Positions 1 through 64,000 of a stretch of 64,000 nt of DNA are shown here, in pieces. The notes beneath the pieces were generated by a model. The model was not told the origin of the DNA, searched no databases, and saw nothing but the letters and a program-made list of their open reading frames with translations. Origin of the DNA: a virus; IMG/VR virus record IMGVR_UViG_3300029267_004887, positions 78,255 to 142,254 of that record. The stretch is one strand, 5' to 3'. Both the position numbers and the translations under genes were made by a program. Within the stretch, counting starts at the first letter, position 1. Every line of letters begins with the position of its first letter.

Positions 1-1
1 C

Positions 2-577
2 AAGCAGGGCGTTGGTAATAATGATTTGTATTTGGAGTACAGGGGGGAAACAGGTAAAACTTACGATTGGCATTGGGAAATCAGGCTGACGATGTTCTGT
101 TCGATTAAAGAAGGTAGAGGCTATCCACCTCGTTTGACAGTGCAAATTAGTTCAGGGATGGAACCTGCTGAATCGTGGTGCGGCATGACAGAGGGTATTC
201 ACACGGTGGTACCATCTGGTTATGAGATTAACAATTATTCGCCTTTGTATAGTACATATAGGAAGAACAAAGAGCATTTTTCAATTTATGATACGACTAA
301 TACAAGCTATCTTTATCTTGATGCGATTGCGAGATATGCTACTTCAGCTAACTATACTTATTCTAGTAAATTTCAATTTTATTGGGGGATGAGAAGCACC
401 TCGACCGCAGTTACGACGACTACCGCTTCTTCGGGTGCTCCTCCAACGGGAATAAATGGATTACTTCGTGATACCATGTTGGATAGAACGGTTGTGATAG
501 GCTCCGGTCCCACTGAAGTAACATTTCAATGGGAAAGGTTCAGCGGTGATCCAGCAGGTTTGTGGGGAAACTACTAA
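2..577 (+). CDS. Unknown beta-rich protein, 5' partial
   Basis: The frame is open from the left edge, so this is the C-terminal 191 residues of a protein that begins outside the window; the TTG at 26 is not needed as a start. It is rich in Ser, Thr, Tyr and Gly, with a Thr/Ser/Ala run near the middle (TAVTTTTASSG), and has no membrane segment or recognisable motif. It sits directly before a sulfotransferase and a repeat-containing fibre, so a virion surface or fibre role is the natural guess from context only. The family is not recognised. Confidence 0.6.
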   Translation, partial: KQGVGNNDLYLEYRGETGKTYDWHWEIRLTMFCSIKEGRGYPPRLTVQISSGMEPAESWCGMTEGIHTVVPSGYEINNYSPLYSTYRKNKEHFSIYDTTNTSYLYLDAIARYATSANYTYSSKFQFYWGMRSTSTAVTTTTASSGAPPTGINGLLRDTMLDRTVVIGSGPTEVTFQWERFSGDPAGLWGNY

Positions 578-588
578 GGAGAGAAAAG

Positions 589-1713
589 ATGTCAGATAAA
601 ACAAATGGTGGAGTCATAGCGGTTAGTGGGTGTCCTAGGAGTGGAACTAGTTTAATGATGTTGTTGTTACGTGAGGCACTTGGAAAGGAGCGGATATTTG
701 GAGAGAAATTTCCACAGCAAAAAAGACGTGAAATATTGAATGCAAAACCTGAAGATGCACGTCATGCGTGGAGATTATATACTGTCAAGTCGAATGAGCA
801 GGAAGATTTCGAATGGCTTGAGCAGACAAAAGACATGAATCCTAATGGGTTTTGGGAATGTATGTATACGACTCAAGGAATTCGCTGGGCTCGTGGAAGG
901 GCCAAGGTTTTGGATGAATTGTTGCGCAAGAAGAAGTCTCCGGTGTGTAAGATTGTTTCACAGGGGCTAGCTCGCTCTGATGCAAGATATATTAAGAAGG
1001 TTGTTTTTATGTTGAGAGATCCTGGCAGTGTGGCCAAAAGTCAGGAGAGGCTTAAGAGAAAACTTGATGTGATTGATTTAAAAAACAAACAAAAGCAAGA
1101 TTTGTTCAAGGGGATAATTGTAAACAACACGCAGATGTTTTTACAAGTGACGTTAGCAGCTGCTCAATGGATGAAAGATCACCCGAGTGTTCCTGTGCAT
1201 TTTGTGAGGTACAACGAATTATTGGATGATCCCAAGAAGGTTTTAGATGAGGTAAATTATTTTCTTGAAGAAGGCGATTTCAAGAAAGCGGTTAAGTTGA
1301 TAAATCCAAAGTTGAAACGTAGCAGTCCGGAATGGGATGATGGGTTGAGAGAGAATGCTGAGTATGTATACAGCAAGTTGAAAGAACAAGATTTTGGTGC
1401 GTTGGAAAGTTTTGCCAAAGATCCAGAGACTGTGTTGGCGGAGAGGTTGACGGCATGGGTTTGTGTTCGAACAGGTTTGCAAGTTGCCAAGAGATTTTGT
1501 GAGGATTGTCAGGACGGTAAGAAGTATCGTCAGGATGCAATTGCTCATGCGGTAATGTATGGTATAGACTGGAAGAACCTTCCTTGTGCGTATGACGTCT
1601 CTTATCGCAAAGACAATTTTGTTGATACTTTTGTAGAAGGTGGGGATACGATTGAGACAGCTTTTGAAAAGGCGACAGCTCAAAGTATCAAAGAAAATTT
1701 TTGGACTGAGTAA
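589..1713 (+). CDS. Sulfotransferase-family protein
   Basis: The N-terminus has a P-loop-like 5'-phosphosulfate-binding signature, SGCPRSGTS (about residues 13-21). A second matching element, LRDPGSVAKS (about 141-150), fits the 3'-phosphate site of PAPS-dependent sulfotransferases. The region around VRYNELLDDP is also typical of the family. The predicted role is transfer of sulfate from PAPS to a hydroxyl or amine; the acceptor is unknown. Start 589 is chosen because AAGGAG lies about 7 nt upstream; the in-frame ATG at 562 overlaps the previous gene and lacks a good site. It stands among fibre genes, so it may modify a virion glycan or a host surface compound. That is inference. Confidence 0.75.
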   Translation: MSDKTNGGVIAVSGCPRSGTSLMMLLLREALGKERIFGEKFPQQKRREILNAKPEDARHAWRLYTVKSNEQEDFEWLEQTKDMNPNGFWECMYTTQGIRWARGRAKVLDELLRKKKSPVCKIVSQGLARSDARYIKKVVFMLRDPGSVAKSQERLKRKLDVIDLKNKQKQDLFKGIIVNNTQMFLQVTLAAAQWMKDHPSVPVHFVRYNELLDDPKKVLDEVNYFLEEGDFKKAVKLINPKLKRSSPEWDDGLRENAEYVYSKLKEQDFGALESFAKDPETVLAERLTAWVCVRTGLQVAKRFCEDCQDGKKYRQDAIAHAVMYGIDWKNLPCAYDVSYRKDNFVDTFVEGGDTIETAFEKATAQSIKENFWTE

Positions 1714-1723
1714 GGAGTGAAAA

Positions 1724-4426
1724 ATGCCGCCTCTTTCAACAGCAAGAAATCAGATCAATTGGAAGTCTGGCACTTTTGATTTTATCAGTGCTTCAATCAA
1801 GTTTCGGCCAGATGCATCGGTAACAGCTGATTATGTTTGTACGGTGCACCCTGATTCACTGGAGTTGTTGTTGGTTTCTAGTCCGCCCTCGACCACTACT
1901 GGCAAGCTTTATAATCACAGTGGCAAAATCAAATGGGATGGCGAAGGGTTGGCATATGATTCAGAGGTTATTCATAACAATGTTGCATCTGAGATTTCAG
2001 CTGTTACCGAGAAAGCGACACCTGTAAGTGGTGATCTTCTTTTGATTGAGGATAGTGCTGACTCGAACAATAAGAAGCGGGTTCAAGTAGGCAATCTTCC
2101 TGGTGGAAGTGGGACAGATCCGGATGCTATTCATGATAATGTTGCATCTGAGATTTCAGCTGTTACTGAGAAAGCGACACCTGTAAGTGGTGATCTTCTT
2201 TTGATTGAGGACAGTGCTGACTCGAACAACAAGAAGCGGGTTCAAGTAGGTAATCTTCCAACAGGATCAGATACTGATGCCATTCATGACAACGTCGCAT
2301 CTGAGATTTCAGCTGTTACTGAGAAGGCGACACCTGTAAGTGGTGATCTTCTTTTGATTGAGGACAGTGCTGATTCCAACAACAAGAAGCGGGTTCAGGT
2401 AGGCAACTTGCCTGGTGATGCAGATGCCATTCATGACAATGTCGCAGCGGAGATTTCAGCAATTACTGAGAAAGCAACGCCTGTAAGTGCTGATATGCTT
2501 CTGATTGAGGATAGTGCTGCTGGCAATGCTAAGAAGATGGTCGAAATTGGTAATTTGCCAACAGGGGCAGACGTGGATGCCATTCACGACAACGTTGCAG
2601 CTGAGATTTCAGCGATTACTGAGAAGCCAGCACCCGTCAGTGCTGATTTGGTTTTGATTGAGGACAGTGCCGATTCGAATAACAAAAAGCGAGCACAAAT
2701 TGGAAATCTTCCGGTTTCAGATTCAGATGCGATTCATGACAACGTCGCTGGTGAGATTTTAGCTGTAAGCGCAAAGCCAGTACCTGTAAGTGCAGATTTG
2801 GTTTTGGTTGAAGACAGTGAAGCGTCTCATGTAAAAAAGCGTGTTCAAGTAGGCAATCTTCCAAGCACGGATTCAGATGCGATTCACGATAACGTCGCAT
2901 CTGAAATTTCAGCAATAAGCGCAAAGCCAGTACCCGTTAGTGCAGACATGCTGTTGATAGAAGACAGCGCTGATTCAAACAACAAGAAGCGAGTAACCAT
3001 TGGAACATTACCGACAGGATCAGATGCTGATGCTATTCACGACAACGTGGCATCTGAAATAAGTGCAGTCACTGAGAAAGCGACACCTGTAAGTGGTGAT
3101 CTTCTTTTGATTGAGGACAGTGCCGATTCGAATAACAAGAAGAGAGTTCAGGTAGGCAACCTCCCAACGGGATCAGATGCTGATGCTATTCATGATAATG
3201 TTGCATCTGAGATTTCAGCTGTTACTGAGAAAGCGACACCTGTAAGTGGTGATCTTCTTTTGATTGAGGACAGTGCTGATTCCAACAACAAGAAGCGGGT
3301 TCAAGTAGGCAACCTCCCAACGGGATCAGATGCTGATGCGATTCATGACAATATTGCGGCTGAGATAAATGCGATCACTGAGAAAACGACTCCTGTTAGT
3401 GGCGATTTGGTTTTAATAGAGGATAGTGCCGATTCGAATAACAAGAAAAAAGTACAGCTTGGCAATTTGCCAGCAGGCGGGTCGAATAAGCTTTTCGAAA
3501 CTGAAATATCATCTGCTACGAATAGTATTAGTGTTACTGGGTTGGCTGGTGTGACACGAGCGGTGATGTATCTCGATCATATTAATGGAAGTGCATCTTT
3601 TGCGGACATTAGAATATATGTGAACAGCGATACTACTGATTCAAATTACAGAGCTACGTATTTATGGGGTAATGGGTCGACAGCGTCGTCTAATACTGCA
3701 TCGAATTCGTTGATGTGCAACACGAAAGCCAGCGAAAAGGCTCATCTCAAAGTAGAGTTGGCTGTTATAGATGGTGAGTTTTGGGCGAGAACGACGCATA
3801 CTTTGCAAGCTACAGCAGGTACACCTGAAGTTACGGCAAGATCAATAATAAAAGTCAGTGGTTCTGTTACTGACTTGAGCGGAATGAGTTTGAGTTCCGT
3901 TGCGAATGGTTTTGGTGTTGGGACAAAGGTTGTTGTAATCGACCCAATGGCAGCAGTAGTTGAAGAGCGAAAAGTAGCTATATTCGAGGATCAGAAAGCA
4001 GCTGGTACACACGGTGGCACGTTCACTTCTGGATCGTGGCAAGATCGGACGTTGAATACAACAGTTGTTTCAGCTACAGGTATTACGTTAAGTTCGAATC
4101 AGGTAACGTTGTCACCGGGGTATAAATATCTAGTGTCATATTGTTGTCCAGGGTATTTGACGTCCAGGCACAAGGCGAAGTTGTACAATGTGACAGATAC
4201 AGCAGATGAACACATAGGTGAATCAGCGTATTCAAATACCACTAGTCCAAAGTCATCAACTACTAGTAAGGGCGACTACGTTGTAGATTTGACAGCTGAG
4301 TCATCCAGTAAGACTTACAAGCTTCAACATCGATGTGAAGTAACAATGGCAGATGTTGGGATGGGGCTTGCATCAGATTGGTCAGTGGTTGAGGTATATT
4401 CTCGAATGAAAGTAGAGAGGTTGTAG
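1724..4426 (+). CDS. Repeat-containing tail fibre protein
   Basis: This 900-residue protein has a short N-terminal head (about 80 residues), ten tandem repeats of about 50 residues (roughly 81-585), and a C-terminal beta-rich region of about 315 residues. Each repeat follows the pattern DAIHDNVASEIS, then TEKATPVSGDLLLIEDSA, then NNKKRVQVGNLP, with a short variable linker such as TGSDA. The LLIEDSADSN...KK..I element is common in phage fibres. The repeats probably form a trimeric shaft and the unique C-terminus a receptor-binding tip. The gene follows a clear GGAG site and is 2 nt from the next gene, so it lies in the same operon. Structural assignment is firm; receptor and tip function are inferred. 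Confidence 0.8.
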   Translation: MPPLSTARNQINWKSGTFDFISASIKFRPDASVTADYVCTVHPDSLELLLVSSPPSTTTGKLYNHSGKIKWDGEGLAYDSEVIHNNVASEISAVTEKATPVSGDLLLIEDSADSNNKKRVQVGNLPGGSGTDPDAIHDNVASEISAVTEKATPVSGDLLLIEDSADSNNKKRVQVGNLPTGSDTDAIHDNVASEISAVTEKATPVSGDLLLIEDSADSNNKKRVQVGNLPGDADAIHDNVAAEISAITEKATPVSADMLLIEDSAAGNAKKMVEIGNLPTGADVDAIHDNVAAEISAITEKPAPVSADLVLIEDSADSNNKKRAQIGNLPVSDSDAIHDNVAGEILAVSAKPVPVSADLVLVEDSEASHVKKRVQVGNLPSTDSDAIHDNVASEISAISAKPVPVSADMLLIEDSADSNNKKRVTIGTLPTGSDADAIHDNVASEISAVTEKATPVSGDLLLIEDSADSNNKKRVQVGNLPTGSDADAIHDNVASEISAVTEKATPVSGDLLLIEDSADSNNKKRVQVGNLPTGSDADAIHDNIAAEINAITEKTTPVSGDLVLIEDSADSNNKKKVQLGNLPAGGSNKLFETEISSATNSISVTGLAGVTRAVMYLDHINGSASFADIRIYVNSDTTDSNYRATYLWGNGSTASSNTASNSLMCNTKASEKAHLKVELAVIDGEFWARTTHTLQATAGTPEVTARSIIKVSGSVTDLSGMSLSSVANGFGVGTKVVVIDPMAAVVEERKVAIFEDQKAAGTHGGTFTSGSWQDRTLNTTVVSATGITLSSNQVTLSPGYKYLVSYCCPGYLTSRHKAKLYNVTDTADEHIGESAYSNTTSPKSSTTSKGDYVVDLTAESSSKTYKLQHRCEVTMADVGMGLASDWSVVEVYSRMKVERL
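1966..3476 (+). repeat. Ten tandem ~150-bp coding repeats
   Basis: Ten head-to-tail units of about 150 bp lie inside the fibre gene. Copies 1, 2, 3, 8 and 9 are nearly identical at DNA level; copies 4-7 and 10 have diverged. The mixture of identical and diverged copies suggests recent expansion or gene conversion. Such repeats can expand or contract by homologous recombination and change shaft length. Confidence 0.9.
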
Positions 4427-4428
4427 TC

Positions 4429-4863
4429 ATGGGTGGAGGTTTCGGGTGTGTAGGTTTTGGACGATATGCTTATGGACAGGCAATATCGGAATACGAGCCT
4501 CGGTTTTTTGAATCTACACCTTCTGATGGAGCTACTGGCATATTGATTTATGAAGTAGTTATCCGTTTTTCTCTTTATTGTTTTTCGAGTGCTGTGCAGT
4601 GGGAAAGCGGTTCTGGTTTGTTGATAGAAGTTAGCGAGGACAGCGGGGTGTTGTATGCGGATGCTTTTGCCAATGGAGTTTTTGTAGCTCCGTATAATGG
4701 GTCATACAGTAAGATCGATCCACAGCAAGGCGATCCTCAAGAGTTCGGGGTGTGCATCCACAAAACTAGCAACTGGCCAGCGGAGCAAGAGATCAGGGTG
4801 AGGGTAACTGCGTATGACGAATACGGTGAGGAAGCGACGAAGGAAACTGTCATTGAATGGTGA
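4429..4863 (+). CDS. Small beta-rich virion-associated protein
   Basis: A 144-residue protein beginning 2 nt after the fibre stop, with a Gly-rich start (MGGGFG). The body reads as alternating beta strands ending in VRVTAYDEYGEEATKETV, which resembles an Ig-like or fibronectin-like strand pattern. There is no signal peptide or membrane segment. Tight spacing to both neighbours places it in the fibre operon; an accessory fibre or baseplate decoration protein is plausible. The family is not recognised. Confidence 0.6.
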   Translation: MGGGFGCVGFGRYAYGQAISEYEPRFFESTPSDGATGILIYEVVIRFSLYCFSSAVQWESGSGLLIEVSEDSGVLYADAFANGVFVAPYNGSYSKIDPQQGDPQEFGVCIHKTSNWPAEQEIRVRVTAYDEYGEEATKETVIEW

Positions 4864-4873
4864 GGACAAATAG

Positions 4874-5422
4874 ATGTCTTTTTATTGGAGTTTTGGAGTC
4901 ACATCTTATTCGATACAAGGACGTCTGGCATGTTGGCCAGTCAAGCCAGGGTCTGTGATTATCACAGCTTTGGATGGGATAAATGACAAGACTCTTGTTG
5001 ACGATGGTGCAGGGTTGTTAACAGGTGATGGTGCGGGGAGAGTTGATTACGATTATGGACATGTGAGTTTTGATTTTTCTGGGACGTTGCCTACCAGTGG
5101 TACTCCGGTAAAAGCTGATTACACTCCGGTAGAGGGTGGATGTGCGGATGATTGTGGTGCGTGCAAGACTCATTACATTCGGTTGGATATTACTCCTGCC
5201 AGCATTTCTGGGTCGAGCGAATACACGATTGCAGATGCCTGGAGTCGTTTGTTTGAGAAGATCAGAAGAGACATCTTACCGATCCATGTAGAGATAAAGA
5301 GCATTTTGATTTCTGAATCTTTCACGATGTCCATAGGGTATCGTTTTGACTTAAATGCTGCTGATGCATATCCGGTTGACAGTGTTGGACTTCGGCCATT
5401 ATTGGATGACACGTCATGGTAG
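4874..5422 (+). CDS. Baseplate/appendage-like protein with DDGAG-DY motif
   Basis: A 182-residue protein. Residues about 42-65 carry DDGAGLLTGDGAGRVDYDYG, a beta-hairpin pattern also present in the next gene product (TGTGALTGDGSGTINY). A Cys group CADDCGAC follows (about 89-96). The C-terminal half looks mixed alpha/beta (ADAWSRLFEKIRRDILPIHVEIKSI). The shared motif and position suggest a baseplate or fibre-attachment protein. No enzyme motif is seen. ATG follows GAGG-like purines after a short gap. Confidence 0.6.
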   Translation: MSFYWSFGVTSYSIQGRLACWPVKPGSVIITALDGINDKTLVDDGAGLLTGDGAGRVDYDYGHVSFDFSGTLPTSGTPVKADYTPVEGGCADDCGACKTHYIRLDITPASISGSSEYTIADAWSRLFEKIRRDILPIHVEIKSILISESFTMSIGYRFDLNAADAYPVDSVGLRPLLDDTSW

Positions 5423-5438
5423 ATAAGGAGATTAGCAA

Positions 5439-6650
5439 ATGAGCGGGAGTGTGGTGTTCACAACTGTTGGTCGAGACGAGATGGTAGAAATACTTCGGGC
5501 TCGGATTTCGTATTTCAAGTTGGGTGAGGGTGGTTTCCTTCTGTCTGGTGAGACGACAGAGGTTATTGATGCAAGTGCAGCTGGAGGTGTGAAGTCATAT
5601 CCCTGGACAATATCTGGTGATGATTTTTCTATCATTGTTGTTGATTTGGGTTCCAATTATTTTCAGATAGCAGGGGAGCACGCGAGTTTCTTTCCTGATT
5701 ATGCGAGGATCAAAGTAGAGGGTTCCACTTCGAATGATGGCATATACACGATTGCAGTTGGTGGTGCAACGGAAGTTGGTGGTAACACCAGGCTGGTAGT
5801 CGAGGAGACGATACCGAGTGCTGCGGCTGATGGAGAGTTGTATGTTGATCATCGCCCTGTAGCAGCTGGACCGACGTCTGATGCGATGCATTTTCCTCTT
5901 GTTGTGGAGGAGGTCACGCCAGCGTTTGTGGTCGTACAGTCGCTCACAGACACCACAGGGACGGGTGCACTGACAGGTGATGGTTCGGGTACGATTAACT
6001 ATAAGTCGGGTGAGCTGACGGCTGAGTTCACCTCAAACGTATTAGCGGGGAACATTGTTAGGGTACGTTTTAAATATCGTGATCGGGCAAAGAGCGCAGC
6101 TGGTGGGTTGGCGTATACTGATTTGGAGTCTTCGAAAGAACATGCTGTCACAGGGGTAGATCAGGGGAGCAAAGAATTCTACGTAGCCGGACTATTTGCT
6201 GCTTCATTTGCCGGTGTACCAAAGATAAAGATCGACGGTTCGACAGGGAACGATGGGTTGTACACTTTTGTGGCTGCGACAGAGGTGGGTGGCAATACTT
6301 ATATCGAGGTCAGTGAGCCGATACCGGATGCCACGGTAGACGGGACGTTGTCTGGTGTGGCAGCGGATGGCAATCCAGAGTTTTATACGTTTACCAAGTT
6401 GTTTGGGGCGGATGCAGATAATTATATAGAATTCCGAGGTACTGGTTACGGAACGATTCGTTGTCATATCAAGTTGCAGTTGGTTGAGGGAATAGATGAC
6501 GGAAGGGCTTTGACTTATGGCGGCACTCCTTTCTATTTCGAGGGGGGTGTTTTTGATGATAACGACGTATTGATAGCTTATTTCACTTTTGACAAAGAGC
6601 GAAAGACAGGTTCGGTAGAGATCGAGCATACTGTTGATATGGTAATCTAA
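5439..6650 (+). CDS. Virion protein with duplicated domain
   Basis: This 403-residue protein contains two copies of a module of about 65 residues. Copy 1 (about 72-132) has YFQIAGEH...IKVEGSTSNDGIYT...ATEVGGNTRLVVEE; copy 2 (about 237-300) has FYVAGLFA...IKIDGSTGNDGLYT...ATEVGGNTYIEVSE. Between them is the TGDGSGTINYKSGEL element shared with the preceding gene product. The repeated GSTxNDGxYT core is a beta-sandwich-like pattern found in phage appendage proteins. The ATG follows AAGGAG. A structural role is likely; the exact position in the virion is unknown. Confidence 0.65.
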   Translation: MSGSVVFTTVGRDEMVEILRARISYFKLGEGGFLLSGETTEVIDASAAGGVKSYPWTISGDDFSIIVVDLGSNYFQIAGEHASFFPDYARIKVEGSTSNDGIYTIAVGGATEVGGNTRLVVEETIPSAAADGELYVDHRPVAAGPTSDAMHFPLVVEEVTPAFVVVQSLTDTTGTGALTGDGSGTINYKSGELTAEFTSNVLAGNIVRVRFKYRDRAKSAAGGLAYTDLESSKEHAVTGVDQGSKEFYVAGLFAASFAGVPKIKIDGSTGNDGLYTFVAATEVGGNTYIEVSEPIPDATVDGTLSGVAADGNPEFYTFTKLFGADADNYIEFRGTGYGTIRCHIKLQLVEGIDDGRALTYGGTPFYFEGGVFDDNDVLIAYFTFDKERKTGSVEIEHTVDMVI

Positions 6651-6660
6651 GGAGTAGGAC

Positions 6661-9144
6661 ATGGCAGATCTACAGAGTGCGAGTATCAGTCTGAGCAAGA
6701 TGAAAGTTCGGTGGGAGGAGCCTTACGTCAGTGAGGCGGTAAACACTGCACATTCTACAATTCCTCGTGGTGTGTATCGAGGGTTTATCGCTCGTGCTTC
6801 AGCGACTCCGAACAAGTATTTCGCTTTAGAAATAGATCCGATTTTAGCGGGCAAGGATCCAGACAGTACTTTGGTGTACTGGGATCGGGCGGATGGATTT
6901 GCGGTAGTGGTGCGGGAAAACACTGAGCCGAGTTTCAATATGGCTGGTCGATTTACAGCCAACGGCAATACGGAGATACCAGCTGGTGGAGAGATTTGGA
7001 ATGTTTGGGCGGATGTTTCATACAGCGTGAGTTCTGCAACGTCTGGGACTTACCATGTAACGTTGAGTGGAGATCCCGTACCAGACGATGCGATCATGTT
7101 GGCTCAAATAACGATGCCTGCTGGTGCTACCACTATCATAAATTCGTATATCTCTACAGATGTGATGACCCTACCTTTTCCGACCAAGCGTGAGGACGGA
7201 GCTTACGTTGCTGACGATCAGTATTTTGGTTTTTTGACAGGGGAAGAGGCATGGAATGTCCCGTCTAGTGATCACAAGAGAGCGATGAATGCGGCTTCTC
7301 CGGTTGCTACAGCAACGAATCCTTTTTTGACCAAAGATTCTTTGCCTGTATTGGACAGGGATCTCATCCCAGTCACGCCTGATATTTATGATCTTGGAGA
7401 TGCAGTCAACAGGTGGCAGAGTCTTTATCTTTCAACGAGTCTGACTACTGGTATAGCGAATGTTTTAAATTATTTGGATGTAGTAGCTTCGGGGGATGCT
7501 GGAAAAGGTTGTGCTCATTTATATCCGATAATAGATGATTTTTGTGATTTTGGTAGCGATGCTTCTTCAAAGCGATGGAGAACGATATATGTGAATTCCA
7601 TTGATTTGAGTGATGCAGCAGGGAAGGGTTTTCGGACTAATTTGGTACCGTATAGCAATGGTACGTTGGATCTTGGTAACTCTAGTTATCGTTGGAAGGA
7701 TTTGTACATAGCTAACATTGTTATTGGAGGAGAAATCACAGGGGGTTTAACTCCAAGTACTGACGATACTTATGATTTGGGTGCAGAAGGCCAAGGTTGG
7801 GATCTTCTTTACGCGAGAAGGACGCGAGGGGATCAGCTTCAATGTTCTTCTATTTCTGGTGGGACTGCTCCCAAAGAGATGACAAAGGTGGAAATATCTC
7901 AAAACGCATGGCGTGTTCCGGCGGTTGACTCACATGGTAAAGCTTGTGCTTGGTCAACAGGTAACAAACGAGAAATAACAGCGGGTTCAAATCATGAACT
8001 TCTTGTTGATATGGCTTACATGTGTGTGGAAGGCAGAGATCGAATTTTTGCCGTTGGTATAGATGACGGCATGTACGGCACGATTTATTATGGAGACTCT
8101 CTTGAGACTGGGCTCACAGCAAGTATAAGTGGCTCTCTTATAACAGCTGGAGATTGGCGGTTTGATTCTATCTGTGCAGATGGTAATGGTGCGCTGTTTG
8201 TTCAAGCTACAAAAATGGATGTTACTGATCAGTACGAACATCGAGTTTTTGCATTTCAATGTGGCGGGGCTAACAAGACCATAACGGGTTTGAAATCAGG
8301 TTGGGGTTCGGCTGGTATCCAAATTGGAGCAGCAGCAGCAGATGCAGATTTCGATTCAGGTGTCCTGGATCGGTGTCATCCTTTTAGGATTATTATGGCG
8401 ACTCCGACGAGAGTTGCTTGTGTTAATTCATGGATAACGACGACATACGATGAATCAGATCCGTTGCTTTCGGTGTTTGATGCTGCGGATGGTGGAAATC
8501 TTTTAGAGAGATCAGGTCAGACGACGATTACGACATTGGGTGAACATTACATTGGTGCCTTGGAGTCGGATGGTACAAATTTGTATTTTGCGTCGATGGA
8601 TGACACGTCAGATTTTACAATTCATAGGATAGATATTGCTACATTGAATACTGCTTATGTGAAAATTGCACAACCTGCCTCCGATGAATATACGAATGAT
8701 TTAATTTGGACAGGTGATATGTTGTATTGGTCAGTGTATAACACAGTCTATGGAGCGCATTTAGGTGGGACAGCAAATCAGGGTAAAATATTTGAAACTA
8801 CTTTTAAGGACGGCATAATACACATGGGCTATGACGGAAAGCGGATTTGGGTCAATGGTATTGAAGATTTAGATCCAGGAACTGGTTATGCTTATCATGT
8901 TTTGGCTCGAAGTTTCCCTGTTGGTAGTTCATATATTGTACCTTCTGGTACAAACCCTTCATGCACGCATATGGAAGTCATAAGTGCTCCTACGGAAGCT
9001 CAAGGACTCAGTCCATCATTGGTACAAGTGGGAAAATTTTTATTTGACGGATTTAATATGCTTATGATTCCGGTGGAAGACGACGATGGTGGTAGTATGG
9101 GTAGTCAGATAAGGGTGATTTCTCAAGTAGGTTTTAGACCATAG
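6661..9144 (+). CDS. Large tail fibre with DLG-RW-LY repeats
   Basis: An 827-residue protein. Its middle part (about 237-385) holds four spaced copies of a short unit: YDLGDAVNRWQSLY, CDFGSDASSKRWRTIY, LDLGNSSYRWKDLY and YDLGAEGQGWDLLY. This D-L/F-G...W...L/I-Y unit is common in phage tail fibres. The N-terminal 230 residues are beta-rich; the C-terminal 400 residues contain a propeller-like series (AVGIDDGMYGTIYYG, LYFASMDDT, MLYWSVYNTV). It probably forms an elongated fibre with a C-terminal binding domain. The start follows AAGGAG 7 nt upstream and the gene sits in the fibre operon. Confidence 0.75.
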   Translation: MADLQSASISLSKMKVRWEEPYVSEAVNTAHSTIPRGVYRGFIARASATPNKYFALEIDPILAGKDPDSTLVYWDRADGFAVVVRENTEPSFNMAGRFTANGNTEIPAGGEIWNVWADVSYSVSSATSGTYHVTLSGDPVPDDAIMLAQITMPAGATTIINSYISTDVMTLPFPTKREDGAYVADDQYFGFLTGEEAWNVPSSDHKRAMNAASPVATATNPFLTKDSLPVLDRDLIPVTPDIYDLGDAVNRWQSLYLSTSLTTGIANVLNYLDVVASGDAGKGCAHLYPIIDDFCDFGSDASSKRWRTIYVNSIDLSDAAGKGFRTNLVPYSNGTLDLGNSSYRWKDLYIANIVIGGEITGGLTPSTDDTYDLGAEGQGWDLLYARRTRGDQLQCSSISGGTAPKEMTKVEISQNAWRVPAVDSHGKACAWSTGNKREITAGSNHELLVDMAYMCVEGRDRIFAVGIDDGMYGTIYYGDSLETGLTASISGSLITAGDWRFDSICADGNGALFVQATKMDVTDQYEHRVFAFQCGGANKTITGLKSGWGSAGIQIGAAAADADFDSGVLDRCHPFRIIMATPTRVACVNSWITTTYDESDPLLSVFDAADGGNLLERSGQTTITTLGEHYIGALESDGTNLYFASMDDTSDFTIHRIDIATLNTAYVKIAQPASDEYTNDLIWTGDMLYWSVYNTVYGAHLGGTANQGKIFETTFKDGIIHMGYDGKRIWVNGIEDLDPGTGYAYHVLARSFPVGSSYIVPSGTNPSCTHMEVISAPTEAQGLSPSLVQVGKFLFDGFNMLMIPVEDDDGGSMGSQIRVISQVGFRP

Positions 9145-9156
9145 AAGGAGGATAGG

Positions 9157-9426
9157 ATGAACGACAAAGAGATACGTGATTATTTGAAAACGATTGCAGA
9201 GAGTGAGATTGAATTGACAGGTGTAGAGGAGAATGTTGCAAAAAAATTCCGAGAGACGGGTAACAAGTTTAAGACTCTGGTTGAAGATATGCAAAAGCAT
9301 GGGGAGAATTTTAATAAAGCTAAGGAGGAGTTGGCAAAAGCAACTGCACAGATGGACGTCTATACCGATGTTTTAGTATCGGCGGAGAGAAAACGTCGAG
9401 ATGCAGTGTTGAACAAAACCGGGTAG
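9157..9426 (+). CDS. Small coiled-coil protein
   Basis: 89 residues, almost entirely charged alpha-helix with heptad-like spacing (KKFRETGNKFKTLVEDMQKHGENFNKAKEELAK would form one long helix). The ATG has a strong GAAGGAGG site. It lies between a fibre gene and a tube-like baseplate gene. No known family is recognised; a chaperone or assembly factor for a fibre is possible from context. Confidence 0.65.
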   Translation: MNDKEIRDYLKTIAESEIELTGVEENVAKKFRETGNKFKTLVEDMQKHGENFNKAKEELAKATAQMDVYTDVLVSAERKRRDAVLNKTG

Positions 9427-9439
9427 GGAGGATGGCGAG

Positions 9440-10114
9440 ATGGCAGGACCGCTTTCAGCGTTTTCAGGCGACTTTAAGTTACACAAAAAAGTAGCTGAGT
9501 TGATAATTGCTCCGTTGGACGACGAAGGTAAGATTGACGAAGATTTGGGTGGAGCGAGGGTACTTCAGTTTTATCCCGACAGCATAGAGGATTCCAAGAG
9601 TGCAGAATGGCAAAGCCGGAGTATACCTGGGGCTCCGTTACCGATGTATCAGTGGGTTAGTGGTAGTGAGCGGTCGTTTAGTTTGACAGCGGTTTTTACT
9701 CGGGACATGAATGGGGAGATTGGGAAGGATGTTGAGGAAGACAAGTACAACGTCGACATCGATGCTGCGATTGCATGGTTGAGGATGCTTGCTTCGAACG
9801 ATTATGTAGAGATAGGCGATGCTGGGTTAACAGCGGTAGCTCCTCCTATCTTGTGGTTACACGCTGTAGGGACGAAGATGGGGTATAACCTGGTAGCTTC
9901 TCAGCCACAGAATACAGAGGGTGGTGGAGTACATTGCATCTTGACTGAGGTGGGTGTTACTCGGTCAAACTGGTTTCAGGATGGAACAGTTAGAAAAGCC
10001 AGTGTGTCCTTGGCTTTCAACGAGGTGATGCAGATTGGCCAGGGTATCTATCCTTATGGTCGGAGTGATTTTTTGGACATGGCGAGTGCATATACCAGGA
10101 AGCCCTCAAAATGA
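9440..10114 (+). CDS. Tube/LysM-type baseplate protein candidate
   Basis: 224 residues. The segment FYPDSIEDSKSAEW...IPGAPLPMYQW...SERSFSLTAVF (about 38-88) matches the pattern of contractile-system tube/LysM-type proteins, where F-x-x-N/D-P-x-S is followed by IPG and a G-x-ER-S/T-F/L strand. Those proteins link the tail tube and baseplate, as T4 gp53 does. The C-terminal part (GIYPYGRSDFLDMASAY) also fits that group. The ATG has GGAGG upstream, and the stop overlaps the next ATG. The likeness was recognised by eye, so the exact subfamily is uncertain; if right, it favours a contractile tail. Confidence 0.55.
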   Translation: MAGPLSAFSGDFKLHKKVAELIIAPLDDEGKIDEDLGGARVLQFYPDSIEDSKSAEWQSRSIPGAPLPMYQWVSGSERSFSLTAVFTRDMNGEIGKDVEEDKYNVDIDAAIAWLRMLASNDYVEIGDAGLTAVAPPILWLHAVGTKMGYNLVASQPQNTEGGGVHCILTEVGVTRSNWFQDGTVRKASVSLAFNEVMQIGQGIYPYGRSDFLDMASAYTRKPSK

Positions 10115-10317
10115 GTGTACGAGAAATAATTTCTGGCAATGATCAAGACGTCAAGTTTGTTTCCATGGTATTGCATGGACGTTTGATGGATATTTTGGAA
10201 AAGGCAGGTGAGAAGAGAAGGAAGACGGTACAACAGCTTATTTCAGAGGCGATAATTGAAAAAGCTGAGACGATGTACGAGGAGGATTTTCCGCAAAAGA
10301 ATGGAGAAAAGAGATGA
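10111..10317 (+). CDS. Small helical protein, ribbon-helix-helix-like
   Basis: 68 residues; the ATG overlaps the preceding stop by 4 nt and its own stop overlaps the next ATG, so translation is likely coupled. The sequence VSMVLHGRLMDILEKAGEKRRKTVQQLISEAIIEKAE has the strand-helix-helix layout of ribbon-helix-helix proteins, although no key DNA-contact residues can be confirmed. It lies just before a holin-like gene. DNA binding is only a possibility. Confidence 0.6.
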   Translation: MSVREIISGNDQDVKFVSMVLHGRLMDILEKAGEKRRKTVQQLISEAIIEKAETMYEEDFPQKNGEKR

Positions 10318-10673
10318 GCGTTTACGAAGCGATTGTCAATGTGAACACGGTATTGATTTTGTTGGGGACTGGATTGATTATCTGGATCATTCGTCAGGCT
10401 GTTCCGGATGAGATAGAGGCGAAGAAGGTATGGCGGATCATCTTGCGGTTTTTGCCGATAGCTGTGGGAGCGGGGCTGGCGTTGATTCCTGGGATAAAGC
10501 CGATGGAAAACATTTCTCAGTCAGTTATTATTGGTGCTGTCACTGGTTCGTTATCGTCGAGTACTTATGAGATCGTTAGAGAGTTGATGGGTGAAAAAAT
10601 CAAGGTGCTTATGGGGAGCCCTCAACAGAGGAAGCGACAGTCTATTGTTCCATCGATTCGCAAGGGGGGGTGA
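10314..10673 (+). CDS. Holin-like membrane protein
   Basis: 119 residues with two or three hydrophobic segments: VLILLGTGLIIWIIRQA (about 13-29), a central ILRFLPIAVGAGLALIPGI (about 43-61), and a weaker SVIIGAVTGSLSSST. The C-terminus is basic (PQQRKRQ...IRKGG). Size, multiple membrane segments and a charged tail fit a phage holin. It is followed immediately by another small membrane protein. No sequence family was recognised, so the holin call rests on topology and context. Translation is coupled by an ATGA overlap. Confidence 0.5.
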   Translation: MSVYEAIVNVNTVLILLGTGLIIWIIRQAVPDEIEAKKVWRIILRFLPIAVGAGLALIPGIKPMENISQSVIIGAVTGSLSSSTYEIVRELMGEKIKVLMGSPQQRKRQSIVPSIRKGG

Positions 10674-10675
10674 AT

Positions 10676-11005
10676 ATGCCAATTATCAAGATGGCATGGC
10701 ATATATTGAGGACATTTTGGTGGGTAATTATCCTTGTTGTCGTCGCGATTTTAGTGGGTGGTATTTACATTTTGAATCGTAAAAAACGTGTAAAGATAGA
10801 GCATTCACCAGGGGAGAACGCACCGTCTTTGGTGGTTGAGGCGACAAGGCATGTGCAGGAAGCGGTAACAGATTTCCGAATTGAGAAGGCAATAATTGGT
10901 ACAAGGATGGACACCAAACGACGGATGTTAGAAGATATTCGTCGTGATCCAAGCGGCGAAAGGCGGAGAGAGAGACTAGCTAATCTTCTCAATACTGGCT
11001 TCTGA
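10676..11005 (+). CDS. Single-pass membrane protein
   Basis: About 109 residues. One strong membrane segment (WWVIILVVVAILVGGIYIL, about 15-33) is followed by RKKR and a long charged cytoplasmic-type helix (TRHVQEAVTDFRIEKAI...KRRMLEDIRRD). The ATG at 10676 follows a G-rich Shine-Dalgarno; the in-frame GTG at 10670 is also possible. With the preceding gene it may form a holin/antiholin or membrane assembly pair, which is inference from adjacency. Confidence 0.6.
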   Translation: MPIIKMAWHILRTFWWVIILVVVAILVGGIYILNRKKRVKIEHSPGENAPSLVVEATRHVQEAVTDFRIEKAIIGTRMDTKRRMLEDIRRDPSGERRRERLANLLNTGF

Positions 11006-11017
11006 ACTGGAGAATGC

Positions 11018-11446
11018 ATGGAATTGCTAAACCCTCTTACGATTGCCAGGGGGGACAATCGTTACCTACTTAAAAAGATTGAGGTAGCATGTCTTGCTGG
11101 TGATGCCGTGGGAAATTGTATGTGTATCAGGGGTGTACGAGTAAATGGCAAGTGGAGGGTTGAAACAGCTGATCCGTCGGAACGAGCGAAGATGCCAGCC
11201 GTTGGTATATTAATTTCAAAATCGACACCTACCGTTGGTGTTATGCAGATGTTTGGAGTATGTGATTTATTTACAGCAATGACGCCAGGACAGTTGGTTC
11301 TGGTTGGCAAGGATGGAGATGTATTGGATGAAGTACCGGTGATATTGCCAGGGGATTATTTCTGGGCACAACAAATAGGGATAGCAGTAGCTGAAGATCT
11401 GTTGATGTTGTCCGGAGTGGCCTCGATGACTCGGTACTCAGGCTAG
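11018..11446 (+). CDS. Small capsid/fibre-associated protein
   Basis: 142 residues, beta-rich. The pattern AKMPAVGILISKSTPTVGVMQMFGVC...LTxxxPGQLVLVGKDGDV...FWAQQIGIAVAEDLLML resembles a module seen in many phage fibre and decoration proteins, where a P-A-x-G-I element is followed by an early G-V and a late IGxA strand. TGGAG lies upstream of the ATG. A virion surface or fibre-adaptor role is likely but not proven. Confidence 0.55.
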   Translation: MELLNPLTIARGDNRYLLKKIEVACLAGDAVGNCMCIRGVRVNGKWRVETADPSERAKMPAVGILISKSTPTVGVMQMFGVCDLFTAMTPGQLVLVGKDGDVLDEVPVILPGDYFWAQQIGIAVAEDLLMLSGVASMTRYSG

Positions 11447-11459
11447 AAGGAGCAGAACG

Positions 11460-12140
11460 ATGGTCATGAAAAAGAAACACATAACGAAAGCGAAGAAGAA
11501 CAAGATGAAGGATGTGAAAGCGGAAAAGAAAAAGGGAAAGACTTTGGAGCTTGTGAAGTCTACAGATGCCGCCTTAGATTTTGAGCAGCCTGTGGATGAG
11601 AAATCTGTGGATGAGAAACCCGTGGATGAGAAATCTATGAGTGAGGGTTTGGTGAACGTAGCTGAGGAAAGAGAGAAAGAGAGAAAAGCAAAAGAGGAAG
11701 AGGAAAAAGCAAAAGCGGAAGAGGAAGCTCTCAAAGAGAAGAAGAGATTAGAACGATTGGCCGAGGCAGCAACAGGTGTTATCCAGGATGCTCGGGTTTT
11801 CAAATTGATGTATCTGGAGAAGTGCGCCATAGAGGCGACATTGCAAATACAGGTACGAAGGTCGGCGTATGAAGCTCGTATCATCGCACTCAGGCAAGAG
11901 ATGGCAGGGGTTGTTCAGCAATGGGAAGCGACACAAAGCAAATCTGTGCGAAAGATCTCTAATGTTAGAAGAGAGATCGAAGAAGATTATGGAATTTATA
12001 TGAACCATTGGGGCTATGACGACGAAACAGGCGTTTTGCAACAACTTCCGCAGGAAATAGTAGACGAAAATACAACAAAGCCGGAAAAAGATAGTAAACT
12101 TAATACTGAAGCTGACAAAAACACTACTGGAGGTAAATAA
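11460..12140 (+). CDS. Highly charged coiled-coil protein
   Basis: 226 residues. The N-terminus is Lys-rich (KKKHITKAKKNKMKD), followed by a short PVDEKSVDEKPVDEKS repeat, then a long Glu/Lys/Arg/Ala helix (about 65-100), and a second helical region (about 110-165). No enzyme motif or membrane segment is seen. It precedes the 620-residue fibre, so a fibre-assembly chaperone or virion-internal protein is possible. The VDEK[SP] repeat near residues 48-60 is a local DNA duplication. Confidence 0.6.
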   Translation: MVMKKKHITKAKKNKMKDVKAEKKKGKTLELVKSTDAALDFEQPVDEKSVDEKPVDEKSMSEGLVNVAEEREKERKAKEEEEKAKAEEEALKEKKRLERLAEAATGVIQDARVFKLMYLEKCAIEATLQIQVRRSAYEARIIALRQEMAGVVQQWEATQSKSVRKISNVRREIEEDYGIYMNHWGYDDETGVLQQLPQEIVDENTTKPEKDSKLNTEADKNTTGGK

Positions 12141-12194
12141 GAACAGTAGAATTTCTGGTATGCGAGAAGCATATTTAGAGAAGGAGAAAGAAGC

Positions 12195-14057
12195 ATGGCC
12201 ACGAGGAAATTTTTGTATGGTGATAGTAACGGTTATCATCGAGAGCAAGATCCCGCTGATGACATAGCTCTTGGTGGGCTCGCGATGAGCGGGAACATTA
12301 CCATGGGGACGAATCAAATAACTGGTTTGACTGGTGGTGATGCTTCTGGAGAAGCTTTGGCCTATGGTCAGAGTGGCGCGTCTCTAGCTGGCTTGAGTAT
12401 CGACACCAGCGAACTAGATATGAACAACCAGCAGATAACCAACGTAGCAGACGGCACGGTGTCGCATCACGCTGTGAATCTGTCACAGCTTGAGCAGGCG
12501 GTTATCACAGGTGGGACAATCAAGGAGCTGTTGCTCCATGAAGATCAGGTTGACGATACGGAAGGTGTGTTGGCATCTTCGGCATTGACCATCGCAACGA
12601 ATCCAGCCTCGGGCGATACGATTACGTTGACAGATGGCACGACCACCAGGACGTACGGTGCTGGCACAGGTGGCGATGTACAGTACACCATCGGTGCTAC
12701 CGTAGCAGACACCATGCAGAACCTGGCTACTGCGATTGACGGCGACGGTTCTGGTGCTTGGGGTGCGACATTCACGACGGATCTGGACTCGATTGATGCT
12801 GACGGTGTTGTGGTTATCACAGAGGAAGACAACGACGGTGCAGCTTCTGAGATTTACGGTACCTGGACAACTCAGGCGAATTGTCAGATCGTCGATTACA
12901 CTGAAGAAACGCAGTACAGCAAGAAGACGACGACAGCACTTCCTACTTCCGATCCAGCGGCTACCAACTTTGGTATTCGCAGGACTCAGGCTTCCTTGTC
13001 ACCTGGTGAGCTTCACTATGTTGAAGACAATGACACCATTTACGGATGGGACGATGATGCTGAGCAATGGAACGTGATGTCCGGTTCTGCATCTCTTCCG
13101 GACGCGACGTCTGCATCGGGTGGTGGAGTCAAGGGTAAGGTCACCTTCGACAGAGACTTTGGTCTTTTGGTCAACACTGGTATCGCGAAGATTTCAGTAG
13201 CGGCCAACACAGGGCTAGGGTTTGACGGAAATGGCGATCTTCAGGGTGTTGCCGACACCACAGCGGGTATGGAGCTTGGCGCGAATGGTTTCGGAATCGA
13301 TATTGCTGCGTCTAATCCTGGTGTTGGTTTCGACGGCAGCGGCGATCTCGAAGCGAAGGCGGATACCACGGCTGGTATTGAGATAACGGCAAATGGTATC
13401 GCGATTGACATTGGCGCTACCAATCCAGGCGTTGGTTTCGACGGGTCTGGAGATCTCGAAGCCAAGGTTGTGGCAGCTGGTGGTGTTGAGAAGGCGGCGA
13501 CTGGTCTTCAGATCAAGATCGACGACACTCCCGATACCTTGGATGTTGACGCAGACGGGCTCAAAGTCGTCGGTCTTCCTTCTACATTCAAGATCAACGA
13601 CACAGCAGTTGGCGCGACGGTAACAGCGGCCAATCTCGACACGGTAACCGATGGGTCGAATGCAGATGCGATGCATACTCACGCAGGTGTCGACGAGGCG
13701 AAAGCGATTGAGAATTCGCTGACGGCAACTGAGAATGTAACCATTGGCGACCCGGTATACGTTGATACCAATGGTAACGCTGTGTCCAAGGCAGATGCCA
13801 GTAACGACAGCAAGTACGAAACAATTGGTGTAGCCAAGGCGACAATCACGGCCACCAATCCTGTAGACGTCGTTTCATTTGGCCCTTGCGATGTTATTAC
13901 TGGCGCGACAGCTGGAGACAGGTATTACATGGCAGCGGGCGGTGGATTGACTACTACGGTTCCGGCAGCTGGAAACTGGGTTGTCGTCATGGGGTTTGCG
14001 CTGGATGCAAATACTTTGTTCGTCATGCCGAGGATTCTGCACAAACGGTTCGCATAG
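12195..14057 (+). CDS. Tail fibre protein
   Basis: 620 residues, Gly/Ala/Thr/Asp-rich. An N-terminal region (MSGNITMGTNQITGLTGG) is typical of phage fibres. The middle (about 345-430) has repeats of PGVGFDGSGDLEAK and TTAGIEITANGIAIDIG. The C-terminal domain (about 505-620; ENVTIGDPVYVDTNGN...GDRYYMAAGGGLTT...NWVVVMGFALDA) matches a beta-module often found at the end of phage fibres. Codon choice is more C-rich than in neighbours (many GAC, ACC, GTC), a possible sign of transfer. A Shine-Dalgarno AAGGAG precedes the ATG, and a terminator hairpin follows the stop. Confidence 0.75.
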   Translation: MATRKFLYGDSNGYHREQDPADDIALGGLAMSGNITMGTNQITGLTGGDASGEALAYGQSGASLAGLSIDTSELDMNNQQITNVADGTVSHHAVNLSQLEQAVITGGTIKELLLHEDQVDDTEGVLASSALTIATNPASGDTITLTDGTTTRTYGAGTGGDVQYTIGATVADTMQNLATAIDGDGSGAWGATFTTDLDSIDADGVVVITEEDNDGAASEIYGTWTTQANCQIVDYTEETQYSKKTTTALPTSDPAATNFGIRRTQASLSPGELHYVEDNDTIYGWDDDAEQWNVMSGSASLPDATSASGGGVKGKVTFDRDFGLLVNTGIAKISVAANTGLGFDGNGDLQGVADTTAGMELGANGFGIDIAASNPGVGFDGSGDLEAKADTTAGIEITANGIAIDIGATNPGVGFDGSGDLEAKVVAAGGVEKAATGLQIKIDDTPDTLDVDADGLKVVGLPSTFKINDTAVGATVTAANLDTVTDGSNADAMHTHAGVDEAKAIENSLTATENVTIGDPVYVDTNGNAVSKADASNDSKYETIGVAKATITATNPVDVVSFGPCDVITGATAGDRYYMAAGGGLTTTVPAAGNWVVVMGFALDANTLFVMPRILHKRFA

Positions 14058-14073
14058 TAACTTAGGAGGACAG

Positions 14074-14105
14074 GCTCCGGAGAATTCTCTCCGGGGCTTC
14101 GTCTT
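14074..14105 (+). terminator. Hairpin terminator after fibre gene
   Basis: A perfect 10-bp stem with one G-T wobble (14074-14083 with 14088-14097) and a 4-nt loop AATT-type sits 16 nt after the fibre stop. It is followed by TTCGTCTTT, a weak T-rich tail. The AGGAGGA at 14063 has no start next to it. It probably ends or attenuates the upstream fibre transcript. Confidence 0.6.
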
Positions 14106-14113
14106 TGAGGTCT

Positions 14114-14677
14114 ATGGATAGAATTCGTCCACTAAAGATAGAGAGTATTTCTGGGGGTGGTTCTCAGGATAATGTCTATCCGCATGACATGAATCCTAAC
14201 GAAGATGGGGTAGAGGTTCGTGGTGTCTTGTTGCAAAATGATACTTCGGACGATGAGGTAGTGGTTGTTTCCAGGGATGCTTCGAACAACATGACGTTTG
14301 AGGACGGTGTTGTAAGCGGCACGAAAACACTGACTGAGTTATTGAGCGGCAGTGGTGGGTTGACTGAAAACTCTCACCGGATATTGAGACAGTTGATTCA
14401 TTTCATCGACGATGGTCCGGCTGAGGGGTTTACCAGTGGGGCGTACAGAGAAGTTACGGGGACAGTCTTTCCGACTTCGATCATTTGGTATACAGATAGT
14501 GGGAAAACTGAAAAAATAGTTGAGAAGAATATTACATGGTCTGGTGTGACTCCGACGACGATTGAGTGGAAAATGTACGACGAAGACGGCAGTACTTTAT
14601 TAGTGACGGTATCAGATGCGATTACTTATTCGGGTATTTTCGAGACAAGCAGAACGAGAACGATAACGATTGAGTAG
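14114..14677 (+). CDS. Beta-rich virion-associated protein
   Basis: 187 residues from ATG 14114 (TTG 14105 is an alternative; neither has a strong ribosome site). It starts MDRIRPLKIES and contains PHDMNPNEDGVEVRGVLLQ, a pattern found in small phage virion proteins that precede fibre genes. The rest alternates short strands. It is separated from the previous operon by the terminator hairpin and lies 8 nt before a cysteine-cluster gene. Function is unknown. Confidence 0.55.
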   Translation: MDRIRPLKIESISGGGSQDNVYPHDMNPNEDGVEVRGVLLQNDTSDDEVVVVSRDASNNMTFEDGVVSGTKTLTELLSGSGGLTENSHRILRQLIHFIDDGPAEGFTSGAYREVTGTVFPTSIIWYTDSGKTEKIVEKNITWSGVTPTTIEWKMYDEDGSTLLVTVSDAITYSGIFETSRTRTITIE

Positions 14678-14685
14678 GTGAGGAA

Positions 14686-15081
14686 ATGTCTGTGAGAATC
14701 TGTGGCGAATGCACTGCGTGCTGCAAGTCAGTTGCTTTGCCAGAGTTTAACAAGGCAACGAATGAGCCGTGCGAGCATCTCCGGGAGGGCTGCGGGATAC
14801 ATGAAACTCGTCCAGAAAGTTGCCGTGCTTTTCAGTGTGCTTGGCTGTCGAAAATGACGGGATTCAAAGATGAGAGTATGCGTCCAGATCGATGCGGTGT
14901 GGTAGCGGCAGTTGGTCCGACGGAGCACGGCAGGGGCGTGTATTTTTATTCAGTCTGGAAAGGCGCAACGGACGAGGATAGAATCCAATCGATTATGAGA
15001 ATATACAATCTCAGGTTCCCTATTTTGCTAGTTTCTCACACGGGGAACAGGGGCGGACTGCTCAAGGCTGGAGAAGCGTAA
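14686..15081 (+). CDS. YkgJ-like cysteine-cluster protein
   Basis: 131 residues. It has CGECTACC (residues 6-13), then CEHLREGCGIHETRPESCRAF, then CAWL and RPDRCGV. That spacing fits the YkgJ zinc/iron-chelating cysteine-cluster family, which has CxxCxxCC and a C(x)2-4 Y/H-x-x-RP-x-x-C-R core. YkgJ-family proteins bind a metal ion; their reaction is unknown. It is about half identical by eye to the product at 18097. The stop overlaps the next ATG (TAATG), so the genes are co-transcribed. Why a phage carries it among fibre genes is unexplained. Confidence 0.75.
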   Translation: MSVRICGECTACCKSVALPEFNKATNEPCEHLREGCGIHETRPESCRAFQCAWLSKMTGFKDESMRPDRCGVVAAVGPTEHGRGVYFYSVWKGATDEDRIQSIMRIYNLRFPILLVSHTGNRGGLLKAGEA

Positions 15082-15293
15082 TGGTAGATGGAATTGCACG
15101 GGTTTTATACACGGCTGACGGCGAAGAGATAACCGTTTACGAAAAGGCTGGAGTTCAGTCTATCGCTATTCAGTCAGTTGATATGATTCGTTTATTGAGA
15201 GACATAAAACAAGAATTGCGTAAGATGAATTTCCAGTTGAAAATTATCACTGGATTGAACGTGAGCGAAAACGACTTGGAGGGACAAGAATGA
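15081..15293 (+). CDS. Small hypothetical protein
   Basis: 70 residues, overlapping its neighbours at both ends by 1 and 4 nt. The N-terminal half is strand-like (GIARVLYTADGEEITVYEKAG); the C-terminal half is amphipathic helix (IRLLRDIKQELRKMNFQLKIITG). No family recognised. Its coupled position between a cysteine-cluster gene and a tagged appendage gene suggests it is translated together with them. Confidence 0.6.
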   Translation: MVDGIARVLYTADGEEITVYEKAGVQSIAIQSVDMIRLLRDIKQELRKMNFQLKIITGLNVSENDLEGQE

Positions 15294-15889
15294 GCGGTAT
15301 TATTATAGACGGTTCGGGGAAAGGTTTTAACGCCAAGGTCAACCAACGTCAAGAGCTTCAGGTGCAATCCAGGGCGATTCCTCATGCAGCATTGAAATGC
15401 GTTAGGGGAGAAGTTTTTTTGGTCTCTACACCGTGGAGAAATATAGATTCCACTGGTGGTAGGCTTATTTGGATGTTGTTTTCAGATCCTGTCAAATATT
15501 TGGTAATAGAACAACTGATGATTGCTTGGGATGGTGGAAGTACCAACTATAATAAACCTTTGGAAGTTGAATATATACTTGGTGACAGTGCGCCGACAAC
15601 AGGTACTGCTGCTTGGGCAGCAGCAAATACAAACTCCTTGAGCACTAACGAATTAGATGCGACGTTGTTAGTTTGGGACGGTACAACAGGAAGCGGTATG
15701 ACTGGGCATACGCCAGGTGCAGCAGCAGGAAGATTACAGGCAGCTCCTGGTTATACGTCATCTCTAGTTGAGGGGAAGATGATCGTTGGGTCAGGGATGA
15801 CATTATCAGTTAACGTCAAAGCGCCAGAAACAGGCCGGATGTCTTTTTCTGGGTATTTATATTTGTTTGATCCAGAAGTAGACGGTTAG
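15290..15889 (+). CDS. Appendage protein with DGxGKG N-tag
   Basis: 199 residues. The first 25 residues (GIIIDGSGKGFNAKVNQRQEL) match the N-terminal tag of the next two large genes: DGxGxGxxAKVxxxxxLxV. The rest is beta-rich and ends RMSFSGYLYLFDPE. The shared tag probably docks these proteins on the same virion site, with different C-terminal bodies; that is inference from the repeated motif. Translation is coupled through an ATGA overlap. Confidence 0.65.
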   Translation: MSGIIIDGSGKGFNAKVNQRQELQVQSRAIPHAALKCVRGEVFLVSTPWRNIDSTGGRLIWMLFSDPVKYLVIEQLMIAWDGGSTNYNKPLEVEYILGDSAPTTGTAAWAAANTNSLSTNELDATLLVWDGTTGSGMTGHTPGAAAGRLQAAPGYTSSLVEGKMIVGSGMTLSVNVKAPETGRMSFSGYLYLFDPEVDG

Positions 15890-15898
15890 GAGGAACAA

Positions 15899-16477
15899 AT
15901 GGGGTTTCGTATTGAAGATGGCACTGGTCGTGGTCGGACTGCGAAAGTAAACGAGTTGAATCGTCTTGAGGTTTCGGCTGTTACGCTCACGGAGATTTCA
16001 GACATAGCACGTAGCGGAGGTGCCTTTTCTGTTGTCGCAAGGCATACGATCCAAGCCGATTCCACTGAAGAAAATTTGTTGTATATCAAGAACAACAATG
16101 ACGCCAAGTGTATACACTTGCACAGCATCCGTCTTGCGGCAAAGGTCACAGCGGCTGGTCTCTTAGTTATTAGTTATTTCGATCCTGTTCGAGTCAGCGG
16201 GGGGACTGAAAAAGAGGCGGTGCAATTGAATCGGCAAAAAGCGAAGGCGGCAGATGCCGATTTGTATGATAATTCATCAAATGATCTTTCGTTGACGTTG
16301 ACAGCGGCGAAGGAATTCGCAGAATTTCGTCTTGGTGCCACTGGCACGGCGTTTTTTGAGTCAGATGGTGCGTTGGTTTTGGGGCCTGGAGATACATTTG
16401 GCATGACGGCAGAGGGGATAGATGGGGATTTGGTTACTGCTTCGATTTTCTTTTTTGAGGCTGAGGAGTCGAAATAA
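15899..16477 (+). CDS. Appendage protein with DGxGRG N-tag
   Basis: 192 residues. The start FRIEDGTGRGRTAKVNELNRL is the second copy of the tag. The body (ENLLYIKNNNDAKCIHLHSI...LVISYFDPVRVSGGTE...GALVLGPGDTFGMTAEG) reads as a jelly-roll-like beta sandwich. It is probably a paralogue of the preceding gene with the same fold. AGGAGG lies just before the ATG. No catalytic motif is seen. Confidence 0.65.
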   Translation: MGFRIEDGTGRGRTAKVNELNRLEVSAVTLTEISDIARSGGAFSVVARHTIQADSTEENLLYIKNNNDAKCIHLHSIRLAAKVTAAGLLVISYFDPVRVSGGTEKEAVQLNRQKAKAADADLYDNSSNDLSLTLTAAKEFAEFRLGATGTAFFESDGALVLGPGDTFGMTAEGIDGDLVTASIFFFEAEESK

Positions 16478-16480
16478 AAA

Positions 16481-18100
16481 ATGCCTGTTGATGTGCACAT
16501 AAAAGACGGGGCTGGAAGCGGATGCACTGCCAGCGTGACTCCGGTAGGTGGAGGTAGGCCAGAACTTGCTGTGTCCATCGAAGGGCCTTGGGATCGTAGT
16601 AAATCTGGAGATATAAAGAAGATTTCTGCAATTGAGTTATCGACAAACGGGAAGAGTGTTGCGGGTTTTCAAATTACTGGCGAATGGGTTGGCAATATTG
16701 TTTTTGAGAGCACGATAAATGGGTATGATTGGACGGATTTGATCTGTTTCCCGACAGCTCCTGGTTCTACATTGGTTATCAGCACGTTGGTGAACGGATC
16801 ATTCCGGGCGGCTTGTGGAGCATTTCAGTCTGTCCGCGTGCGTGCCGAATCGTGGACTAGTGGTACGGCCCGTGTATTGCTTCGTGCCTCGCCATCACCG
16901 GCAGAGCTTGTTCCGTTGTCGATCAATAGTGCTGGACGTTTGCTGGTAGATGTAGAGCCTTTGTCTGATCGAGGATTTCGCGCAGTAAAAGCTAATTCAG
17001 CTGGGCTTCCAGCGGTGTTGACGTCAGAAGGCACGGCACCTTTTGCTGTTGGCGGTGAAACGTTAAATATCGACATCAACGGAGATTCTCAGACTTGTAA
17101 TTTCCCAACTTCAGCAGAATCAGCTGGTACGTCGACGTCTGGTGCTGATCCATCGGTTGATCTTGGTGGTAGCCGTAAAATGAAAGTCAGTATCGATGGT
17201 GGTGCATCAACAGAAATTGATATTGGGAAAGATCGAGTTGGTGGGCCTGATATTGCGTCAAGGATTGAAGATGAAATTCAATCCGACGTTCCGAACGGGA
17301 GCAGTGCTACTTGCGATTACAATGATACGACTCCAGGGCGATATGTTGTCACTAGTGGCTCGACAGGCAGCAGTTCGTCGGTGGTCATTGTTAATTCTGG
17401 CAAAGACAATATGGCTGATAACTTGAAGCTTGGTGTCGCTAATGGTGGTACTGAGGTATCGGGTGAGTCGGGGGATGATTATTCGGCAGATGACGTAGTG
17501 GTCGAATTGAATGCGCAGCTTACCGATATTTATGCGTATGTGGACAATGGAGACGTCGTAATAGAGACACAAGACATCGGTGATTCTGCAACGTTAGAAG
17601 TGACAGGTGGCGCAGCAAATACTGATTTAGATTTTCCAACTGACGAGGTGACGGGCTCGCCAGCCACAGGTGCTGTCAATTTGGCAGTAGATGGATCGAC
17701 GACTGAGCAAGTATTTCGGATTGAACAACATGCCTCGCGAGTGTTTACGGTCACACGGCTGATCTATTCCATACGAGATTCTGATATGGCGTTGAACAAG
17801 TTCGGTGGGATTACCGCGTTGACAAATGGAGTGATTGTCAAGGTTGAGAATTCAGGTGAACCCTTGAGAGAGTGGTTTACGTTTAAGACCAACTCGGAAT
17901 TATTGGCGAGAGCGCGTGATGGTGGCCAGCTGATTGTCGATGCTTACACAGGTGGCGAAGATTTGATTCATGCTGATTTTTTGTTAGAGCCTGGGATACC
18001 GTTACGACCTGGGAGTGTGGACAAGATTCAGATTATTGTAAGGGATGATCTGTCCTCGCTTACGAATTTTGATGTTTTGGCAGAGGGTTATCTCACATGA
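16481..18100 (+). CDS. Large tagged appendage/fibre protein
   Basis: 539 residues with three parts. The N-terminal tag (VHIKDGAGSGCTASVTPVGG) matches the two preceding genes. A long central region (about 180-405) rich in Asp, Gly, Ser and Thr contains GGSRKMKVSIDGGASTEIDIG. The C-terminal domain (about 415-539; ITALTNGVIVKVENSG...IIVRDDLSSLTNFDVLAEG) is shared with the product at 18489 (ITALTNGLLL...FVVRDDLSSIDNIRAYAH). It sits 3 nt after its neighbour's stop with little ribosome site, so coupled translation is likely. Virion appendage role inferred. Confidence 0.65.
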   Translation: MPVDVHIKDGAGSGCTASVTPVGGGRPELAVSIEGPWDRSKSGDIKKISAIELSTNGKSVAGFQITGEWVGNIVFESTINGYDWTDLICFPTAPGSTLVISTLVNGSFRAACGAFQSVRVRAESWTSGTARVLLRASPSPAELVPLSINSAGRLLVDVEPLSDRGFRAVKANSAGLPAVLTSEGTAPFAVGGETLNIDINGDSQTCNFPTSAESAGTSTSGADPSVDLGGSRKMKVSIDGGASTEIDIGKDRVGGPDIASRIEDEIQSDVPNGSSATCDYNDTTPGRYVVTSGSTGSSSSVVIVNSGKDNMADNLKLGVANGGTEVSGESGDDYSADDVVVELNAQLTDIYAYVDNGDVVIETQDIGDSATLEVTGGAANTDLDFPTDEVTGSPATGAVNLAVDGSTTEQVFRIEQHASRVFTVTRLIYSIRDSDMALNKFGGITALTNGVIVKVENSGEPLREWFTFKTNSELLARARDGGQLIVDAYTGGEDLIHADFLLEPGIPLRPGSVDKIQIIVRDDLSSLTNFDVLAEGYLT

Positions 18101-18498
18101 GAAATTGTGATGGGTGCACGGCGTGTTGTACGTCGTTGGCAGTACCTGAATACGATAAAAAGACTAACGATGCGTGTGAGCATATTTGCATTGGGTGCAA
18201 TATATACGCAGAGCGTCCCGAGAGTTGTCGTACTTTTCGTTGCACTTGGTTGAGTGAGGGCACTGGGTTTAAGGAATTGAGTATGCGTCCAGATCGGTGT
18301 GGTGTGGTAGCTGCGGGGGGGCCGACAGATCACGGTATTGGGATGTATTTTTACGAGGTGTGGGAAGGTGCGATTGAAGAGGAGCGTATTCAGTTGATTA
18401 TCGAGAAATACAATGTGAAATTTCCTGTTTTACTGATTCCTCATAAGGGGAACAAGGGACGATTATTTGCTGTTGGGGAGACCGGGCAATGCAATTAA
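18097..18498 (+). CDS. YkgJ-like cysteine-cluster protein, second copy
   Basis: 133 residues, with CDGCTACC near the start, CEHICIGCNIYAERPESCRTF, CTWL and RPDRCGV. It is a clear paralogue of the product at 14686, sharing the long run from SMRPDRCGVVAA to the C-terminal GNKGR/GNRGG. The YkgJ cluster probably binds a metal ion. It overlaps the preceding stop by 4 nt (ATGA) and the next start by 10 nt. Both copies are wired into fibre-gene operons, so they may act on, or together with, the fibres. Confidence 0.75.
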   Translation: MRNCDGCTACCTSLAVPEYDKKTNDACEHICIGCNIYAERPESCRTFRCTWLSEGTGFKELSMRPDRCGVVAAGGPTDHGIGMYFYEVWEGAIEEERIQLIIEKYNVKFPVLLIPHKGNKGRLFAVGETGQCN

Positions 18499-19499
18499 CA
18501 GAACCAAAAATTACTCGTGCTCTAGATAACACTCCGCTTACGGCTGATCGTCTTTTAAGGCTTGGGCAACAATCATTCAAGCGTACCGATAACGGTACTG
18601 AACCCATGAACGTAAACGGCATTCCTGTTGGGACAGTGACGAATATTTGGGATGGTGATGGGAGTTACTGGACGGTAAGCGGTACAGGTTCTGCGACGAC
18701 AGGATCAGCACATGCTGGCACGTATGGTTGGGATTCTGGAGTTGCGGGTAAAGACGTCACTACGGTGTTTGATAACGGGTCCATGATCGACGTTGGTGGA
18801 AGTTATAACAGCTTGAAATTTTGGTTGAATACAAAAGCGTTTCCAAGTGGTTCAAAGTTGTTGGTTACTTGGCTGAATGCGAGTGATAGTAGGGTGGGCA
18901 GCGAGCTTGATGTCGATGCTTACATTACGAGTTATGATATTGATATTTGGCAGCAGGTGGTGATTCCGATTTCTGATTTTGGGCTTAGTGGTAACATTCA
19001 AAAGTTGGAGTTAAAGTACAAAAAGGAAGCAGGGCAACAATTTTGGTTTGACGAATTTGGTTTGTATCCGGCTGGTGGTGGAGGGCCTTACATATTTCAA
19101 GTTGTGGCACCTGATGCGAGCACGGTTTATCATATTTCGATGTTGGTGTTGATGATCTCAGAGGTAGAGACCGGGTGGGATGACGATACGTTTACAAATA
19201 TCACAGCGTTGACAAATGGTTTATTGTTACGACAGCGGGATACCGAGTTGGAAGAAGACAATATCTTGTGGAGTTTCAATTCTAGAGACAACATCGATTT
19301 ATTTGGAAGGTATCATCCGCAGGAGAATTTCATTTTCAATAACGGCAAAATGATGGTTGGTTTCATGGTCAAGCCTGGTAAGGCGTCTATAGAGATCACC
19401 GATACGCAGGTTTTGGAATTTGTTGTGCGGGATGATTTGTCGAGCATTGACAACATTCGGGCGTATGCTCATTACGGGGTGGAGGTGATAGGTGGTTGA
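18489..19499 (+). CDS. Appendage protein with CBM-like middle
   Basis: 336 residues. Residues about 50-195 (WTVSGTGSATTGSAHAGTYG...SLKFWLNTKAFPSG...WQQVVIPISDFGLSG...QQFWFDEFGLYP) follow the pattern of carbohydrate-binding-module beta sandwiches: a GSYNSLKFW strand, a WQQVVIPIS strand and a final FDEFGLYP. The C-terminal 120 residues match the C-terminal domain of the 539-residue protein. It is therefore probably a modular receptor-binding or decoration protein. No catalytic residues are seen. Confidence 0.65.
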   Translation: MQLTEPKITRALDNTPLTADRLLRLGQQSFKRTDNGTEPMNVNGIPVGTVTNIWDGDGSYWTVSGTGSATTGSAHAGTYGWDSGVAGKDVTTVFDNGSMIDVGGSYNSLKFWLNTKAFPSGSKLLVTWLNASDSRVGSELDVDAYITSYDIDIWQQVVIPISDFGLSGNIQKLELKYKKEAGQQFWFDEFGLYPAGGGGPYIFQVVAPDASTVYHISMLVLMISEVETGWDDDTFTNITALTNGLLLRQRDTELEEDNILWSFNSRDNIDLFGRYHPQENFIFNNGKMMVGFMVKPGKASIEITDTQVLEFVVRDDLSSIDNIRAYAHYGVEVIGG

Positions 19500-20217
19500 T
19501 TTACGTAGAGCGCCGGTAGGAGAAGACAACAGACCGTATTATGCGCCAAACATGTTTCCGTCGGGGCACCTGACACAGTTTACTGGGATATATGACGACG
19601 TGGAAAACGGTGTAGAGAGCGGCGGTGATTTGATCGGTATTTCGTCATCGGAAACAGAGGAAGCGTCTCAGACGATCAGGTTTATTAGGCAATTTTACCT
19701 CGGTGGTGGGGCTGCTGTTTGGAAAGGGGCGGTGTTTGGTGATTGGGTTAGCTTGGCTCTTTTTGGTCCTGCTACGGCTGGTACGAGTAATGAAGGTGCG
19801 GGTGTTTATGACAAATATCCTATTGGTGCTGGCATGAACATGTACATCCCAAATGCTACTCAGACTGGCGATTGGGACTTGAATTTATCGGAAAAGCTGA
19901 ACGAGAATGTGAGTTTTACCAAGGTTGTACCGATACCGGCTACTGCTCAGGATGGTTTTTTCAATTACGACAAAAGCACAGGTGTTGTTACGTTGAATCC
20001 GACACAGACTGGTAAGTACAATCTGTTTGACTTCAAGGTGCCACTTCATGTTTTTGTAAATAAGGTGGTTCTTGTTGGAGACAGTGTAGAGTTGTTTACA
20101 GTACCAGCAATCAAGCCATATTTATGTTTGCCGCACTGGGAAATAAAGCTGACTGTTTACAATTCTACGGCGAAAAGTTTGGAATTGGGAGCTACGCTTT
20201 ACAGGGGGGTGGGATGA
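19492..20217 (+). CDS. Beta-rich appendage protein
   Basis: 241 residues from a GTG start that overlaps the previous gene. It begins DLRRAPVGEDNRPYYAPNMF and ends HWEIKLTVYNSTAKSLELGATLYRG, giving strand-rich ends around a Gly/Thr-rich middle (NPTQTGKYNLFDFKVPLHVFV). It is followed by a 4-nt overlap with an NlpC/P60-like gene. The family is not recognised; a virion component is likely by context. Confidence 0.55.
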   Translation: MVDLRRAPVGEDNRPYYAPNMFPSGHLTQFTGIYDDVENGVESGGDLIGISSSETEEASQTIRFIRQFYLGGGAAVWKGAVFGDWVSLALFGPATAGTSNEGAGVYDKYPIGAGMNMYIPNATQTGDWDLNLSEKLNENVSFTKVVPIPATAQDGFFNYDKSTGVVTLNPTQTGKYNLFDFKVPLHVFVNKVVLVGDSVELFTVPAIKPYLCLPHWEIKLTVYNSTAKSLELGATLYRGVG

Positions 20218-20732
20218 TACGGGACGTCCGCATTGTGTTCACAGCTCCCACCAAGTTGTCGAGTCGTATAGTTCAATACGTCACACGTTCACATGTGAGT
20301 CATGTGTATATCGAGTATCCCTCTGATTTATGGGGAGGGCGTTGGGCGGCTGAGGCAACGAGAGAGAACGGTGTGAGGAAGGTCGTGGCCAGGAAGGCTC
20401 GGCATGATGTCTGTGCTGAATTTTATTGTAAGTTCGACACACAAGCCGGTCTGGCGGCTGTGTCTAAATACCTGGGGGAAGATTACGATTATTTTGGTGT
20501 AGGTTTTTTTGGGCTGGTTATTTACGTCAAGCGGTGGTTTTCGGCTAAATTGAAACATCCTTTGCGGTCGTCAAAATCTCAATTTTGTTCTGAGTTTGTG
20601 GCCCGATTTTTCAAAGGATCGCACCTGGCCGGTGCAGAGGGCTGGGATCCGGAGTTGTCGTCACCGGAGAGGTTGTATCGATTTTGCGAGAAGGATACAG
20701 GTAACTTTCAACGAGTTTGGAGTAGTCCATGA
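20214..20732 (+). CDS. Permuted NlpC/P60 (YiiX-like) protein
   Basis: 172 residues from ATG 20214, which has a G-rich site and overlaps the preceding stop; upstream in-frame starts lie inside the previous gene. TRSHVSHVYIEY (His near residue 26) and SQFCSEFVARFF (Cys near 124) fit the permuted papain-like NlpC/P60 group, in which the His precedes the Cys in sequence order. EDYDYFGVGFFGL also fits. These proteins act as thiol hydrolases or amidases on peptide or lipid substrates. It may be a virion-associated or late lysis enzyme; substrate unknown. Confidence 0.65.
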   Translation: MIRDVRIVFTAPTKLSSRIVQYVTRSHVSHVYIEYPSDLWGGRWAAEATRENGVRKVVARKARHDVCAEFYCKFDTQAGLAAVSKYLGEDYDYFGVGFFGLVIYVKRWFSAKLKHPLRSSKSQFCSEFVARFFKGSHLAGAEGWDPELSSPERLYRFCEKDTGNFQRVWSSP

Positions 20733-21070
20733 GTTACAAGGGGTTCAGGTGGGAGAACGATATTTGGTGGTGGGAGATGATCCGTTGTGACGAGTGGGGG
20801 TTGCCAGCTCGTTTGAATTTTGTCGTACCTGATAAGCTGGCGCATTTTCTTTGTGTATTCGGTTTATGTTGGTTGTTTTCAAATTGGCTTAACCGACATT
20901 GGGCCTTAGCCATCTCGTGGTCGCTTATGATGATACCGTGGGAGATTGTATGGGATGGCATGTTTCGAGGAGGAGCGTCATGGAGAGACATGGTAGCCAA
21001 CACTTTGGGAGGGTTACTCTGTTGGTGGTGGTTGGGGAGTGAAAAGATTGGTCAGTTGCCGAATGTCTAA
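20729..21070 (+). CDS. VanZ/YfiM-like membrane protein
   Basis: 113 residues with three hydrophobic segments (HFLCVFGLCWLFSNWL, WALAISWSLMMIPWEIVW and VANTLGGLLCWWWL). The DKLAHF and DMVANTLGG motifs match the small VanZ/YfiM group of integral membrane proteins. It overlaps the NlpC/P60-like gene by 4 nt, so the two probably act together at the cell envelope. Trp content is unusually high (13 Trp). Function is unknown; a lysis accessory role is possible. Confidence 0.55.
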   Translation: MSYKGFRWENDIWWWEMIRCDEWGLPARLNFVVPDKLAHFLCVFGLCWLFSNWLNRHWALAISWSLMMIPWEIVWDGMFRGGASWRDMVANTLGGLLCWWWLGSEKIGQLPNV

Positions 21071-21099
21071 TGTCTAAAAAAATGTCTAAAAATGTCTAA
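21063..21099. repeat. Four ATGTCTAA octamers
   Basis: Four copies of ATGTCTAA start at 21063, 21070, 21082 and 21092, the first overlapping the stop of the preceding gene. The 150-nt gap to the next gene also has a TTGTCT...TTATGG promoter-like pair. Purpose unknown. Confidence 0.6.
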
Positions 21100-21221
21100 G
21101 TTTTGGCATCGTGTTGGTGCTATTTCGTCCTAAAAACTAGCGATAGCTTTAGTCAGAGTGTTGTCTTGTGATACCGTGGTGTTATGGATCACGAACAACT
21201 TAGATAAGGAGAATAGGGTCG

Positions 21222-21743
21222 ATGACTGGCAAGCGAAGGAGGGGGGAGGAAAATCGTGTTACAAATCGTATTGCGGGTATCAGTGAGTCGATAGATGTCA
21301 ATAAGCTCGTGTGGGATGAGTTGACAAAAAAAGCGAATATCGAGTGGGTCAAATCGGAACTCCACAGCATAAGAGAAATTCAGCGTGCTTCTATCAAGGC
21401 TCAAGACGAGACGAAGAGGAAGGTTAGTAACGTGCCTAAACCAGCTCAGGTAGGCTCGATCAAAGAGCAGCAACGCGAATTGCGAGAAGAATTGAGCGCC
21501 ATTCGAAAGTCTGTCCAAGGGTGGTCGAGTTCTTTCCGTAGGATAGTGATAGAAGTTTTCATTTTTGTCATAGCGGTAGGAGGAGCGGCTATTTGGCAGT
21601 ATTCGTCGATAAACGAAAGAGCTGTAGCTGCTCACAAATCAATCGAAGAAATATCAGAGATTATAAAAGACATACAATTGACACAATCTCACTTGGAGAA
21701 GAAATTTGAACTGATTTTATTGGCAAAAACAAAGAAAGAATAA
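21222..21743 (+). CDS. Coiled-coil single-pass membrane protein
   Basis: 173 residues. Two coiled-coil regions (about 20-60 and 75-105) flank a membrane segment at 110-126 (IVIEVFIFVIAVGGAAIW), and a third helix (EEISEIIKDIQLTQSHLEKKFELI) follows it. The start is ATG after AAGGAG. It begins a new transcription stretch after a 150-nt gap. Topology fits a membrane-anchored assembly or lysis component. No family is recognised. Confidence 0.6.
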   Translation: MTGKRRRGEENRVTNRIAGISESIDVNKLVWDELTKKANIEWVKSELHSIREIQRASIKAQDETKRKVSNVPKPAQVGSIKEQQRELREELSAIRKSVQGWSSSFRRIVIEVFIFVIAVGGAAIWQYSSINERAVAAHKSIEEISEIIKDIQLTQSHLEKKFELILLAKTKKE

Positions 21744-21794
21744 TTTTGGGGCTGGAGGTTTGATGTTGAATTCTGGGGACAGCGAGGCGAAAGT

Positions 21795-22031
21795 GTGGAA
21801 CATTCAAATAGTTATTACCGTGCCTGCAACTTTCTCATTACGGCACTTGGAGAAGTTGATATGTGGGTAGAGTCGATGGAAGCTGTTATAGTAAAATTGG
21901 ATGAGGTAGACGAGGAGGAGAGAGAACTTTTGGTGGAATACATCAAGGATGAGATAAAGAGGTTGGATAATCGTTTTGGCAAGGTGAAGAAAGATTTTCT
22001 GTCTCGGCTAAACGGGAAATCTGATATTTAA
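21795..22031 (+). CDS. Small acidic helical protein
   Basis: 78 residues from GTG with GAGG 7 nt upstream. Mostly acidic helix (DEVDEEERELLVEYIKDEIKRLDN). A 36-codon ORF (ATG 21762) overlaps it in another frame but looks less protein-like. Function unknown. Confidence 0.5.
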   Translation: MEHSNSYYRACNFLITALGEVDMWVESMEAVIVKLDEVDEEERELLVEYIKDEIKRLDNRFGKVKKDFLSRLNGKSDI

Positions 22032-22043
22032 CAGGGGAGCCAA

Positions 22044-22574
22044 ATGAGCAGAGTAGTTACATCAGGTGCGGTGATCAAAGATTTGTTTCCATTGTTTGAC
22101 ATGGATGGATATTCCTTGAAAAGTGGCGAGACAACTTTTACTACGAGATTATGGAAAGACGCCGTGGCTTCGGCTGTTTCTGTCACTGTTACAGAGATAG
22201 GTACATCGGGTGTTTACGAGGTATCTTTCACGCCGGATGACGTTGGTGTTTGGAATGTGCAAGTATTGGCTGATTACAACAAGGAAACATGGGGCAACGA
22301 GTATGTTGCTTCGACATCTGATACTCAGGGAATGGTAGAGAAACTTAATCGGCTGTTGGGGCTCAGTCATGAGAACATATTTATCGACAACACTAGTTAC
22401 GATGCAGATTTGCAACTTGTCTCAGCTCGTGTCCGGTTGTTTGATTCTAAGGTGAATTGTGATGCAGCAACCGATGGTGGCAGCGAGACGACAGGTTTGA
22501 TTGCGACTTATCAGCTGACGACGACTTGGGAAGGTTTGAATCAGTTTGGTGTGTACAAGCAAACGCGGGAGTAA
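22044..22574 (+). CDS. Ig-like virion protein
   Basis: 176 residues. The first 90 read as beta strands in an Ig-like order (LFPLFDMDGYSLKSG...SVTVTEIGTSGVYEVSFTPDDVGVWNVQVLAD). The motif T-E-I-G-x-S/T-G-x-Y-x-x-x-F-T-P-D-x-x-G-x-W recurs in small phage virion proteins. The C-terminal part holds LFDSKVNCDAATDGGSETTG and WEGLNQFGVYKQ. The ATG has AGGGGAG upstream. A baseplate or appendage component is likely. Confidence 0.6.
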   Translation: MSRVVTSGAVIKDLFPLFDMDGYSLKSGETTFTTRLWKDAVASAVSVTVTEIGTSGVYEVSFTPDDVGVWNVQVLADYNKETWGNEYVASTSDTQGMVEKLNRLLGLSHENIFIDNTSYDADLQLVSARVRLFDSKVNCDAATDGGSETTGLIATYQLTTTWEGLNQFGVYKQTRE

Positions 22575-22576
22575 AT

Positions 22577-22831
22577 ATGTCCATTGCGTTGGCGACAAAA
22601 GGTCGATTATGGCCAGCAGGTGGTACCATAATCATACGAGAGCAGTTTGTAGACATCACGGCAAGCATTGTAGATCCTTTGGAGGTGACAGTCGACATGG
22701 AGGAATCCGTGTCAGTGGTGTCCGAGGTGGAGGAGAGCCCATTAATTTCTGCCACGGTTGAGGTGGAAGATACTGTTTCTGATGATGTTGAAATAGACAC
22801 GGACATCAATGGTACAGTAGAGGAGTGTTGA
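22577..22831 (+). CDS. Small acidic protein
   Basis: 84 residues from ATG 22577, with GGGAG just upstream and only 2 nt after the previous stop. An N-terminal strand region (LATKGRLWPAGGTIIIREQF) is followed by a very acidic Val/Glu/Asp tail (VDMEESVSVVSEVEES). It is part of the same small-protein operon and has no recognised family. Confidence 0.55.
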   Translation: MSIALATKGRLWPAGGTIIIREQFVDITASIVDPLEVTVDMEESVSVVSEVEESPLISATVEVEDTVSDDVEIDTDINGTVEEC

Positions 22832-22832
22832 T

Positions 22833-23219
22833 ATGGTTGATTGTACGGCATGTAGTCAGGATATAGACGTTGAGAAAAAGAGGGACAAGACTGTCCGAGT
22901 AACGCTGACAACAAACAGTGCTGCGTTGGATATAACAGGTGCTTCTATTTGGTTTTCTGTAAAAAGTCATCTTGATGACGACGATACAGATGCTTTGATT
23001 ACGAAGAAGAATTTGGCAGCTGGAGGCGATGATTCTCAAGCTAGGGTTATTGATGGGGCAGGTGGTATTTTGGAGATTTACATTTTACCAGCGGATACGG
23101 AGAGTTTTGATGCTGGTGATTACTGGTACGATGTTGTTGTTGAGACGACAGTACCTCGTAAACTCCAAGCAGTAGCTCCTTCAAGGTTCAGTGTTCGTCA
23201 GCCGGTTACGCTGACGTAG
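22833..23219 (+). CDS. BppU-like Ig-fold protein
   Basis: 128 residues. The pattern DKTVRVTLTTNSAALDITGASIWFSVKS...DALITKKNLAAGG...ILEIYILPADTESFDAGDYWYDVVVE follows the N-terminal Ig-like fold of phage baseplate upper proteins: a GASIWFxVK strand, a short acidic loop and a P-A-D-T-x-x-F-D-A-G-x-Y-x-Y-D element. A CTAC pair lies at residues 4-7. It is most likely a baseplate or fibre attachment component. The ATG follows GAGGAG-type purines. Confidence 0.65.
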   Translation: MVDCTACSQDIDVEKKRDKTVRVTLTTNSAALDITGASIWFSVKSHLDDDDTDALITKKNLAAGGDDSQARVIDGAGGILEIYILPADTESFDAGDYWYDVVVETTVPRKLQAVAPSRFSVRQPVTLT

Positions 23220-23227
23220 GAGGTGAG

Positions 23228-23722
23228 ATGCGATATTTGATGGTGGCAATGTTTTTGATGATCGGATGTACCAAGGATTCTAAACCAGAAATAGTTTATC
23301 CAGATCGGTTGCCCATATCGGAGCAAGCCAAGGAGTTGACTGCTTTACCGTCGTATAGCAATCCGGAGAGCAAGGGGCTAGCTGCTCCGTTGTCGAAGGA
23401 TGAGGTAGCTCCGTTTGATGGGGTGATATTGGACGAAGAGAAAGCCATGGCTGTGATGGATTTGAGAGCGGCGTATGACGAAGTATATTCGCTGGCTTCA
23501 TCTGATAGAAAATATTTATTATCGGTGATAGAAATCCAAGAGAGAGAGTTGCACAGGGGGGATCAGGTAATAAGGCAGCGCGAAGAACAGTTGTGGGAGA
23601 TTCAGAATAGTTGGTGGGAGAGAAACAAGATCACGGCAAGTGTAATGCTGGGATTGGTGCTAGGGGTTGGGCTTGCCGTGGCAACTGGTAAGGTCTGGGC
23701 TCTAGTGGATGAGAAGGAGTGA
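23228..23722 (+). CDS. Candidate unimolecular spanin lipoprotein
   Basis: 164 residues. The N-terminus (MRYLMVAMFLMIGCTKD) is a short lipoprotein signal with Cys 14 as the acylation site. The C-terminus has a membrane segment (ITASVMLGLVLGVGLAVATGK, about 136-156) followed by a short acidic tail. Between them lies a helical, coiled-coil-like stretch (ASSDRKYLLSVIEIQERELHRGDQVIRQREEQLWEIQ). An outer-membrane lipid anchor plus an inner-membrane anchor in one chain is the topology of u-spanins, which fuse inner and outer membranes at lysis. The family itself is not recognised by sequence. Confidence 0.55.
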   Translation: MRYLMVAMFLMIGCTKDSKPEIVYPDRLPISEQAKELTALPSYSNPESKGLAAPLSKDEVAPFDGVILDEEKAMAVMDLRAAYDEVYSLASSDRKYLLSVIEIQERELHRGDQVIRQREEQLWEIQNSWWERNKITASVMLGLVLGVGLAVATGKVWALVDEKE

Positions 23723-23726
23723 AAAG

Positions 23727-24299
23727 ATGTCATTTGATGAACCTGTAAATTTTGGAAAGATTTCGGCCAGTAAGGTAACAGCTATCATCGGTGCTCTTGC
23801 AGCGTTTATGGCAGCGGCTATGCCGGGTGTTATTGCCATGGTGGATAAGACTGGCGACATCGCTCAGGAGAAGGCTCAGAAGTCTGAGGAGAAGACGGTG
23901 TTGGCTTACGAGTTGTTGAGATCTCGTTTGGATAATATTCAGATACAGTTGAACGATTTGAAAGATCGGGACATAGCTCAGAACAATTTACTTTCTCAAA
24001 TGTTGTTAGAGCGAGCGGCACAGTTGAAGTCAGAAACTAGTCAGCAAAGACGACGTAGGGAGAGAGCCAGGGCTGCTAGATCTACGCTTTCGTCGACGAG
24101 GGGCTTTGCAGGCTCAGGAGGGGGAGGTGGCGCTCCTGCGAACAGTGCCCTAGATGTGAGCCTTGACGAGCCAGAGAAGGCGGCTGGTAAGCTGCAACAG
24201 CAAATCCAAGAACAGGCTCAGGAGCCGGATTACTTACAACAGGCTCAATTACCTAAAGATTTGGAAAGAGAATGGGTCAAAAGCAAGAGCAAAAAATGA
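23727..24299 (+). CDS. Membrane-anchored coiled-coil protein
   Basis: 190 residues from ATG 23727 (AAGGAG upstream). A hydrophobic segment ITAIIGALAAFMAAAMPGVIAMV-like stretch lies at about 14-35, followed by a helical region (KSEEKTVLAYELLRSRLDNIQIQLNDLKD), a very basic run (QQRRRRERARAARS) and a Gly-rich linker. It overlaps both the spanin candidate region and the next gene closely. A role in lysis or virion assembly is possible; no family recognised. Confidence 0.55.
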   Translation: MSFDEPVNFGKISASKVTAIIGALAAFMAAAMPGVIAMVDKTGDIAQEKAQKSEEKTVLAYELLRSRLDNIQIQLNDLKDRDIAQNNLLSQMLLERAAQLKSETSQQRRRRERARAARSTLSSTRGFAGSGGGGGAPANSALDVSLDEPEKAAGKLQQQIQEQAQEPDYLQQAQLPKDLEREWVKSKSKK

Positions 24300-24877
24300 G
24301 TTTGAGACGACGTCAGTATCTGGCTGAAGGCGATTATTACTCTTTGAAGTCAGGGATGAAGATCAAGGAAATTGCCAAGCGCTGGCAGGATAGCTGGGAA
24401 AAAGCGTATGACGACAGTATGCCGGTGTTGTTTCCAGCCAAGGAAGTATGGCCGTATCGAGAGTATACTTGGACACGAGTGTCATCTCGTCCGGGGTTTG
24501 CGTGTGTTAAAAATAAATCTGTACAGTTGAGTGGTGAGTTGAAGTGGGATGCGATCAAGGAAGATATGCAGAAGTATGGTTGGAACAAGAGAGAGCCGTT
24601 GATATTGAACATTGGTCAAAAAGGTGGGATCAAGGTTGGGGAAGGTAATCATCGGCTGGCTATTGCCAGGGAGCTGAGTATCAAAAGTATTCCAGTTACT
24701 GTCATTTTCCAAGCGGGCAATGTAGTAAAGAGTAAACAGCCGGGGAAGTCCACGGTGAGCATCACCTCTCAAGCTGTAAAAAAAGTGACAAATCAGTATT
24801 CAAAATCTTCTAAAAAGATTTCTAAAAAAGAGCAAAAACAGATAGACGACATCATAGATTTGCTTTTCACACGCTAG
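24296..24877 (+). CDS. ParB/sulfiredoxin-fold domain protein
   Basis: 193 residues from ATG 24296 (ATGA overlap with the preceding stop; ATG 24272 is an in-frame alternative). The segment REPLILNIGQKGGIKVGEGNHRLAIARELSIKSIPVTVIF (about 100-140) carries the G-E/N-G-N-H-R-L-A-x-A-x-x-L-G/S-x-x-x-I-P-V core of ParB-like nuclease/sulfiredoxin domains. The C-terminal tail is Lys-rich (KSSKKISKKEQKQ). Related phage proteins may hydrolyse nucleotides or process nucleic acids; here the activity is not proven. A short hairpin with six T follows near 24895-24916. Confidence 0.65.
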   Translation: MSLRRRQYLAEGDYYSLKSGMKIKEIAKRWQDSWEKAYDDSMPVLFPAKEVWPYREYTWTRVSSRPGFACVKNKSVQLSGELKWDAIKEDMQKYGWNKREPLILNIGQKGGIKVGEGNHRLAIARELSIKSIPVTVIFQAGNVVKSKQPGKSTVSITSQAVKKVTNQYSKSSKKISKKEQKQIDDIIDLLFTR

Positions 24878-25016
24878 TGTAGTTTCTTGAATCAACTGAA
24901 ATTTTGTTCATTTTTTGTTAAAAATATGTTATCGACTTATGTGGTGAATTCCTTGCAAGAGCAAGAGGAAAAGTTTGTCGATTGAATACAAAGTTGAAGA
25001 AAAATAGGAGGCAAAT

Positions 25017-25286
25017 ATGATTCCTAAATTGGTTAAGGATATTATCGACAAATATGTTCAAGACGGTACAGATGGTGGTGATTTTATAACAGCAATATTG
25101 GAGAACAATCTTAAGGAAACCTTTATCCGTGGGGATGATTTCAATTTGATGCATTTGAAAGATATTATGTCTTATGTCTACTGGGAGACACCTGCGAACT
25201 CGTGGGGATCCAGGGAACGGGTGAGGGAATGGCAAAGAAAAGGTGGGCTGATTGGTATCCAAGCAAAAGCAAACGATGTGACTTAG
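25017..25286 (+). CDS. Small protein, helical
   Basis: 89 residues with an excellent AGGAGG site. Sequence LVKDIIDKYVQDGTDGGDFITAILENNLKETFIRGDDFNLMHLKDIMSYVYWE is helical and resembles many small phage proteins of this layout, but no named family is recognised. It opens the small cluster leading to thymidylate kinase. Confidence 0.6.
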   Translation: MIPKLVKDIIDKYVQDGTDGGDFITAILENNLKETFIRGDDFNLMHLKDIMSYVYWETPANSWGSRERVREWQRKGGLIGIQAKANDVT

Positions 25287-25288
25287 TC

Positions 25289-25450
25289 ATGAGCTGGAAA
25301 GAATACTTTTGTTTTTTCGTAATTGTTCTTCTCACAGTGTTGTTTTGGTCTGGTTGTATGTTTTTCCTGGAAAGGGCTGCTGAAGAAAACAAAGTTGTAA
25401 AAGTGAAAATCGGGGGAGTTTTGCTGGTTGGTGAATTCAAAAAACAATAA
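25289..25450 (+). CDS. Small membrane protein
   Basis: 53 residues with one membrane segment (YFCFFVIVLLTVLFWSGCMFFL). An upstream in-frame ATG at 25229, with GAGGGA before it, would add 20 residues and overlap the previous gene by 58 nt; the start is undecided. The segment ends in SGC, weakly like a lipobox. Function unknown. Confidence 0.45.
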   Translation: MSWKEYFCFFVIVLLTVLFWSGCMFFLERAAEENKVVKVKIGGVLLVGEFKKQ

Positions 25451-25458
25451 AAGGAGAA

Positions 25459-26118
25459 ATGATGAATCGACATAAAGGTAAGCTTATTGTGTTCGAAGGA
25501 GCAGATGGTTCTGGCACGACGACACAGTCATACCGGATGACCAATAGGTTAGTTAATGAATACGGAGACAATAACGTATTGTTTACACGAGAACCCACTA
25601 ATGGATCGATTGGAGAATTACTAAGGAGATGTCTGAGTAAGAAATGTACAGACGTCAGCGGGAGAGCTATAGAAATGTTATTCAGAGCTGACAGAATCAG
25701 TCATGTAGAAAGAGTTGTCAGACCAGCTTTGGAAGAAGGAATGTTCGTTGTCTGTGACAGGTATTATCCGTCAACGTTGGTTTATCAAAGTGTTAAAAAT
25801 ACTTTGCAAGAATCGATAGAATCTATGTTCGACATTTATCATAGGATGTGTTCAGAGGACATGCTTTTATCGCCAGATATGGTGCTGTATTTGAGTACTG
25901 AGTTGTCAACCATGGTCAAGCGACGTCGTGAGCGTGGAACCGAGGAAGAGTTGTTCGAGAAGGAAGACTACCAGGAGAAGGTTGCCGAGTTGTATGAATA
26001 CTGGGTAAAGAGTGGGGTTTTTGCTGAATGTAAACGTGTGAGAGTAGATGGCAACCAGGGTATGGATAAAGTAGAGAAGGATTGCTGGGATCACGTCTGT
26101 GGAATTCTGTCCAAATAA
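25459..26118 (+). CDS. tmk: Thymidylate kinase
   Basis: 219 residues. The P-loop EGADGSGTTTQ (13-23) matches the dTMP-kinase signature, with FTREPTNG (about 51-58) and DRYYPSTLVYQ (about 104-114), all diagnostic of the family. A LID region RRRERGTEEELFEKEDYQ (about 155-172) also fits. The enzyme phosphorylates dTMP to dTDP for DNA synthesis. AAGGAG lies 7 nt before the ATG. It ends just before the long intergenic control region. Length is normal for the family. Confidence 0.9.
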   Translation: MMNRHKGKLIVFEGADGSGTTTQSYRMTNRLVNEYGDNNVLFTREPTNGSIGELLRRCLSKKCTDVSGRAIEMLFRADRISHVERVVRPALEEGMFVVCDRYYPSTLVYQSVKNTLQESIESMFDIYHRMCSEDMLLSPDMVLYLSTELSTMVKRRRERGTEEELFEKEDYQEKVAELYEYWVKSGVFAECKRVRVDGNQGMDKVEKDCWDHVCGILSK

Positions 26119-26152
26119 TCAAATCTGATTGAGATCAACTAGTCGATTTTGT

Positions 26153-26272
26153 AGGTGTAAAATTGAACCAAAAGTACTGCATGTGGGATCACAGGTGTAA
26201 AATTGAACCAAAAGTACTGCATGTGGGATCACAGGTGTAAAATTAAACCAAAAGTACTGCATGTGGGATCAT
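26153..26272. repeat. Three 40-bp tandem direct repeats
   Basis: Three consecutive 40-bp units begin at 26153, 26193 and 26233. Units 1 and 2 are identical; unit 3 has one internal change (G to A at its 13th base) and one at its last base. Each contains AGGTGTAAAATTGAACC and ends ATGTGGGATCA. Iteron-like arrays of this kind bind initiator or partition proteins in many replicons. They begin 34 nt after the thymidylate-kinase stop. Confidence 0.9.
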
Positions 26273-26457
26273 GGGTTTGCTGTAAGTATTATTAATTATT
26301 ACATTGTTTAGTTGGCGGATTGTTGTAGATTTGCAGGTTTTTTTTGTTATTTCTGTGCAAATTGGGGGTGCATCAGGGTGCACACATAAGAAGATCCACT
26401 AAGGTAGTCATGTTGTATTTAAATTATAAGACTGTTTCGGATCGTGCTTCGCACTCG

Positions 26458-26482
26458 CGACGTCTAACCGACGTCGTTTTTT
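26458..26482 (+). terminator. Rightward hairpin terminator
   Basis: A 7-bp perfect stem CGACGTC/GACGTCG (26458-26464 with 26470-26476), loop TAACC, is followed by six T. It would stop transcripts arriving from the left. Its near-perfect inverted copy lies at 26637-26661. Confidence 0.75.
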
Positions 26483-26636
26483 GTTTTTGTGTATACTAAT
26501 ACTTCTTTCAATTTCTTTTTTATTTTTGTGTAAAACAAATTGACTTTTTGAATATCAAATTTCAAAAATTGTTTTTGCATTTTACGTTACGTACACGTAT
26601 TTTAAATATCGAATAGAATTTTAATATACAAAAAAC
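26483..26636. other. AT-rich core between facing terminators
   Basis: About 150 bp of very AT-rich sequence with no coding signal lies between two facing terminators. It contains an 8-bp inverted repeat TTTTTGAA/TTCAAAAA and a short run ACGTTACGTACACGTA. Taken with the iteron-like repeats 200 bp to the left and A-tract DNA to the right, it is a candidate DNA-unwinding element. No known initiator box is recognised. Confidence 0.45.
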
Positions 26637-26661
26637 AAAAAACGACGTCGATTAGACGTCG
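26637..26661 (-). terminator. Leftward hairpin terminator
   Basis: On the minus strand this reads as a 7-bp CGACGTC/GACGTCG stem with loop TAATC, followed by six T. Together with the left copy it forms a 34-bp inverted repeat (26455-26488 and 26631-26664) with a single mismatch. It would stop transcription entering from the right. Confidence 0.65.
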
Positions 26662-26664
26662 CGA

Positions 26665-26686
26665 GACATTGACGTTAGTCAATGTC
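26665..26686. other. Strong hairpin next to terminator
   Basis: GACATTGAC and GTCAATGTC form a perfect 9-bp stem with a GTTA loop, placed directly beside the leftward terminator. It has no T-run, so it is not an obvious terminator. It may be a protein-binding palindrome or a cruciform site. Confidence 0.6.
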
Positions 26687-26720
26687 GATCTGGTTCCGGA
26701 TCTAACTCTAAGAACAATTT

Positions 26721-26870
26721 GAAAAAATGTTTAAAGTGTTGCGCCCGAATGAAAAACAAATTGAAAAACAAATTTGACAAATACAAAGACAAATATTAAA
26801 AAAACAAATATCGAAAAGACAAAGATAAAAGTTAAAAAACAAACAAGATTCCCCCTTGGCTAGAAAAAAA
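26721..26870. other. A-tract rich, possibly curved DNA
   Basis: This non-coding stretch has repeated short A-tracts separated by CAAAT/CAAAG units (AAAAACAAATTG, GACAAATAC and similar), many spaced by roughly one helical turn. Phased A-tracts often produce intrinsic curvature at origins and promoters. No gene is seen; a hairpin ATGAAC-TAAA-GTTCAT with five T follows at 26909-26928. Confidence 0.4.
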
Positions 26871-26908
26871 GAAAAAGAAAGACGAATTTTGGTAAGGCGA
26901 GTGTGTGA

Positions 26909-26928
26909 TGAACTAAAGTTCATTTTTG
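26909..26928 (+). terminator. Short hairpin with T-run
   Basis: A 6-bp stem ATGAAC/GTTCAT with loop TAAA is followed by five T. It resembles the weaker hairpins before 24916 and 34505, which also end in GTTCATTTTT. It could be a weak terminator ahead of the next transcription unit. Confidence 0.4.
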
Positions 26929-27004
26929 TGTGTTTTTTCTCAGAAATGTGATACACTTAACACTGGTTTAGTTGCCTCGCTAGTAGCGGGAGGGAGGAGA
27001 ATCG

Positions 27005-27055
27005 ATGAAACAACCTATCAGATTAATGGTCAGCAGGAGGATGAGATATGGCTAA
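27005..27055 (+). CDS. Possible 16-residue leader peptide
   Basis: ATG at 27005 has a very strong upstream site (GGGAGGGAGGAG). The ORF encodes MKQPIRLMVSRRMRYG, then TAA, and its end overlaps the start of the next gene by 8 nt. A small hairpin CGCT/AGCG lies just upstream of the ribosome site. It may couple translation to the next gene or act as a leader; the peptide itself is unrecognised. Confidence 0.4.
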   Translation: MKQPIRLMVSRRMRYG

Positions 27056-27635
27056 GAGTGTGGATGAAATACTTTCTGATGTGCAACCTTCGCGATCTGA
27101 GAAGCAGTGGAAGATCATCAAAGAAGTTGATGATCGCAAAAAAAGTGCTCTCAGACGGATTGCAGAGGCCGCTGTTGTTCACGGGCTTGGTAACTCGCGT
27201 GATCTGGAAACACAGCTCAGGAGGCGGCTGAGGGCCGCTCAGGAGGCTCGTGTGTCAGAGGCAGAGGCTTTGGCAACAATGGCAGAGCGGCTTGGGGATT
27301 TTTCTACCAGCATTGAATGGGTAGAGCTTAGGATTGCGAAGGCCGTTGTGTATAAGGGGTATTGCCGGAACAATGTAGCGCTGACTTTCTTTGATTATGT
27401 CTCACAGGATGGGAGGATCCGAGACCGGAGTGGTGTGCGCGTGTCTGTGCATGTGAGGAGAGGTGTGACAGGGGTGTATGTAGCTGCTTTGTATCACGGT
27501 AAATCGTTGAAAGCGGTTGGAAGATCAGAGGAATCTGCTGGTATGGCTGCTAATACAGCGTACCTGGCCTACTATGGATTAGAGGAGGAGGATTTGCCCA
27601 CGGGATTATGGGGGGTTGACAAAACTGACAGATAG
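27048..27635 (+). CDS. Unknown helical/beta protein
   Basis: 195 residues from ATG with AGGAGG 7-8 nt upstream. The N-terminal 100 residues are helical (KQWKIIKEVDDRKKSALRRIAEA...LETQLRRRLRAAQEARVSEAEALATMAERLGD). The C-terminal half has strands ending YVAALYHGKSLKAVGRSEESAGMAANTAYLAYYGLE. The final helix-and-strand block weakly resembles a small nucleic-acid-binding domain, but no family is recognised. It is the first gene after the candidate origin region and may be regulated there. Confidence 0.6.
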   Translation: MAKSVDEILSDVQPSRSEKQWKIIKEVDDRKKSALRRIAEAAVVHGLGNSRDLETQLRRRLRAAQEARVSEAEALATMAERLGDFSTSIEWVELRIAKAVVYKGYCRNNVALTFFDYVSQDGRIRDRSGVRVSVHVRRGVTGVYVAALYHGKSLKAVGRSEESAGMAANTAYLAYYGLEEEDLPTGLWGVDKTDR

Positions 27636-27694
27636 CGGATATTTTCATCCGCATGGAAAAACCTGGCAAGATGCCGGAAGGAAGGAATTTGAAA

Positions 27695-28903
27695 ATGACT
27701 CAGACTCAAAATTACGAAGGTGTTATCAGTAAAAACGAAATGGCTGATAACAGGGCTGCGAAACTGGCTGGATGGATAGATCGTGGAAGACAGGATGCTC
27801 AGAAGGTTTTTGTAGGATTGGCTGAGAATAGACCTCGCGATTTTTTGGTTGATAGCGATTCGCTGGATTTCGATATTCGTGGTCGGGGTATCTATGTCAA
27901 AACAGCAAACAATGAATTTTTGCTTCACCGTCATGCGATCAACCAGATGGTCACGAAAACGAACATTCTTACTTCTGGTGTTGCGAACAAGATGATCGAT
28001 GCGGCAACAAAAGGAGAGAGTTGGGGCAAGGATTTGTTGTTGCATAATTTGCACACCATTTTTAGTAAGAGCGAAAGGAAACGCGTGTTGATGCGGGCTG
28101 TACCTACTACCAACGGGTTGGAGGTGCGAGGATTTTTGTCTGACAGATACAAGAGGATGGATTGTAGTCCGATTTTTGAGCAGTTTGCAAAAGCTGCTCA
28201 AAAGTTTGGTGCGGTACCGGTTTCGATGGGGGTGAAGGGCGGTGGGGCCAATTATCATCATGATATAAAAGTTGGGTTTTCTATGTTTCTCCCTCATGTT
28301 TTTCGGCCTGTAGAGGCGTTGCGTGATGAGGTGATGATTATTGGTGTGACTATTCAGAATTCTGACTTTGGTGGAGCGGCATTGACGGTGCGACAGGTGG
28401 TGGCGAGGATCTGGTGTAGCAATCTGATGGTCACACAGGATGCTTTACGCAAGATGCATCTTGGCAGTAGACTAAGCCAGAAAAATGAGCTGGTTGATGG
28501 TATACATTTTTCGACGGAGTTTGCGGAAGACACATATGAGGCGGACACTAAGGCCATGAGCCTGGTCACGAGGGACATTGTGGATAATTTGCTTTCTGAG
28601 AGCACGGTTAATGCCTATACGGGACGGATTCGGAAGGCAGCAGAGCAGGAGGTGGATGCGGATAAGCTGATTAATACATTGCGGACAGGTGGGCAGCTAC
28701 TGAAGGGCGAGGCGAACAGGGTCAAGGATTTGTACAAGTCGGCGGATGTGGAATTGATGCCCCCTGGCAACACGGCCTGGCGGGCTTCTAATGCGATTGC
28801 GTTGTTTGCGAATGAAATGGATGGTGAGGGCAATTCGGAGCGGGCTGTCGAGCTGAGGCAGGCAGCAGGGGTAGTTCTAGATGATCATGTGGATGCTAAT
28901 TAA
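27695..28903 (+). CDS. DUF932/phage-plasmid-like protein
   Basis: 402 residues from ATG 27695 (AAGGAA 8 nt upstream; ATGs at 27653 and 27671 are weaker). The layout, with FLLHRHAINQMVTKTNI, then RGFLSDRYKRMDCSPIFEQ, HDIKVGFSMFLPHV, VTIQNSDFGGAALTVRQVVARIWCSNLMV, matches the DUF932/phage-plasmid-like family found beside replication genes of phages and plasmids. The molecular function of that family is unknown. A perfect terminator hairpin follows 17 nt after the stop. Confidence 0.7.
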   Translation: MTQTQNYEGVISKNEMADNRAAKLAGWIDRGRQDAQKVFVGLAENRPRDFLVDSDSLDFDIRGRGIYVKTANNEFLLHRHAINQMVTKTNILTSGVANKMIDAATKGESWGKDLLLHNLHTIFSKSERKRVLMRAVPTTNGLEVRGFLSDRYKRMDCSPIFEQFAKAAQKFGAVPVSMGVKGGGANYHHDIKVGFSMFLPHVFRPVEALRDEVMIIGVTIQNSDFGGAALTVRQVVARIWCSNLMVTQDALRKMHLGSRLSQKNELVDGIHFSTEFAEDTYEADTKAMSLVTRDIVDNLLSESTVNAYTGRIRKAAEQEVDADKLINTLRTGGQLLKGEANRVKDLYKSADVELMPPGNTAWRASNAIALFANEMDGEGNSERAVELRQAAGVVLDDHVDAN

Positions 28904-28919
28904 CAGTAACCCCCTCGCA

Positions 28920-28968
28920 GGTCTCGATCAGGACTGTCCAGGTTTTGATCGAGACCAGCTTCTTTTTT
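28920..28968 (+). terminator. Strong hairpin terminator
   Basis: An 11-bp perfect stem GGTCTCGATCA/TGATCGAGACC (28920-28930 with 28946-28956), a 15-nt loop and a T-rich tail (TTCTTTTTT). It ends the DUF932 transcription unit. Confidence 0.85.
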
Positions 28969-28983
28969 CTAGGTATTTTCACC

Positions 28984-29463
28984 ATGCTTGAGTCGCTGGA
29001 TAGGATTGTGCGAGGTCAGCTACCTGGCTTCGAGCGTAGAGGGTGTATCGCTCAAGAGGTATATGGTGAGTTGGTGACAGTGACTTTGCATACTACTTGT
29101 GTTGATGTTGAGCATCTCAACGGGGTAGCAGCTGAGGTGCCCGAGGATAAGCGTAAATTGCATCCGGGGGTGTCGGATACGATTTTACTTGGGAGCGTTC
29201 AGAACGAGGGTAGGGTGCATTTGTTGGACATTTTAATGCATTCCCAGCATTCGTGCCGAGGATATGGGTGGAAATATCGTTTAGAATTATTGTCGGATCT
29301 GTATTCACAGCTGTCTGATGATTTTTGCGAACAATATTGTTTGGCTGTGGTGCACGAGCGGGCGTTGATGCGTGTTTTTGACAGGGTGGTAGAGGACGGG
29401 GGAGCAGGGTTGCTGGTACGAACAAGTGGTTACGCAATAGGGGTATTGTGTGACGGGAGGTAA
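28984..29463 (+). CDS. Possible degenerate ligase-like protein
   Basis: 159 residues from ATG 28984. The order of pieces recalls an ATP-dependent DNA ligase core without its Lys: GCIAQEVYGELVTVTL (where KxDG would lie, but no Lys), then DTILLGSVQNEGRVHLLDILMHSQH (ligases have LDGE...LFDIL), a helix GWKYRLELLSDLYSQL, then FDRVVEDGGAGLLVRTSGY (ligases have F..A...G.EG.V.K). If right, the catalytic residue is lost. The likeness is weak and by eye; the safe description is a hypothetical protein. Confidence 0.35.
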   Translation: MLESLDRIVRGQLPGFERRGCIAQEVYGELVTVTLHTTCVDVEHLNGVAAEVPEDKRKLHPGVSDTILLGSVQNEGRVHLLDILMHSQHSCRGYGWKYRLELLSDLYSQLSDDFCEQYCLAVVHERALMRVFDRVVEDGGAGLLVRTSGYAIGVLCDGR

Positions 29464-29466
29464 GTC

Positions 29467-29784
29467 ATGGAATGGTCAGATAAATTGAAACAAAAAAACA
29501 GAAATCTCACAGAGTCGAGTTTGCCTGGTTTTATCTTGGCAGCAGTGGTGCTGGTAATTTTGTTGATCCTTTTTATCCTGGATTCCAGTGTGTATGCTGG
29601 TGAGTTGGAAGATTTGGCTCCCTACAAAGAAGATTCGTGTCGGGCAAAATGTGGACAGGTTGGTGTCTATGAATATCAAATGGATATGTTGGATGCTCAG
29701 AGATCTCAGGCAAAGTCATTGAAGAAAATTGCTGAGGAGTTGAGGAGTATTCGGATAGAGATGAAGAGGAGTAGAAAAAAGTGA
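29467..29784 (+). CDS. Single-pass membrane protein
   Basis: 105 residues. A short charged N-terminus is followed by a membrane segment (LAAVVLVILLILFILDSSVYA, about 25-45), then a periplasmic or cytoplasmic region with CRAKCG (residues 59-64) and a coiled-coil tail (QRSQAKSLKKIAEELRSIRIEMKRSRKK). Its stop overlaps the next GTG. Function unknown. Confidence 0.6.
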   Translation: MEWSDKLKQKNRNLTESSLPGFILAAVVLVILLILFILDSSVYAGELEDLAPYKEDSCRAKCGQVGVYEYQMDMLDAQRSQAKSLKKIAEELRSIRIEMKRSRKK

Positions 29785-30860
29785 AAAAAGGTAAAGGTCG
29801 AAACAGGCAAAAGCGTAAGCAGAAAAAGGGAGTGCGAGAAGCCGCTCGAAAGATGTTGTACAAAAAAGCCAAGGCGTCTGTCAGGGATTATATGAGGGGT
29901 AGTAGACGTCAGGCTATGGTGGATATAGATAAGGAGAAAGTTGCAGGGCAGGTTGCAGATCAAGTTTTGGATCAAAGGCAGGATGATGACATTGTATCAA
30001 TCGATAATGAAGCAACGTTTGCCAGGTGTGACGGTGTGGGAGAGTGTTGCAAGAATCGAGCGATTTTTGTTGAGCCGTCAGATGTTTTCAGGATTTTTCA
30101 TAATGAGCGGGCGAGGAAGAAATTTGGGATAGAGACGACTATGGATTTGTATCCGAGTGAGAGCACGAGCGCACCGTTGTCTGTTTACTTGGATAAGAAA
30201 ACGTTGACGCCTTTTTGTTCGGTTTTTAGAGTGAATTTACATGAATTACTGAAGACGAAAGAGCAGTGCAAGCATGTTCAATCCATAGCGTTCAACCCTG
30301 GTTCTGACGACCAAGCAGCAGATCAGGTTTGTCCTTTCTTTGAGGTTGGTGACGATGGTAAACCGGAATGCATATTGGGAGAGGACAGGCTTTCTCAGTG
30401 TTTGTCTGATCCTGTCGTCAGGATGAATCGGTTGAATACTGGTAGGAGATTGCATTCATTTAATCATGCGATTAACGCTGAGCCGTGTACTGGTTGCAGA
30501 AGTGCAGACGACAAGAGTGACAGAACGGTGGTTGTGAAAGACTGGTTGATAGAAAAGGGTGCAGAGGATAGAGCGGTTGACGCTGATTGGTTTCATGGTT
30601 TTATTGCCTGGTTTAGATCTTGTTCGAGCGTGTTGGGTGAAGAAGCTAAAGAGGCAGTTTGGGGGATTGCCACGACGTTGATTTTCAATTGGCACAGCTT
30701 TGTCATGAAAGATTTAAAACAAAGTAAGACAATGGCTTTAGAAAACAGTCCAGAGACTCCTTCTCAAATATATGCAGGAGCTAGGATGGTTTTGGAGGGA
30801 ATTGTTGCGAGTGAACAACAAAAGAAGGATGACGATAAAGGGACGTCCGAAAGTGATTAA
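29781..30860 (+). CDS. Large YkgJ-like cysteine-cluster protein
   Basis: 359 residues from a GTG overlapping the previous stop. After a basic N-terminus, ARCDGVGECCKNRAIFVEPSDVFRIF (about 75-100) carries the C-x4-5-CC plus E/T-P-x-D-x-x-R core of the YkgJ metal-binding cysteine cluster. Later Cys pairs lie at FCSVF, EQCKHV, VCPFFE, ECILG, QCLSD and EPCTGCRSADD. It is the third member of this class in the window and differs in size from the two copies among fibre genes. Metal binding is likely; the reaction is unknown. Confidence 0.6.
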   Translation: MKKGKGRNRQKRKQKKGVREAARKMLYKKAKASVRDYMRGSRRQAMVDIDKEKVAGQVADQVLDQRQDDDIVSIDNEATFARCDGVGECCKNRAIFVEPSDVFRIFHNERARKKFGIETTMDLYPSESTSAPLSVYLDKKTLTPFCSVFRVNLHELLKTKEQCKHVQSIAFNPGSDDQAADQVCPFFEVGDDGKPECILGEDRLSQCLSDPVVRMNRLNTGRRLHSFNHAINAEPCTGCRSADDKSDRTVVVKDWLIEKGAEDRAVDADWFHGFIAWFRSCSSVLGEEAKEAVWGIATTLIFNWHSFVMKDLKQSKTMALENSPETPSQIYAGARMVLEGIVASEQQKKDDDKGTSESD

Positions 30861-31368
30861 TGGCGACGGATGGTTAGAGGGTGCACAAAGATTAGCGGCT
30901 GTAGAAAAAGATGGTTTTTTATTGTTCGAGATGAAGGTTACCAGTGCGATGGAACCGGAATCGTTCAAGTCATTGATGTCGTTGGGAGTTGACACCTGTG
31001 AAGGGATGAGGTTTGAAATAGAGCAGGATGGCGATTCGGTTCGCCTATGGTTTCGTCATGTTATACGTGACGACATGTATGACATGGGTATTGTGCCGAA
31101 AGAGTTTTCGTCGGTTTTGATAAGAGGTGATAACTGGTTTCTCTTTGGTGAACATGCAGAGTTGATAGAGTTTGGAGTTGACAAGTCTGTTGCCGGGTTA
31201 GAAATAGATAGGCACAGGGTGATGAGTTTGGCAGATTTTGACATGTTGGAGGAGTTTACAGACGATGAATTCTCGCAATTAATATCATCCATGAAGGGGG
31301 TGATGAGCGCGGGTGTGTGTGTCACAAAGTTGCGATTTATTATGTCGAAATTTTACATGGTTTGTTGA
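30811..31368 (+). CDS. Hypothetical protein
   Basis: 185 residues from GTG 30811, with GGAGGG 11 nt upstream; ATG 30829 is an alternative. It overlaps the preceding gene by 50 nt. The region RPKVINGDGWLEGAQRLAAVEKDGFLLFEMKVTSAMEPESFKSLMSLG and the following strands have no clear family. It lies in a row of small conserved-looking genes before the zinc-binding cluster. Confidence 0.55.
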   Translation: MNNKRRMTIKGRPKVINGDGWLEGAQRLAAVEKDGFLLFEMKVTSAMEPESFKSLMSLGVDTCEGMRFEIEQDGDSVRLWFRHVIRDDMYDMGIVPKEFSSVLIRGDNWFLFGEHAELIEFGVDKSVAGLEIDRHRVMSLADFDMLEEFTDDEFSQLISSMKGVMSAGVCVTKLRFIMSKFYMVC

Positions 31369-31386
31369 TCGGATTGGAGGGATTGA

Positions 31387-31758
31387 ATGTCTGATGCTGA
31401 GACAAAAAATAAAGTCAGAGATGTTCTCTTTGGTGCTTGTCCGTTACGTACTGTGTTGACGAAGAAGCCGTGTCCTTATTTTGGTTATTCGTCTACGTGT
31501 AGAGATTGTACTTACGATTGGTTGACGATAGCTGCTGCTGTGCGAAAGGTTGTCGATAATCGTCGAGCGGCATATGAGTTAGAGCATGAGAAAAATAAAA
31601 AAGTAGTAAAAGAGTTGAAGTTTTTGAAAAACATTGTTGCTGAATTAAGCAGGGGAGCAGCGGCGATTAAGAGCGTAATAGAGTATACGTCGAAGTCAGA
31701 GGAGGTTCACGATGAGTCAACTAAAAGTAAGATTGAGAAGGGTAAAGATGTTGGATGA
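31387..31758 (+). CDS. Small zinc-cluster protein
   Basis: 123 residues. A Cys group ACPL...KPCPYFGYSSTCRDCTYDW (about 18-45) suggests a bound metal, followed by a long helix (KVVDNRRAAYELEHEKNKKVVKELKFLKNI). The ATG follows GGAGGG. Its 3' end overlaps the next gene by 47 nt. No named family. Confidence 0.6.
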   Translation: MSDAETKNKVRDVLFGACPLRTVLTKKPCPYFGYSSTCRDCTYDWLTIAAAVRKVVDNRRAAYELEHEKNKKVVKELKFLKNIVAELSRGAAAIKSVIEYTSKSEEVHDESTKSKIEKGKDVG

Positions 31759-31957
31759 AGAGTCTAAAGCGATACATCCGGACGGCTTTGTTCATGGGGT
31801 AATTCCCGATGATGGTTTTATTGTTTTTTTTGATGGATCAACTTCTGTGCCGTTGTATGTACGAGACAAGGATTTACTTAAGGCCAAGGAGATGAGGGAT
31901 AGGAAAAATAAGCCCATATCTGTACTGGCTGATTCGTGGGAAGGAGGTGTGGTGTGA
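31712..31957 (+). CDS. Small hypothetical protein
   Basis: 81 residues with a strong GAGGAGG site inside the preceding gene. Beta-rich (IHPDGFVHGVIPDDGFIVFFDGSTSVPLYV) with a charged helix (DKDLLKAKEMRDRKNK). Overlaps both neighbours, which implies coupled translation. Function unknown. Confidence 0.6.
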   Translation: MSQLKVRLRRVKMLDEESKAIHPDGFVHGVIPDDGFIVFFDGSTSVPLYVRDKDLLKAKEMRDRKNKPISVLADSWEGGVV

Positions 31958-32139
31958 GCCAAAATCTTGAAACAGAAAATGTAGTGTGTATAAAATGTGG
32001 CATTGTGAACAAGGTGCCCAAAGGTCATTTAACAGAGGCTGGGAAGAAGGAACATCTTTGCAGGGTGTGTTGCGAGGTGGTTGTTGAACGGCAAGTTGAG
32101 GAACGGAGAAAGGGTGATCGGAAGTTACTTGTCGATTAG
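31954..32139 (+). CDS. Small zinc-ribbon protein
   Basis: 61 residues from GTG 31954, placed inside a GGAAGGAGG-GTGTG site and overlapping the preceding TGA. It has CIKCG and CRVCC (a CxxC...CxxCC zinc-ribbon layout). Likely nucleic-acid or protein binding; no named family. Confidence 0.6.
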   Translation: MSQNLETENVVCIKCGIVNKVPKGHLTEAGKKEHLCRVCCEVVVERQVEERRKGDRKLLVD

Positions 32140-32144
32140 TAGAT

Positions 32145-32483
32145 ATGTATAAGCCACGAGCGAAAAAGGTATGCAAGTTGTGTAAATTGGATTTGACTCC
32201 ATGGGGCGAGGATCGGAGGACGTTGTGTCCGGATTGTGTTAGATCGATAAATGAGACGATGGTGAAGTGTGCTGGAAAGTGTAAAAAAGAAAGACCGATA
32301 AAATTAATGGAGAGAGTGTCTTTGTATTTTGAACCGGGAAAAAAAGGAGGGAAAAAGTTTTCTGTTTATTATTGTCAGCAGTGTTTTTTATCAGCTAAGT
32401 CACGAGCGAGGCAGATAGAAGAATTGCAACTTTTAGCAGTGAAGAAGACAGAGAGCAGACGGTCCAGGGCAAGTACAAAGTAG
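32145..32483 (+). CDS. Double zinc-ribbon protein
   Basis: 112 residues with CKLCKLDLTPWGEDRRTLCPDC (first ribbon) and CAGKCKKERP...YYCQQCF (second ribbon), and a basic tail (SRARQIEELQLLAVKKTESRRSR). Two ribbons plus a basic end favour nucleic-acid binding. It sits just before the lysin-like gene, in the small-protein operon. Confidence 0.6.
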   Translation: MYKPRAKKVCKLCKLDLTPWGEDRRTLCPDCVRSINETMVKCAGKCKKERPIKLMERVSLYFEPGKKGGKKFSVYYCQQCFLSAKSRARQIEELQLLAVKKTESRRSRASTK

Positions 32484-32496
32484 AAAAAGGAGAGGT

Positions 32497-33459
32497 ATGA
32501 TGGTGAAGTGTTTTTTTATGACAGCAGTGGGTGTTTTAATTTTTATTAGTGGTTCGATTTTGGCAGAGGTGGACAGTGGAGAGCAGGCAATAAAAGAGAC
32601 GATTTTGGAGTTGCACACTAGTCAGGGTCCGAGGAAAAAATATATTGTTTGGCATGAGTGTCGAAAGCGTCTTCGAAAAGAAAAGGCGATACAGAGGGCG
32701 GGGGAGTATGCGAGGGCTATTAAGAGTTCTGCCGATTTAGTTTATGAGCGGACGGGTAAGCGCGTTAACATAGATCATATGGTTGCTATTCTGTACAGGG
32801 AGTCGTCGTATGATGAGTGTGTGATTGGTAGGCAGGAGACACGTAAGTTGTCAAAGAAACTTGGACGTGAACCAAACAAACCAGAGTTGATAAAATATGT
32901 GAGATTGTGGAGAAAGAATTTTGGTGAAGCGAAAAAGGTGTGTGAAAAAAGAGGGCAGAGAGAGGGTGTTGATTGTGTCGATGGTGTAATGCGAAAGAAG
33001 TATCCAGAGTATCTTGGTATTCGAGGGTGGGATATTGGTGTAGCGCAATACAGGTGGCCAGGGGTATCTGTGAGGCGACGTATGGTTAGGTTACCGTCTG
33101 GTCGGGTGATTAAGAAGGTTGGGCTTGACGACATGTTTGATTATGAGGTGAGTGTGCAGATGCTTGCTGAGGATATGGTTTTGTACAAAAATGTTTGTAA
33201 ACATGGCAACGGGTATCACCGGAAAAGCAAGGGGCACGAACATTGGTTGCATTCGAGGTGGAAGCATAAAGTGAGAAAGTTAACAGCGGACGAAGCGTAT
33301 TTTGCTCACCATCACACAGGTACTACTTCTTGGTCTGAACGTTACTGGAGGGCTGTTACAAGGCATTTGACGGACATAAAGAGAAACAGGGCAGATAGAT
33401 TTTTGGCAAGAGCAACATTGGGATCGAGGATTAGAAATTTTTTGGGTAAGCAGGGTTGA
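32497..33459 (+). CDS. Secreted transglycosylase-like lysin
   Basis: 320 residues. The N-terminus is a signal peptide (KCFFMTAVGVLIFISGSILA). VAILYRESSYDECVIG (about 86-101) has the catalytic-type Glu followed by S-x-Y/F seen in soluble lytic transglycosylases, and WDIGVAQYRWPG (about 182-193) matches their G-x-x-Q element. The C-terminal region is His-rich (AYFAHHHTGT). It probably cleaves peptidoglycan in the periplasm as part of lysis or DNA-entry; which of the two is unknown. AAGGAG precedes the ATG. Confidence 0.6.
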   Translation: MMVKCFFMTAVGVLIFISGSILAEVDSGEQAIKETILELHTSQGPRKKYIVWHECRKRLRKEKAIQRAGEYARAIKSSADLVYERTGKRVNIDHMVAILYRESSYDECVIGRQETRKLSKKLGREPNKPELIKYVRLWRKNFGEAKKVCEKRGQREGVDCVDGVMRKKYPEYLGIRGWDIGVAQYRWPGVSVRRRMVRLPSGRVIKKVGLDDMFDYEVSVQMLAEDMVLYKNVCKHGNGYHRKSKGHEHWLHSRWKHKVRKLTADEAYFAHHHTGTTSWSERYWRAVTRHLTDIKRNRADRFLARATLGSRIRNFLGKQG

Positions 33460-33521
33460 TCTTTTTTAAAAAATTGTGGTAGCGGATCTTTCTACAAAAA
33501 AAATGTGGAAACAGAAAAAGG

Positions 33522-34100
33522 ATGAATCGGATGGGTAAGAGGAATGATGCAGGATCTTTGAGTAAGAAAAATAAAAATAGTAAGACTAAGAACAGTAAGA
33601 CTAAGAACAATAAATCAAGAGACAAAGAGGAACGGATTGGCTTTTCCATGGGGGGCGAGATCGGAGGTCTTGGTGAGGTGGAGATGGCTTTGCCAATATT
33701 TCTTGACGACCGTTTGAGTCCTAAATGCAAGTTGTTGATGTGTGCTTTGATTTGTTATGTTGGTGAGCACAGAGTGCTTCGTCCTGAATATCAAAAGATG
33801 GTGAGAGCTTTTGGTATACCTGATTCAGAGTATAGTGATTTATTTGGTCAATTGTTAAAAGTCGGGCTGGTTAGAATAGCCAAAAATGCAGCCGGGGAGA
33901 TTTGTCATTTTATGATAATGCCTGTAGCTAGAGCGTATGCTGATGAAGATGGTGTTTTGAAAGATCATACAGTTAAGTTTTTTCGTGATGCGGGGTATAC
34001 GCATAGAATGGATCGGTTGATGCAGTGGAGGAAGTTTTCGGAGAGTGAGGAGGGGCCAGGGGAGCCGGATTGGTCGTTGATGCCGGAGCCTTTGGAGTAA
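33522..34100 (+). CDS. Winged-helix-like protein 1
   Basis: 192 residues. A Lys/Asn repeat (KNSKTKNSKTKNNKS) forms the N-terminus. Residues about 50-130 (ALPIFLDDRLSPKCKLLMCALICYV...YSDLFGQLLKVGLVRIAK) show the L-P/S-I-L-x-x-x-R-L-S pattern shared with the next two genes. The recognition-helix region is diverged. It is probably a DNA-binding replication or regulatory protein; the second and third copies look more canonical. Confidence 0.55.
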   Translation: MNRMGKRNDAGSLSKKNKNSKTKNSKTKNNKSRDKEERIGFSMGGEIGGLGEVEMALPIFLDDRLSPKCKLLMCALICYVGEHRVLRPEYQKMVRAFGIPDSEYSDLFGQLLKVGLVRIAKNAAGEICHFMIMPVARAYADEDGVLKDHTVKFFRDAGYTHRMDRLMQWRKFSESEEGPGEPDWSLMPEPLE

Positions 34101-34101
34101 T

Positions 34102-34452
34102 TTGATCATTTTTAGGGATTTGGATGATGTCATGAGAAGTAATCATTTTGGGATAAAAAGTCATTTGCGTTCATTGGAAGATAGTGAAAATACAAGACTT
34201 GATTTTGTGGTTTTTCCGTTGTCGATACTCGCAAATAAACGATTGAGTGTTAATGCTAGGTTGCTGTGGTGTGTGTTGAGTAAATTTTGTATTAGAAAGT
34301 CAGAGTGTACACCTACTGTTGAGATGCTGTCTGAGGAAATGGGTATAGGCAGAAGAACAGTTTTTAAGAGCTTAGGACAACTGGTGCAAGCTGGTTTGGT
34401 TGTTAGAAAACAACGGTTTCGCAGAAGTACTATATACAAGTTGCGAACATGA
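34102..34452 (+). CDS. Winged-helix-like protein 2
   Basis: 116 residues from TTG 34102 (GGAG 4 nt upstream; ATG 34132 possible). VFPLSILANKRLSVNARLLWCVLSKFC, then TVEMLSEEMGIGRRTVFKSLGQLVQAGLVVRKQRFRRSTIYKL is a clear winged helix-turn-helix ending in a wing strand. It lines up with the N-terminus of the following 415-residue gene, which shares S-x-E-R-L-S-E/L-x-x-G-L-x-R-R-x-V-F. Likely a stand-alone initiator-like DNA-binding domain or a regulator. Confidence 0.65.
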   Translation: MIIFRDLDDVMRSNHFGIKSHLRSLEDSENTRLDFVVFPLSILANKRLSVNARLLWCVLSKFCIRKSECTPTVEMLSEEMGIGRRTVFKSLGQLVQAGLVVRKQRFRRSTIYKLRT

Positions 34453-34479
34453 TTATCTTGGTCGCATGGATACATTGAA

Positions 34480-34505
34480 CGTGTGAACGTTTTGTTCATT
34501 TTTTA
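34480..34505 (+). terminator. Weak hairpin with T-run
   Basis: TGAAC/GTTCA stem with loop GTTTT followed by six T. The 15-mer TTTTGTTCATTTTTT (34490-34504) is also found after the ParB-fold gene at 24902-24916. Probably a weak terminator before the next gene. Confidence 0.45.
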
Positions 34506-34536
34506 TTGGGTGATGGCAATCTAGGGAGAAAGTAAA

Positions 34537-35784
34537 ATGGCAATTGATCATGATACAAAAAAAGATGAATCTTTTTTGAATTATAGCGAAGCTGAAAGTC
34601 TTGGTTTTATAAAATTTCCATTGCCAATATTGCTCGATGAACGGTTGGATTTTGTTGATAAAATATTGTGGTGTTTATTGTGTAGGTTTTGTGATGCTGA
34701 GGGGAAGTGTTACCCGAGTGTTGAACGGTTATCTGAAGGGTTGGGTTTAGAGAGACGATCAGTTTTTAGTCATTTGTTAAAACTGGAATCGGTTGGATTG
34801 CTTACTAGACAGAAACGGCAAGGCCGTTCGACTGTGTATGTCTTACGAGCGTTGGGTCTTGTGTATGATGATCAACGTGGTTTTTTGAAAGATGAGGCGT
34901 TTGGGTCATTGTGTAATGTTGGAGAGTCTAACCGGATGAAGACGTTGTTACAGGACAGGGAGGTTCGGGTAAGAGAAAAGGTTTCAGGTGTGGCTGAATA
35001 TGTGGGGGGTCGATTGACTACCGAGACAATTGTAAATGTGGCTACGGAAATGGGTGCTGACGTAACCATGGTGGATACAGACAAGGTCAAAAGGATGGCT
35101 ACAGAGATGGCTACAGAGGTGGTCACAGGGGAAGTTCTTGGGGAGGTTAGGGGGATGTGTCAGAAGACGTTCAGGAAAGATTCAGAAGAAGAGTTCGAGG
35201 ATGAGGATTTCGAGGATGAGGATTTCGAGGATGAGGATTCTGAGGATGAGGATTCTGAGGAAAAATTTGAGCGGTTAATGGGTGCTGTTAATGATAATTT
35301 GAGGAGTTCGAAAAAAGCTGCAAAAAAACGTGTGGAATCGCGGATAAAAAGACAATCCGATGCTGAGTTTCAGGAGTCGGTTCGAAGATATAAACAGAAA
35401 AAGAAAATGGAAAAACCTTTAAATGTAAGGGATGTAGAGACTGCTTGGATGATCGAGGTTCGGAAAATATGGCCAAATAATATTTCCCTGACTGCTCCAT
35501 GGACATTGGCGAACAAAGGTATTGCAAAAAGGTTTATCAGGCTATATGGTGCTGAGTGTACCATCGATACTTTAACGGGTATCATTCAAAACTGGGATGA
35601 ATATGTTGAGCGATACGGAATAACCGGGTATCCTAATCTTAGGGTTATTTCGGGTTATTCTGAGACATGGTTCTCAGAATTTGAGCTGGGTAACAAGCAG
35701 CCAATGACACCGAAGGAGAAAGCCCTGTCAGAGAGGGAATATGATGAAAAGAACAGTGCAAAACAAAAAGAGGTCATATTCTGA
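34537..35784 (+). CDS. Probable replication initiator, winged helix
   Basis: 415 residues. N-terminal winged helix (about 28-108; LPILLDERLDFVDKILWCLLCRFC...SVERLSEGLGLERRSVFSHLLKLESVGLLTRQKRQGRSTVYVLR). A DEDFEDEDFEDEDSEDED acidic repeat (about 218-235) links to a C-terminal helical domain (about 300-395; WMIEVRKIWPNNISLTAPWTLANKGIAKRFIRLYG). The two-domain layout is like DnaD/RepA-type phage initiators. It overlaps the DnaC-like loader gene by 44 nt, so a role in recruiting that loader and the helicase is the best inference. Confidence 0.65.
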   Translation: MAIDHDTKKDESFLNYSEAESLGFIKFPLPILLDERLDFVDKILWCLLCRFCDAEGKCYPSVERLSEGLGLERRSVFSHLLKLESVGLLTRQKRQGRSTVYVLRALGLVYDDQRGFLKDEAFGSLCNVGESNRMKTLLQDREVRVREKVSGVAEYVGGRLTTETIVNVATEMGADVTMVDTDKVKRMATEMATEVVTGEVLGEVRGMCQKTFRKDSEEEFEDEDFEDEDFEDEDSEDEDSEEKFERLMGAVNDNLRSSKKAAKKRVESRIKRQSDAEFQESVRRYKQKKKMEKPLNVRDVETAWMIEVRKIWPNNISLTAPWTLANKGIAKRFIRLYGAECTIDTLTGIIQNWDEYVERYGITGYPNLRVISGYSETWFSEFELGNKQPMTPKEKALSEREYDEKNSAKQKEVIF

Positions 35785-36397
35785 TGGTGAGCGGAGAAGG
35801 CTTACACAAGGCTCACTGGAAAGAATGCATTTGCCGTCTAGGTTTTGGAATGTAATGTTTGATCGGATCACGAATGAAGGTGAATGTAGAAAAATGATAG
35901 AAACCTATGTGCGCAAAATAGGAAAAGCGATGCTCAAGGGGTATGGTATGGTGTTGTGGGGGGCTAATGGTGTGGGTAAAACAGCTGCTGCTGCGTATAT
36001 TTTGAAAGAGGCTAGAAGAAGGGGAAAAACTGGTTTATTCATAACGGTGAGTCAATACATACGAGATAGTATGGAAAAGTCGCGATTTGATGAGAGCTTT
36101 ACAATGGATCAACGGGCTAGGTCAGTAAATATGCTAGTGTTAGATGATCTTGGAAAGGAATTTCGTAATTCGACGGTGCCCAAGCATACTATTGAAGGGA
36201 TGCTGGAGGATTTACTTAGAGAGAGATCTTCAAATTTGAGATCAACGATAATTACATCAAATTTGAGTCCAAAACAGCTTACTGAGGCTTATGGTTGTTC
36301 GTTTTATGAAGTGATTCGAGAAACGAGTCCCCTGGTGCAGATGCTTGGCCTGTCCCACAGGGACACGGGAAAAGATGATTTGGTTCAGTTTTTTTAA
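35741..36397 (+). CDS. DnaC/IstB-like helicase-loader ATPase
   Basis: 218 residues. Walker A is WGANGVGKTAAAA (about 73-85); Walker B is NMLVLDDLGKEF (about 129-140), the D-D-L-G signature of DnaC/IstB-type AAA+ proteins. A sensor-like IITSNLSPKQL follows (about 171-181). Such ATPases load the replicative helicase on DNA. It overlaps the initiator candidate and precedes the helicase by two small steps, which fits. ATG 35741 has GAGAGGG upstream. Confidence 0.8.
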   Translation: MMKRTVQNKKRSYSDGERRRLTQGSLERMHLPSRFWNVMFDRITNEGECRKMIETYVRKIGKAMLKGYGMVLWGANGVGKTAAAAYILKEARRRGKTGLFITVSQYIRDSMEKSRFDESFTMDQRARSVNMLVLDDLGKEFRNSTVPKHTIEGMLEDLLRERSSNLRSTIITSNLSPKQLTEAYGCSFYEVIRETSPLVQMLGLSHRDTGKDDLVQFF

Positions 36398-36433
36398 TTG
36401 GCAACAGAAGATTACACAACGGGAGAAGTTTAG

Positions 36434-36745
36434 GTGATCAAATGTCATATTTGTCAAAAGAAATTTACTCAAAAAGATGTTGCAGTACGGATGATTTTAG
36501 AAGTGGTGTCCCGGAAGGATCATGATGGTACGGATCCTGCTTACTGGGAAGATGTTCACGATTGGGGTCTTCTTCATATTGTGCATTTGAAGTGTGCAGT
36601 GAATGCACTGGAGAAGGGGGAACCTTTCGAGTATGGCGATGAGCTGAGCGAGCTACCACTAGAGGATATGGAACGGGATTTGCGAGATATGGTTGATCCG
36701 ATTCCCTTCCAGCCTCTGTTGCGAATAGTACACGGCGGCAAATAA
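36434..36745 (+). CDS. Small CxxC/HxxC zinc protein
   Basis: 103 residues from GTG. KCHICQKKF near the start and HLKCAVNALE (Cys near 55) give a likely zinc-binding set. The middle holds DWGLLHIVHL; the C-terminal part is acidic. It lies between loader and helicase genes, so a replisome accessory role is possible. No named family. Confidence 0.6.
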   Translation: MIKCHICQKKFTQKDVAVRMILEVVSRKDHDGTDPAYWEDVHDWGLLHIVHLKCAVNALEKGEPFEYGDELSELPLEDMERDLRDMVDPIPFQPLLRIVHGGK

Positions 36746-36768
36746 AATAGAATATCTGAGGCGTAAAA

Positions 36769-38055
36769 ATGGACTTGGATTTGAGTTTGTTGAGTGCCGT
36801 TGTTCGTAATGAGGGGGATTACTTTCTAGCCAAACGGGATGGTATCATTACGACGATGTTGGAGGGGGTTGCCATTGGGGGATGGGAATTCATCGAGGAT
36901 CATGTACTCCAATATGGCAAGGTTCCGTCTGAAGAATTTTTTTCGGCTAAGACCGGTATTGAGCTGGATGATCCCCCCGAAGATACGGCAATTCTTATTA
37001 ACGATCTCAAGGATCGGGTGTTATGGAATAAGCTGAAAGCAGCACATGAGAGCAGTAGTGAATTTCTGGGGGACAACTGTCCAAAGAAAGCATTGGACGT
37101 TTTGCAGAAAGCGGTCCAGCTTGCTTATTCAGAGGGTATCGCGGGTGGCAAGATTGGAAACCTGTTGTCACTGGGTGATGAGGTTGTAGAGTATTATGAT
37201 CGAATAAAAAATGGTGAGAGGGGTATATCGTCACCATGGCAAGCGATGTCGGATATGACACAGGGATGGTGGGGTGGAGATTTTGTTGTTTTTGTTGCGA
37301 GGATGTCTGTAGGCAAAACTTTTGCGATGTTGATGCTGGCGTTGACGGCGTGGCTAGAGGGGAAGAAGGTCTTGTTCGTCGGTACAGAGATGACACGTAT
37401 GAAGCTGGCTTTTCGTTTTTATGCGTTGCATTTGAAGTTGCCGTACAACGAATTTCGTAAGGGGCAGCTGGGCACGCTTCAAGAAAGCAAGATGCGAGAG
37501 TCTATTGAGAATCTTTCAAAGGAAGATGGAATCGATGTTGTTGGGGATGATTTTAATGCGGAGATAAAAGAAATTGAGTTGGCTGTTGAACAAGTTCGGC
37601 CAGATATATTGTTTGTTGATGGTCTTTACCTCGTAAAGAATTTGGGCAAAAGTCGTCACGAGAGGGTGTCTAACACGGCGGATGATTTGACGAGATTGGC
37701 CAAGCGTCACGATATACCAGTGATTGCCAGCACTCAGTTCAACCGGGATGTGGCTAGTAATAGCAGGACATCTGTGGATGCTGCGAATGTTGGGATTACG
37801 GATGTCATCGGGTGGAATTGCTCTGTGATGTTTGCGTTATTTCAAACAGAAGATATGAAGGAAGATAAAATCATGGGTTTTCGTCCTTTGAAATTACGGG
37901 AGGGGGAGGGACATGATTTTTTCTCTAAATGGGATTTTGGTACTATGGATTTTTCGCAAGATGACATAGATACGACGGGGGATTTCCAGGATGGTGATTA
38001 TGATTATGTTCCTGAGTCAGAGGATGGAGAGGACGACGACGACACGTTGTTCTAG
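36769..38055 (+). CDS. DnaB-like replicative helicase
   Basis: 428 residues. The P-loop VARMSVGKTFAML (about 175-187) and Walker B ILFVDGLYLV (about 281-290) fit the RecA-type motor of DnaB/T4 gp41-family helicases; the usual first Gly of the Walker A is Ala. Other family signs are PWQAMSDMTQGWWGGDFV (about 157-174), GTEMTRMKLAFR and VIASTQFNRDV. N-terminal 140 residues are helical. It probably unwinds DNA at the fork, loaded by the upstream ATPase. The C-terminus is acidic. It is 6 nt before the primase. Confidence 0.85.
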   Translation: MDLDLSLLSAVVRNEGDYFLAKRDGIITTMLEGVAIGGWEFIEDHVLQYGKVPSEEFFSAKTGIELDDPPEDTAILINDLKDRVLWNKLKAAHESSSEFLGDNCPKKALDVLQKAVQLAYSEGIAGGKIGNLLSLGDEVVEYYDRIKNGERGISSPWQAMSDMTQGWWGGDFVVFVARMSVGKTFAMLMLALTAWLEGKKVLFVGTEMTRMKLAFRFYALHLKLPYNEFRKGQLGTLQESKMRESIENLSKEDGIDVVGDDFNAEIKEIELAVEQVRPDILFVDGLYLVKNLGKSRHERVSNTADDLTRLAKRHDIPVIASTQFNRDVASNSRTSVDAANVGITDVIGWNCSVMFALFQTEDMKEDKIMGFRPLKLREGEGHDFFSKWDFGTMDFSQDDIDTTGDFQDGDYDYVPESEDGEDDDDTLF

Positions 38056-38061
38056 GGTTGG

Positions 38062-39099
38062 TTGAATTCGGCGGATGCCAGAGAGCTGTTAGAGAGGCTA
38101 GGGTGTCGTAGGATACGTGTTTCCGGTGGTGAGATCATGTGTTCGTGTCCCTTTCCTGAAAGCCATTCACGAGGGGATCGTCGCCCATCTTTTTCTTCGG
38201 CTATAAACAGTGAAGGGGGTAGTCCGTATTTCTGTTTTGCGTGTCATGCGTCTGGTACATTAGAGGGGTTGGCCGTGGGAAATGGCCATGTTGATCTTGT
38301 GCCGGATTGGAAGCCCAAAAGGGTGCAGAATAGATCGTGGTTGAGTGTACCGTCTACGAATGCTGGTAAATTTCGCCATTTGTACAAGCAGAAGCGAAAA
38401 CCTGTTTTGTTCAAGGATGACTATCTGGAGCCGTTTACAGGCGTTCTGTCGGGTTATTTTAAGAGGCGAGGTATATTACTAGAAACTGCGAGAGCGTGGG
38501 AGCTGGGGCTCGACAAGTGGAATCAGAGGGCGATTATACCAGTTAGGGATTATGAGGGCAGGCTGGCCTTGGTGATTGGTAGAGATGTCACGGGTAAGTC
38601 TTATGTGAAATACAGCAATTATGTGCTCGACCGAAAAAATAAGCGGATGGTGCCGTTTATCGATCACAGTAGGGAAGATGATTTCATTTCACCATTGAAG
38701 AGTTATGTCCTGTACGGCGAGCACAAGGCGTGGAGGGTGGCTCACGGTGAGTCTGATAGGTGTAGTGACGATTTGGTAGTGGTTGAGGGTGCGCTTGATA
38801 CTCTTATGTTGTGGCAGTATGGCTGGAATGCTGTGGCTATTCTCGGATCAAAGCCCAGTGATGTTCAGATTGAAAAGTTGATTACTTTGGTGCCACGAAA
38901 GAAGAAGCTTATCGTCATGGGGGATGGCGATAAGGCGGGTAGAATGATGACCGAGGAGTTGGGAAGGAAAATCGGAGGCAGGATACCTGTTTTCGACGCA
39001 AAGATGGGTGATGGAAAAGATCCTGGAGAGTCAACCAAAGACGAAATAGCTGACTTAATCAGCAGGTGTTGTTTTGTTGGGTTGACGGTTTCTGGGTGA
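38062..39099 (+). CDS. DnaG-like primase
   Basis: 345 residues from TTG. A CHC2-type zinc site is C29, H35, C58 and C61 (CSCPFPESH and YFCFACHASG). TOPRIM signatures follow: VVVEGALDTL (Glu near 242) and VMGDGDKAGRMM (about 286-297), the D-x-D acidic pair needed for metal binding. The core primase region lies in between. It synthesises RNA primers, next to the helicase in the same operon. The stop precedes a short gap without genes. A TTG start may lower its level relative to the helicase. Confidence 0.9.
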   Translation: MNSADARELLERLGCRRIRVSGGEIMCSCPFPESHSRGDRRPSFSSAINSEGGSPYFCFACHASGTLEGLAVGNGHVDLVPDWKPKRVQNRSWLSVPSTNAGKFRHLYKQKRKPVLFKDDYLEPFTGVLSGYFKRRGILLETARAWELGLDKWNQRAIIPVRDYEGRLALVIGRDVTGKSYVKYSNYVLDRKNKRMVPFIDHSREDDFISPLKSYVLYGEHKAWRVAHGESDRCSDDLVVVEGALDTLMLWQYGWNAVAILGSKPSDVQIEKLITLVPRKKKLIVMGDGDKAGRMMTEELGRKIGGRIPVFDAKMGDGKDPGESTKDEIADLISRCCFVGLTVSG

Positions 39100-39193
39100 T
39101 CGATTAGGTTTGATTCAACGTCCCAGCAAAAAGGGATAAACATAGTGGCCTAAATGGGTCCAAAATGAGTGCGAGTAGCACGAGGAGGAAATC

Positions 39194-39889
39194 ATGGCTG
39201 AATGGTACAAGAGAAATCCCGATCAAGGTGATATTGACAGTGCAAAGAAGGAGAGTCAGTCAAAGTCTGCTCGACGTTTCTATCTAAAGGAAAAAGAGTC
39301 GAAGCATGTTGTGTTTTTGGATGACGAAGTTTTTTCGGTCTGGGAGCATAATCCGGTTATTAATGGTAGTGAGTTTTGGCATTTTTTCACTTGTCGAAAA
39401 GGGGTTGATCCGTCGGATCCAGTGTGTCCTATGTGTGCGGCTGGAATAGCTAGGACGTATACAGGGTATTTGACGATTTTGGACAACACAGGATGGAAAA
39501 ACAAAAAAGGCGATATTATAAAAAACAATCGTCAATTGTTTCCGATGACGCTTAAGAGCTTAGAGCGATACAATGTCATCAAAGCAAAGAAGACAAGTTT
39601 GGTTGGTGCACGTTTTGAGTTAACGAGAACATCAAAGGATGCATTGAAACTTGGAGACATGTGGGATTTTGAAACTTACGTCAAACCGTTTGAGGATGAA
39701 CAATTCTGGTTTGACAGTAAAATTCAGAACAAGAAACTTCCGCCAGAGCCGTTCGATTACATGGAGGTACTGAAGCCTCTTTCGTCTGAAGAAATGAGGA
39801 TGGTATTAGATGGTGTGGTGCTAAGAGGCAAAAAGGGCGAGGATGACACAGGAACCGAGGGTGGTGGAGACGAGGACGAGTTGTATTGA
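39194..39889 (+). CDS. Putative ssDNA-binding protein
   Basis: 231 residues with a strong AGGAGG site. A strand-rich core (RRFYLKEKESKHVVFLDDEVFSVWEHNPVI) surrounds VCPMCAAGIAR (CxxC, about 76-86), and the C-terminus is acidic (GTEGGGDEDELY-type). An acidic tail plus zinc-binding core is like T4 gp32-type single-stranded DNA-binding proteins, and its place between primase and UvsW-like helicase fits. Family membership is inferred by layout, not by strong sequence identity. Confidence 0.6.
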   Translation: MAEWYKRNPDQGDIDSAKKESQSKSARRFYLKEKESKHVVFLDDEVFSVWEHNPVINGSEFWHFFTCRKGVDPSDPVCPMCAAGIARTYTGYLTILDNTGWKNKKGDIIKNNRQLFPMTLKSLERYNVIKAKKTSLVGARFELTRTSKDALKLGDMWDFETYVKPFEDEQFWFDSKIQNKKLPPEPFDYMEVLKPLSSEEMRMVLDGVVLRGKKGEDDTGTEGGGDEDELY

Positions 39890-39924
39890 TTGTGGTGTAG
39901 GATCTAAGAGAAAGAAGATTAAGG

Positions 39925-41277
39925 ATGCATGTCAAGATTGCGGATTGGGCGTGGTTTTCATTAAGCGAATTTCCAGCCAGTAAGCTTTCAATGTTAAAGC
40001 GAGAATTAACCGTCAAACCACGGCGCACGAGTGTTCATCAAAAAGTAGATCCTGAGCCAATAAAATTGTATCGAGAGAGCAGGGGGCACATAGGTGTGCC
40101 CCGCTCTTTCTTTACTCAACAGGTGGCATTATCAGGAAGGAAACATCACATAGATGATCAGACGTCAGTCGGGCGGGAGCTGGATATAAAGTTTAATGGT
40201 GAGTTGAAGGAAGATCAAAAGAGAGGAATGGCAAAGGTTATCGAGGACAGGGATAGTGGCAGTTATGGTGGTATTATTCAGGCAGCTCCAGGATGGGGAA
40301 AAACTGTAGCGGCGTTAGGTGTATGGAGTGCATTCAACACTACGGCTGTGGTGTTGGTACAAAAAGAATTTTTATTAAATCAGTGGGTGAAGCGGATTGA
40401 GCAGTTCATGCCAGATGCTTGTATTGGTATAATTCAAAAAGACAAGTGTGAATACGGGGAGGATTTTGACATAACTGTGGCGATGCTTCAGACGTTGTCA
40501 AGGCGTATGGCAGAATATCCTGATGACATGTGGAGTAGCTTTGGTTTGTTGATAAGTGATGAGTGCCATCGTGTTTCAGCTCCAAGCTGGGTGAGTATAG
40601 CTCCTAATTTTAGAGCACGTTATCGTTTGGGTTTGTCAGCAACCCCACGTCGAAAAGATGGAACAGAGGATGTGTTCCTCTTGCATTTGGGGAATATTAT
40701 TTATCGGTCCAGGGCAAGGCGGGTAGTGCCTAGATTGAGAAGGATTTTCACTTCATTCAAGCCAACAAAAACAAGAACTTTTGATTTGGATAGAATGAGT
40801 AGAGAGATTCAGTTGAGGCACATTTGCAAGAGCCCAGTCAGAAATGATCTGATAATATCAGAGGCGTTGAAGGCGATTGGGGCGGGACGGAAGATTATGG
40901 TGTTGAGTGAGAGAAGAAATCATTTGGAGATTTTGAAAGAGAAATTTGATGGTTTGAAAATGGAGAAAATTACGTCTGATTTCTATGTTGGTGGGATGAA
41001 ACAATCGGCTTTGGATGAGGCGGAAAAAGCTGACATACTGTTTTGTACTTATCAGATGACGAAAGAGGCTTTGGATATTCCAGCTCTTGATACTGTTTTT
41101 CTTACGACTCCAGTTGGCGATGTGGAGCAGGCGGTGGGCCGTATTATGCGGGAATATGAGGGCAAGAAGAATCCGATAATAACGGATTTCATTGATGAGC
41201 ATGTATCCAGGTTTGCACAGGCGTGGAACACGAGAAAAAGGTTCTACATCAAAGAGGGTATGTTCAAAGACAAATAG
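39925..41277 (+). CDS. UvsW/XPB-like SF2 helicase
   Basis: 450 residues. Motif I is QAAPGWGKTVAAL (about 113-125), motif II ISDECHRVS (DECH, about 210-218), motif III LGLSATPRRKDG (about 234-245), and the second lobe has TYQMTKEALDIP and VGDVEQAVGRIMRE (QxxGR-type motif VI). This is the superfamily 2 layout of UvsW, an annealing and branch-migration helicase used in recombination-dependent replication. It lies directly before RecA-type and SSB-type genes. Confidence 0.85.
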   Translation: MHVKIADWAWFSLSEFPASKLSMLKRELTVKPRRTSVHQKVDPEPIKLYRESRGHIGVPRSFFTQQVALSGRKHHIDDQTSVGRELDIKFNGELKEDQKRGMAKVIEDRDSGSYGGIIQAAPGWGKTVAALGVWSAFNTTAVVLVQKEFLLNQWVKRIEQFMPDACIGIIQKDKCEYGEDFDITVAMLQTLSRRMAEYPDDMWSSFGLLISDECHRVSAPSWVSIAPNFRARYRLGLSATPRRKDGTEDVFLLHLGNIIYRSRARRVVPRLRRIFTSFKPTKTRTFDLDRMSREIQLRHICKSPVRNDLIISEALKAIGAGRKIMVLSERRNHLEILKEKFDGLKMEKITSDFYVGGMKQSALDEAEKADILFCTYQMTKEALDIPALDTVFLTTPVGDVEQAVGRIMREYEGKKNPIITDFIDEHVSRFAQAWNTRKRFYIKEGMFKDK

Positions 41278-41299
41278 TCCAGAAAGGATTGGATCGAAA

Positions 41300-42031
41300 A
41301 TGGTTGAAAAAAGGGAGTTTTATAAGTGGATACGTGAACAGCAATACAGAGATGATGCTGTTGGATGGTTTGGTCGATGGTGTAAGAGAATTTTTTTGAA
41401 GACAGAGTCTTTTGAGCCTTTTGCGGATAAAATCAATGCATGGCTTTCTTTTATTAAAGATCATGCGAAGAAAAACAAGGCCATGGTGTCTTCTGTTTTT
41501 TTAACTGCTTGGAAGGAGTTTGAGAGTGAGGAGTTGGTTGTTGATTCCACAGAGCCAGAGTCTTCTGATGTCATGGTGGTTAGATCTACGATTGCGAATT
41601 TGAATAAAGTCATAAAAGGCAATCATGAGAGTGGGGAATTTGAAAAAGAAGAAGAGATTTCTGTTACAAAATTCAAAGGTCCTACGGCGACGGTAGGTGT
41701 TCGTCAGAGGATAACCATATCTCATCGTAGCGATTGGTTTCAGCTGGGTGTGATGTTGTCGGTACCTTGCTATCCCGAGGAGATAGAGAAAGCTTTTGAG
41801 TTTGCTGACAAGTGGGTGACAGAGCGGATTCGACGAGAGGAGCAGGGTATTCGGGGTAATGGTGTGCCGGAAAAGCTGGAAGAGGAGTATGAGGAGGTTC
41901 AGAAGTCAGATACAGTAATAGGGCAGGTTGAAGGTGATGGCAAGGGGGATGAAAAGGTAGAAACAGAAATTGAGGAGTCGTCTGATTTCAAGCTGGAATC
42001 TCCAGGTGAGTCGGAAGATTTTGGTATATAG
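41300..42031 (+). CDS. YozE SAM-like domain protein
   Basis: 243 residues from ATG 41300 (longer in-frame starts lie inside the previous gene). N-terminal EFYKWIREQQYRDDAVGWFGRW (about 4-25), followed by a long helix and ending TAWKEFE, matches the YozE SAM-like fold (FYxW...xDDxxGxxA...AWxEYE). The C-terminal part (ITISHRSDWFQLGVMLSVPC...IEKAFEFADKWVTERI) matches a domain recurring in phage proteins near recombination genes. The tail is acidic. A link with the RecA module is likely; the biochemical role is unknown. Confidence 0.6.
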   Translation: MVEKREFYKWIREQQYRDDAVGWFGRWCKRIFLKTESFEPFADKINAWLSFIKDHAKKNKAMVSSVFLTAWKEFESEELVVDSTEPESSDVMVVRSTIANLNKVIKGNHESGEFEKEEEISVTKFKGPTATVGVRQRITISHRSDWFQLGVMLSVPCYPEEIEKAFEFADKWVTERIRREEQGIRGNGVPEKLEEEYEEVQKSDTVIGQVEGDGKGDEKVETEIEESSDFKLESPGESEDFGI

Positions 42032-42049
42032 AAAACAGGAGACGACGAG

Positions 42050-43252
42050 ATGGCAGACAAGAAGAAACAGAAAAAGAAATTATTATCGCACGGGATAAAG
42101 GGTTCGAGGGCGGAAAAGCTATCGTCTGTTGTGGCGAACGTGAACAAGGAGTACAAAACTCCGGTTATGCAAATGTCTCATGATGATAGTTTTGTTGTGC
42201 CACGGGTAACGACGTCTGTATGGGGACTTGATGCAAAGACAAACGGGGGGTTTCCTTTTGGCAGAGTGGTTTCTTTGTATGGACCTAAAAGTGGTGGCAA
42301 GACAACGATGTATTTGCGGGCCGTGGGAGAAGCGCAAAAGCTTTGTGCAAACTGTTATCAACCTGGAGAGTTTAAACCAGGCAAATTGGAGATGCCTAAT
42401 TTAGAGACGGGTGAAGTAAAGAAAATATCAACAGATGTGATTGTCAGTTGTCCATGTGGGAAACCGAGAGACATGGTTGTGTTGTGGGTGGATGCCGAGG
42501 GTGTTTGGTTGACGGAATGGGCAAAGAAGATGGGTGTGAGAGTAGAGAAAACGATTGTGTTACGTCCGTCTTTTGGCGAGCAAGCGTACGATATTGTTAC
42601 TGCGTTTGTTGCGGTGAAAGAAGTTGATGTGATTGTGATCGATTCGTTGGCAGCTTTGGTGCCGGTTGTAGAGCGAGATGAGGGGATGCAAGTGATACAA
42701 CAGGGTGCAGCGGCAAGGATGAACAACAAGTTCATTCGTAAGATTGTTTCTGGCATGAATGAAGCTCATCAAAGTGGTCGTCCAATTTCATTGTGGTTGA
42801 TTAACCAGTATCGAGAGAAAATAGGGGTATTATTCGGCAGTCCCGATTGCGTTCCGGGAGGAAAGGGCCAGGGTTTTGCCACGTCTTTGGAAGTTGAAAT
42901 GCGACCAGGTCAGATAAAGGTGGACAAGGATACAGGTGAGGTGATGCTTGGTGAGTTTAGGTATGTGGTAAAGAAAAACAAGCTGGGTGTACCGGGGGGC
43001 AGGGGAACATTTTTACAGACTATGATGGACACTGATTTGTTTAAAATCGGTGATTTGATGGAGCATGAGGAGGTGATTGCTGAGGCTGAGACCATGGGTT
43101 TTGTTGCTCGTCCGACAAAAGTCACATATGAATATGAAGGAGTGAAGTATCGTGGTGTTTCTCAGTTGATGCGATTTTTTGGTGAGAATCCTGAGAAGTA
43201 TGAGGAGCTGAGAAGGAATATGCTTGCAGAACGGTTAGGTCTTGATCGGTGA
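42050..43252 (+). CDS. recA: RecA/UvsX recombinase with Cys insertion
   Basis: 400 residues. Walker A is GPKSGGKTT (78-86); the catalytic-type Glu is in LWVDAEG (E150, matching the FIDAEH of RecA); Walker B is VIVIDSLAALVP (194-205). Unlike standard RecA, a block of about 50 residues lies between Walker A and the Glu, with C99, C102, C134 and C136 (LCANC and SCPCG), which looks like a metal-binding ribbon. It promotes strand exchange. AGGAG precedes the ATG. A C-terminal domain (about 340-400; PTKVTYEYEGVKYRGVSQLMRFF) completes the protein. Confidence 0.85.
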   Translation: MADKKKQKKKLLSHGIKGSRAEKLSSVVANVNKEYKTPVMQMSHDDSFVVPRVTTSVWGLDAKTNGGFPFGRVVSLYGPKSGGKTTMYLRAVGEAQKLCANCYQPGEFKPGKLEMPNLETGEVKKISTDVIVSCPCGKPRDMVVLWVDAEGVWLTEWAKKMGVRVEKTIVLRPSFGEQAYDIVTAFVAVKEVDVIVIDSLAALVPVVERDEGMQVIQQGAAARMNNKFIRKIVSGMNEAHQSGRPISLWLINQYREKIGVLFGSPDCVPGGKGQGFATSLEVEMRPGQIKVDKDTGEVMLGEFRYVVKKNKLGVPGGRGTFLQTMMDTDLFKIGDLMEHEEVIAEAETMGFVARPTKVTYEYEGVKYRGVSQLMRFFGENPEKYEELRRNMLAERLGLDR

Positions 43253-43869
43253 AAAAATACAAAAAAGTTGCTTCGCTTATTCGTCAAATATTAGAGGTGG
43301 GCAAGGGTGTCGAGAGTGTGTTTTACGACAGGGTACAGAGACAGCTTTTGGTAAGGTTTGTTTCGGCGCATGACTGGGTAACTTTTATCGAAGACACTGA
43401 TTTGCCTATAATTTTTAAACAGTCTTATACGATTACCGATATGGAAAGTGCGGAGTCGAGCGATAGGTATGCGGTTAACTGGGATTGTGATCAGATAGAC
43501 AAGGGGAAAAGAGAGCGAAAACAGTTTGATTTTTCCCAAGGCGTTGAGAAGAGGGCTAGGGGGCGCGTGACGGAGCAGGAGGAGGAAGGGGCTGGTATGA
43601 TAGGGGGAGAGCGTCATGTGGGTTCTGGAGCCATCTCCGGGCTCAAGTCGGATGCCTCTAGCAAGGTGTGGCAGCAGGAAGCGAAGCAAACTGCGAGCAA
43701 GTCTTTTCGGGTGACGCTTAATATGTTGGCAAAGATTTCTGAGGAGGCTCGTTTACAGGGGAAGCGGGCGATGGTTTTTTTGAGATTTACCGAAGTGCCT
43801 GATGTTATGAATATGGAAGAGGATTGGATTTTGATTCCAAGATCGGCTTTTGAGGCCAAAGTAAAATAG
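43249..43869 (+). CDS. Unknown protein in RecA operon
   Basis: 206 residues from GTG overlapping the recombinase stop by 4 nt. The N-terminus (VASLIRQILEVGKGVESVFYDRVQRQLLVRFVSAHDWVTFI) alternates helix and strand. A charged linker with GRVTEQEEEGAG and a C-terminal half (FRVTLNMLAKISEEARLQGKRAMVFLRFTEVP) follow. Tight coupling to the recombinase suggests a mediator or accessory role. No family is recognised. Confidence 0.55.
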   Translation: MKKYKKVASLIRQILEVGKGVESVFYDRVQRQLLVRFVSAHDWVTFIEDTDLPIIFKQSYTITDMESAESSDRYAVNWDCDQIDKGKRERKQFDFSQGVEKRARGRVTEQEEEGAGMIGGERHVGSGAISGLKSDASSKVWQQEAKQTASKSFRVTLNMLAKISEEARLQGKRAMVFLRFTEVPDVMNMEEDWILIPRSAFEAKVK

Positions 43870-43882
43870 AAAGCAGTATAGA

Positions 43883-44713
43883 GTGCTTGTTACGAAACAC
43901 ATATGGGATAGATATGGTGAGATCTATAAAGATCTATCTGATTTTCAGAAGGAAAGTTTGGATAAGGAGGTTGGTTCGATAGCGACGTGGGCGGAGCGGC
44001 GCAGTGTTTATATCGTTGGTGCAGAGCGGGAAAAGAGAGATGTTCATAGGGTGTATGAGATAGATGGAGAAGTGCGAGAGCGGTTGACAGAGGAGATGGT
44101 TCGTCCGTTGGAGAAAGCCAATATTGATGGGTTGAAGTTCGTAGATAGACGTATTGTGGATGGGTATAGAATTCTTAAAAAGTTGGATATAGAGAGACCG
44201 TCTATCGTTTTGTTTTGTACGTATTTTTTGTGCATTCATAGGCATAGTAAGAGGGAAGAGAAGTACAGATCTAATATAGATGCATGGTGGAGCACATTGT
44301 TGGTGTCACAACGGATGGAAAGTACTTGTCGAATTGCTGTCAGATATGAACATCCGGATAGGTTTGGGCCGGGAATCAAAAAGCATAAGGATCACACGTC
44401 AATACTCTACGGGAAAAGTACATGGCGGGCTGAGTTGGTGCGTAGGGGAGTGATTGGCAGAAAGGCAGGAGGAAAGGATGGCAACAGAGGAAGTTCAAAT
44501 AGTAGAGGAACGATGCGACAGGTGTCGTATACTGTTGATGACAACGAAAAAAGTAAACGGAAAAACGGCGACGATGGTTCACGCAACAGCGACGGGACCG
44601 TTGATTCTAAAACACGAGGAAGAGTTGATCATAAATTACGATCAGATTTGCGAACAATGTCTCTCCCATATCCTGAACCTAACAAAGAGGATGGGGTGCG
44701 TCGACAGGACTAG
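43883..44713 (+). CDS. Unknown protein with overprinted C-terminus
   Basis: 276 residues from GTG. Residues 1-195 look like a normal folded protein (KHIWDRYGEIYKDLSDFQKESLDKEVGS...IVLFCTYFLCIHRHSKREEKYRSNIDAWW). The last 80 residues are hydrophilic and low-complexity (GKDGNRGSSNSRGTM) and lie in another frame over the next gene. That suggests an overprinted tail or a changed stop. No family is recognised. Confidence 0.5.
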   Translation: MLVTKHIWDRYGEIYKDLSDFQKESLDKEVGSIATWAERRSVYIVGAEREKRDVHRVYEIDGEVRERLTEEMVRPLEKANIDGLKFVDRRIVDGYRILKKLDIERPSIVLFCTYFLCIHRHSKREEKYRSNIDAWWSTLLVSQRMESTCRIAVRYEHPDRFGPGIKKHKDHTSILYGKSTWRAELVRRGVIGRKAGGKDGNRGSSNSRGTMRQVSYTVDDNEKSKRKNGDDGSRNSDGTVDSKTRGRVDHKLRSDLRTMSLPYPEPNKEDGVRRQD

Positions 44714-44753
44714 GGGTGGTAGACCAAGAAAGAAGAGGAAGAAACAATGCTGA
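44478..44753 (+). CDS. Small zinc-ribbon protein
   Basis: 91 residues from ATG 44478 (AGGAGGAAAGG upstream). CDRCRILL and CEQCLSHIL give a CxxC...CxxC zinc-ribbon. A basic tail (TRGGRPRKKRKK) suggests nucleic-acid binding. It overlaps the 3' part of the preceding gene by 236 nt in a different frame and its stop overlaps the next ATG. Confidence 0.6.
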   Translation: MATEEVQIVEERCDRCRILLMTTKKVNGKTATMVHATATGPLILKHEEELIINYDQICEQCLSHILNLTKRMGCVDRTRGGRPRKKRKKQC

Positions 44754-45457
44754 CTTTGGATATGACGGATGATCAGCTTTTTGGCACGTTGCAGGCAGTG
44801 ATAAAGAAGCGAGTTCCGAAGTTCAAAATCAAGTACAAGGATGAGAGTAAGTGGCAAAAATTTATTGGGAAGATCGCTTTTTTCAATAAAGGGTACATGA
44901 CGGATTACACGACAACGCTTGGCAGTACTGTGTATTTTCCATCGAGAGAATTTGTACGTGAGTCTAATATGCGGGCGTTTAAGATCTTGGCGCATGAGTA
45001 TGTGCATATTTTGGACAGGCAGAAGTTGCCTATTGTTTTTGAGTTGTTGTATGTTTTTCCTCAGTTTTTATCTATGTTTTCATTGTTGGCTATTTTGTCT
45101 TTCTTTTTTGGTATGTGGTGGCTGTTGTCGTTGGTTGCATTGCTTGCGTTGTTGCCGTGGCCAGCGGTTGGGAGGACGTCTATAGAGATGAGAGGCTATG
45201 CGATGAACATAGCTATCAACATTTGGAGACATGGACACTTGTCAGCTAATACAAAAAAATGGCTTACGGAGACATTTACTGGGTCTAATTATTATTACAT
45301 GTGGCCTTACGAAGATGCTGTGAGGCTTATGATAGAAGATGAGGAGGCATTGGTTTACAACGTTGATTCGACGATGGATGCGAATTCTATTTTGCAACAT
45401 TCGGATGCGTATCAGGATGTTTATGAGTTATTGACAGGTATTGAGTACGACGGATAG
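44747..45457 (+). CDS. Membrane protein with HExxH motif
   Basis: 236 residues. KILAHEYVHILDR (HEYVH near residue 85) is a zincin-type zinc-binding signature, followed by two hydrophobic segments (FPQFLSMFSLLAILSFFFGMWW and SLVALLALLPWPAVG). C-terminal part has EMRGYAMNIAINIWRHGHL, whose Glu could be the third zinc ligand. The layout is that of a membrane-anchored metallopeptidase; activity is unproven. It overlaps the previous gene by 7 nt. A phage gene of this kind beside recombination genes is unusual. Confidence 0.55.
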   Translation: MLTLDMTDDQLFGTLQAVIKKRVPKFKIKYKDESKWQKFIGKIAFFNKGYMTDYTTTLGSTVYFPSREFVRESNMRAFKILAHEYVHILDRQKLPIVFELLYVFPQFLSMFSLLAILSFFFGMWWLLSLVALLALLPWPAVGRTSIEMRGYAMNIAINIWRHGHLSANTKKWLTETFTGSNYYYMWPYEDAVRLMIEDEEALVYNVDSTMDANSILQHSDAYQDVYELLTGIEYDG

Positions 45458-45470
45458 GAAGGATCGGAAA

Positions 45471-46490
45471 ATGGGTAATATAAGAAGTAGATGGGTTCGT
45501 TATCGAGACATGGGTGGTCCGAGATATTTGGGTAAAAAGGAGAATGGTAAGTTTTTGCATGTGTATAATCCTGCAAAACCTTGGGGGGTGTGGTCTCAGG
45601 TTCTGGGCGTGATAGCAAGGTGTGAAGGTCGACATGATACGGTTGTGATGTATGACGAGACAGGGGTGACTGCTGGGGCTTTCCAGTGGACGTTTAAGTC
45701 TGGTCGTTTACAGAGGTTGTTGCAATTCTTCAAAAGTGTACCGCATATTAATTTTGAGTCAGATCTGGAGACTTCTTTGTTTGAAGATTTTTTCATGACT
45801 GACGACGGAGGTCAGGTTTTTGAGTCGTTTGGTTTTCGGATCGAAGGTGGAAAATTTGTCAGGGTAGAGTCGGGGAAGGCTATGCATCCTGGTGTGCCAC
45901 ACCAACAGAAAACTATAGTTGATACTTGTATGGGACGTCGTTCTTTACTGGGGTACAACGACGAAAGGAAATTTGCCCTTTCGCTTTGCACACTTTTTGC
46001 TACTTTGTTTCAGGAGCCGTTGGTTCAGGCTGCGATGGTGGAGTATGCGAAGATTGAGTTGAAGCAAGCGTTGGACGTTCGCCGGAAGCCTTTAAAGTCG
46101 GTAGGTGGAACGATAAATCATCTCATTCCATCGGAGACTTGGGGATCTCCTATTCCTGCAATTTTTTTCAATCTCAATCATAATTCGCCAGCGGGTTCGT
46201 ATCTTTTGTACAAGAGGGCTATGGAGGAGGCGGCTAAAAAAGGTGTTGTCCTCATGACGAATGATGGGTACGAGTTGGCAGGAGATGGCTACGTGGATGA
46301 AACGACTGAGGATCTTTTGGAGATTATTTGGAGGCGATTATGTAAGAGTAGGTATGCGGATTGGGGGTTCAAGAGTAAACAGTATTTGGCGAGCAAAGGT
46401 AAAAATCCACCGCGTATTTTGAACATAGGCTCTGCTATCAAGGAGTTTTATGGTCCCGGAAGTGTACCGCCCTACATTGGGAGACTTTAG
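45471..46490 (+). CDS. Possible peptidoglycan-hydrolase-like protein
   Basis: 339 residues from ATG 45471 (AAGGAT upstream; earlier in-frame start overlaps the preceding gene). IARCEGRHDTVVMYDETGVTAGAFQW (about 48-73) has an early Glu (E52), a D/E pair, then G-A-F-Q-W. That pattern resembles lysozyme-like folds where E acts as acid and a G-x-x-Q-W strand follows. There is no signal peptide. The C-terminal half (PSETWGSPIPAIFFNLNHNSPAGSYLLYKRA) has no known family. The enzyme call is weak; hypothetical otherwise. Confidence 0.4.
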   Translation: MGNIRSRWVRYRDMGGPRYLGKKENGKFLHVYNPAKPWGVWSQVLGVIARCEGRHDTVVMYDETGVTAGAFQWTFKSGRLQRLLQFFKSVPHINFESDLETSLFEDFFMTDDGGQVFESFGFRIEGGKFVRVESGKAMHPGVPHQQKTIVDTCMGRRSLLGYNDERKFALSLCTLFATLFQEPLVQAAMVEYAKIELKQALDVRRKPLKSVGGTINHLIPSETWGSPIPAIFFNLNHNSPAGSYLLYKRAMEEAAKKGVVLMTNDGYELAGDGYVDETTEDLLEIIWRRLCKSRYADWGFKSKQYLASKGKNPPRILNIGSAIKEFYGPGSVPPYIGRL

Positions 46491-47109
46491 CCGCAAGGGA
46501 TTGGTTGTCATGGAAGCTGAAGTTGAAGATTTGGAATTAGTTGAGTTAGCTTTTTCAGGATTTTTGGACAGTGAAGAGGTCGAGCAAGCTGAGTTGGTTT
46601 TTTCAGGTTTTTTGGAGACTGAAAAGGAATCTGTGTCTACTGTTCCGACGCGGGTTAAATTGCCTGATGATCGAAAATCAATCACACACAAATTTGTTAT
46701 TCCGGGAGGGCTTGAGACGTTTGATGAGGTGAAAGTTGGAGGTCGGATTCTGTATGAGAAGAAGGTTGCTGATTTTGTGGGATATGTCACGGTGGGGATA
46801 TATGACGATGGGAAGCCGGGTGAAGTTTTCTTAACTGTTGGTAAAGCTGGTGATATTTGGAAAGCTTATGACGTCTCGATGGTGGCGATTTCTATCGCTT
46901 TGCAGCACGGTGTTCCGGTTGATGTTTTTGCAGAGAAGTTCACTGGGATGAGGTATGAGCCGAGAGGAGTCACGATGTCTCCAGATATTCCTATCGCGAA
47001 GTCAGTAGCGGATTATTTGGGTAGATGGTTGGGGATGAAATTTCCTAAGAAGGAGACGGATGATGGGAATGGCGGAAATAGCGAAGGAGTTACGGATTCA
47101 GCGGAATGA
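46450..47109 (+). CDS. Stand-alone RNR C-terminal-domain homologue
   Basis: 219 residues from ATG 46450 (AGGAG 4 nt upstream; ATG 46510 also possible). After an acidic N-terminus, RVKLPDDRKSITHKFVIPG...FVGYVTVGIYDDGKPGEVFLTVGKAG...MVAISIALQHGVPVDVFAEKFTGMRYEPRG...SVADYLGRWLGMKF closely follows the C-terminal TSCPD-type domain of B12-dependent ribonucleotide reductases. No catalytic ribonucleotide-reductase gene is in the window. It may regulate or complement a host or phage reductase. It overlaps both neighbours. Confidence 0.7.
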   Translation: MVPEVYRPTLGDFSRKGLVVMEAEVEDLELVELAFSGFLDSEEVEQAELVFSGFLETEKESVSTVPTRVKLPDDRKSITHKFVIPGGLETFDEVKVGGRILYEKKVADFVGYVTVGIYDDGKPGEVFLTVGKAGDIWKAYDVSMVAISIALQHGVPVDVFAEKFTGMRYEPRGVTMSPDIPIAKSVADYLGRWLGMKFPKKETDDGNGGNSEGVTDSAE

Positions 47110-47962
47110 GAAGGCAGGACGTAGATTATTCCAGTACATCCAAGAGACACAGGAGATAAAGGAGAAACCACCATTGAAGGTGGGCGATAGTTTTCGAGCC
47201 AGTAGTTTGCCTTATTTGTGTCCACGAGAAGAGGTTTTGGCGAGCAAATATGATGTCATTCGGGCAGAGATCATACCTCCTTCGTTGCATATTACGTATC
47301 AGATTGGACATCTTTTTCATGATCTTTATCGTGATTTTTATTTTGGGCCAGGGCAAGAGTGGGTTGGCGCGTGGGAGTGTGTGAGGTGTGGTTGGAATAC
47401 TGATAAGGCTGGGTTATCGAAGTGTCCAGGCAAGAGGAGAAAGGGGAAGCTGGCGACGATGCCAAGCGAATGTGGGGGGTGTGGAGCACCGTTTATCAGA
47501 CAGAAAGGAATGTCAGAGCAGACACGGCTTTGTGGCACGTTTATGGAGTGGCTTGTTCATGACGACAAGTTGGGGCTCCATGGGCATCCGGATGGGTGGA
47601 GCAGGAGGGTTGATGTACCTCGTGTGTTGGTTGATTTGAAAAGCCATGGTTTTACAGGGTTCTTGACACGTAAGGCAATCAGGGATGGACATGATTTGCA
47701 GGTGTGGGCATATCAGTACATGTGTGGAGACAGGAATGGTGAGGTGTGGTACATGAATAAGTCACCATGGGGCGATTCTTCGGCGTTCTTAAGGGATATA
47801 GTTGTGCCGTACAGCAAGGAACAATTTCGCGATCTGATTCGGAAGCCTTTGGATCAAATGCATGATGGGATTGCGGGTGGAAAGTTGCCGGAGCGCAAAT
47901 GTGTTCATCCAGATAGTGTGAATGCCAGTGTTTGCCAGTTGGTTGATGTTTGTTTTGAGTAG
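47063..47962 (+). CDS. Cas4/RecB-like PD-(D/E)XK nuclease
   Basis: 299 residues from ATG 47063 (AAGGAG 7 nt upstream). GHLFHDLYRDF (about 82-92) and GHPDGW...LVDLKSHG...LQVWAYQYM (about 174-220) supply the H, D, D-x-K and Q-x-x-x-Y elements of Cas4/RecB-type nucleases. An early Cys (LPYLCPREE) and three late Cys (KCVHPDSVNASVCQLVDVC) could hold an Fe-S cluster. An extra zinc ribbon CVRCGW...CGGCG is inserted. It probably processes DNA ends for recombination. Confidence 0.75.
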   Translation: MGMAEIAKELRIQRNEKAGRRLFQYIQETQEIKEKPPLKVGDSFRASSLPYLCPREEVLASKYDVIRAEIIPPSLHITYQIGHLFHDLYRDFYFGPGQEWVGAWECVRCGWNTDKAGLSKCPGKRRKGKLATMPSECGGCGAPFIRQKGMSEQTRLCGTFMEWLVHDDKLGLHGHPDGWSRRVDVPRVLVDLKSHGFTGFLTRKAIRDGHDLQVWAYQYMCGDRNGEVWYMNKSPWGDSSAFLRDIVVPYSKEQFRDLIRKPLDQMHDGIAGGKLPERKCVHPDSVNASVCQLVDVCFE

Positions 47963-48041
47963 CAAAGTCTTGCAGTCTATGAATACGTCACGTAAGGTGG
48001 GGCTGTGTCTTGAGAGATGTTGATGGAGAAGGAGTGGATTT

Positions 48042-48368
48042 TTGACAAATCAAAACAGTGAAGTTATTAGCAGGGTTGAGGGTAGGGGAATGATCCCTGT
48101 TTTGCCCAAAGGTGTGTTTTTGTTGTTGGACGAGATGGACCGTGAAACGATGTCGCCAGGTGGTATTATTCTGTTACCAGAGACGACGGGGGATGAGGCT
48201 ACCAGACAAGCGACGGTTGTTAGTGTGGGCAAAGATGTTCAGCTTGTGAAGAAGAAAGATCGGGTATTGGTTGGCAAGTATTACGGTCAGCAAATACCGC
48301 ATGATGACGATGAGGTTTGTAAACTGATTTTGGTGACGGAAGATCAGATTGAGGCTTTGATCGAGTAG
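48042..48368 (+). CDS. groES: GroES-like co-chaperonin
   Basis: 108 residues from TTG with AAGGAG 7 nt upstream. The chain follows GroES: IPVLPKGVFLLLDEMDRETMSPGGIILLPE (mobile loop with GGI), ATVVSVGKD, DRVLVGKYYGQQI and LILVTEDQIEALIE. It would cap GroEL to fold phage proteins. No GroEL gene is in the window, so it may partner with the host GroEL, as T4 gp31 does. Confidence 0.85.
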   Translation: MTNQNSEVISRVEGRGMIPVLPKGVFLLLDEMDRETMSPGGIILLPETTGDEATRQATVVSVGKDVQLVKKKDRVLVGKYYGQQIPHDDDEVCKLILVTEDQIEALIE

Positions 48369-48371
48369 GTA

Positions 48372-48956
48372 ATGATGCACAGTGTTGTGGGGTTAGATCT
48401 GTCATTGGCAAACACGGGGATGTGTTTTATTCCTGCTCATTGGGAAGGGGATATGGACAGTTTGCGTTTGATGTCGATCAGGACGACGCGAAAAGAAGCA
48501 GCTTATGGAAAACCTCATATTATAGCGAGGCTTGAGACCGAACGATACTTGGAGATTGCTGAGAGAGTTGTTGGGTTTGTCAAAGAGGTTGGTTGTTCGG
48601 GTGGTATCGTCAAAGAAAATTATGCTTATTCTCCTGTTCGCAGCAAGAATGGACATCCTGTGCAGTCGGCGTCTGTTACGCGATTGGCCGAACTTGGAGG
48701 GGTGATTCGTTCTCAGGTTTTGATGGCATGTCATACACCTGTTGTTTCAGTGGCGGTCAATTCGGCACGGAAGTTTCTGACGGGTGGAATTAAACGTGGG
48801 AAGCAAAAAGAACAGGTTGATCGTTTTTTACAGGGGAGTGGTTTGCGGTTTAATAACTGGGACGAGATGGATGCTTTTGTTGTGGCTTATTATTGGTATG
48901 GGAAAATCAACGAGGAACGGAGTAGGTTTCTACGTCAATCGGAACTAAAGTTGTAG
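48372..48956 (+). CDS. RuvC-like Holliday-junction resolvase
   Basis: 194 residues. VVGLDLSLANTGMCF (Asp near residue 9) is the first RuvC/RNase-H acidic motif, GGIVKENYAY (Glu near 79) the second, and NWDEMDAFVVAYYWYG (Asp near 161-164) the last. These are typical of phage RuvC-type resolvases that cut four-way junctions. It is followed by SSB and preceded by a co-chaperonin, within the recombination group. Confidence 0.75.
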   Translation: MMHSVVGLDLSLANTGMCFIPAHWEGDMDSLRLMSIRTTRKEAAYGKPHIIARLETERYLEIAERVVGFVKEVGCSGGIVKENYAYSPVRSKNGHPVQSASVTRLAELGGVIRSQVLMACHTPVVSVAVNSARKFLTGGIKRGKQKEQVDRFLQGSGLRFNNWDEMDAFVVAYYWYGKINEERSRFLRQSELKL

Positions 48957-48985
48957 CTTGTTCGGGGTAGTAATGGAGATAGAGC

Positions 48986-49309
48986 GTGCACAGAGGATTA
49001 AATGTTTGGATTGGTTCTGGAAATATTGCGAGTGATTTATCATATGGGAAAACACATGGTGGAGATGATGCTTGTAATTTCCGTTTAGCGGTAGAGCAGG
49101 CATATAAGCAGGTCTTGTATGTCAGGGTGAATATCTATGGTCGCAATGTTTTTGCGTGTGAACGAAACAAGTTAATGAAAGGTGATTACGTAAGCATCGA
49201 AGGGGAGTTGATGAACCGGAAGGGGCAGGAGGATACGTTAACTGAGGTCAGGTGTAAGGACATTGTTTTTCACAGTCGAAACAGGAGAGAAAGTTATGGC
49301 AACAGATAG
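48986..49309 (+). CDS. ssb: Single-stranded DNA-binding protein
   Basis: 107 residues from GTG 48986. LNVWIGSGNIASDLSYGKT...ACNFRLAVEQAYKQVLYVRVNIYGRNVFACERNKLMKGDYVSIEGEL is the OB-fold strand order of bacterial SSB. It lacks a long acidic tail, so it may be a minimal version. The 3' end overlaps the next gene's start by 14 nt, which suggests coupled translation. The other ssDNA-binding candidate (39194) is of a different type. Confidence 0.8.
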   Translation: MHRGLNVWIGSGNIASDLSYGKTHGGDDACNFRLAVEQAYKQVLYVRVNIYGRNVFACERNKLMKGDYVSIEGELMNRKGQEDTLTEVRCKDIVFHSRNRRESYGNR

Positions 49310-50099
49310 TAATTTGAAAGTGGTCGGAGATGTTGATGAGCATGGGGGCGAGGTTCCGTATGCCGAGATCAGATCTCAGGTTATCAAACTTAAAGAGGAG
49401 ATGGATCGTTCTCGGTGGCAGCTGGCTGAGTGCCTGTACCGTGTGCATGATGAAAATATTTTTCAACGGTGGGGGTATAATAATTTCGAGCAGTATATCG
49501 AAAATGAAGTCCAGATGAACGTTAGGACATCGCAGTATCTGGTGGCCATGTATAATTGGTTTGTTGCGTACCTTGGTCCGAAAGTGAAGAAAAAAGGTAA
49601 AAAAGTTTACGAGCAGATGATAAGTGATGTCAAAGAGATTGGCTGGACGAAAGCACGATACCTTGTGGGAGTTGTGGAGGAGGACAACGTGATGGAGTGG
49701 CTTGAAAAAGCCAAGGAGTTGACGGGGGTAGAATTGCAGATGGAGGCCAAGCGTCTTCTTGTTGAGGAAGCTGGAGGGGATCCTAAGAAGGTCAAAGATT
49801 CTAAATCGTTTACTGCGACGATGATGGATGATCAACGTATGATAGTAGATCAGGCTATAGAGTTGGCGTCCAAGACTGCTGAGAGTAAGAAGAAAGGTCA
49901 TTTGTTGTCTTTGATTTGTCAGGATTATGTAGCTACGAATATGGCGCAGAGCGAAGGAGGGCAGAAAAATAAGTCGAAGTATTTTGACAAGATTGCGACA
50001 CAGTTTGGCGTCAAGTTTGTTGCGGTAGATCAAACGACAGAAAAAATAGTACATGGACGAGCGTTGTATAACAAGTTGGTTCAAAAATTGGGAGAGTAG
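49296..50099 (+). CDS. Helical DNA-binding candidate
   Basis: 267 residues from ATG 49296 (AGGAG upstream). It is almost all helix: RSRWQLAECLYRVHDENIFQRWGYNNFEQYIENEVQMNVRTSQYLVAMYNWF (about 34-90), then EIGWTKARYLVGVVEEDNVMEWLEKAKE. The MNVRTSQYLV element resembles a helix-turn-helix in phage replication accessory proteins. It stands between SSB and a ParB gene. No named family is recognised. Confidence 0.5.
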   Translation: MATDSNLKVVGDVDEHGGEVPYAEIRSQVIKLKEEMDRSRWQLAECLYRVHDENIFQRWGYNNFEQYIENEVQMNVRTSQYLVAMYNWFVAYLGPKVKKKGKKVYEQMISDVKEIGWTKARYLVGVVEEDNVMEWLEKAKELTGVELQMEAKRLLVEEAGGDPKKVKDSKSFTATMMDDQRMIVDQAIELASKTAESKKKGHLLSLICQDYVATNMAQSEGGQKNKSKYFDKIATQFGVKFVAVDQTTEKIVHGRALYNKLVQKLGE

Positions 50100-50129
50100 G
50101 CAGAGATCCCGGAAAAGGAGAGATGGATT

Positions 50130-50975
50130 ATGGCTTCAATGGTGGCGTTGAGTAAGATCAGGATTCCAAACAACATTCGGACGATTGACGGAGTAACGGA
50201 TTTGCGAGAGACGATGTTGTCTGAATTTCCCCTGGATGAGAAGGCGAAGATTTTACAACTTGCAGAGAGTATCAAGGAGCATGGTTTATTGCAGCCTTTG
50301 GTAGTCAAAGATTTGGGTAGGGGTAATTTTCGTTTAATTGCTGGATTCAGGCGTTATAAAGCAGTTCAGTACAATGGCATGAGGTCGGTGGATGTAAAGT
50401 CTATCAAGGGGAAGACGGAAGACGAGATAGTTTTGAAGCTCGTTGAGAATATTCACCGGCAAGATCTCAATCCTCTTGATATAGCTAATGGGCTGGAAGA
50501 GATCAAACGTGTCAAGGGACTCAGAAAACAATCTGCGTTGGCGAGTTTGATTCATAAATCGCAGGGGTGGGTTTCTCAGTATTTGTCTTTATTGGACGTG
50601 GACGATGCTGTGAAGCAGAAGATTTTATCTGGAGAGATGGGGATGACAGCGGCGAGGACTGTTTCTGCGTTATCCAAGGATGAACAGGCTGAGGCGATAA
50701 AAAAAGCGGAAGAAGAGGCAGAGGCGGCGGGGAAGAAAAAGGTAACGACAAAAGGTGTGAGACGTCAGGTAGCAAAGAGTAAGGATAAGAAAAAGAAGAA
50801 ACAAGTCGAGATGAAGACTGTTTCCGAGAGAGAGAAAGAGCAAAAAGAAGTTCTCGTGAAAGATTTCCTGGATGTTCATTTTGGAGATCAGATGATTTCG
50901 ACAGAAGCCAAAGATCTTGTTATTGCTTTCTGGGATTACCTCATGTCTAAAGATCGGTTGTATATTGAAAAGTAA
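50130..50975 (+). CDS. parB: ParB-family DNA-binding protein
   Basis: 281 residues. The N-domain has HGLLQPLVVKDLGRGNFRLIAGFRRYKAVQYNG (about 51-85) with GFRRYKA, followed by LVENIHRQDLNPLDIANGLEEIKR and the KSQGWVSQYLSLLDVDD helix-turn-helix (about 145-165). That is the standard ParB/KorB/Noc order. A long Lys/Glu tail follows. ParB proteins bind centromere-like sites and hydrolyse CTP in partition; no ParA gene is seen here. AAGGAG precedes the ATG. Confidence 0.8.
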   Translation: MASMVALSKIRIPNNIRTIDGVTDLRETMLSEFPLDEKAKILQLAESIKEHGLLQPLVVKDLGRGNFRLIAGFRRYKAVQYNGMRSVDVKSIKGKTEDEIVLKLVENIHRQDLNPLDIANGLEEIKRVKGLRKQSALASLIHKSQGWVSQYLSLLDVDDAVKQKILSGEMGMTAARTVSALSKDEQAEAIKKAEEEAEAAGKKKVTTKGVRRQVAKSKDKKKKKQVEMKTVSEREKEQKEVLVKDFLDVHFGDQMISTEAKDLVIAFWDYLMSKDRLYIEK

Positions 50976-51007
50976 ATCTTCGTCCATCGGGGCGGTCAGG
51001 GTGTTGA

Positions 51008-52480
51008 ATGCCTAGAATTTTATATGTTCCCTTGGTCAGTCAGCAAACGCTGGATGGCAACGAGGGGTTCCGTGAGTTTTTTGATTTTTCTACATATTTA
51101 AGGGACAAAGGGGAAGATATATATTGGTATGTGGTTTTGCCTCAGTGGGTTCAGGATGGGCTCCGTGGGCATGATCGTATGCAGTACGTGTATATTGATA
51201 ACACGAGAGATTATTTAGTGAACAGTATTGCGGGATTTCCAGCATATGAGATAGCTCAGTATTTTGCGAGGAGAGGTGGACGTTTTGTGGTCGATGCAGT
51301 GTTGTCGAATTGTGTCCAGTATGCTGGTTATTTGTCCTGTTTGTTGAATGATCCAGTGAGAAAATCTTCGTTGCCTGTGGTGATTCGAGATCATAATGAA
51401 GATGTTGACTTCAGAATAGTCGATAACGTGAATACGTGGTTGTTGTTGGCGAGCAATTATGTCAGCTGTCATACTGCGTTGTGTTCGGAAACGGAGAGAC
51501 AGGTGTTGTCTACCTTTGTGTCGCGGAAGACAAACCCGTCTATGAGTAAGGTTTTTAGAGATAGATCCTTTTTTTGGCCAAGGGCTCATGATTTGTCTAA
51601 AGTGCTTCAGGTTGTTGAAGAACAGTCAGAGGTGAAGAAGGCGAGGGAATGTCCGGTTTTGTTATGTGGGGGTGATTTCAACTTTGTAGCTAACAAACGA
51701 TTTGAGATGAAGGTAGCCAGGAAGCTGTTTGTGATTACGCCGATCAAGGTACTGGTGGCGTCATGGTCGCCTCGGTACAAAGTTGAAAAAGTTTTTCCGC
51801 AACTTGATCGATCTTTTATCCAAGGTATCAATGCGAGGATGGGGCTGGAGGTCTATTGTCGTAGTTTGGCGAGTGCACATTTGTTTGTTTCGTGTGCATC
51901 AGAATTTGATCTTGCGGCACATGAAGAGGAGATAGGTCGATTATTGTATGGGATGGTGGGGATTTTTCCTCATGAGCCTTGGGTTATTTCCAGGTTAGGA
52001 AAGGACTATCCGTTTTATTACAATACTGGGAATGCGGATGAGGCCACGGTGTTGGCGGAGTGGATAGTTACGAATTATGACGAGGCAGTGGAAATGATCT
52101 TTCCTTTGATATTGAGGTTACGAGATGAGCAAAGGTTGAGCAAGGTTTCTGGGCAAGTGTGGGAAGAGATCAGTATGTTGATCAGAAATCAGTATCGTGT
52201 ACACCTGGATCGATCAGGGAAAGATGGTAAGCTAACGTTGTTTCAGGTGGTTGAGAAGGTTGCAAAGGGGCTCGGTAACGAGTTTCATTTGGATGTTTTT
52301 CTCGATGTGATTGAAGAACATTTGCCATGGCTGAAGCCGTGGGGTAGGAAAAATAGTTTGAAAGTGCTTGGTGATGTTCCTCAATCTTTGCCGACGTTGT
52401 ATGATTTGCGAGAGATACTTGATAATCTTGGGTGGGTGGACACCTGTGATCAGGCGAATATTATAGTTCGTAAGGAGTAG
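51008..52480 (+). CDS. Glycosyltransferase-like (GT-B fold) protein
   Basis: 490 residues. The N-terminal half has Rossmann-like alternation (ILYVPLVSQQTLDGNEGFREFFDFSTYL). The second half has VLLCGGDFNFVANKRFEMKVARKLFVI...KVLVASWSPRYKVEKVF, then SLASAHLFVSCASEFDLAAHEEEIGRLLYGMVGIFPHEPWVISRLGKDY, which reads like the C-terminal donor-binding lobe of GT-B enzymes (E-x7-E-type element and a S/A-xxxFVS block). It lies between two ParB-domain genes. A sugar transfer to DNA, protein or host glycan is possible; substrate unknown. Confidence 0.5.
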   Translation: MPRILYVPLVSQQTLDGNEGFREFFDFSTYLRDKGEDIYWYVVLPQWVQDGLRGHDRMQYVYIDNTRDYLVNSIAGFPAYEIAQYFARRGGRFVVDAVLSNCVQYAGYLSCLLNDPVRKSSLPVVIRDHNEDVDFRIVDNVNTWLLLASNYVSCHTALCSETERQVLSTFVSRKTNPSMSKVFRDRSFFWPRAHDLSKVLQVVEEQSEVKKARECPVLLCGGDFNFVANKRFEMKVARKLFVITPIKVLVASWSPRYKVEKVFPQLDRSFIQGINARMGLEVYCRSLASAHLFVSCASEFDLAAHEEEIGRLLYGMVGIFPHEPWVISRLGKDYPFYYNTGNADEATVLAEWIVTNYDEAVEMIFPLILRLRDEQRLSKVSGQVWEEISMLIRNQYRVHLDRSGKDGKLTLFQVVEKVAKGLGNEFHLDVFLDVIEEHLPWLKPWGRKNSLKVLGDVPQSLPTLYDLREILDNLGWVDTCDQANIIVRKE

Positions 52481-52483
52481 GTT

Positions 52484-53344
52484 GTGGCTGGCAAAAAGAA
52501 GAAAGATTTACCTGTTTTTGTAAAGGAAGAGAGTGGCTCGGTTGATGACGACATGAAAGAGCTTGGTGTGGAATTATCCAAGACTTTGCCGACCTATGAT
52601 GTGCCGATAGAGCTTGTTACCAAAAATGATTTCAATCCGAACGAAATGGATGATGATACCTTCAATCGGCTTGTCAAGGAGATTGAAGAGACTGGTATGG
52701 TAAGTGCGATACAGGTAGTACCGTCGCCGGGTGGCAAGTTCACAATCATCGGAGGTGAGCATAGATGGCAAGCTCTCCAGACGTTGGGTTGGCAGAAGAT
52801 CCCGTGTAACATTTTGACAGATGAACGTTTCATGGATGTCGATTTACAAGAGTTGTTGACAGTGAGATTGAATGTCATTCACGGTAAGTTGAATCCTGAT
52901 AAGTTTATCAAACTGTATGAGAAGAAGGTTGAGAAGTACGGAGAGGATCAGTTGCAGGCGTTGTTTGGGTTTACTTCCAGCGATGCCTGGAAGAAGATTA
53001 CACAAGGTGTGGAGAAGGCAGTCAAGGAGTCAGGCATTGGCGGGGATGGCTTGCTGGCTGCGTTGAAGGATAAGACGAAGAAGGTCAAGAGCGTAGATGG
53101 CTTGGGAAAGATTTTGAACAATCTTTTTCGTCAATATGGTTCTGATTTGAAACATAGTTTCATGATATTTACATATGGTGGTAAACAGCATCTCTATGTG
53201 ATGTTGTCACCTCTAGCGTTGCAGGGGTTGGAGGTGCTTATGGCTAAATGTAGGGACGAGAGTAGAGATATGAATGACTTGATTGTGCCTATGTTAGAAC
53301 GTTTGGCTGGCGAGGATAAATCAAAAGGGGACGTGGAAGGTTGA
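52484..53344 (+). CDS. ParB-domain protein, second
   Basis: 286 residues from GTG. FNPNEMDDDTFNRLVKEIEETGMVSAIQVVPSPGGKFTIIGGEHRWQALQTLGWQKIPCNIL (about 50-108) is the ParB/Srx N-domain, with the GGEHRWQA signature in place of GFRRYKA. The C-terminal half (KIPx..) contains LRTL-like helical parts (KILNNLFRQYGSDLKHSFMIF). No ParB helix-turn-helix is obvious. It may be a nuclease- or NTPase-like relative. It is 4 nt after the glycosyltransferase-like gene. Confidence 0.7.
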   Translation: MAGKKKKDLPVFVKEESGSVDDDMKELGVELSKTLPTYDVPIELVTKNDFNPNEMDDDTFNRLVKEIEETGMVSAIQVVPSPGGKFTIIGGEHRWQALQTLGWQKIPCNILTDERFMDVDLQELLTVRLNVIHGKLNPDKFIKLYEKKVEKYGEDQLQALFGFTSSDAWKKITQGVEKAVKESGIGGDGLLAALKDKTKKVKSVDGLGKILNNLFRQYGSDLKHSFMIFTYGGKQHLYVMLSPLALQGLEVLMAKCRDESRDMNDLIVPMLERLAGEDKSKGDVEG

Positions 53345-53347
53345 ACA

Positions 53348-53665
53348 ATGCGGAATTGTGTAGGTGAGCCAGTTATCTTAACGATAGGTGGAAAAGTTGC
53401 AGAAAAAAAATCTGATGGAAAATTAACAGGCAAGATGATCGCGTTCAAGGAGGGGGATTTGGGAATCGTGGTAGGTAACAAGGGGAAGGTGGGGGGACGT
53501 CAGGTTTACTCAGTGTGCATACCAGGTGGGGTTATTACCTTGAATGATCGGGCTGTAGATTTTCCGGAAAATAATGAGTTGAAGATTTCTCACGAGGCTA
53601 TGTTGAGAGCGCACCCTGATTATAGAGTGAAGGAGGAGGACAAGAAAACAGGTGCCGAGTATTGA
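53348..53665 (+). CDS. Small SH3-like hypothetical protein
   Basis: 105 residues. VILTIGGKVAEKKSDGKLTGKMIAFKEGDLGIVVGNKGKVGGRQVYSVCIPGGVITLNDRAVDF reads as a small beta barrel, similar in layout to KOW/SH3-like domains. It has no enzyme motif. The stop overlaps the next ATG by one base. It continues the ParB/glycosyltransferase cluster. Confidence 0.5.
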   Translation: MRNCVGEPVILTIGGKVAEKKSDGKLTGKMIAFKEGDLGIVVGNKGKVGGRQVYSVCIPGGVITLNDRAVDFPENNELKISHEAMLRAHPDYRVKEEDKKTGAEY

Positions 53666-54105
53666 TGGACAATGTAATACATTTCCCTGTGGGTAAGCGT
53701 ATGTCGTCCAGGGTGGCCGAGGAGCGGCTTGGGAGCATTGTCATGTATCGGATTCCCGAGGCGGTTGAGGGCCGGGCTGAGTGGCTTGAGCGTTGGTTGA
53801 CGAAGAAGTTTGTATTGTTTGGCTGGGAGCCGGTCAAAGAAGGGCTTGTGAAGAGTATGAAAAGTGGTCGAGTGAAGCATCTGATTGCTCAAGTCTCGAC
53901 AGAAGATATTGGCAGGGGGGTGAGGCCAAAGGTTGAGTTGGGTTGTGGATTTGATCTGGTACCAGTGTTCAATTGGGACAGTTGCAAAGAGGCTGTGAAG
54001 TCTACTCCAGTAACTGTGTTGAGTATTGACCAGTCGTCATATTTTAGGATGTGTAAAAAGTGCCAAGAATGGGAACGACGGATACAGCAGATGAAACAAA
54101 GTTGA
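53665..54105 (+). CDS. Hypothetical protein
   Basis: 146 residues from ATG overlapping the previous TGA (TTG 53662 possible). It contains AEWLERWLTKKFVLFGWEPVKEGLVKSMKSGRVKHLIAQV and ends in CKKCQEWERRI (CxxC). No family recognised. It continues a run of short, overlapped genes. Confidence 0.55.
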   Translation: MDNVIHFPVGKRMSSRVAEERLGSIVMYRIPEAVEGRAEWLERWLTKKFVLFGWEPVKEGLVKSMKSGRVKHLIAQVSTEDIGRGVRPKVELGCGFDLVPVFNWDSCKEAVKSTPVTVLSIDQSSYFRMCKKCQEWERRIQQMKQS

Positions 54106-54437
54106 GTCTTGTTATCTTGGATGGCAAGATGATTGTCGAGAGTGCGGTATTGGCGTGGTCGCCAGGTGTGATACAAAAAATCATTCCTAAACGACAGCCG
54201 GATCGGGCCAAAGGTAGGGAAGCGGCGTGGATCATCGCGTTGGGGAAAAGACGGGCATTTGGGAATCATGTAGTCCAGCTTTGGAAGAAGATGAATGCGT
54301 CGGGGGGCAAAAATGAGGAAGAAGTATATTCCTTTTTTGCGTTGGTCGGTATTGGCAGGAGGTGGGTCGAAAATAGTGATGTTAGATGGTGTCTGTACAG
54401 AGGAGAGAGAAAGTTGGTTGCAGGAAAGATGATGTGA
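54060..54437 (+). CDS. Hypothetical protein
   Basis: 125 residues from GTG (ATG 54069 possible), overlapping the preceding gene by 46 nt. SPGVIQKIIPKRQPDRAKGREAAWIIALGKRRAFGNHVVQLWKKM is basic and helical; the C-terminal strands end YRGERKLVAGK. It may be nucleic-acid binding. No family recognised. Confidence 0.5.
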   Translation: MPRMGTTDTADETKLSLVILDGKMIVESAVLAWSPGVIQKIIPKRQPDRAKGREAAWIIALGKRRAFGNHVVQLWKKMNASGGKNEEEVYSFFALVGIGRRWVENSDVRWCLYRGERKLVAGKMM

Positions 54438-54447
54438 GGAGGAGAGA

Positions 54448-55068
54448 ATGTTGTCAGATCGGATGAAGCCATTGATGAGTAGTGCTGGACGTGACTGGGA
54501 AACGCCACCTGAATTGTTTGATCCATTAAATGAGTTGTTTGATTTTGATTTGGATGTGTGTGCGACGAAAGAGAATACAAAAACTGAGAAGTTTATTTCT
54601 CCAGAGGATGACGCTTTTTCTACAGAGTGGGATGGGGCGAGGATGTGGATGAATCCTCCATATGGAAAAGGCGAGAAGAGGTGTAAGTATCCGCTGGATA
54701 AATGTGCTAAGAAAAAATGTGTTGAGCGAGGTCACCATTTACTTCAGGATTCGCCGGGTATTGGTGAGTGGGTCAATCGTGCTTACGAACAGGTAGAGAA
54801 GCATGGTTCGACGGTGGCGTGCTTGCTACCAGCAAGGACAGATACGAGATGGTTTCAAGCAGTGTGGGATCATGCAGCGTTGATATGTTTTTTCCGGGGT
54901 AGGTACAAATTTGTTGGTGCGGATTCTGGTGCAACGTTCCCCTCTGTGTTAGCTGTTTTCTCTGCGAGAGAACTTCCGGACAGTATCTATGAGGGGATGA
55001 CTTTGCTTGGTAATGTGATAGATCCTCGTGAGGGGATGGTCATGATTTTTGATAGTAAACGAACTTAA
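54448..55068 (+). CDS. Phage DNA N6-adenine methyltransferase
   Basis: 206 residues. DWETPPELFDPLNELFDFDLDVCAT (about 14-38) and MWMNPPYGKG (NPPY, about 68-74) are the signatures of the phage N-6-adenine methyltransferase family. A cysteine-rich insertion CKYPLDKCAKKKC (about 80-92) follows and is common in that group. The C-terminal VACLLPARTDTRWFQAVW and GRYKFVG complete the domain. It methylates adenine in DNA, often to escape restriction or to control phage functions. GAGGAG precedes the ATG. Confidence 0.85.
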   Translation: MLSDRMKPLMSSAGRDWETPPELFDPLNELFDFDLDVCATKENTKTEKFISPEDDAFSTEWDGARMWMNPPYGKGEKRCKYPLDKCAKKKCVERGHHLLQDSPGIGEWVNRAYEQVEKHGSTVACLLPARTDTRWFQAVWDHAALICFFRGRYKFVGADSGATFPSVLAVFSARELPDSIYEGMTLLGNVIDPREGMVMIFDSKRT

Positions 55069-55154
55069 TTTCATCTTTGTTGATAATTGTTTCCTATTGT
55101 GATACTCTGTATATTGATAGTTCTATACCTGGTGAGACACCGGAAGGAGAAAAA

Positions 55155-55805
55155 ATGGGAAGAAGAAAACAGCAAACAATCATTGAGGATGGCGAGAAGA
55201 TAAAAATCATTTCGCGATCAAGATCTCACATGAATCATCCGAATGGGTTCACTGTGGAGATTGATGGTAAACGGTACCATAGTCCATTACTGGAGAGACA
55301 GGCTGCTATTGATTCTGCCTTGGGATTGTGGCGGGAGGAAAGGCGAGCTGTAGCCATGGGAGATCAGTTATGGGGAGGTGTTCAGGCGCATAAAAGGTGG
55401 GAGAATGAGCTGAAGAAAAGTCGCCAACAAACGATCATTGAGGATGAGGAGAATTGTGGCGAGAAAATTATGATCGTATCTTGGAGGAAAACTAAGAGTG
55501 GTTTTGGAGTGGAAGTCAATGGTCGGCAATTTAGTAGTAAAATCAATGATCGGCGTATGGCTATTGAGTCTGCAATAGCGCGATGGCGGAGAAAAAAAGG
55601 CCATGGTATGGAGTGCACGGGGGCAGATTTAGTGGGTAGGACAATTGTGCGAGTATTTTTTCAGAAGGCTACTACAGAGACGGGTCAAGTTGATGAGTTT
55701 GTTCAAATTGAGCTGGATGATGGGACTAGAATTTATCCTATGGTACAGGAGTGTTCTCCCGATAGGCATGATCCACATGCCGTTGTGTTGATGAGGGTGA
55801 AATGA
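55155..55805 (+). CDS. Protein with internal domain duplication
   Basis: 216 residues from ATG 55155 (AAGGAG upstream). Two copies of about 55 residues are present: RKQQTIIEDGEKIKIISRSRS...GFTVEIDGKRYHS...AAIDSALGLWREER and SRQQTIIEDEEN...EKIMIVSWRKT...GFGVEVNGRQFSS...MAIESAIARWRRKK. Each reads as three strands and a helix, the helix being basic, like AP2-type or double-psi small DNA-binding units. The C-terminal part has FVQIELDDGTRIYPMVQEC. No enzyme motif. Confidence 0.6.
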   Translation: MGRRKQQTIIEDGEKIKIISRSRSHMNHPNGFTVEIDGKRYHSPLLERQAAIDSALGLWREERRAVAMGDQLWGGVQAHKRWENELKKSRQQTIIEDEENCGEKIMIVSWRKTKSGFGVEVNGRQFSSKINDRRMAIESAIARWRRKKGHGMECTGADLVGRTIVRVFFQKATTETGQVDEFVQIELDDGTRIYPMVQECSPDRHDPHAVVLMRVK

Positions 55806-55860
55806 TTAAAGGGTGGAAGAAATTGACACGAGTGGGAAAACGGCCCAAAGGGGAAGTGAA

Positions 55861-56133
55861 ATGACAATATGTAAATTGACAGAGGCACAATCGGATTTGC
55901 TTGCAGTGTCGGATCGAATGAAGGTTGGTGATTGGTATCGGTATTATACGCGGCATGAAGACAAGGAGGTTCGAGAGGAATTTCAGGCTGAGAAAAATAT
56001 TGAGGGTACTCATGCGTGGGCTATTCGTATTGCGTTTACAGTGGTGCGGGGGCACCCTAGTTATCGGCCATGTGATCAGGATTGTGAGAAGGCAAAGAAG
56101 ATTTTGTCAACGGTAGGTTCCTACCGAGGGTAG
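55861..56133 (+). CDS. Small hypothetical protein
   Basis: 90 residues from ATG 55861 (GGGGAAG upstream; a GTG at 55813 would add 16 residues). Contains GDWYRYYTRHEDKEVREEFQAEKNIEGTHAWAIRIAFTVVRGHPSYRPCDQDCEKAKK, with a CDQDC pair. Function unknown; short gene in a row of small genes. Confidence 0.55.
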   Translation: MTICKLTEAQSDLLAVSDRMKVGDWYRYYTRHEDKEVREEFQAEKNIEGTHAWAIRIAFTVVRGHPSYRPCDQDCEKAKKILSTVGSYRG

Positions 56134-56145
56134 AAAGTTTTTAGC

Positions 56146-56343
56146 ATGGGATCAGACAATTGTGATTGGAAAAAAACAGGTGTGTGTCCAAGTTGTAAGA
56201 AAAGGACTGTCTCCTGTGGTTGTTGCGTAATGTGTGGTTGGGAGAGTGAAGAGAATCTTTTGAATTACTCTCACAGGATTGATACGATTTGTGCTCGGGC
56301 GAGACGGAGAATGAAAGAAGCTTGTGATCAGATTAGATCATAA
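56146..56343 (+). CDS. Small zinc-ribbon protein
   Basis: 65 residues. CPSCKKRTVSCGCCVMCGW gives a compact CxxC...CxCCxxC ribbon, followed by a helix (SHRIDTICARARRRMKEACDQI). Likely metal binding. It has weak site upstream and sits in the small-gene run before Gp157. Confidence 0.6.
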   Translation: MGSDNCDWKKTGVCPSCKKRTVSCGCCVMCGWESEENLLNYSHRIDTICARARRRMKEACDQIRS

Positions 56344-56364
56344 AGGCCAACTGAATATGATTGG

Positions 56365-56496
56365 ATGGAGCGTAAGGAATTGGAAATTGTGCATGATCTG
56401 AAACAGAGATTGTCGAAGAATTCTGTTGAGGTAGTCAAAGAAAGATTGAAGAAAAAGCGAGAAGCAAGACGGTTGGCTTCATTGGATGAAGAATAG
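56365..56496 (+). CDS. Small basic/acidic helical peptide
   Basis: 43 residues from ATG 56365 (GGA-rich site upstream is weak): a single charged helix (LEIVHDLKQRLSKNSVEVVKERLKKKREARRLASL). It fills the gap between two other small genes. Probably a genuine small gene given gene density; function unknown. Confidence 0.45.
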   Translation: MERKELEIVHDLKQRLSKNSVEVVKERLKKKREARRLASLDEE

Positions 56497-56509
56497 AAAG
56501 GTGAATCGG

Positions 56510-56731
56510 ATGAAAAAGGAAGATAATGCGGGAGAGATTGCATTGACCACGGTTGGTGTAGTCGGTGGAGCAATCGCAGGAGCGGCTAAAGGCGCAGCGA
56601 TAGGATTGGCTACAGGGGGTATTGCGATGGTGGCTACGGTTCCCTTGGGCATCATAGGGGGTATCATTGCGGGGTTGACAGGCAATCGGATAGGTCACGG
56701 AATAGATGATTACAGATTCCGGGATGAGTAA
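56510..56731 (+). CDS. Glycine-zipper membrane protein
   Basis: 73 residues from ATG 56510. Two hydrophobic segments with Gly-zipper spacing: GVVGGAIAGAAKGAAIGLATGG and IAMVATVPLGIIGGIIAGLTG. Gly zippers pack membrane helices tightly, as in some toxins and holins. It could be a membrane-active early protein; the role is unknown. AGGTGAATCGG lies before the start. Confidence 0.55.
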   Translation: MKKEDNAGEIALTTVGVVGGAIAGAAKGAAIGLATGGIAMVATVPLGIIGGIIAGLTGNRIGHGIDDYRFRDE

Positions 56732-56753
56732 TCTTGATCAGGAGGGAGATGAT

Positions 56754-56963
56754 ATGAAGGCGATTGACAGAGGGACAATCAAGGAGGACATGGATAGGTT
56801 TTATGGTAGAGGTAAGTTCAGTGGAGATATGGCCAACCTGTGTTTTCAGGACTATGTATACAAAAATAGTTTAGAAGAACGGTATGGGTTGACCTTTGAG
56901 GAGTTGAAGCAAATATATAATGGAGGGGGAATAAAACAGAAAGACCGGAAAAAATACACTTGA
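56754..56963 (+). CDS. Small hypothetical protein
   Basis: 69 residues from ATG 56754 (AGGAGG 8 nt upstream). Mostly helix: GTIKEDMDRFYGRGKFSGDMANLCFQDYVYKNSLEERYGLTFEELKQIYNGGG. No family recognised. A 42-nt gap with GGAG leads to the next gene. Confidence 0.6.
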   Translation: MKAIDRGTIKEDMDRFYGRGKFSGDMANLCFQDYVYKNSLEERYGLTFEELKQIYNGGGIKQKDRKKYT

Positions 56964-57005
56964 CCAGATTTTAATATTGGTCAAATATTACAAGGAGAGA
57001 AAAAG

Positions 57006-57557
57006 ATGGAAGACGGAGTATTTATGTCAGCATTTAGTGGCATGAGCGAAACGGAAGCGAAGGTCGAGGAGACCAAGATCGCAGTCACAAAACTACTTGA
57101 CAGAGAAGAGGCTGCGTTGGAGGAGTTGGGCAGGGTTTCTGCGATTGCGAATGATATAGAGAGGCTAGAGGCTACTGGTTATTTGTATGCAGATATTGAG
57201 GGATTGGTTAAGCACATCAAATCGGTGGCATCGATTGTTTCACGAGCGAAGAAGCGGATGGAAGAGGTTGTGAGCAAGGTGAAAGAGGGAGTGTTGTTAG
57301 AGGTCGAGTCGCAGGGTGGCCAGGTAGAAACCCCCAATTGGAAATTCAAAGTTACTCCAAATCCGGTTTCATTAATTGTTGATGATCTTGATAAGGTTCC
57401 TAAAAAATATCGGTCAGTACCAAAGCCAATTCCAGAATGGAAAAAATGGCCGGTTGACAAGTCTTATGCGAAACAGGCATTGGTGAAGGAACAGGTGAAG
57501 TCAATCGAGGGAGTACATTTAGAGCAGACAGAGCGCGTTGATATAAAACCTCGATAG
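57006..57557 (+). CDS. Siphovirus Gp157-family protein
   Basis: 183 residues. An N-terminal long coiled coil (EAKVEETKIAVTKLLDREEAALEELGRVSAIANDIERLE) is followed by VKHIKSVASIVSRAKKRMEEVV and, at the end, KVPKKYRSVPKPIPEWKKWPVDKSYAKQALVKEQVKSIEGVHLEQTERVDIKPR. The K-V-P-x-x-Y/F-R and final strand (GVxLExxxxxxIKPR) are the signature of the Gp157 family. Gp157 is linked to resistance and recombination gene clusters in phages. AAGGAG precedes the ATG. Confidence 0.75.
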   Translation: MEDGVFMSAFSGMSETEAKVEETKIAVTKLLDREEAALEELGRVSAIANDIERLEATGYLYADIEGLVKHIKSVASIVSRAKKRMEEVVSKVKEGVLLEVESQGGQVETPNWKFKVTPNPVSLIVDDLDKVPKKYRSVPKPIPEWKKWPVDKSYAKQALVKEQVKSIEGVHLEQTERVDIKPR

Positions 57558-57583
57558 ATTTCCACGAAAAAATAGGATGGGCA

Positions 57584-58096
57584 GTGGCTGAGTCAAAAAA
57601 GTTAACTCCACAGCAGTATATTTTTTTGCAGGCGTTGCAGAGGGCTATCACGATGTGGAATCATCCTGTTTCAGTACGTCAAATCCGTGTGCAGTTGAAA
57701 AAAAGCGACAGTCGGGTTCGTAGTCACATAAAAGTTTTATCAGAGAAGGGATATGTTTGTTGTGTTGGGAAGGCGAGAGTGAAGCGTTATGTCCCGTCTG
57801 TGTTGTGGTTTGAGGAGTTGGACGACAAGTCTAAAGAGATTGAGCGGTTGAAGCCATGGGCTGGCGGATACTGTATGACGTCAGGGTGCAATCAGAAGGC
57901 TGAAGATTATTGGCGAGATGGTTACTATTGTCGTGATTGCATCATTGGGCATGATTCGGTTAGTGATACCAAGGATTTGCGTGAGCAGTTTTTACTGCGA
58001 GCTTCGGCTGTGAGTTCAGCGCAGTATATGCTGGAGGGGGTTTTGCCGGATGACGCGTCTAGGGAGAGAAAGAACAGAAGTGGCTCGGTAAAATAA
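57584..58096 (+). CDS. Winged-helix plus zinc-ribbon regulator
   Basis: 170 residues from GTG. LTPQQYIFLQALQRAITMWNHPVSVRQIRVQLKKSDSRVRSHIKVLSEKGYV (about 8-58) is a winged helix-turn-helix similar to LexA's N-domain. GYCMTSGCN and YYCRDCIIG (about 100-126) make a CxxxxC...CxxC zinc ribbon. It probably regulates the downstream helicase gene. 97 nt separate it from dinG, with a palindrome over the start. Confidence 0.6.
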   Translation: MAESKKLTPQQYIFLQALQRAITMWNHPVSVRQIRVQLKKSDSRVRSHIKVLSEKGYVCCVGKARVKRYVPSVLWFEELDDKSKEIERLKPWAGGYCMTSGCNQKAEDYWRDGYYCRDCIIGHDSVSDTKDLREQFLLRASAVSSAQYMLEGVLPDDASRERKNRSGSVK

Positions 58097-58164
58097 AATC
58101 TTTCACATTTTCTGAATTCGAGTTCGTTTTTACCTTGCAAACAGAGAGCTTGTACAATAGGCTG

Positions 58165-58198
58165 AGGCACCTTAGATTTTTAATTTAGAGAGGTGCCT
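58165..58198 (+). promoter_or_regulatory. Inverted repeat over dinG start
   Basis: AGGCACCT (58165-58172) and AGGTGCCT (58191-58198) form a perfect 8-bp inverted repeat with an 18-nt loop; the right arm contains the GTG start of the helicase gene. A TACAAT box (58153-58158) with a weak TTACCT 17 nt before it could be the promoter. The repeat may be an operator or an RNA hairpin that hides the start. Confidence 0.5.
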
Positions 58199-60304
58199 GA
58201 ATTGGGAGTTTGGACAATACAAGAAGCCTTTGAAGTAGGTGGGTTGTTACATCGAGTTCTTGAGCAGTATGAGCCACGGCAACCACAAATAGAGTTGGCA
58301 GTGGCTATAGCCGAAAAGATGCGAGCTGGAGGGCATCTTATGGCTGAGGGGATGACAGGGGTTGGGAAGACATTGTCGTACTCTATACCGGCAATCAGAC
58401 AGTCTCAGTTGGATTCGGAATCTTCTGATCACGAGGAGAAGGTAGAGGATCGTGAGTATGAAGGGGGTGAAGGGGAAGATTTTGAGGAGGATTCCGAAGA
58501 GCCTTCTCGTGTTGTGATTGCTACGGCAAATATTGCGTTGCAGGAGCAGCTGTATTTCAAGGATTTGCCGACACTGAGAAGGGCTTTGCCGAATAATTTC
58601 AATTTTGCGTTGGTAAAAGGGCGGAACAATTATCTCTGTAAATCTCAGTTGGACAAGTTCCGGTTAGAGACGGCTTCCGAGGCTGTACCAATGGGTAAGG
58701 ATGTTAGTACGGTACAGCTCAAAGATCTTTACGACGTAATAAATTCGGATGAGGAGGCGATCTGCAAGTGGTCGCAGGAGACAGAGTTTGGAGATAAATC
58801 TGAGTTGGAGATAGAGCCAAGGTCGGAGACGTGGAGGAAGTTCTCGGTGACGGCTGAGGAGTGCATTGGATCAGAATGTCCATATCGAAAAGAGGTTGGC
58901 TGTCATGCCGAGAGTGCGCGTAAGGCACTTCAGTTCATGGACGTGATTATCGTGAACTATCATATGTTGTTTTCAGCGGTGAAAGTACAAATGGAGACTG
59001 GTAAAGATATTGTATTACCGCCATTCAAATATTTGATTTGCGATGAAGGTCACAAGATGCCTGATATAGCCAGAGCTTTTTTCGGTTGGCATATTTCTCA
59101 AGCAGTTATGAACCAAGCTGTCAACATGCTGAGAAAGGTTGTGTCAAAGGCTGGTACGTCAGATGAAGAAGGGGAAATTGTTGCTGCTCGGATAAATGCG
59201 GCGCATGGGGGTATAAAGAAGTTCTGGGATGAGGTAGCAGAGGTGTTTGGTGATCACAAGGGGCAGATGCGTATTACGCGTACGGATGTGGTCAGGGGAT
59301 TGGCGTTGGCTCAGTCGTTGGTGGATGTAGCTGATTCATTGTTGGATTTTAGCGAGTTTTCTGTTGATGGTTTTTCGAGGGAAGAGATCAGGAAGAAGGC
59401 TGGTCAGCTTAAGAGAGTTGTGGATCATCTTAGAGATGCCATGGAATTGGGTGATCAGAACAGTGTGTATTTCATCGAGCGAGCGGGTAAGAATCGATGG
59501 TTGAATATCGTCAATCGGAAATTAGATGTGGGGGATATACTGTGGCAAAATTTGTTCGAGCGAACAAAATCTACGGTGGTTACATCTGCGACCTTGGCTG
59601 TAGATGGTGATTGTTCGTTTTTGCGAAAAGAGTTAGGGCTGGCAAAATGTGGTGAAGTGTTGGTGGGCTCGCCATTCAACTTCCGAGAGCAGGCATGTAT
59701 TTTGTTGAGTGATCGTGCGCCGGATCCAAAACAGGACAACTATCCCGTGCGGGTATCTGTTGCGATGGCGGAGATCATCAAACAGGCTGGTGGGCGGACA
59801 CTGGGATTGTTTACGTCGTATCGAGTGTTGCATTATGTGGCGGAGTATATTCAGGAAGAGATGCCGGACTTGAATTGTTTGGTTCAGGGGACAGCTCCTC
59901 GGCGTAAACTGATAGAGGAGTTCACAGCGGATGTGGGGAGTGTATTGTTGGGCACGGAATCGTTTTGGACGGGTATAGACGTGCCAGGAGAGAGCCTGTC
60001 ATGCCTCGTGATAGACAAGATACCTTTCCCATCTCCTGCCAACCCTGTGCTGGCTGCGCTGTCTGAGAGGGCGGTAGAGGGTGGTTTCTGGGGTATCTCT
60101 ATACCTCGTGCCGTGCTTCAGTTCAGGCAAGGTGTTGGTCGGCTGATCAGGAGAGAGAGTGATCGGGGAATTATCGTAGTGCTCGATAATCGGTTAGTGA
60201 CCAAAGGATATGGTTCGATCTTTTTGAATAGTTTGCCGAGGATGAAATTAGCAAAGAGCCTAAGAGATAATCAGATAACGAGGTGGCTGGAGGGTGAGGT
60301 TTGA
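58193..60304 (+). CDS. dinG: DinG-family Fe-S helicase
   Basis: 703 residues from GTG. Walker A is EGMTGVGKT (about 52-60), the DEAH-type box reads DEGH (284-287), and four Cys (C149, C224, C229, C237; CIGSECPYRKEVGC) sit where DinG/XPD proteins bind a 4Fe-4S cluster. C-terminal motifs include VVTSATLAVDG and FRQGVGRLIRRESDRG. It unwinds DNA 5' to 3'. An acidic insertion follows Walker A (about 74-103). It overlaps the phosphoesterase gene. Confidence 0.85.
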   Translation: MPELGVWTIQEAFEVGGLLHRVLEQYEPRQPQIELAVAIAEKMRAGGHLMAEGMTGVGKTLSYSIPAIRQSQLDSESSDHEEKVEDREYEGGEGEDFEEDSEEPSRVVIATANIALQEQLYFKDLPTLRRALPNNFNFALVKGRNNYLCKSQLDKFRLETASEAVPMGKDVSTVQLKDLYDVINSDEEAICKWSQETEFGDKSELEIEPRSETWRKFSVTAEECIGSECPYRKEVGCHAESARKALQFMDVIIVNYHMLFSAVKVQMETGKDIVLPPFKYLICDEGHKMPDIARAFFGWHISQAVMNQAVNMLRKVVSKAGTSDEEGEIVAARINAAHGGIKKFWDEVAEVFGDHKGQMRITRTDVVRGLALAQSLVDVADSLLDFSEFSVDGFSREEIRKKAGQLKRVVDHLRDAMELGDQNSVYFIERAGKNRWLNIVNRKLDVGDILWQNLFERTKSTVVTSATLAVDGDCSFLRKELGLAKCGEVLVGSPFNFREQACILLSDRAPDPKQDNYPVRVSVAMAEIIKQAGGRTLGLFTSYRVLHYVAEYIQEEMPDLNCLVQGTAPRRKLIEEFTADVGSVLLGTESFWTGIDVPGESLSCLVIDKIPFPSPANPVLAALSERAVEGGFWGISIPRAVLQFRQGVGRLIRRESDRGIIVVLDNRLVTKGYGSIFLNSLPRMKLAKSLRDNQITRWLEGEV

Positions 60305-60579
60305 TACCTCTGTTTGATACGTCGTGGTTTGATGGCGACATTTGGTTGACAGGTGATTTACACTTGGGACATAGGAATATACTTGAGTACGAGAAGCGAC
60401 CTTGGGACAACATAGACAGGCACGATAATATGTTGATCTCGATAGCGCGAGAAGTGGTCAAACCGAACGACCTTTATATCATCGTGGGAGATCTGGCACT
60501 CCCTGGTCGTGATACGCATACGAGAGTGATGCGTTATCGAACGCACCGTAAAACCCCGTACTTAAGTATGGGGATATAA
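60301..60579 (+). pseudogene. Truncated calcineurin-like phosphoesterase
   Basis: ATG/TTG start overlaps the helicase stop by 4 nt. IWLTGDLHLGHRNILEYEKRPW (about 14-35) and VGDLALPG (about 66-73) are the D-x-H and G-D motifs of the phage metallophosphoesterase family. The chain loses its normal continuation: GNHD and later His motifs are missing. It ends with residues from the mobile element's left-end region. Full-length relatives are about twice as long. Probably interrupted by the TnpB element. Confidence 0.65.
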
Positions 60580-60606
60580 GGTGTTTTTGGAGAAGTTTAG
60601 AAAAAT

Positions 60607-61776
60607 ATGATCATACGCAAGGCATATCGGTTTCGGTTGAAGACAAGTTGTGACACTGAGCAGTTATTCAGGCAGTTTGCTGGTTGCACTCGATTTGTAT
60701 GGAATCGATTTCTTGCAGAGCAGAAAGTTCGGTTGGATAGTGGAGAGAAGGTAGAGGGTTGGTTTGATTTAACCAGTCAAGTAGTTGTATTAAAAAAGGC
60801 AGAAGACACATCGTTTTTGAGTGATGCTCCATCTCAAGTACTTCAACAAAAGTTAAGAGATTTATCTCGGGCGTTTTCTGATTTTTTTGACAAGAAGCAG
60901 TCAAATAAGCGATTTCCTCGATTCAAGAAGAAAGGGATGAGTGATTCTTTTCGTTATCCTCAAGGGTTTAGGATCGATGGGAATCGTATTTTTCTTCCAA
61001 AAGTTGGTTGGGTACGATTTTACAAGAGTCGAGACATAGAGGGTAAACCCAAAAACGTGACAGTATCTCGAAGTGGTGAGCATTGGTATGTGTCTATCCA
61101 GACAGAGCAAGAGGTAGTTGATTCAGTACATCCTTCTCGTAAGATAGTTGGTATCGACATGGGGATAGCTCGATTTGCAACCTTGTCAGATGGTACAGTA
61201 ATCGAGCCGTTGAACAGCTTTCGCAGGCTGGAGAGCCGTCTTACTAAAGAACAACGTAGGTTGTCTCGTAAAAAGAAAGGTTCACAAAACAGGTATAAAC
61301 AGAAGAAGAGGGTATCAAGGTTACACATTCGCATATCCGACACTCGAAAGGATTTTTTACATAAGGCTTCTACAGAGATAAGCAAAAACCACGCGATGAT
61401 CATCGTAGAGGATCTGAAGGTAAAAAACATGAGTGGATCTGCAAAGGGAACTTTGGAAAATCCTGGCAAGAATGTGAAAGCGAAATCGGGATTGAACAAG
61501 TCGATACTGGATCAGGGATGGTCTGAATTTCGAAGGCAGTTGGAGTACAAGCAGCATTGGCGTGGAGGAGAGGTGATCGCTATACCTCCTCAATACACAT
61601 CGCAGAAATGCCCGGTATGTGAGACCATTTCTTCTGAGAACAGGAAAACTCAGAAAAGGTTCAAGTGCATCGAGTGTGGGTATACAGAGAATGCTGATTT
61701 GGTAGCAGCGAGAAACATTTTGGCGGCGGGGCACGCCGCAGCAGCCTGTGGAGGGATTGACATTGGTCAGCCCTAA
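60607..61776 (+). CDS. tnpB: TnpB RNA-guided nuclease
   Basis: 389 residues, apparently intact. RuvC-type catalytic residues are D184 (GIDMG), E268 (IIVEDLKV) and D364 (NADLVAARN). Zinc-finger Cys are C335, C338, C354 and C357 (CPVCE and CIECG). N-terminal part (YRFRLKTSCDTEQLFRQFAGCTRFVWNRFL) fits the family. TnpB uses an omega-RNA from the element end to cut DNA next to a target motif. No TnpA gene is found; the element may be immobile or domesticated. Confidence 0.9.
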   Translation: MIIRKAYRFRLKTSCDTEQLFRQFAGCTRFVWNRFLAEQKVRLDSGEKVEGWFDLTSQVVVLKKAEDTSFLSDAPSQVLQQKLRDLSRAFSDFFDKKQSNKRFPRFKKKGMSDSFRYPQGFRIDGNRIFLPKVGWVRFYKSRDIEGKPKNVTVSRSGEHWYVSIQTEQEVVDSVHPSRKIVGIDMGIARFATLSDGTVIEPLNSFRRLESRLTKEQRRLSRKKKGSQNRYKQKKRVSRLHIRISDTRKDFLHKASTEISKNHAMIIVEDLKVKNMSGSAKGTLENPGKNVKAKSGLNKSILDQGWSEFRRQLEYKQHWRGGEVIAIPPQYTSQKCPVCETISSENRKTQKRFKCIECGYTENADLVAARNILAAGHAAAACGGIDIGQP

Positions 61777-61842
61777 GAAGCAGGAACCATTTTTGGGTTT
61801 AACTCAAGGAATCCCCGTCCTTCAGAGCGGGGAGGATGTCAA
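61777..61842 (+). ncRNA. Putative omega-RNA 3' region
   Basis: The right end of the element after the tnpB stop ends with the hairpin CCCCGTCC..CGGGG and GGAGGATGTCAA. In IS605-type elements the scaffold RNA of TnpB overlaps the 3' end of tnpB and ends here, with the guide copied from the flanking DNA, which would be the bases from about 61843. The 5' boundary is not visible. Confidence 0.5.
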
Positions 61843-61944
61843 ATGCCAGTTAATCTGGAGATTGTGTTGCCATTGTTTGGCAAAAAGAGGGGTACATGTG
61901 ATTGGAAAAGTGTTGTTAGGAATAGGCACAAGGAAGGATTTTGA
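61843..61944 (+). CDS. Short ORF after TnpB element
   Basis: 33 residues (MPVNLEIVLPLFGKKRGTCD...). The GGGGAGG of the element's right end would act as a ribosome site 7 nt upstream. It may be a small gene or the remainder of one cut by the element; it does not look like the missing part of the phosphoesterase. Confidence 0.35.
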   Translation: MPVNLEIVLPLFGKKRGTCDWKSVVRNRHKEGF

Positions 61945-61947
61945 ACG

Positions 61948-62214
61948 ATGGTAAAGAAGGGTAGTTCTGAACCAAAAATTCCGAGAAGGAAAAATTTACG
62001 GATCACAAAGAGGGAGACAAAAGAGATGGCTTTGGAGCTGGTAGCAGACGCCATAGGGGGTACGTTTGCTGAATCAATGTTGAGTGCTTTCAAGGTCAGA
62101 ATGATGAGTGAATGGAAGCGTACTCCGAGCATAGGAGAGCAAGATGTGTTCCTTGAGGAGATCACCAGGATTGTTAAAAACCTCAGAAGGCGTGTTACCC
62201 GAAAAGCGAATTGA
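61948..62214 (+). CDS. Small basic protein
   Basis: 88 residues from ATG with AAGGA upstream. Basic N-terminus (KKGSSEPKIPRRKNLRITKRETKEMALELVADAIGG) and basic C-terminus (IVKNLRRRVTRKAN) suggest nucleic-acid binding. No named family. It precedes the 300-nt non-coding region. Confidence 0.55.
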   Translation: MVKKGSSEPKIPRRKNLRITKRETKEMALELVADAIGGTFAESMLSAFKVRMMSEWKRTPSIGEQDVFLEEITRIVKNLRRRVTRKAN

Positions 62215-62317
62215 TGGAAAATTCGCAGTGGATCGGAAAGTCGTCAAAAGATAGGTTAGTGGCATGGTTAATATGCGGTATGTGTATAATCTAAAAAAAA
62301 TGATTTAACATAGTGAC

Positions 62318-62346
62318 TTGACAGGTGAAAATTGAAAGATTACTCT
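62318..62346 (+). promoter_or_regulatory. Candidate sigma70-type promoter
   Basis: TTGACA (62318-62323) is a perfect -35 box; 17 nt later is TACTCT (62341-62346), a moderate -10. Transcription would start near 62353, at the first base pair of the folded RNA described next. A TATAAT at 62285-62290 has no good -35 partner. Confidence 0.5.
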
Positions 62347-62350
62347 TTTT

Positions 62351-62484
62351 ACTGTGTGAACGAACTAGATTTCGTGAATTTGCCCTAACAGGTACCCAAC
62401 CATGCCTGAATTTACGAAACTGGTTACACAGTCATCGCCTATCGACATCGCTCGTACTCCCGTGGGCGGTGTCGAGTTTTTTTT
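62351..62484 (+). ncRNA. Putative structured small RNA or leader
   Basis: The sequence folds into a nested structure. The outer stem is ACTGTGT/ACACAGT (62351-62357 with 62426-62432, 7 bp). The inner stem is TTTCGTGAATT/AATTTACGAAA (62370-62380 with 62409-62419, 11 bp with one wobble). The apical stem is CAGGTA/TGCCTG (62389-62394 with 62403-62408). A terminator hairpin follows. There is no start codon. It could be a small regulatory RNA or a riboswitch-like leader of the gene 28 nt later. It does not fit a tRNA. Confidence 0.5.
62442..62484 (+). terminator. Strong hairpin terminator
   Basis: A 10-bp stem TCGACATCGC/GCGGTGTCGA (62442-62451 with 62466-62475) with one G-T wobble, a 14-nt loop and then eight T. 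It is the best terminator in the right part of the window. Confidence 0.85.
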
Positions 62485-62511
62485 ACACTTTTTTCAAACA
62501 ATGAGGTCGTT

Positions 62512-62763
62512 ATGGCAGGCGAGCGGGAAAGTTTGCTCAGTCGTTCATTGCTAGATTGGGAGTGCATAGATGTCATGGATCAAGGCGATTCGATATTGAT
62601 GGCCTATGGTGATTTGGATCGTGGTTTGTTTTTGGAGATGTCGACTCCGTATGATGCATTAAGTGAAGCAGATTGTGAGATGGTGTATTACATTGACGGC
62701 GATAGTCGGATGTTTGATAGCGAGGCAGATTTGGTTAGAGAGTGGCGAAAGAAGCTATCTTGA
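62512..62763 (+). CDS. Small acidic protein
   Basis: 83 residues from ATG (TGAGG upstream). MAGERESLLSRSLLDWECIDVMDQGDSILMAYGDLDRGLFLEMSTPYD and DGDSRMFDSEADLVREWRKK are acidic alpha/beta. It follows the structured RNA and terminator, so its expression may depend on read-through. Family unknown. Confidence 0.55.
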   Translation: MAGERESLLSRSLLDWECIDVMDQGDSILMAYGDLDRGLFLEMSTPYDALSEADCEMVYYIDGDSRMFDSEADLVREWRKKLS

Positions 62764-62853
62764 TTTTTTAAAAAACGTAAAGATATTACGCTTTTAAATG
62801 GTTTGGGTACTACTTTTGTGCTATGCTTTTAGCAAGGTAGAAAGGATGATGGG

Positions 62854-63081
62854 ATGAGTAGTCATTTGATCGAGGATGCGTTGATTGTGCATGAAACTTA
62901 TCACGACAAGGGTGAACAAAAAGGTAAGCGGAAGGCGATTCTGGTGGAGGCGATGGACTTCGAGGAGAACGAGTGGATACCGTACAGTGCTGTGCATGAT
63001 GACTCGGAGGTTCACCAGGTGGGAGATTGTGGGGATTTGTTGATCAAGGAATATTGGGCTGAGAAGAAAGGTTGGATATAG
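62854..63081 (+). CDS. Small hypothetical protein
   Basis: 75 residues from ATG preceded by GATGGG-type purines. SHLIEDALIVHETYHDKGEQKGKRKAILVEAMDFEENEWIPYSAVHDDSEVH looks like a compact alpha/beta protein. The gap before it (62764-62853) holds TTTTAA and ATGCTTTTAGC; no clear promoter. Function unknown. Confidence 0.6.
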   Translation: MSSHLIEDALIVHETYHDKGEQKGKRKAILVEAMDFEENEWIPYSAVHDDSEVHQVGDCGDLLIKEYWAEKKGWI

Positions 63082-63095
63082 GTGCCAGCAAAATT

Positions 63096-63205
63096 GGTAA
63101 CTGGTAATCGGTTGTGAGGTAACTGGTCACCACTCGAATAATCGCATGGTGACTGGTCATTTGGCAGATGGCAGGTAGTAAGCAGGTGGTAACTGGTAAT
63201 CGGTT
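63096..63205. repeat. TAACTGGT direct and inverted repeats
   Basis: GGTAACTGGTAATCGGTT occurs exactly at 63096-63113 and 63188-63205. Between them TAACTGGTCACC and TGACTGGTCATT form related units, and GTCACCA/TGGTGAC make a 7-bp inverted repeat (63126-63132 with 63147-63153). GGTGCCAGCA also occurs twice (63081 and 63277). The area 63082-63354 has no gene; G-rich direct repeats fill most of it. Purpose unknown. Confidence 0.7.
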
Positions 63206-63354
63206 ATCTACCTGGACACCGGGGGCATTGAGCGGGAGAGAGCGGGTCAGGGCGGGGTAGGGTCATACCGAGCACAGGTGCCAGCAGAGAGCGCGTGAGG
63301 CGGCGTGAGAGCTAACAAAAAACTAAGTCGCAAATTGGCGGGAAGGTAAACACA

Positions 63355-63636
63355 ATGGTTGGCAATGGGAACAAGAGAAGTAAGAAGAAGGTTTACGGTG
63401 ATGAGGAGAACAGGAAGTTGTATGAGGAGGTGATAGAGGCGGGCAGGAGGGAAGCGGAGGTAGAGGGGTTGAGGTATACGATAAGGGAGTTAGAGGGGGA
63501 GGTAAAGAAGCTGAGGGCAAGCAATGAGTTACTTGAGGAGGAGAACAACGGGTTGAGGTTATATTCACAGTTGAGGATGCATCTTACACAGTTTGTGGAG
63601 AGTGTGACAGCTATAGAGGGGGAGAACGAGAACTAG
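63355..63636 (+). CDS. Small coiled-coil protein
   Basis: 93 residues from ATG 63355. Basic N-terminus (GNKRSKKKVYG), then a long charged coiled coil (YEEVIEAGRREAEVEGLRYTIRELEGEVKKLRASNELLEEENNGLRL). The ribosome site is weak (GGGAAGG). It may be a DNA-binding or scaffold-type small protein; no family is recognised. Confidence 0.55.
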   Translation: MVGNGNKRSKKKVYGDEENRKLYEEVIEAGRREAEVEGLRYTIRELEGEVKKLRASNELLEEENNGLRLYSQLRMHLTQFVESVTAIEGENEN

Positions 63637-63666
63637 GGAAAACTAGGGTGGGAAAACTAGGGTTAT

Positions 63667-63709
63667 GTCACTTTGCAGAATAAAGGTCACTTTGCAGAAT
63701 AAAGGTCAC
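63667..63709. repeat. Two perfect 19-bp tandem repeats
   Basis: GTCACTTTGCAGAATAAAG is repeated exactly at 63667-63685 and 63686-63704, followed by the first five bases of a third copy. Just before it, GGGAAAACTAGGG occurs twice. The array sits upstream of a small membrane gene and may be an operator. Confidence 0.8.
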
Positions 63710-63767
63710 AGCAAATCTTTACGGCGTAATAGGATATTGGGAGTAACAGATCAACAAGGAGGAAGAG

Positions 63768-63878
63768 ATGAAGGTAGGATACGAGGAAGTAGTAGTGATC
63801 ACAGCGTTGGCTACAGTTACATTCAGAGTGGTGTCGTCATTGTACGATTTCATACTGGGAGCGCTTCGTAAGAAGTGA
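63768..63878 (+). CDS. Small single-pass membrane peptide
   Basis: 36 residues from ATG 63768 with an excellent AAGGAGG site. MKVGYEEVVVITALATVTF... gives one membrane-like helix and a basic end (LGALRKK). Because of the strong site it is preferred over the 68-codon ORF that overlaps it in another frame. Function unknown. Confidence 0.55.
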   Translation: MKVGYEEVVVITALATVTFRVVSSLYDFILGALRKK

Positions 63879-63893
63879 TGACGTAGGGGGTGA

Positions 63894-64000
63894 TTGGGTA
63901 CTGTGAAGGGAAACATCAGAGGAAGTACCAGGGGAAACACCAGGGGAAACATCAGAGGAAGTACCAGGGGGGGGAACACTAGGGGGAAAATACCAGGGGG
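63894..64000 (+). CDS. Possible RG-repeat protein, 3' partial
   Basis: From TTG 63894 (or GTG 63903) the frame stays open to the window edge and encodes a tetrapeptide repeat RG[NS][TI] (IRGSTRGNTRGNIRGS...). The 12-nt DNA repeat gives this. The TAGGGGG before it is a possible ribosome site. It may be a real low-complexity gene or just the repeat read in a lucky frame. Confidence 0.3.
   Translation, partial: MGTVKGNIRGSTRGNTRGNIRGSTRGGNTRGKIPG
63908..64000. repeat. G-rich short repeats at window edge
   Basis: The unit GGGAAACATCAGAGGAAGTACCAGG appears at 63908 and again at 63944, with shorter variants (GGGGAAACACCA, GGGGGAAAATACCA) around. The array continues past the window. Base composition is strikingly G/A on this strand. 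Confidence 0.75.

Follow-up and report, generated by a model that had tools for sequence, protein, structure and literature searches.

The small RNA LhrC of Listeria monocytogenes carries C-rich motifs redundantly and uses them to occlude Shine-Dalgarno sites; those in loop A, the linker and the terminator loop all bind a G-rich ribosome site (PMC4132741). Among phage RNAs, PreS of lambda and VpdS of VP882 have shown Hfq binding and targets, while OOP, sar and aQ are encoded opposite their targets (PMC12197685). Hardly any small RNAs have been mapped in uncultured large phages, and the locus described here is a sharp, testable example, of modest weight as a single orphan predicted from sequence. 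On a slight balance of probability, we read it as encoding an RNA of ~134 nt (62351-62484) that is independently transcribed and terminated and specific to its phage lineage; its probable mode of action is antisense pairing in trans.

We analyzed a window of 64,000 nt, positions 78255-142254 within a linear virus record 142,254 bases long. The record encodes a DnaB-like helicase, a primase, a UvsX-like recombinase, and ParB-like proteins of a divergent tailed phage; the helicase shares only ~28% identity with those of named phages. The + strand carries nearly all genes of the record, and with 30% G and 16% C, the sense strand of the genome is rich in G and poor in C. The candidate RNA locus is a 297-nt gap (62215-62511) between two + strand orphan genes with positive codon scores: an upstream gene of 88 aa (61948-62214) and a downstream gene of 83 aa (62512-62763) that has a GAGG ribosome site to itself. 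It lies ~500 nt beyond an IS1341-type tnpB element (60301-61841), which sits immediately after a truncated 92-aa metallophosphoesterase and may have interrupted that gene. Elsewhere in the window, a 929-nt AT-rich non-coding stretch (26119-27047) holds three near-identical direct repeats of ~40 nt (GGTGTAAAATTGAACCAAAAGTACTGCATGTGGGATCACA), together with two distant hairpins (CGACGTC...GACGTCG) whose T/A tracts face each other; the stretch may function as a replication origin or in regulation. At the extreme end of the record, G-rich repeats (AGGGGAAACATCAGAGGAAGTACC-like, 63880-64000) possibly caused the assembly break.

The search of RNA family models suggested in the preliminary description gave no credible match: no Rfam family reached its gathering score, and relaxed thresholds returned weak chance matches only. 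Searches of phage, plasmid, viral contig, and genome contig DNA for exact and distant matches stayed at chance level. The best phage match spans 26 nt (E 0.9), the best plasmid match has an E of 2, and the best match among related viral records spans 24 nt (E 0.04). A covariance model built from the single sequence found no second copy in its own genome or in 39 loci of relatives (next best E 0.24). Both flanking genes are orphans for which no relatives were found. Related phage fragments could be reached via UvsX (53-59% identity), and in one of these, the nearest relative, gene order is kept up to DinG (52%). The 4 kb past DinG in this relative has nothing in common with positions 60301-64000 of the window, and the candidate RNA is absent there. 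Because the nearest relative diverges after DinG, we place the RNA in a variable, accessory genome end, and because it has no known relatives, any function we propose for it is hypothetical.

Folding and shuffling resolved the main hairpin (62351-62432, + strand) as four stacked helices of 8+5+11+6 = 30 bp. Its bulges (AACGA, A, and the C-rich UGCCCUAA) all lie in the 5' arm, the 30-nt 3' arm is fully paired, and CCCAACCA forms the apical loop. The nested fold first described was thus recovered, with 30 bp in the main hairpin in place of a stem total of 24. The fold has a z of -5.2, with an equally good fold in none of 200 shuffles, and an arm of at least 30 contiguous paired bases arose in 0/1000 dinucleotide shuffles of 62215-62511. 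Comparison with the genome itself is a stricter control than shuffling. By this measure the hairpin energy is unexceptional (about rank 66, with ~65 other sites equal or better) and the locus falls outside the 30 most stable 140-nt windows, while the contiguous arm ranks second genome-wide. No 140-nt window of the genome is more unusually stable than L007:1601-1740 (record 61601-61740), which has an unbroken hairpin arm of 34 bases and sits within a short helix-turn-helix-like gene.

Of the 43 pairs in the structure, the 7 that are not Watson-Crick are without exception G·U when read on the + strand, where the hairpin reaches -28.6 kcal/mol vs -18.2 kcal/mol on the minus strand. From these two observations, we assign the locus the architecture of a + strand RNA. 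The absence of an ORF stated earlier holds loosely: two mechanical ORFs (59 and 50 aa) run across the locus, but their codon scores are negative, whereas those of the neighbouring genes are positive. The locus holds a stable, non-coding fold that exceeds shuffled sequence.

Downstream of the hairpin, folding places a single-stranded linker (CAUCGCCUA, 62433-62441), and a terminator scan and folding place an intrinsic terminator on the + strand at 62442-62484, with a 13-bp stem, the loop UACUCCCG, and a T8 tail at 62477-62484. A terminator this strong was reproduced in one of 1000 dinucleotide shuffles of 62215-62511, and it is one of two strong hairpin-plus-T8 terminators seen in 142 kb, so the strong terminator of the preliminary description holds. 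With eight residues, the tail has the U tail of at least seven looked for in the intrinsic terminator of an independent small RNA gene. The second such terminator of the genome, at L006:1767-1832, follows a gene in the record's first half. The main hairpin and the terminator are predicted to coexist, each with a pairing probability near 1.

A perfect TTGACA (-35) is present at 62318-62323 on the + strand; with the fold and the T8 terminator, it lies on the strand and in the place first described. The promoter attributed to the locus is less secure: at a 17-nt spacing, the -10 is TACTCT (62341-62346; 3/6 match), and the resulting candidate promoter TTGACA-N17-TACTCT (62318-62346) does not pass a simple sigma-70 scan. 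A TTGACA anywhere in the gap occurred in 137/1000 dinucleotide shuffles of 62215-62511. Upstream of the -35 lie an A8 tract (62293-62300), which may act like an UP element, and a TATAAT (62285-62290), one of ten in the window and the only one in a gap, which could serve as an alternative -10 without a good -35. A62351 is 5 nt past TACTCT, and with a start there the 5' end of the RNA would coincide with the hairpin; a start from the TATAAT would instead add ~54 nt of leader. Elsewhere, at L004:7172-7272 (the identical position in the whole record), a lone tRNA-Glu(TTC) is followed directly by TTGACA-N16/17-TATCAT, a better sigma-70-like promoter than that at 62318.

The weak -10 TACTCT favors the main rival reading, rather unlikely in our estimate though of real weight: the locus would belong to the transcript of 61948-62214 and the genes before it, as its 3' untranslated end, with any small RNA a by-product. 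The stable hairpin before the terminator would then block 3'-5' exonucleases. Such a 3' end fits a genome with nearly all genes on the + strand, a terminator that closes a gap, and the comparable terminator 3' of the gene at L006:1767-1832. However, the upstream stop codon and the hairpin are 136 nt apart, and the intervening sequence holds the perfect TTGACA, the A8 tract, and the TATAAT; a 30-bp bulged hairpin with C-rich loops would also be superfluous for a plain terminator.

It is improbable that the locus is a leader, riboswitch, or attenuator of the gene at 62512, in which a ligand or protein on the hairpin would set read-through of the terminator. Only 27 nt, with no promoter seen among them, separate the end of the T8 from the start codon, and the linker segment UCAUCGCC can pair with the 3' arm of the terminator (-14.6 kcal/mol). 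Yet no upstream segment pairs strongly with the 5' arm (-8.0 vs -21.5 kcal/mol for the terminator stem itself), the gene at 62512 is an orphan, and no riboswitch family matched. Because no antiterminator was found, we disfavor the riboswitch-type leader proposed in the preliminary description; in place of mutually exclusive structures, both hairpins form together. Very unlikely, too, is a DNA-level element (a protein-binding palindrome, a recombination site, or a mobile-element remnant) or chance: the region is variable and near the IS1341-like tnpB element, but wobble pairs interrupt the palindrome in DNA, the fold is specific to the + strand, the T8 is correctly placed, and the genome holds no second copy. 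A retron was rejected on finding no reverse transcriptase in the record, as was an omega-RNA of the nearby tnpB, since the IS ends near 61841, some 500 nt off. The layouts of integron attC, 6S RNA, and phi29 pRNA presumably do not suit the candidate either.

The preliminary description did not include the C-richness of the loops. In the predicted RNA, C occupies 17/40 (42.5%) of unpaired positions, in four C-rich stretches: the bulge UGCCCUAA, the apical loop CCCAACCA, the linker CAUCGCCUA, and the terminator loop UACUCCCG. Several unpaired segments thus carry C-rich motifs, as in LhrC. Unpaired C averages 10.4% in + strand windows genome-wide, none of which (0/2364) reaches the level of the candidate, and 34% in minus-strand windows. 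Since such C-richness is typical of minus-strand windows, the loops resemble antisense sequence. The C-richness of unpaired segments against a G-rich sense genome is a simple statistic by which other skewed phage genomes could be screened for antisense-type RNAs with no need of homologues. Among the 178 gene starts called on the phage + strand, several pair well with the loops, but none does so better than with shuffled loops; the best pairing (-17.6 kcal/mol), between the terminator loop and the gene at 22577 at its ribosome site, was equaled by shuffled loops. Because shuffled loops pair equally well, no phage target can be claimed. An antisense match of 11 nt between the apical loop and tnpB (61005-61015) is suggestive as that gene is a neighbour, and we set it aside because about one such match is expected across the window.

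The independent small RNA reading draws on what was observed in silico: a + strand-specific two-hairpin fold, a T8 terminator, non-coding composition, and extremely C-rich loops. The anatomy first proposed for such an RNA fits, with a hairpin at a plausible start, a linker, and a terminator in order; the weak -10 is the part that fits poorly. Also counting against this reading are the lack of any homologue found, the absence of the RNA from the nearest relative, phage pairings at chance, and the abundance of hairpins of similar energy in the genome. The TTGACA at 62318 would drive transcription, starting near A62351, and Hfq or ProQ may bind the T8 tail if either is present in the host. The four C-rich unpaired segments (bulge, apical loop, linker, and terminator loop) could then act as redundant seeds for G-rich ribosome-binding sites of phage or host mRNAs, and this pairing would lower translation. 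We give little credence to a multi-seed decoy, in which the four C-rich segments would titrate many G-rich ribosome-binding sites at once, or a host RNA or RNA-binding protein; if true, this would be a global shut-off or anti-defence RNA, not a single-target regulator.

Altogether, as an orphan small RNA of a phage, the candidate appears ordinary. It would join OOP, sar, and aQ as a small regulatory phage RNA, although no gene is seen opposite its locus (PMC12197685). Like PreS and VpdS, it is a short phage RNA for which pairing with phage or host mRNA is proposed (PMC12197685); in contrast to these, it is a prediction from sequence for which no relative was found. LhrC differs in that it has no sequence relation to this phage-borne candidate, whose only true UCCC is in the terminator loop, the other segments carrying GCCC, ACCC, and CGCC. 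In layout, the two are alike: both have two hairpins and a U-rich 3' tail, and in both, a stem-loop, the linker, and the terminator loop carry C-rich motifs (PMC4132741).
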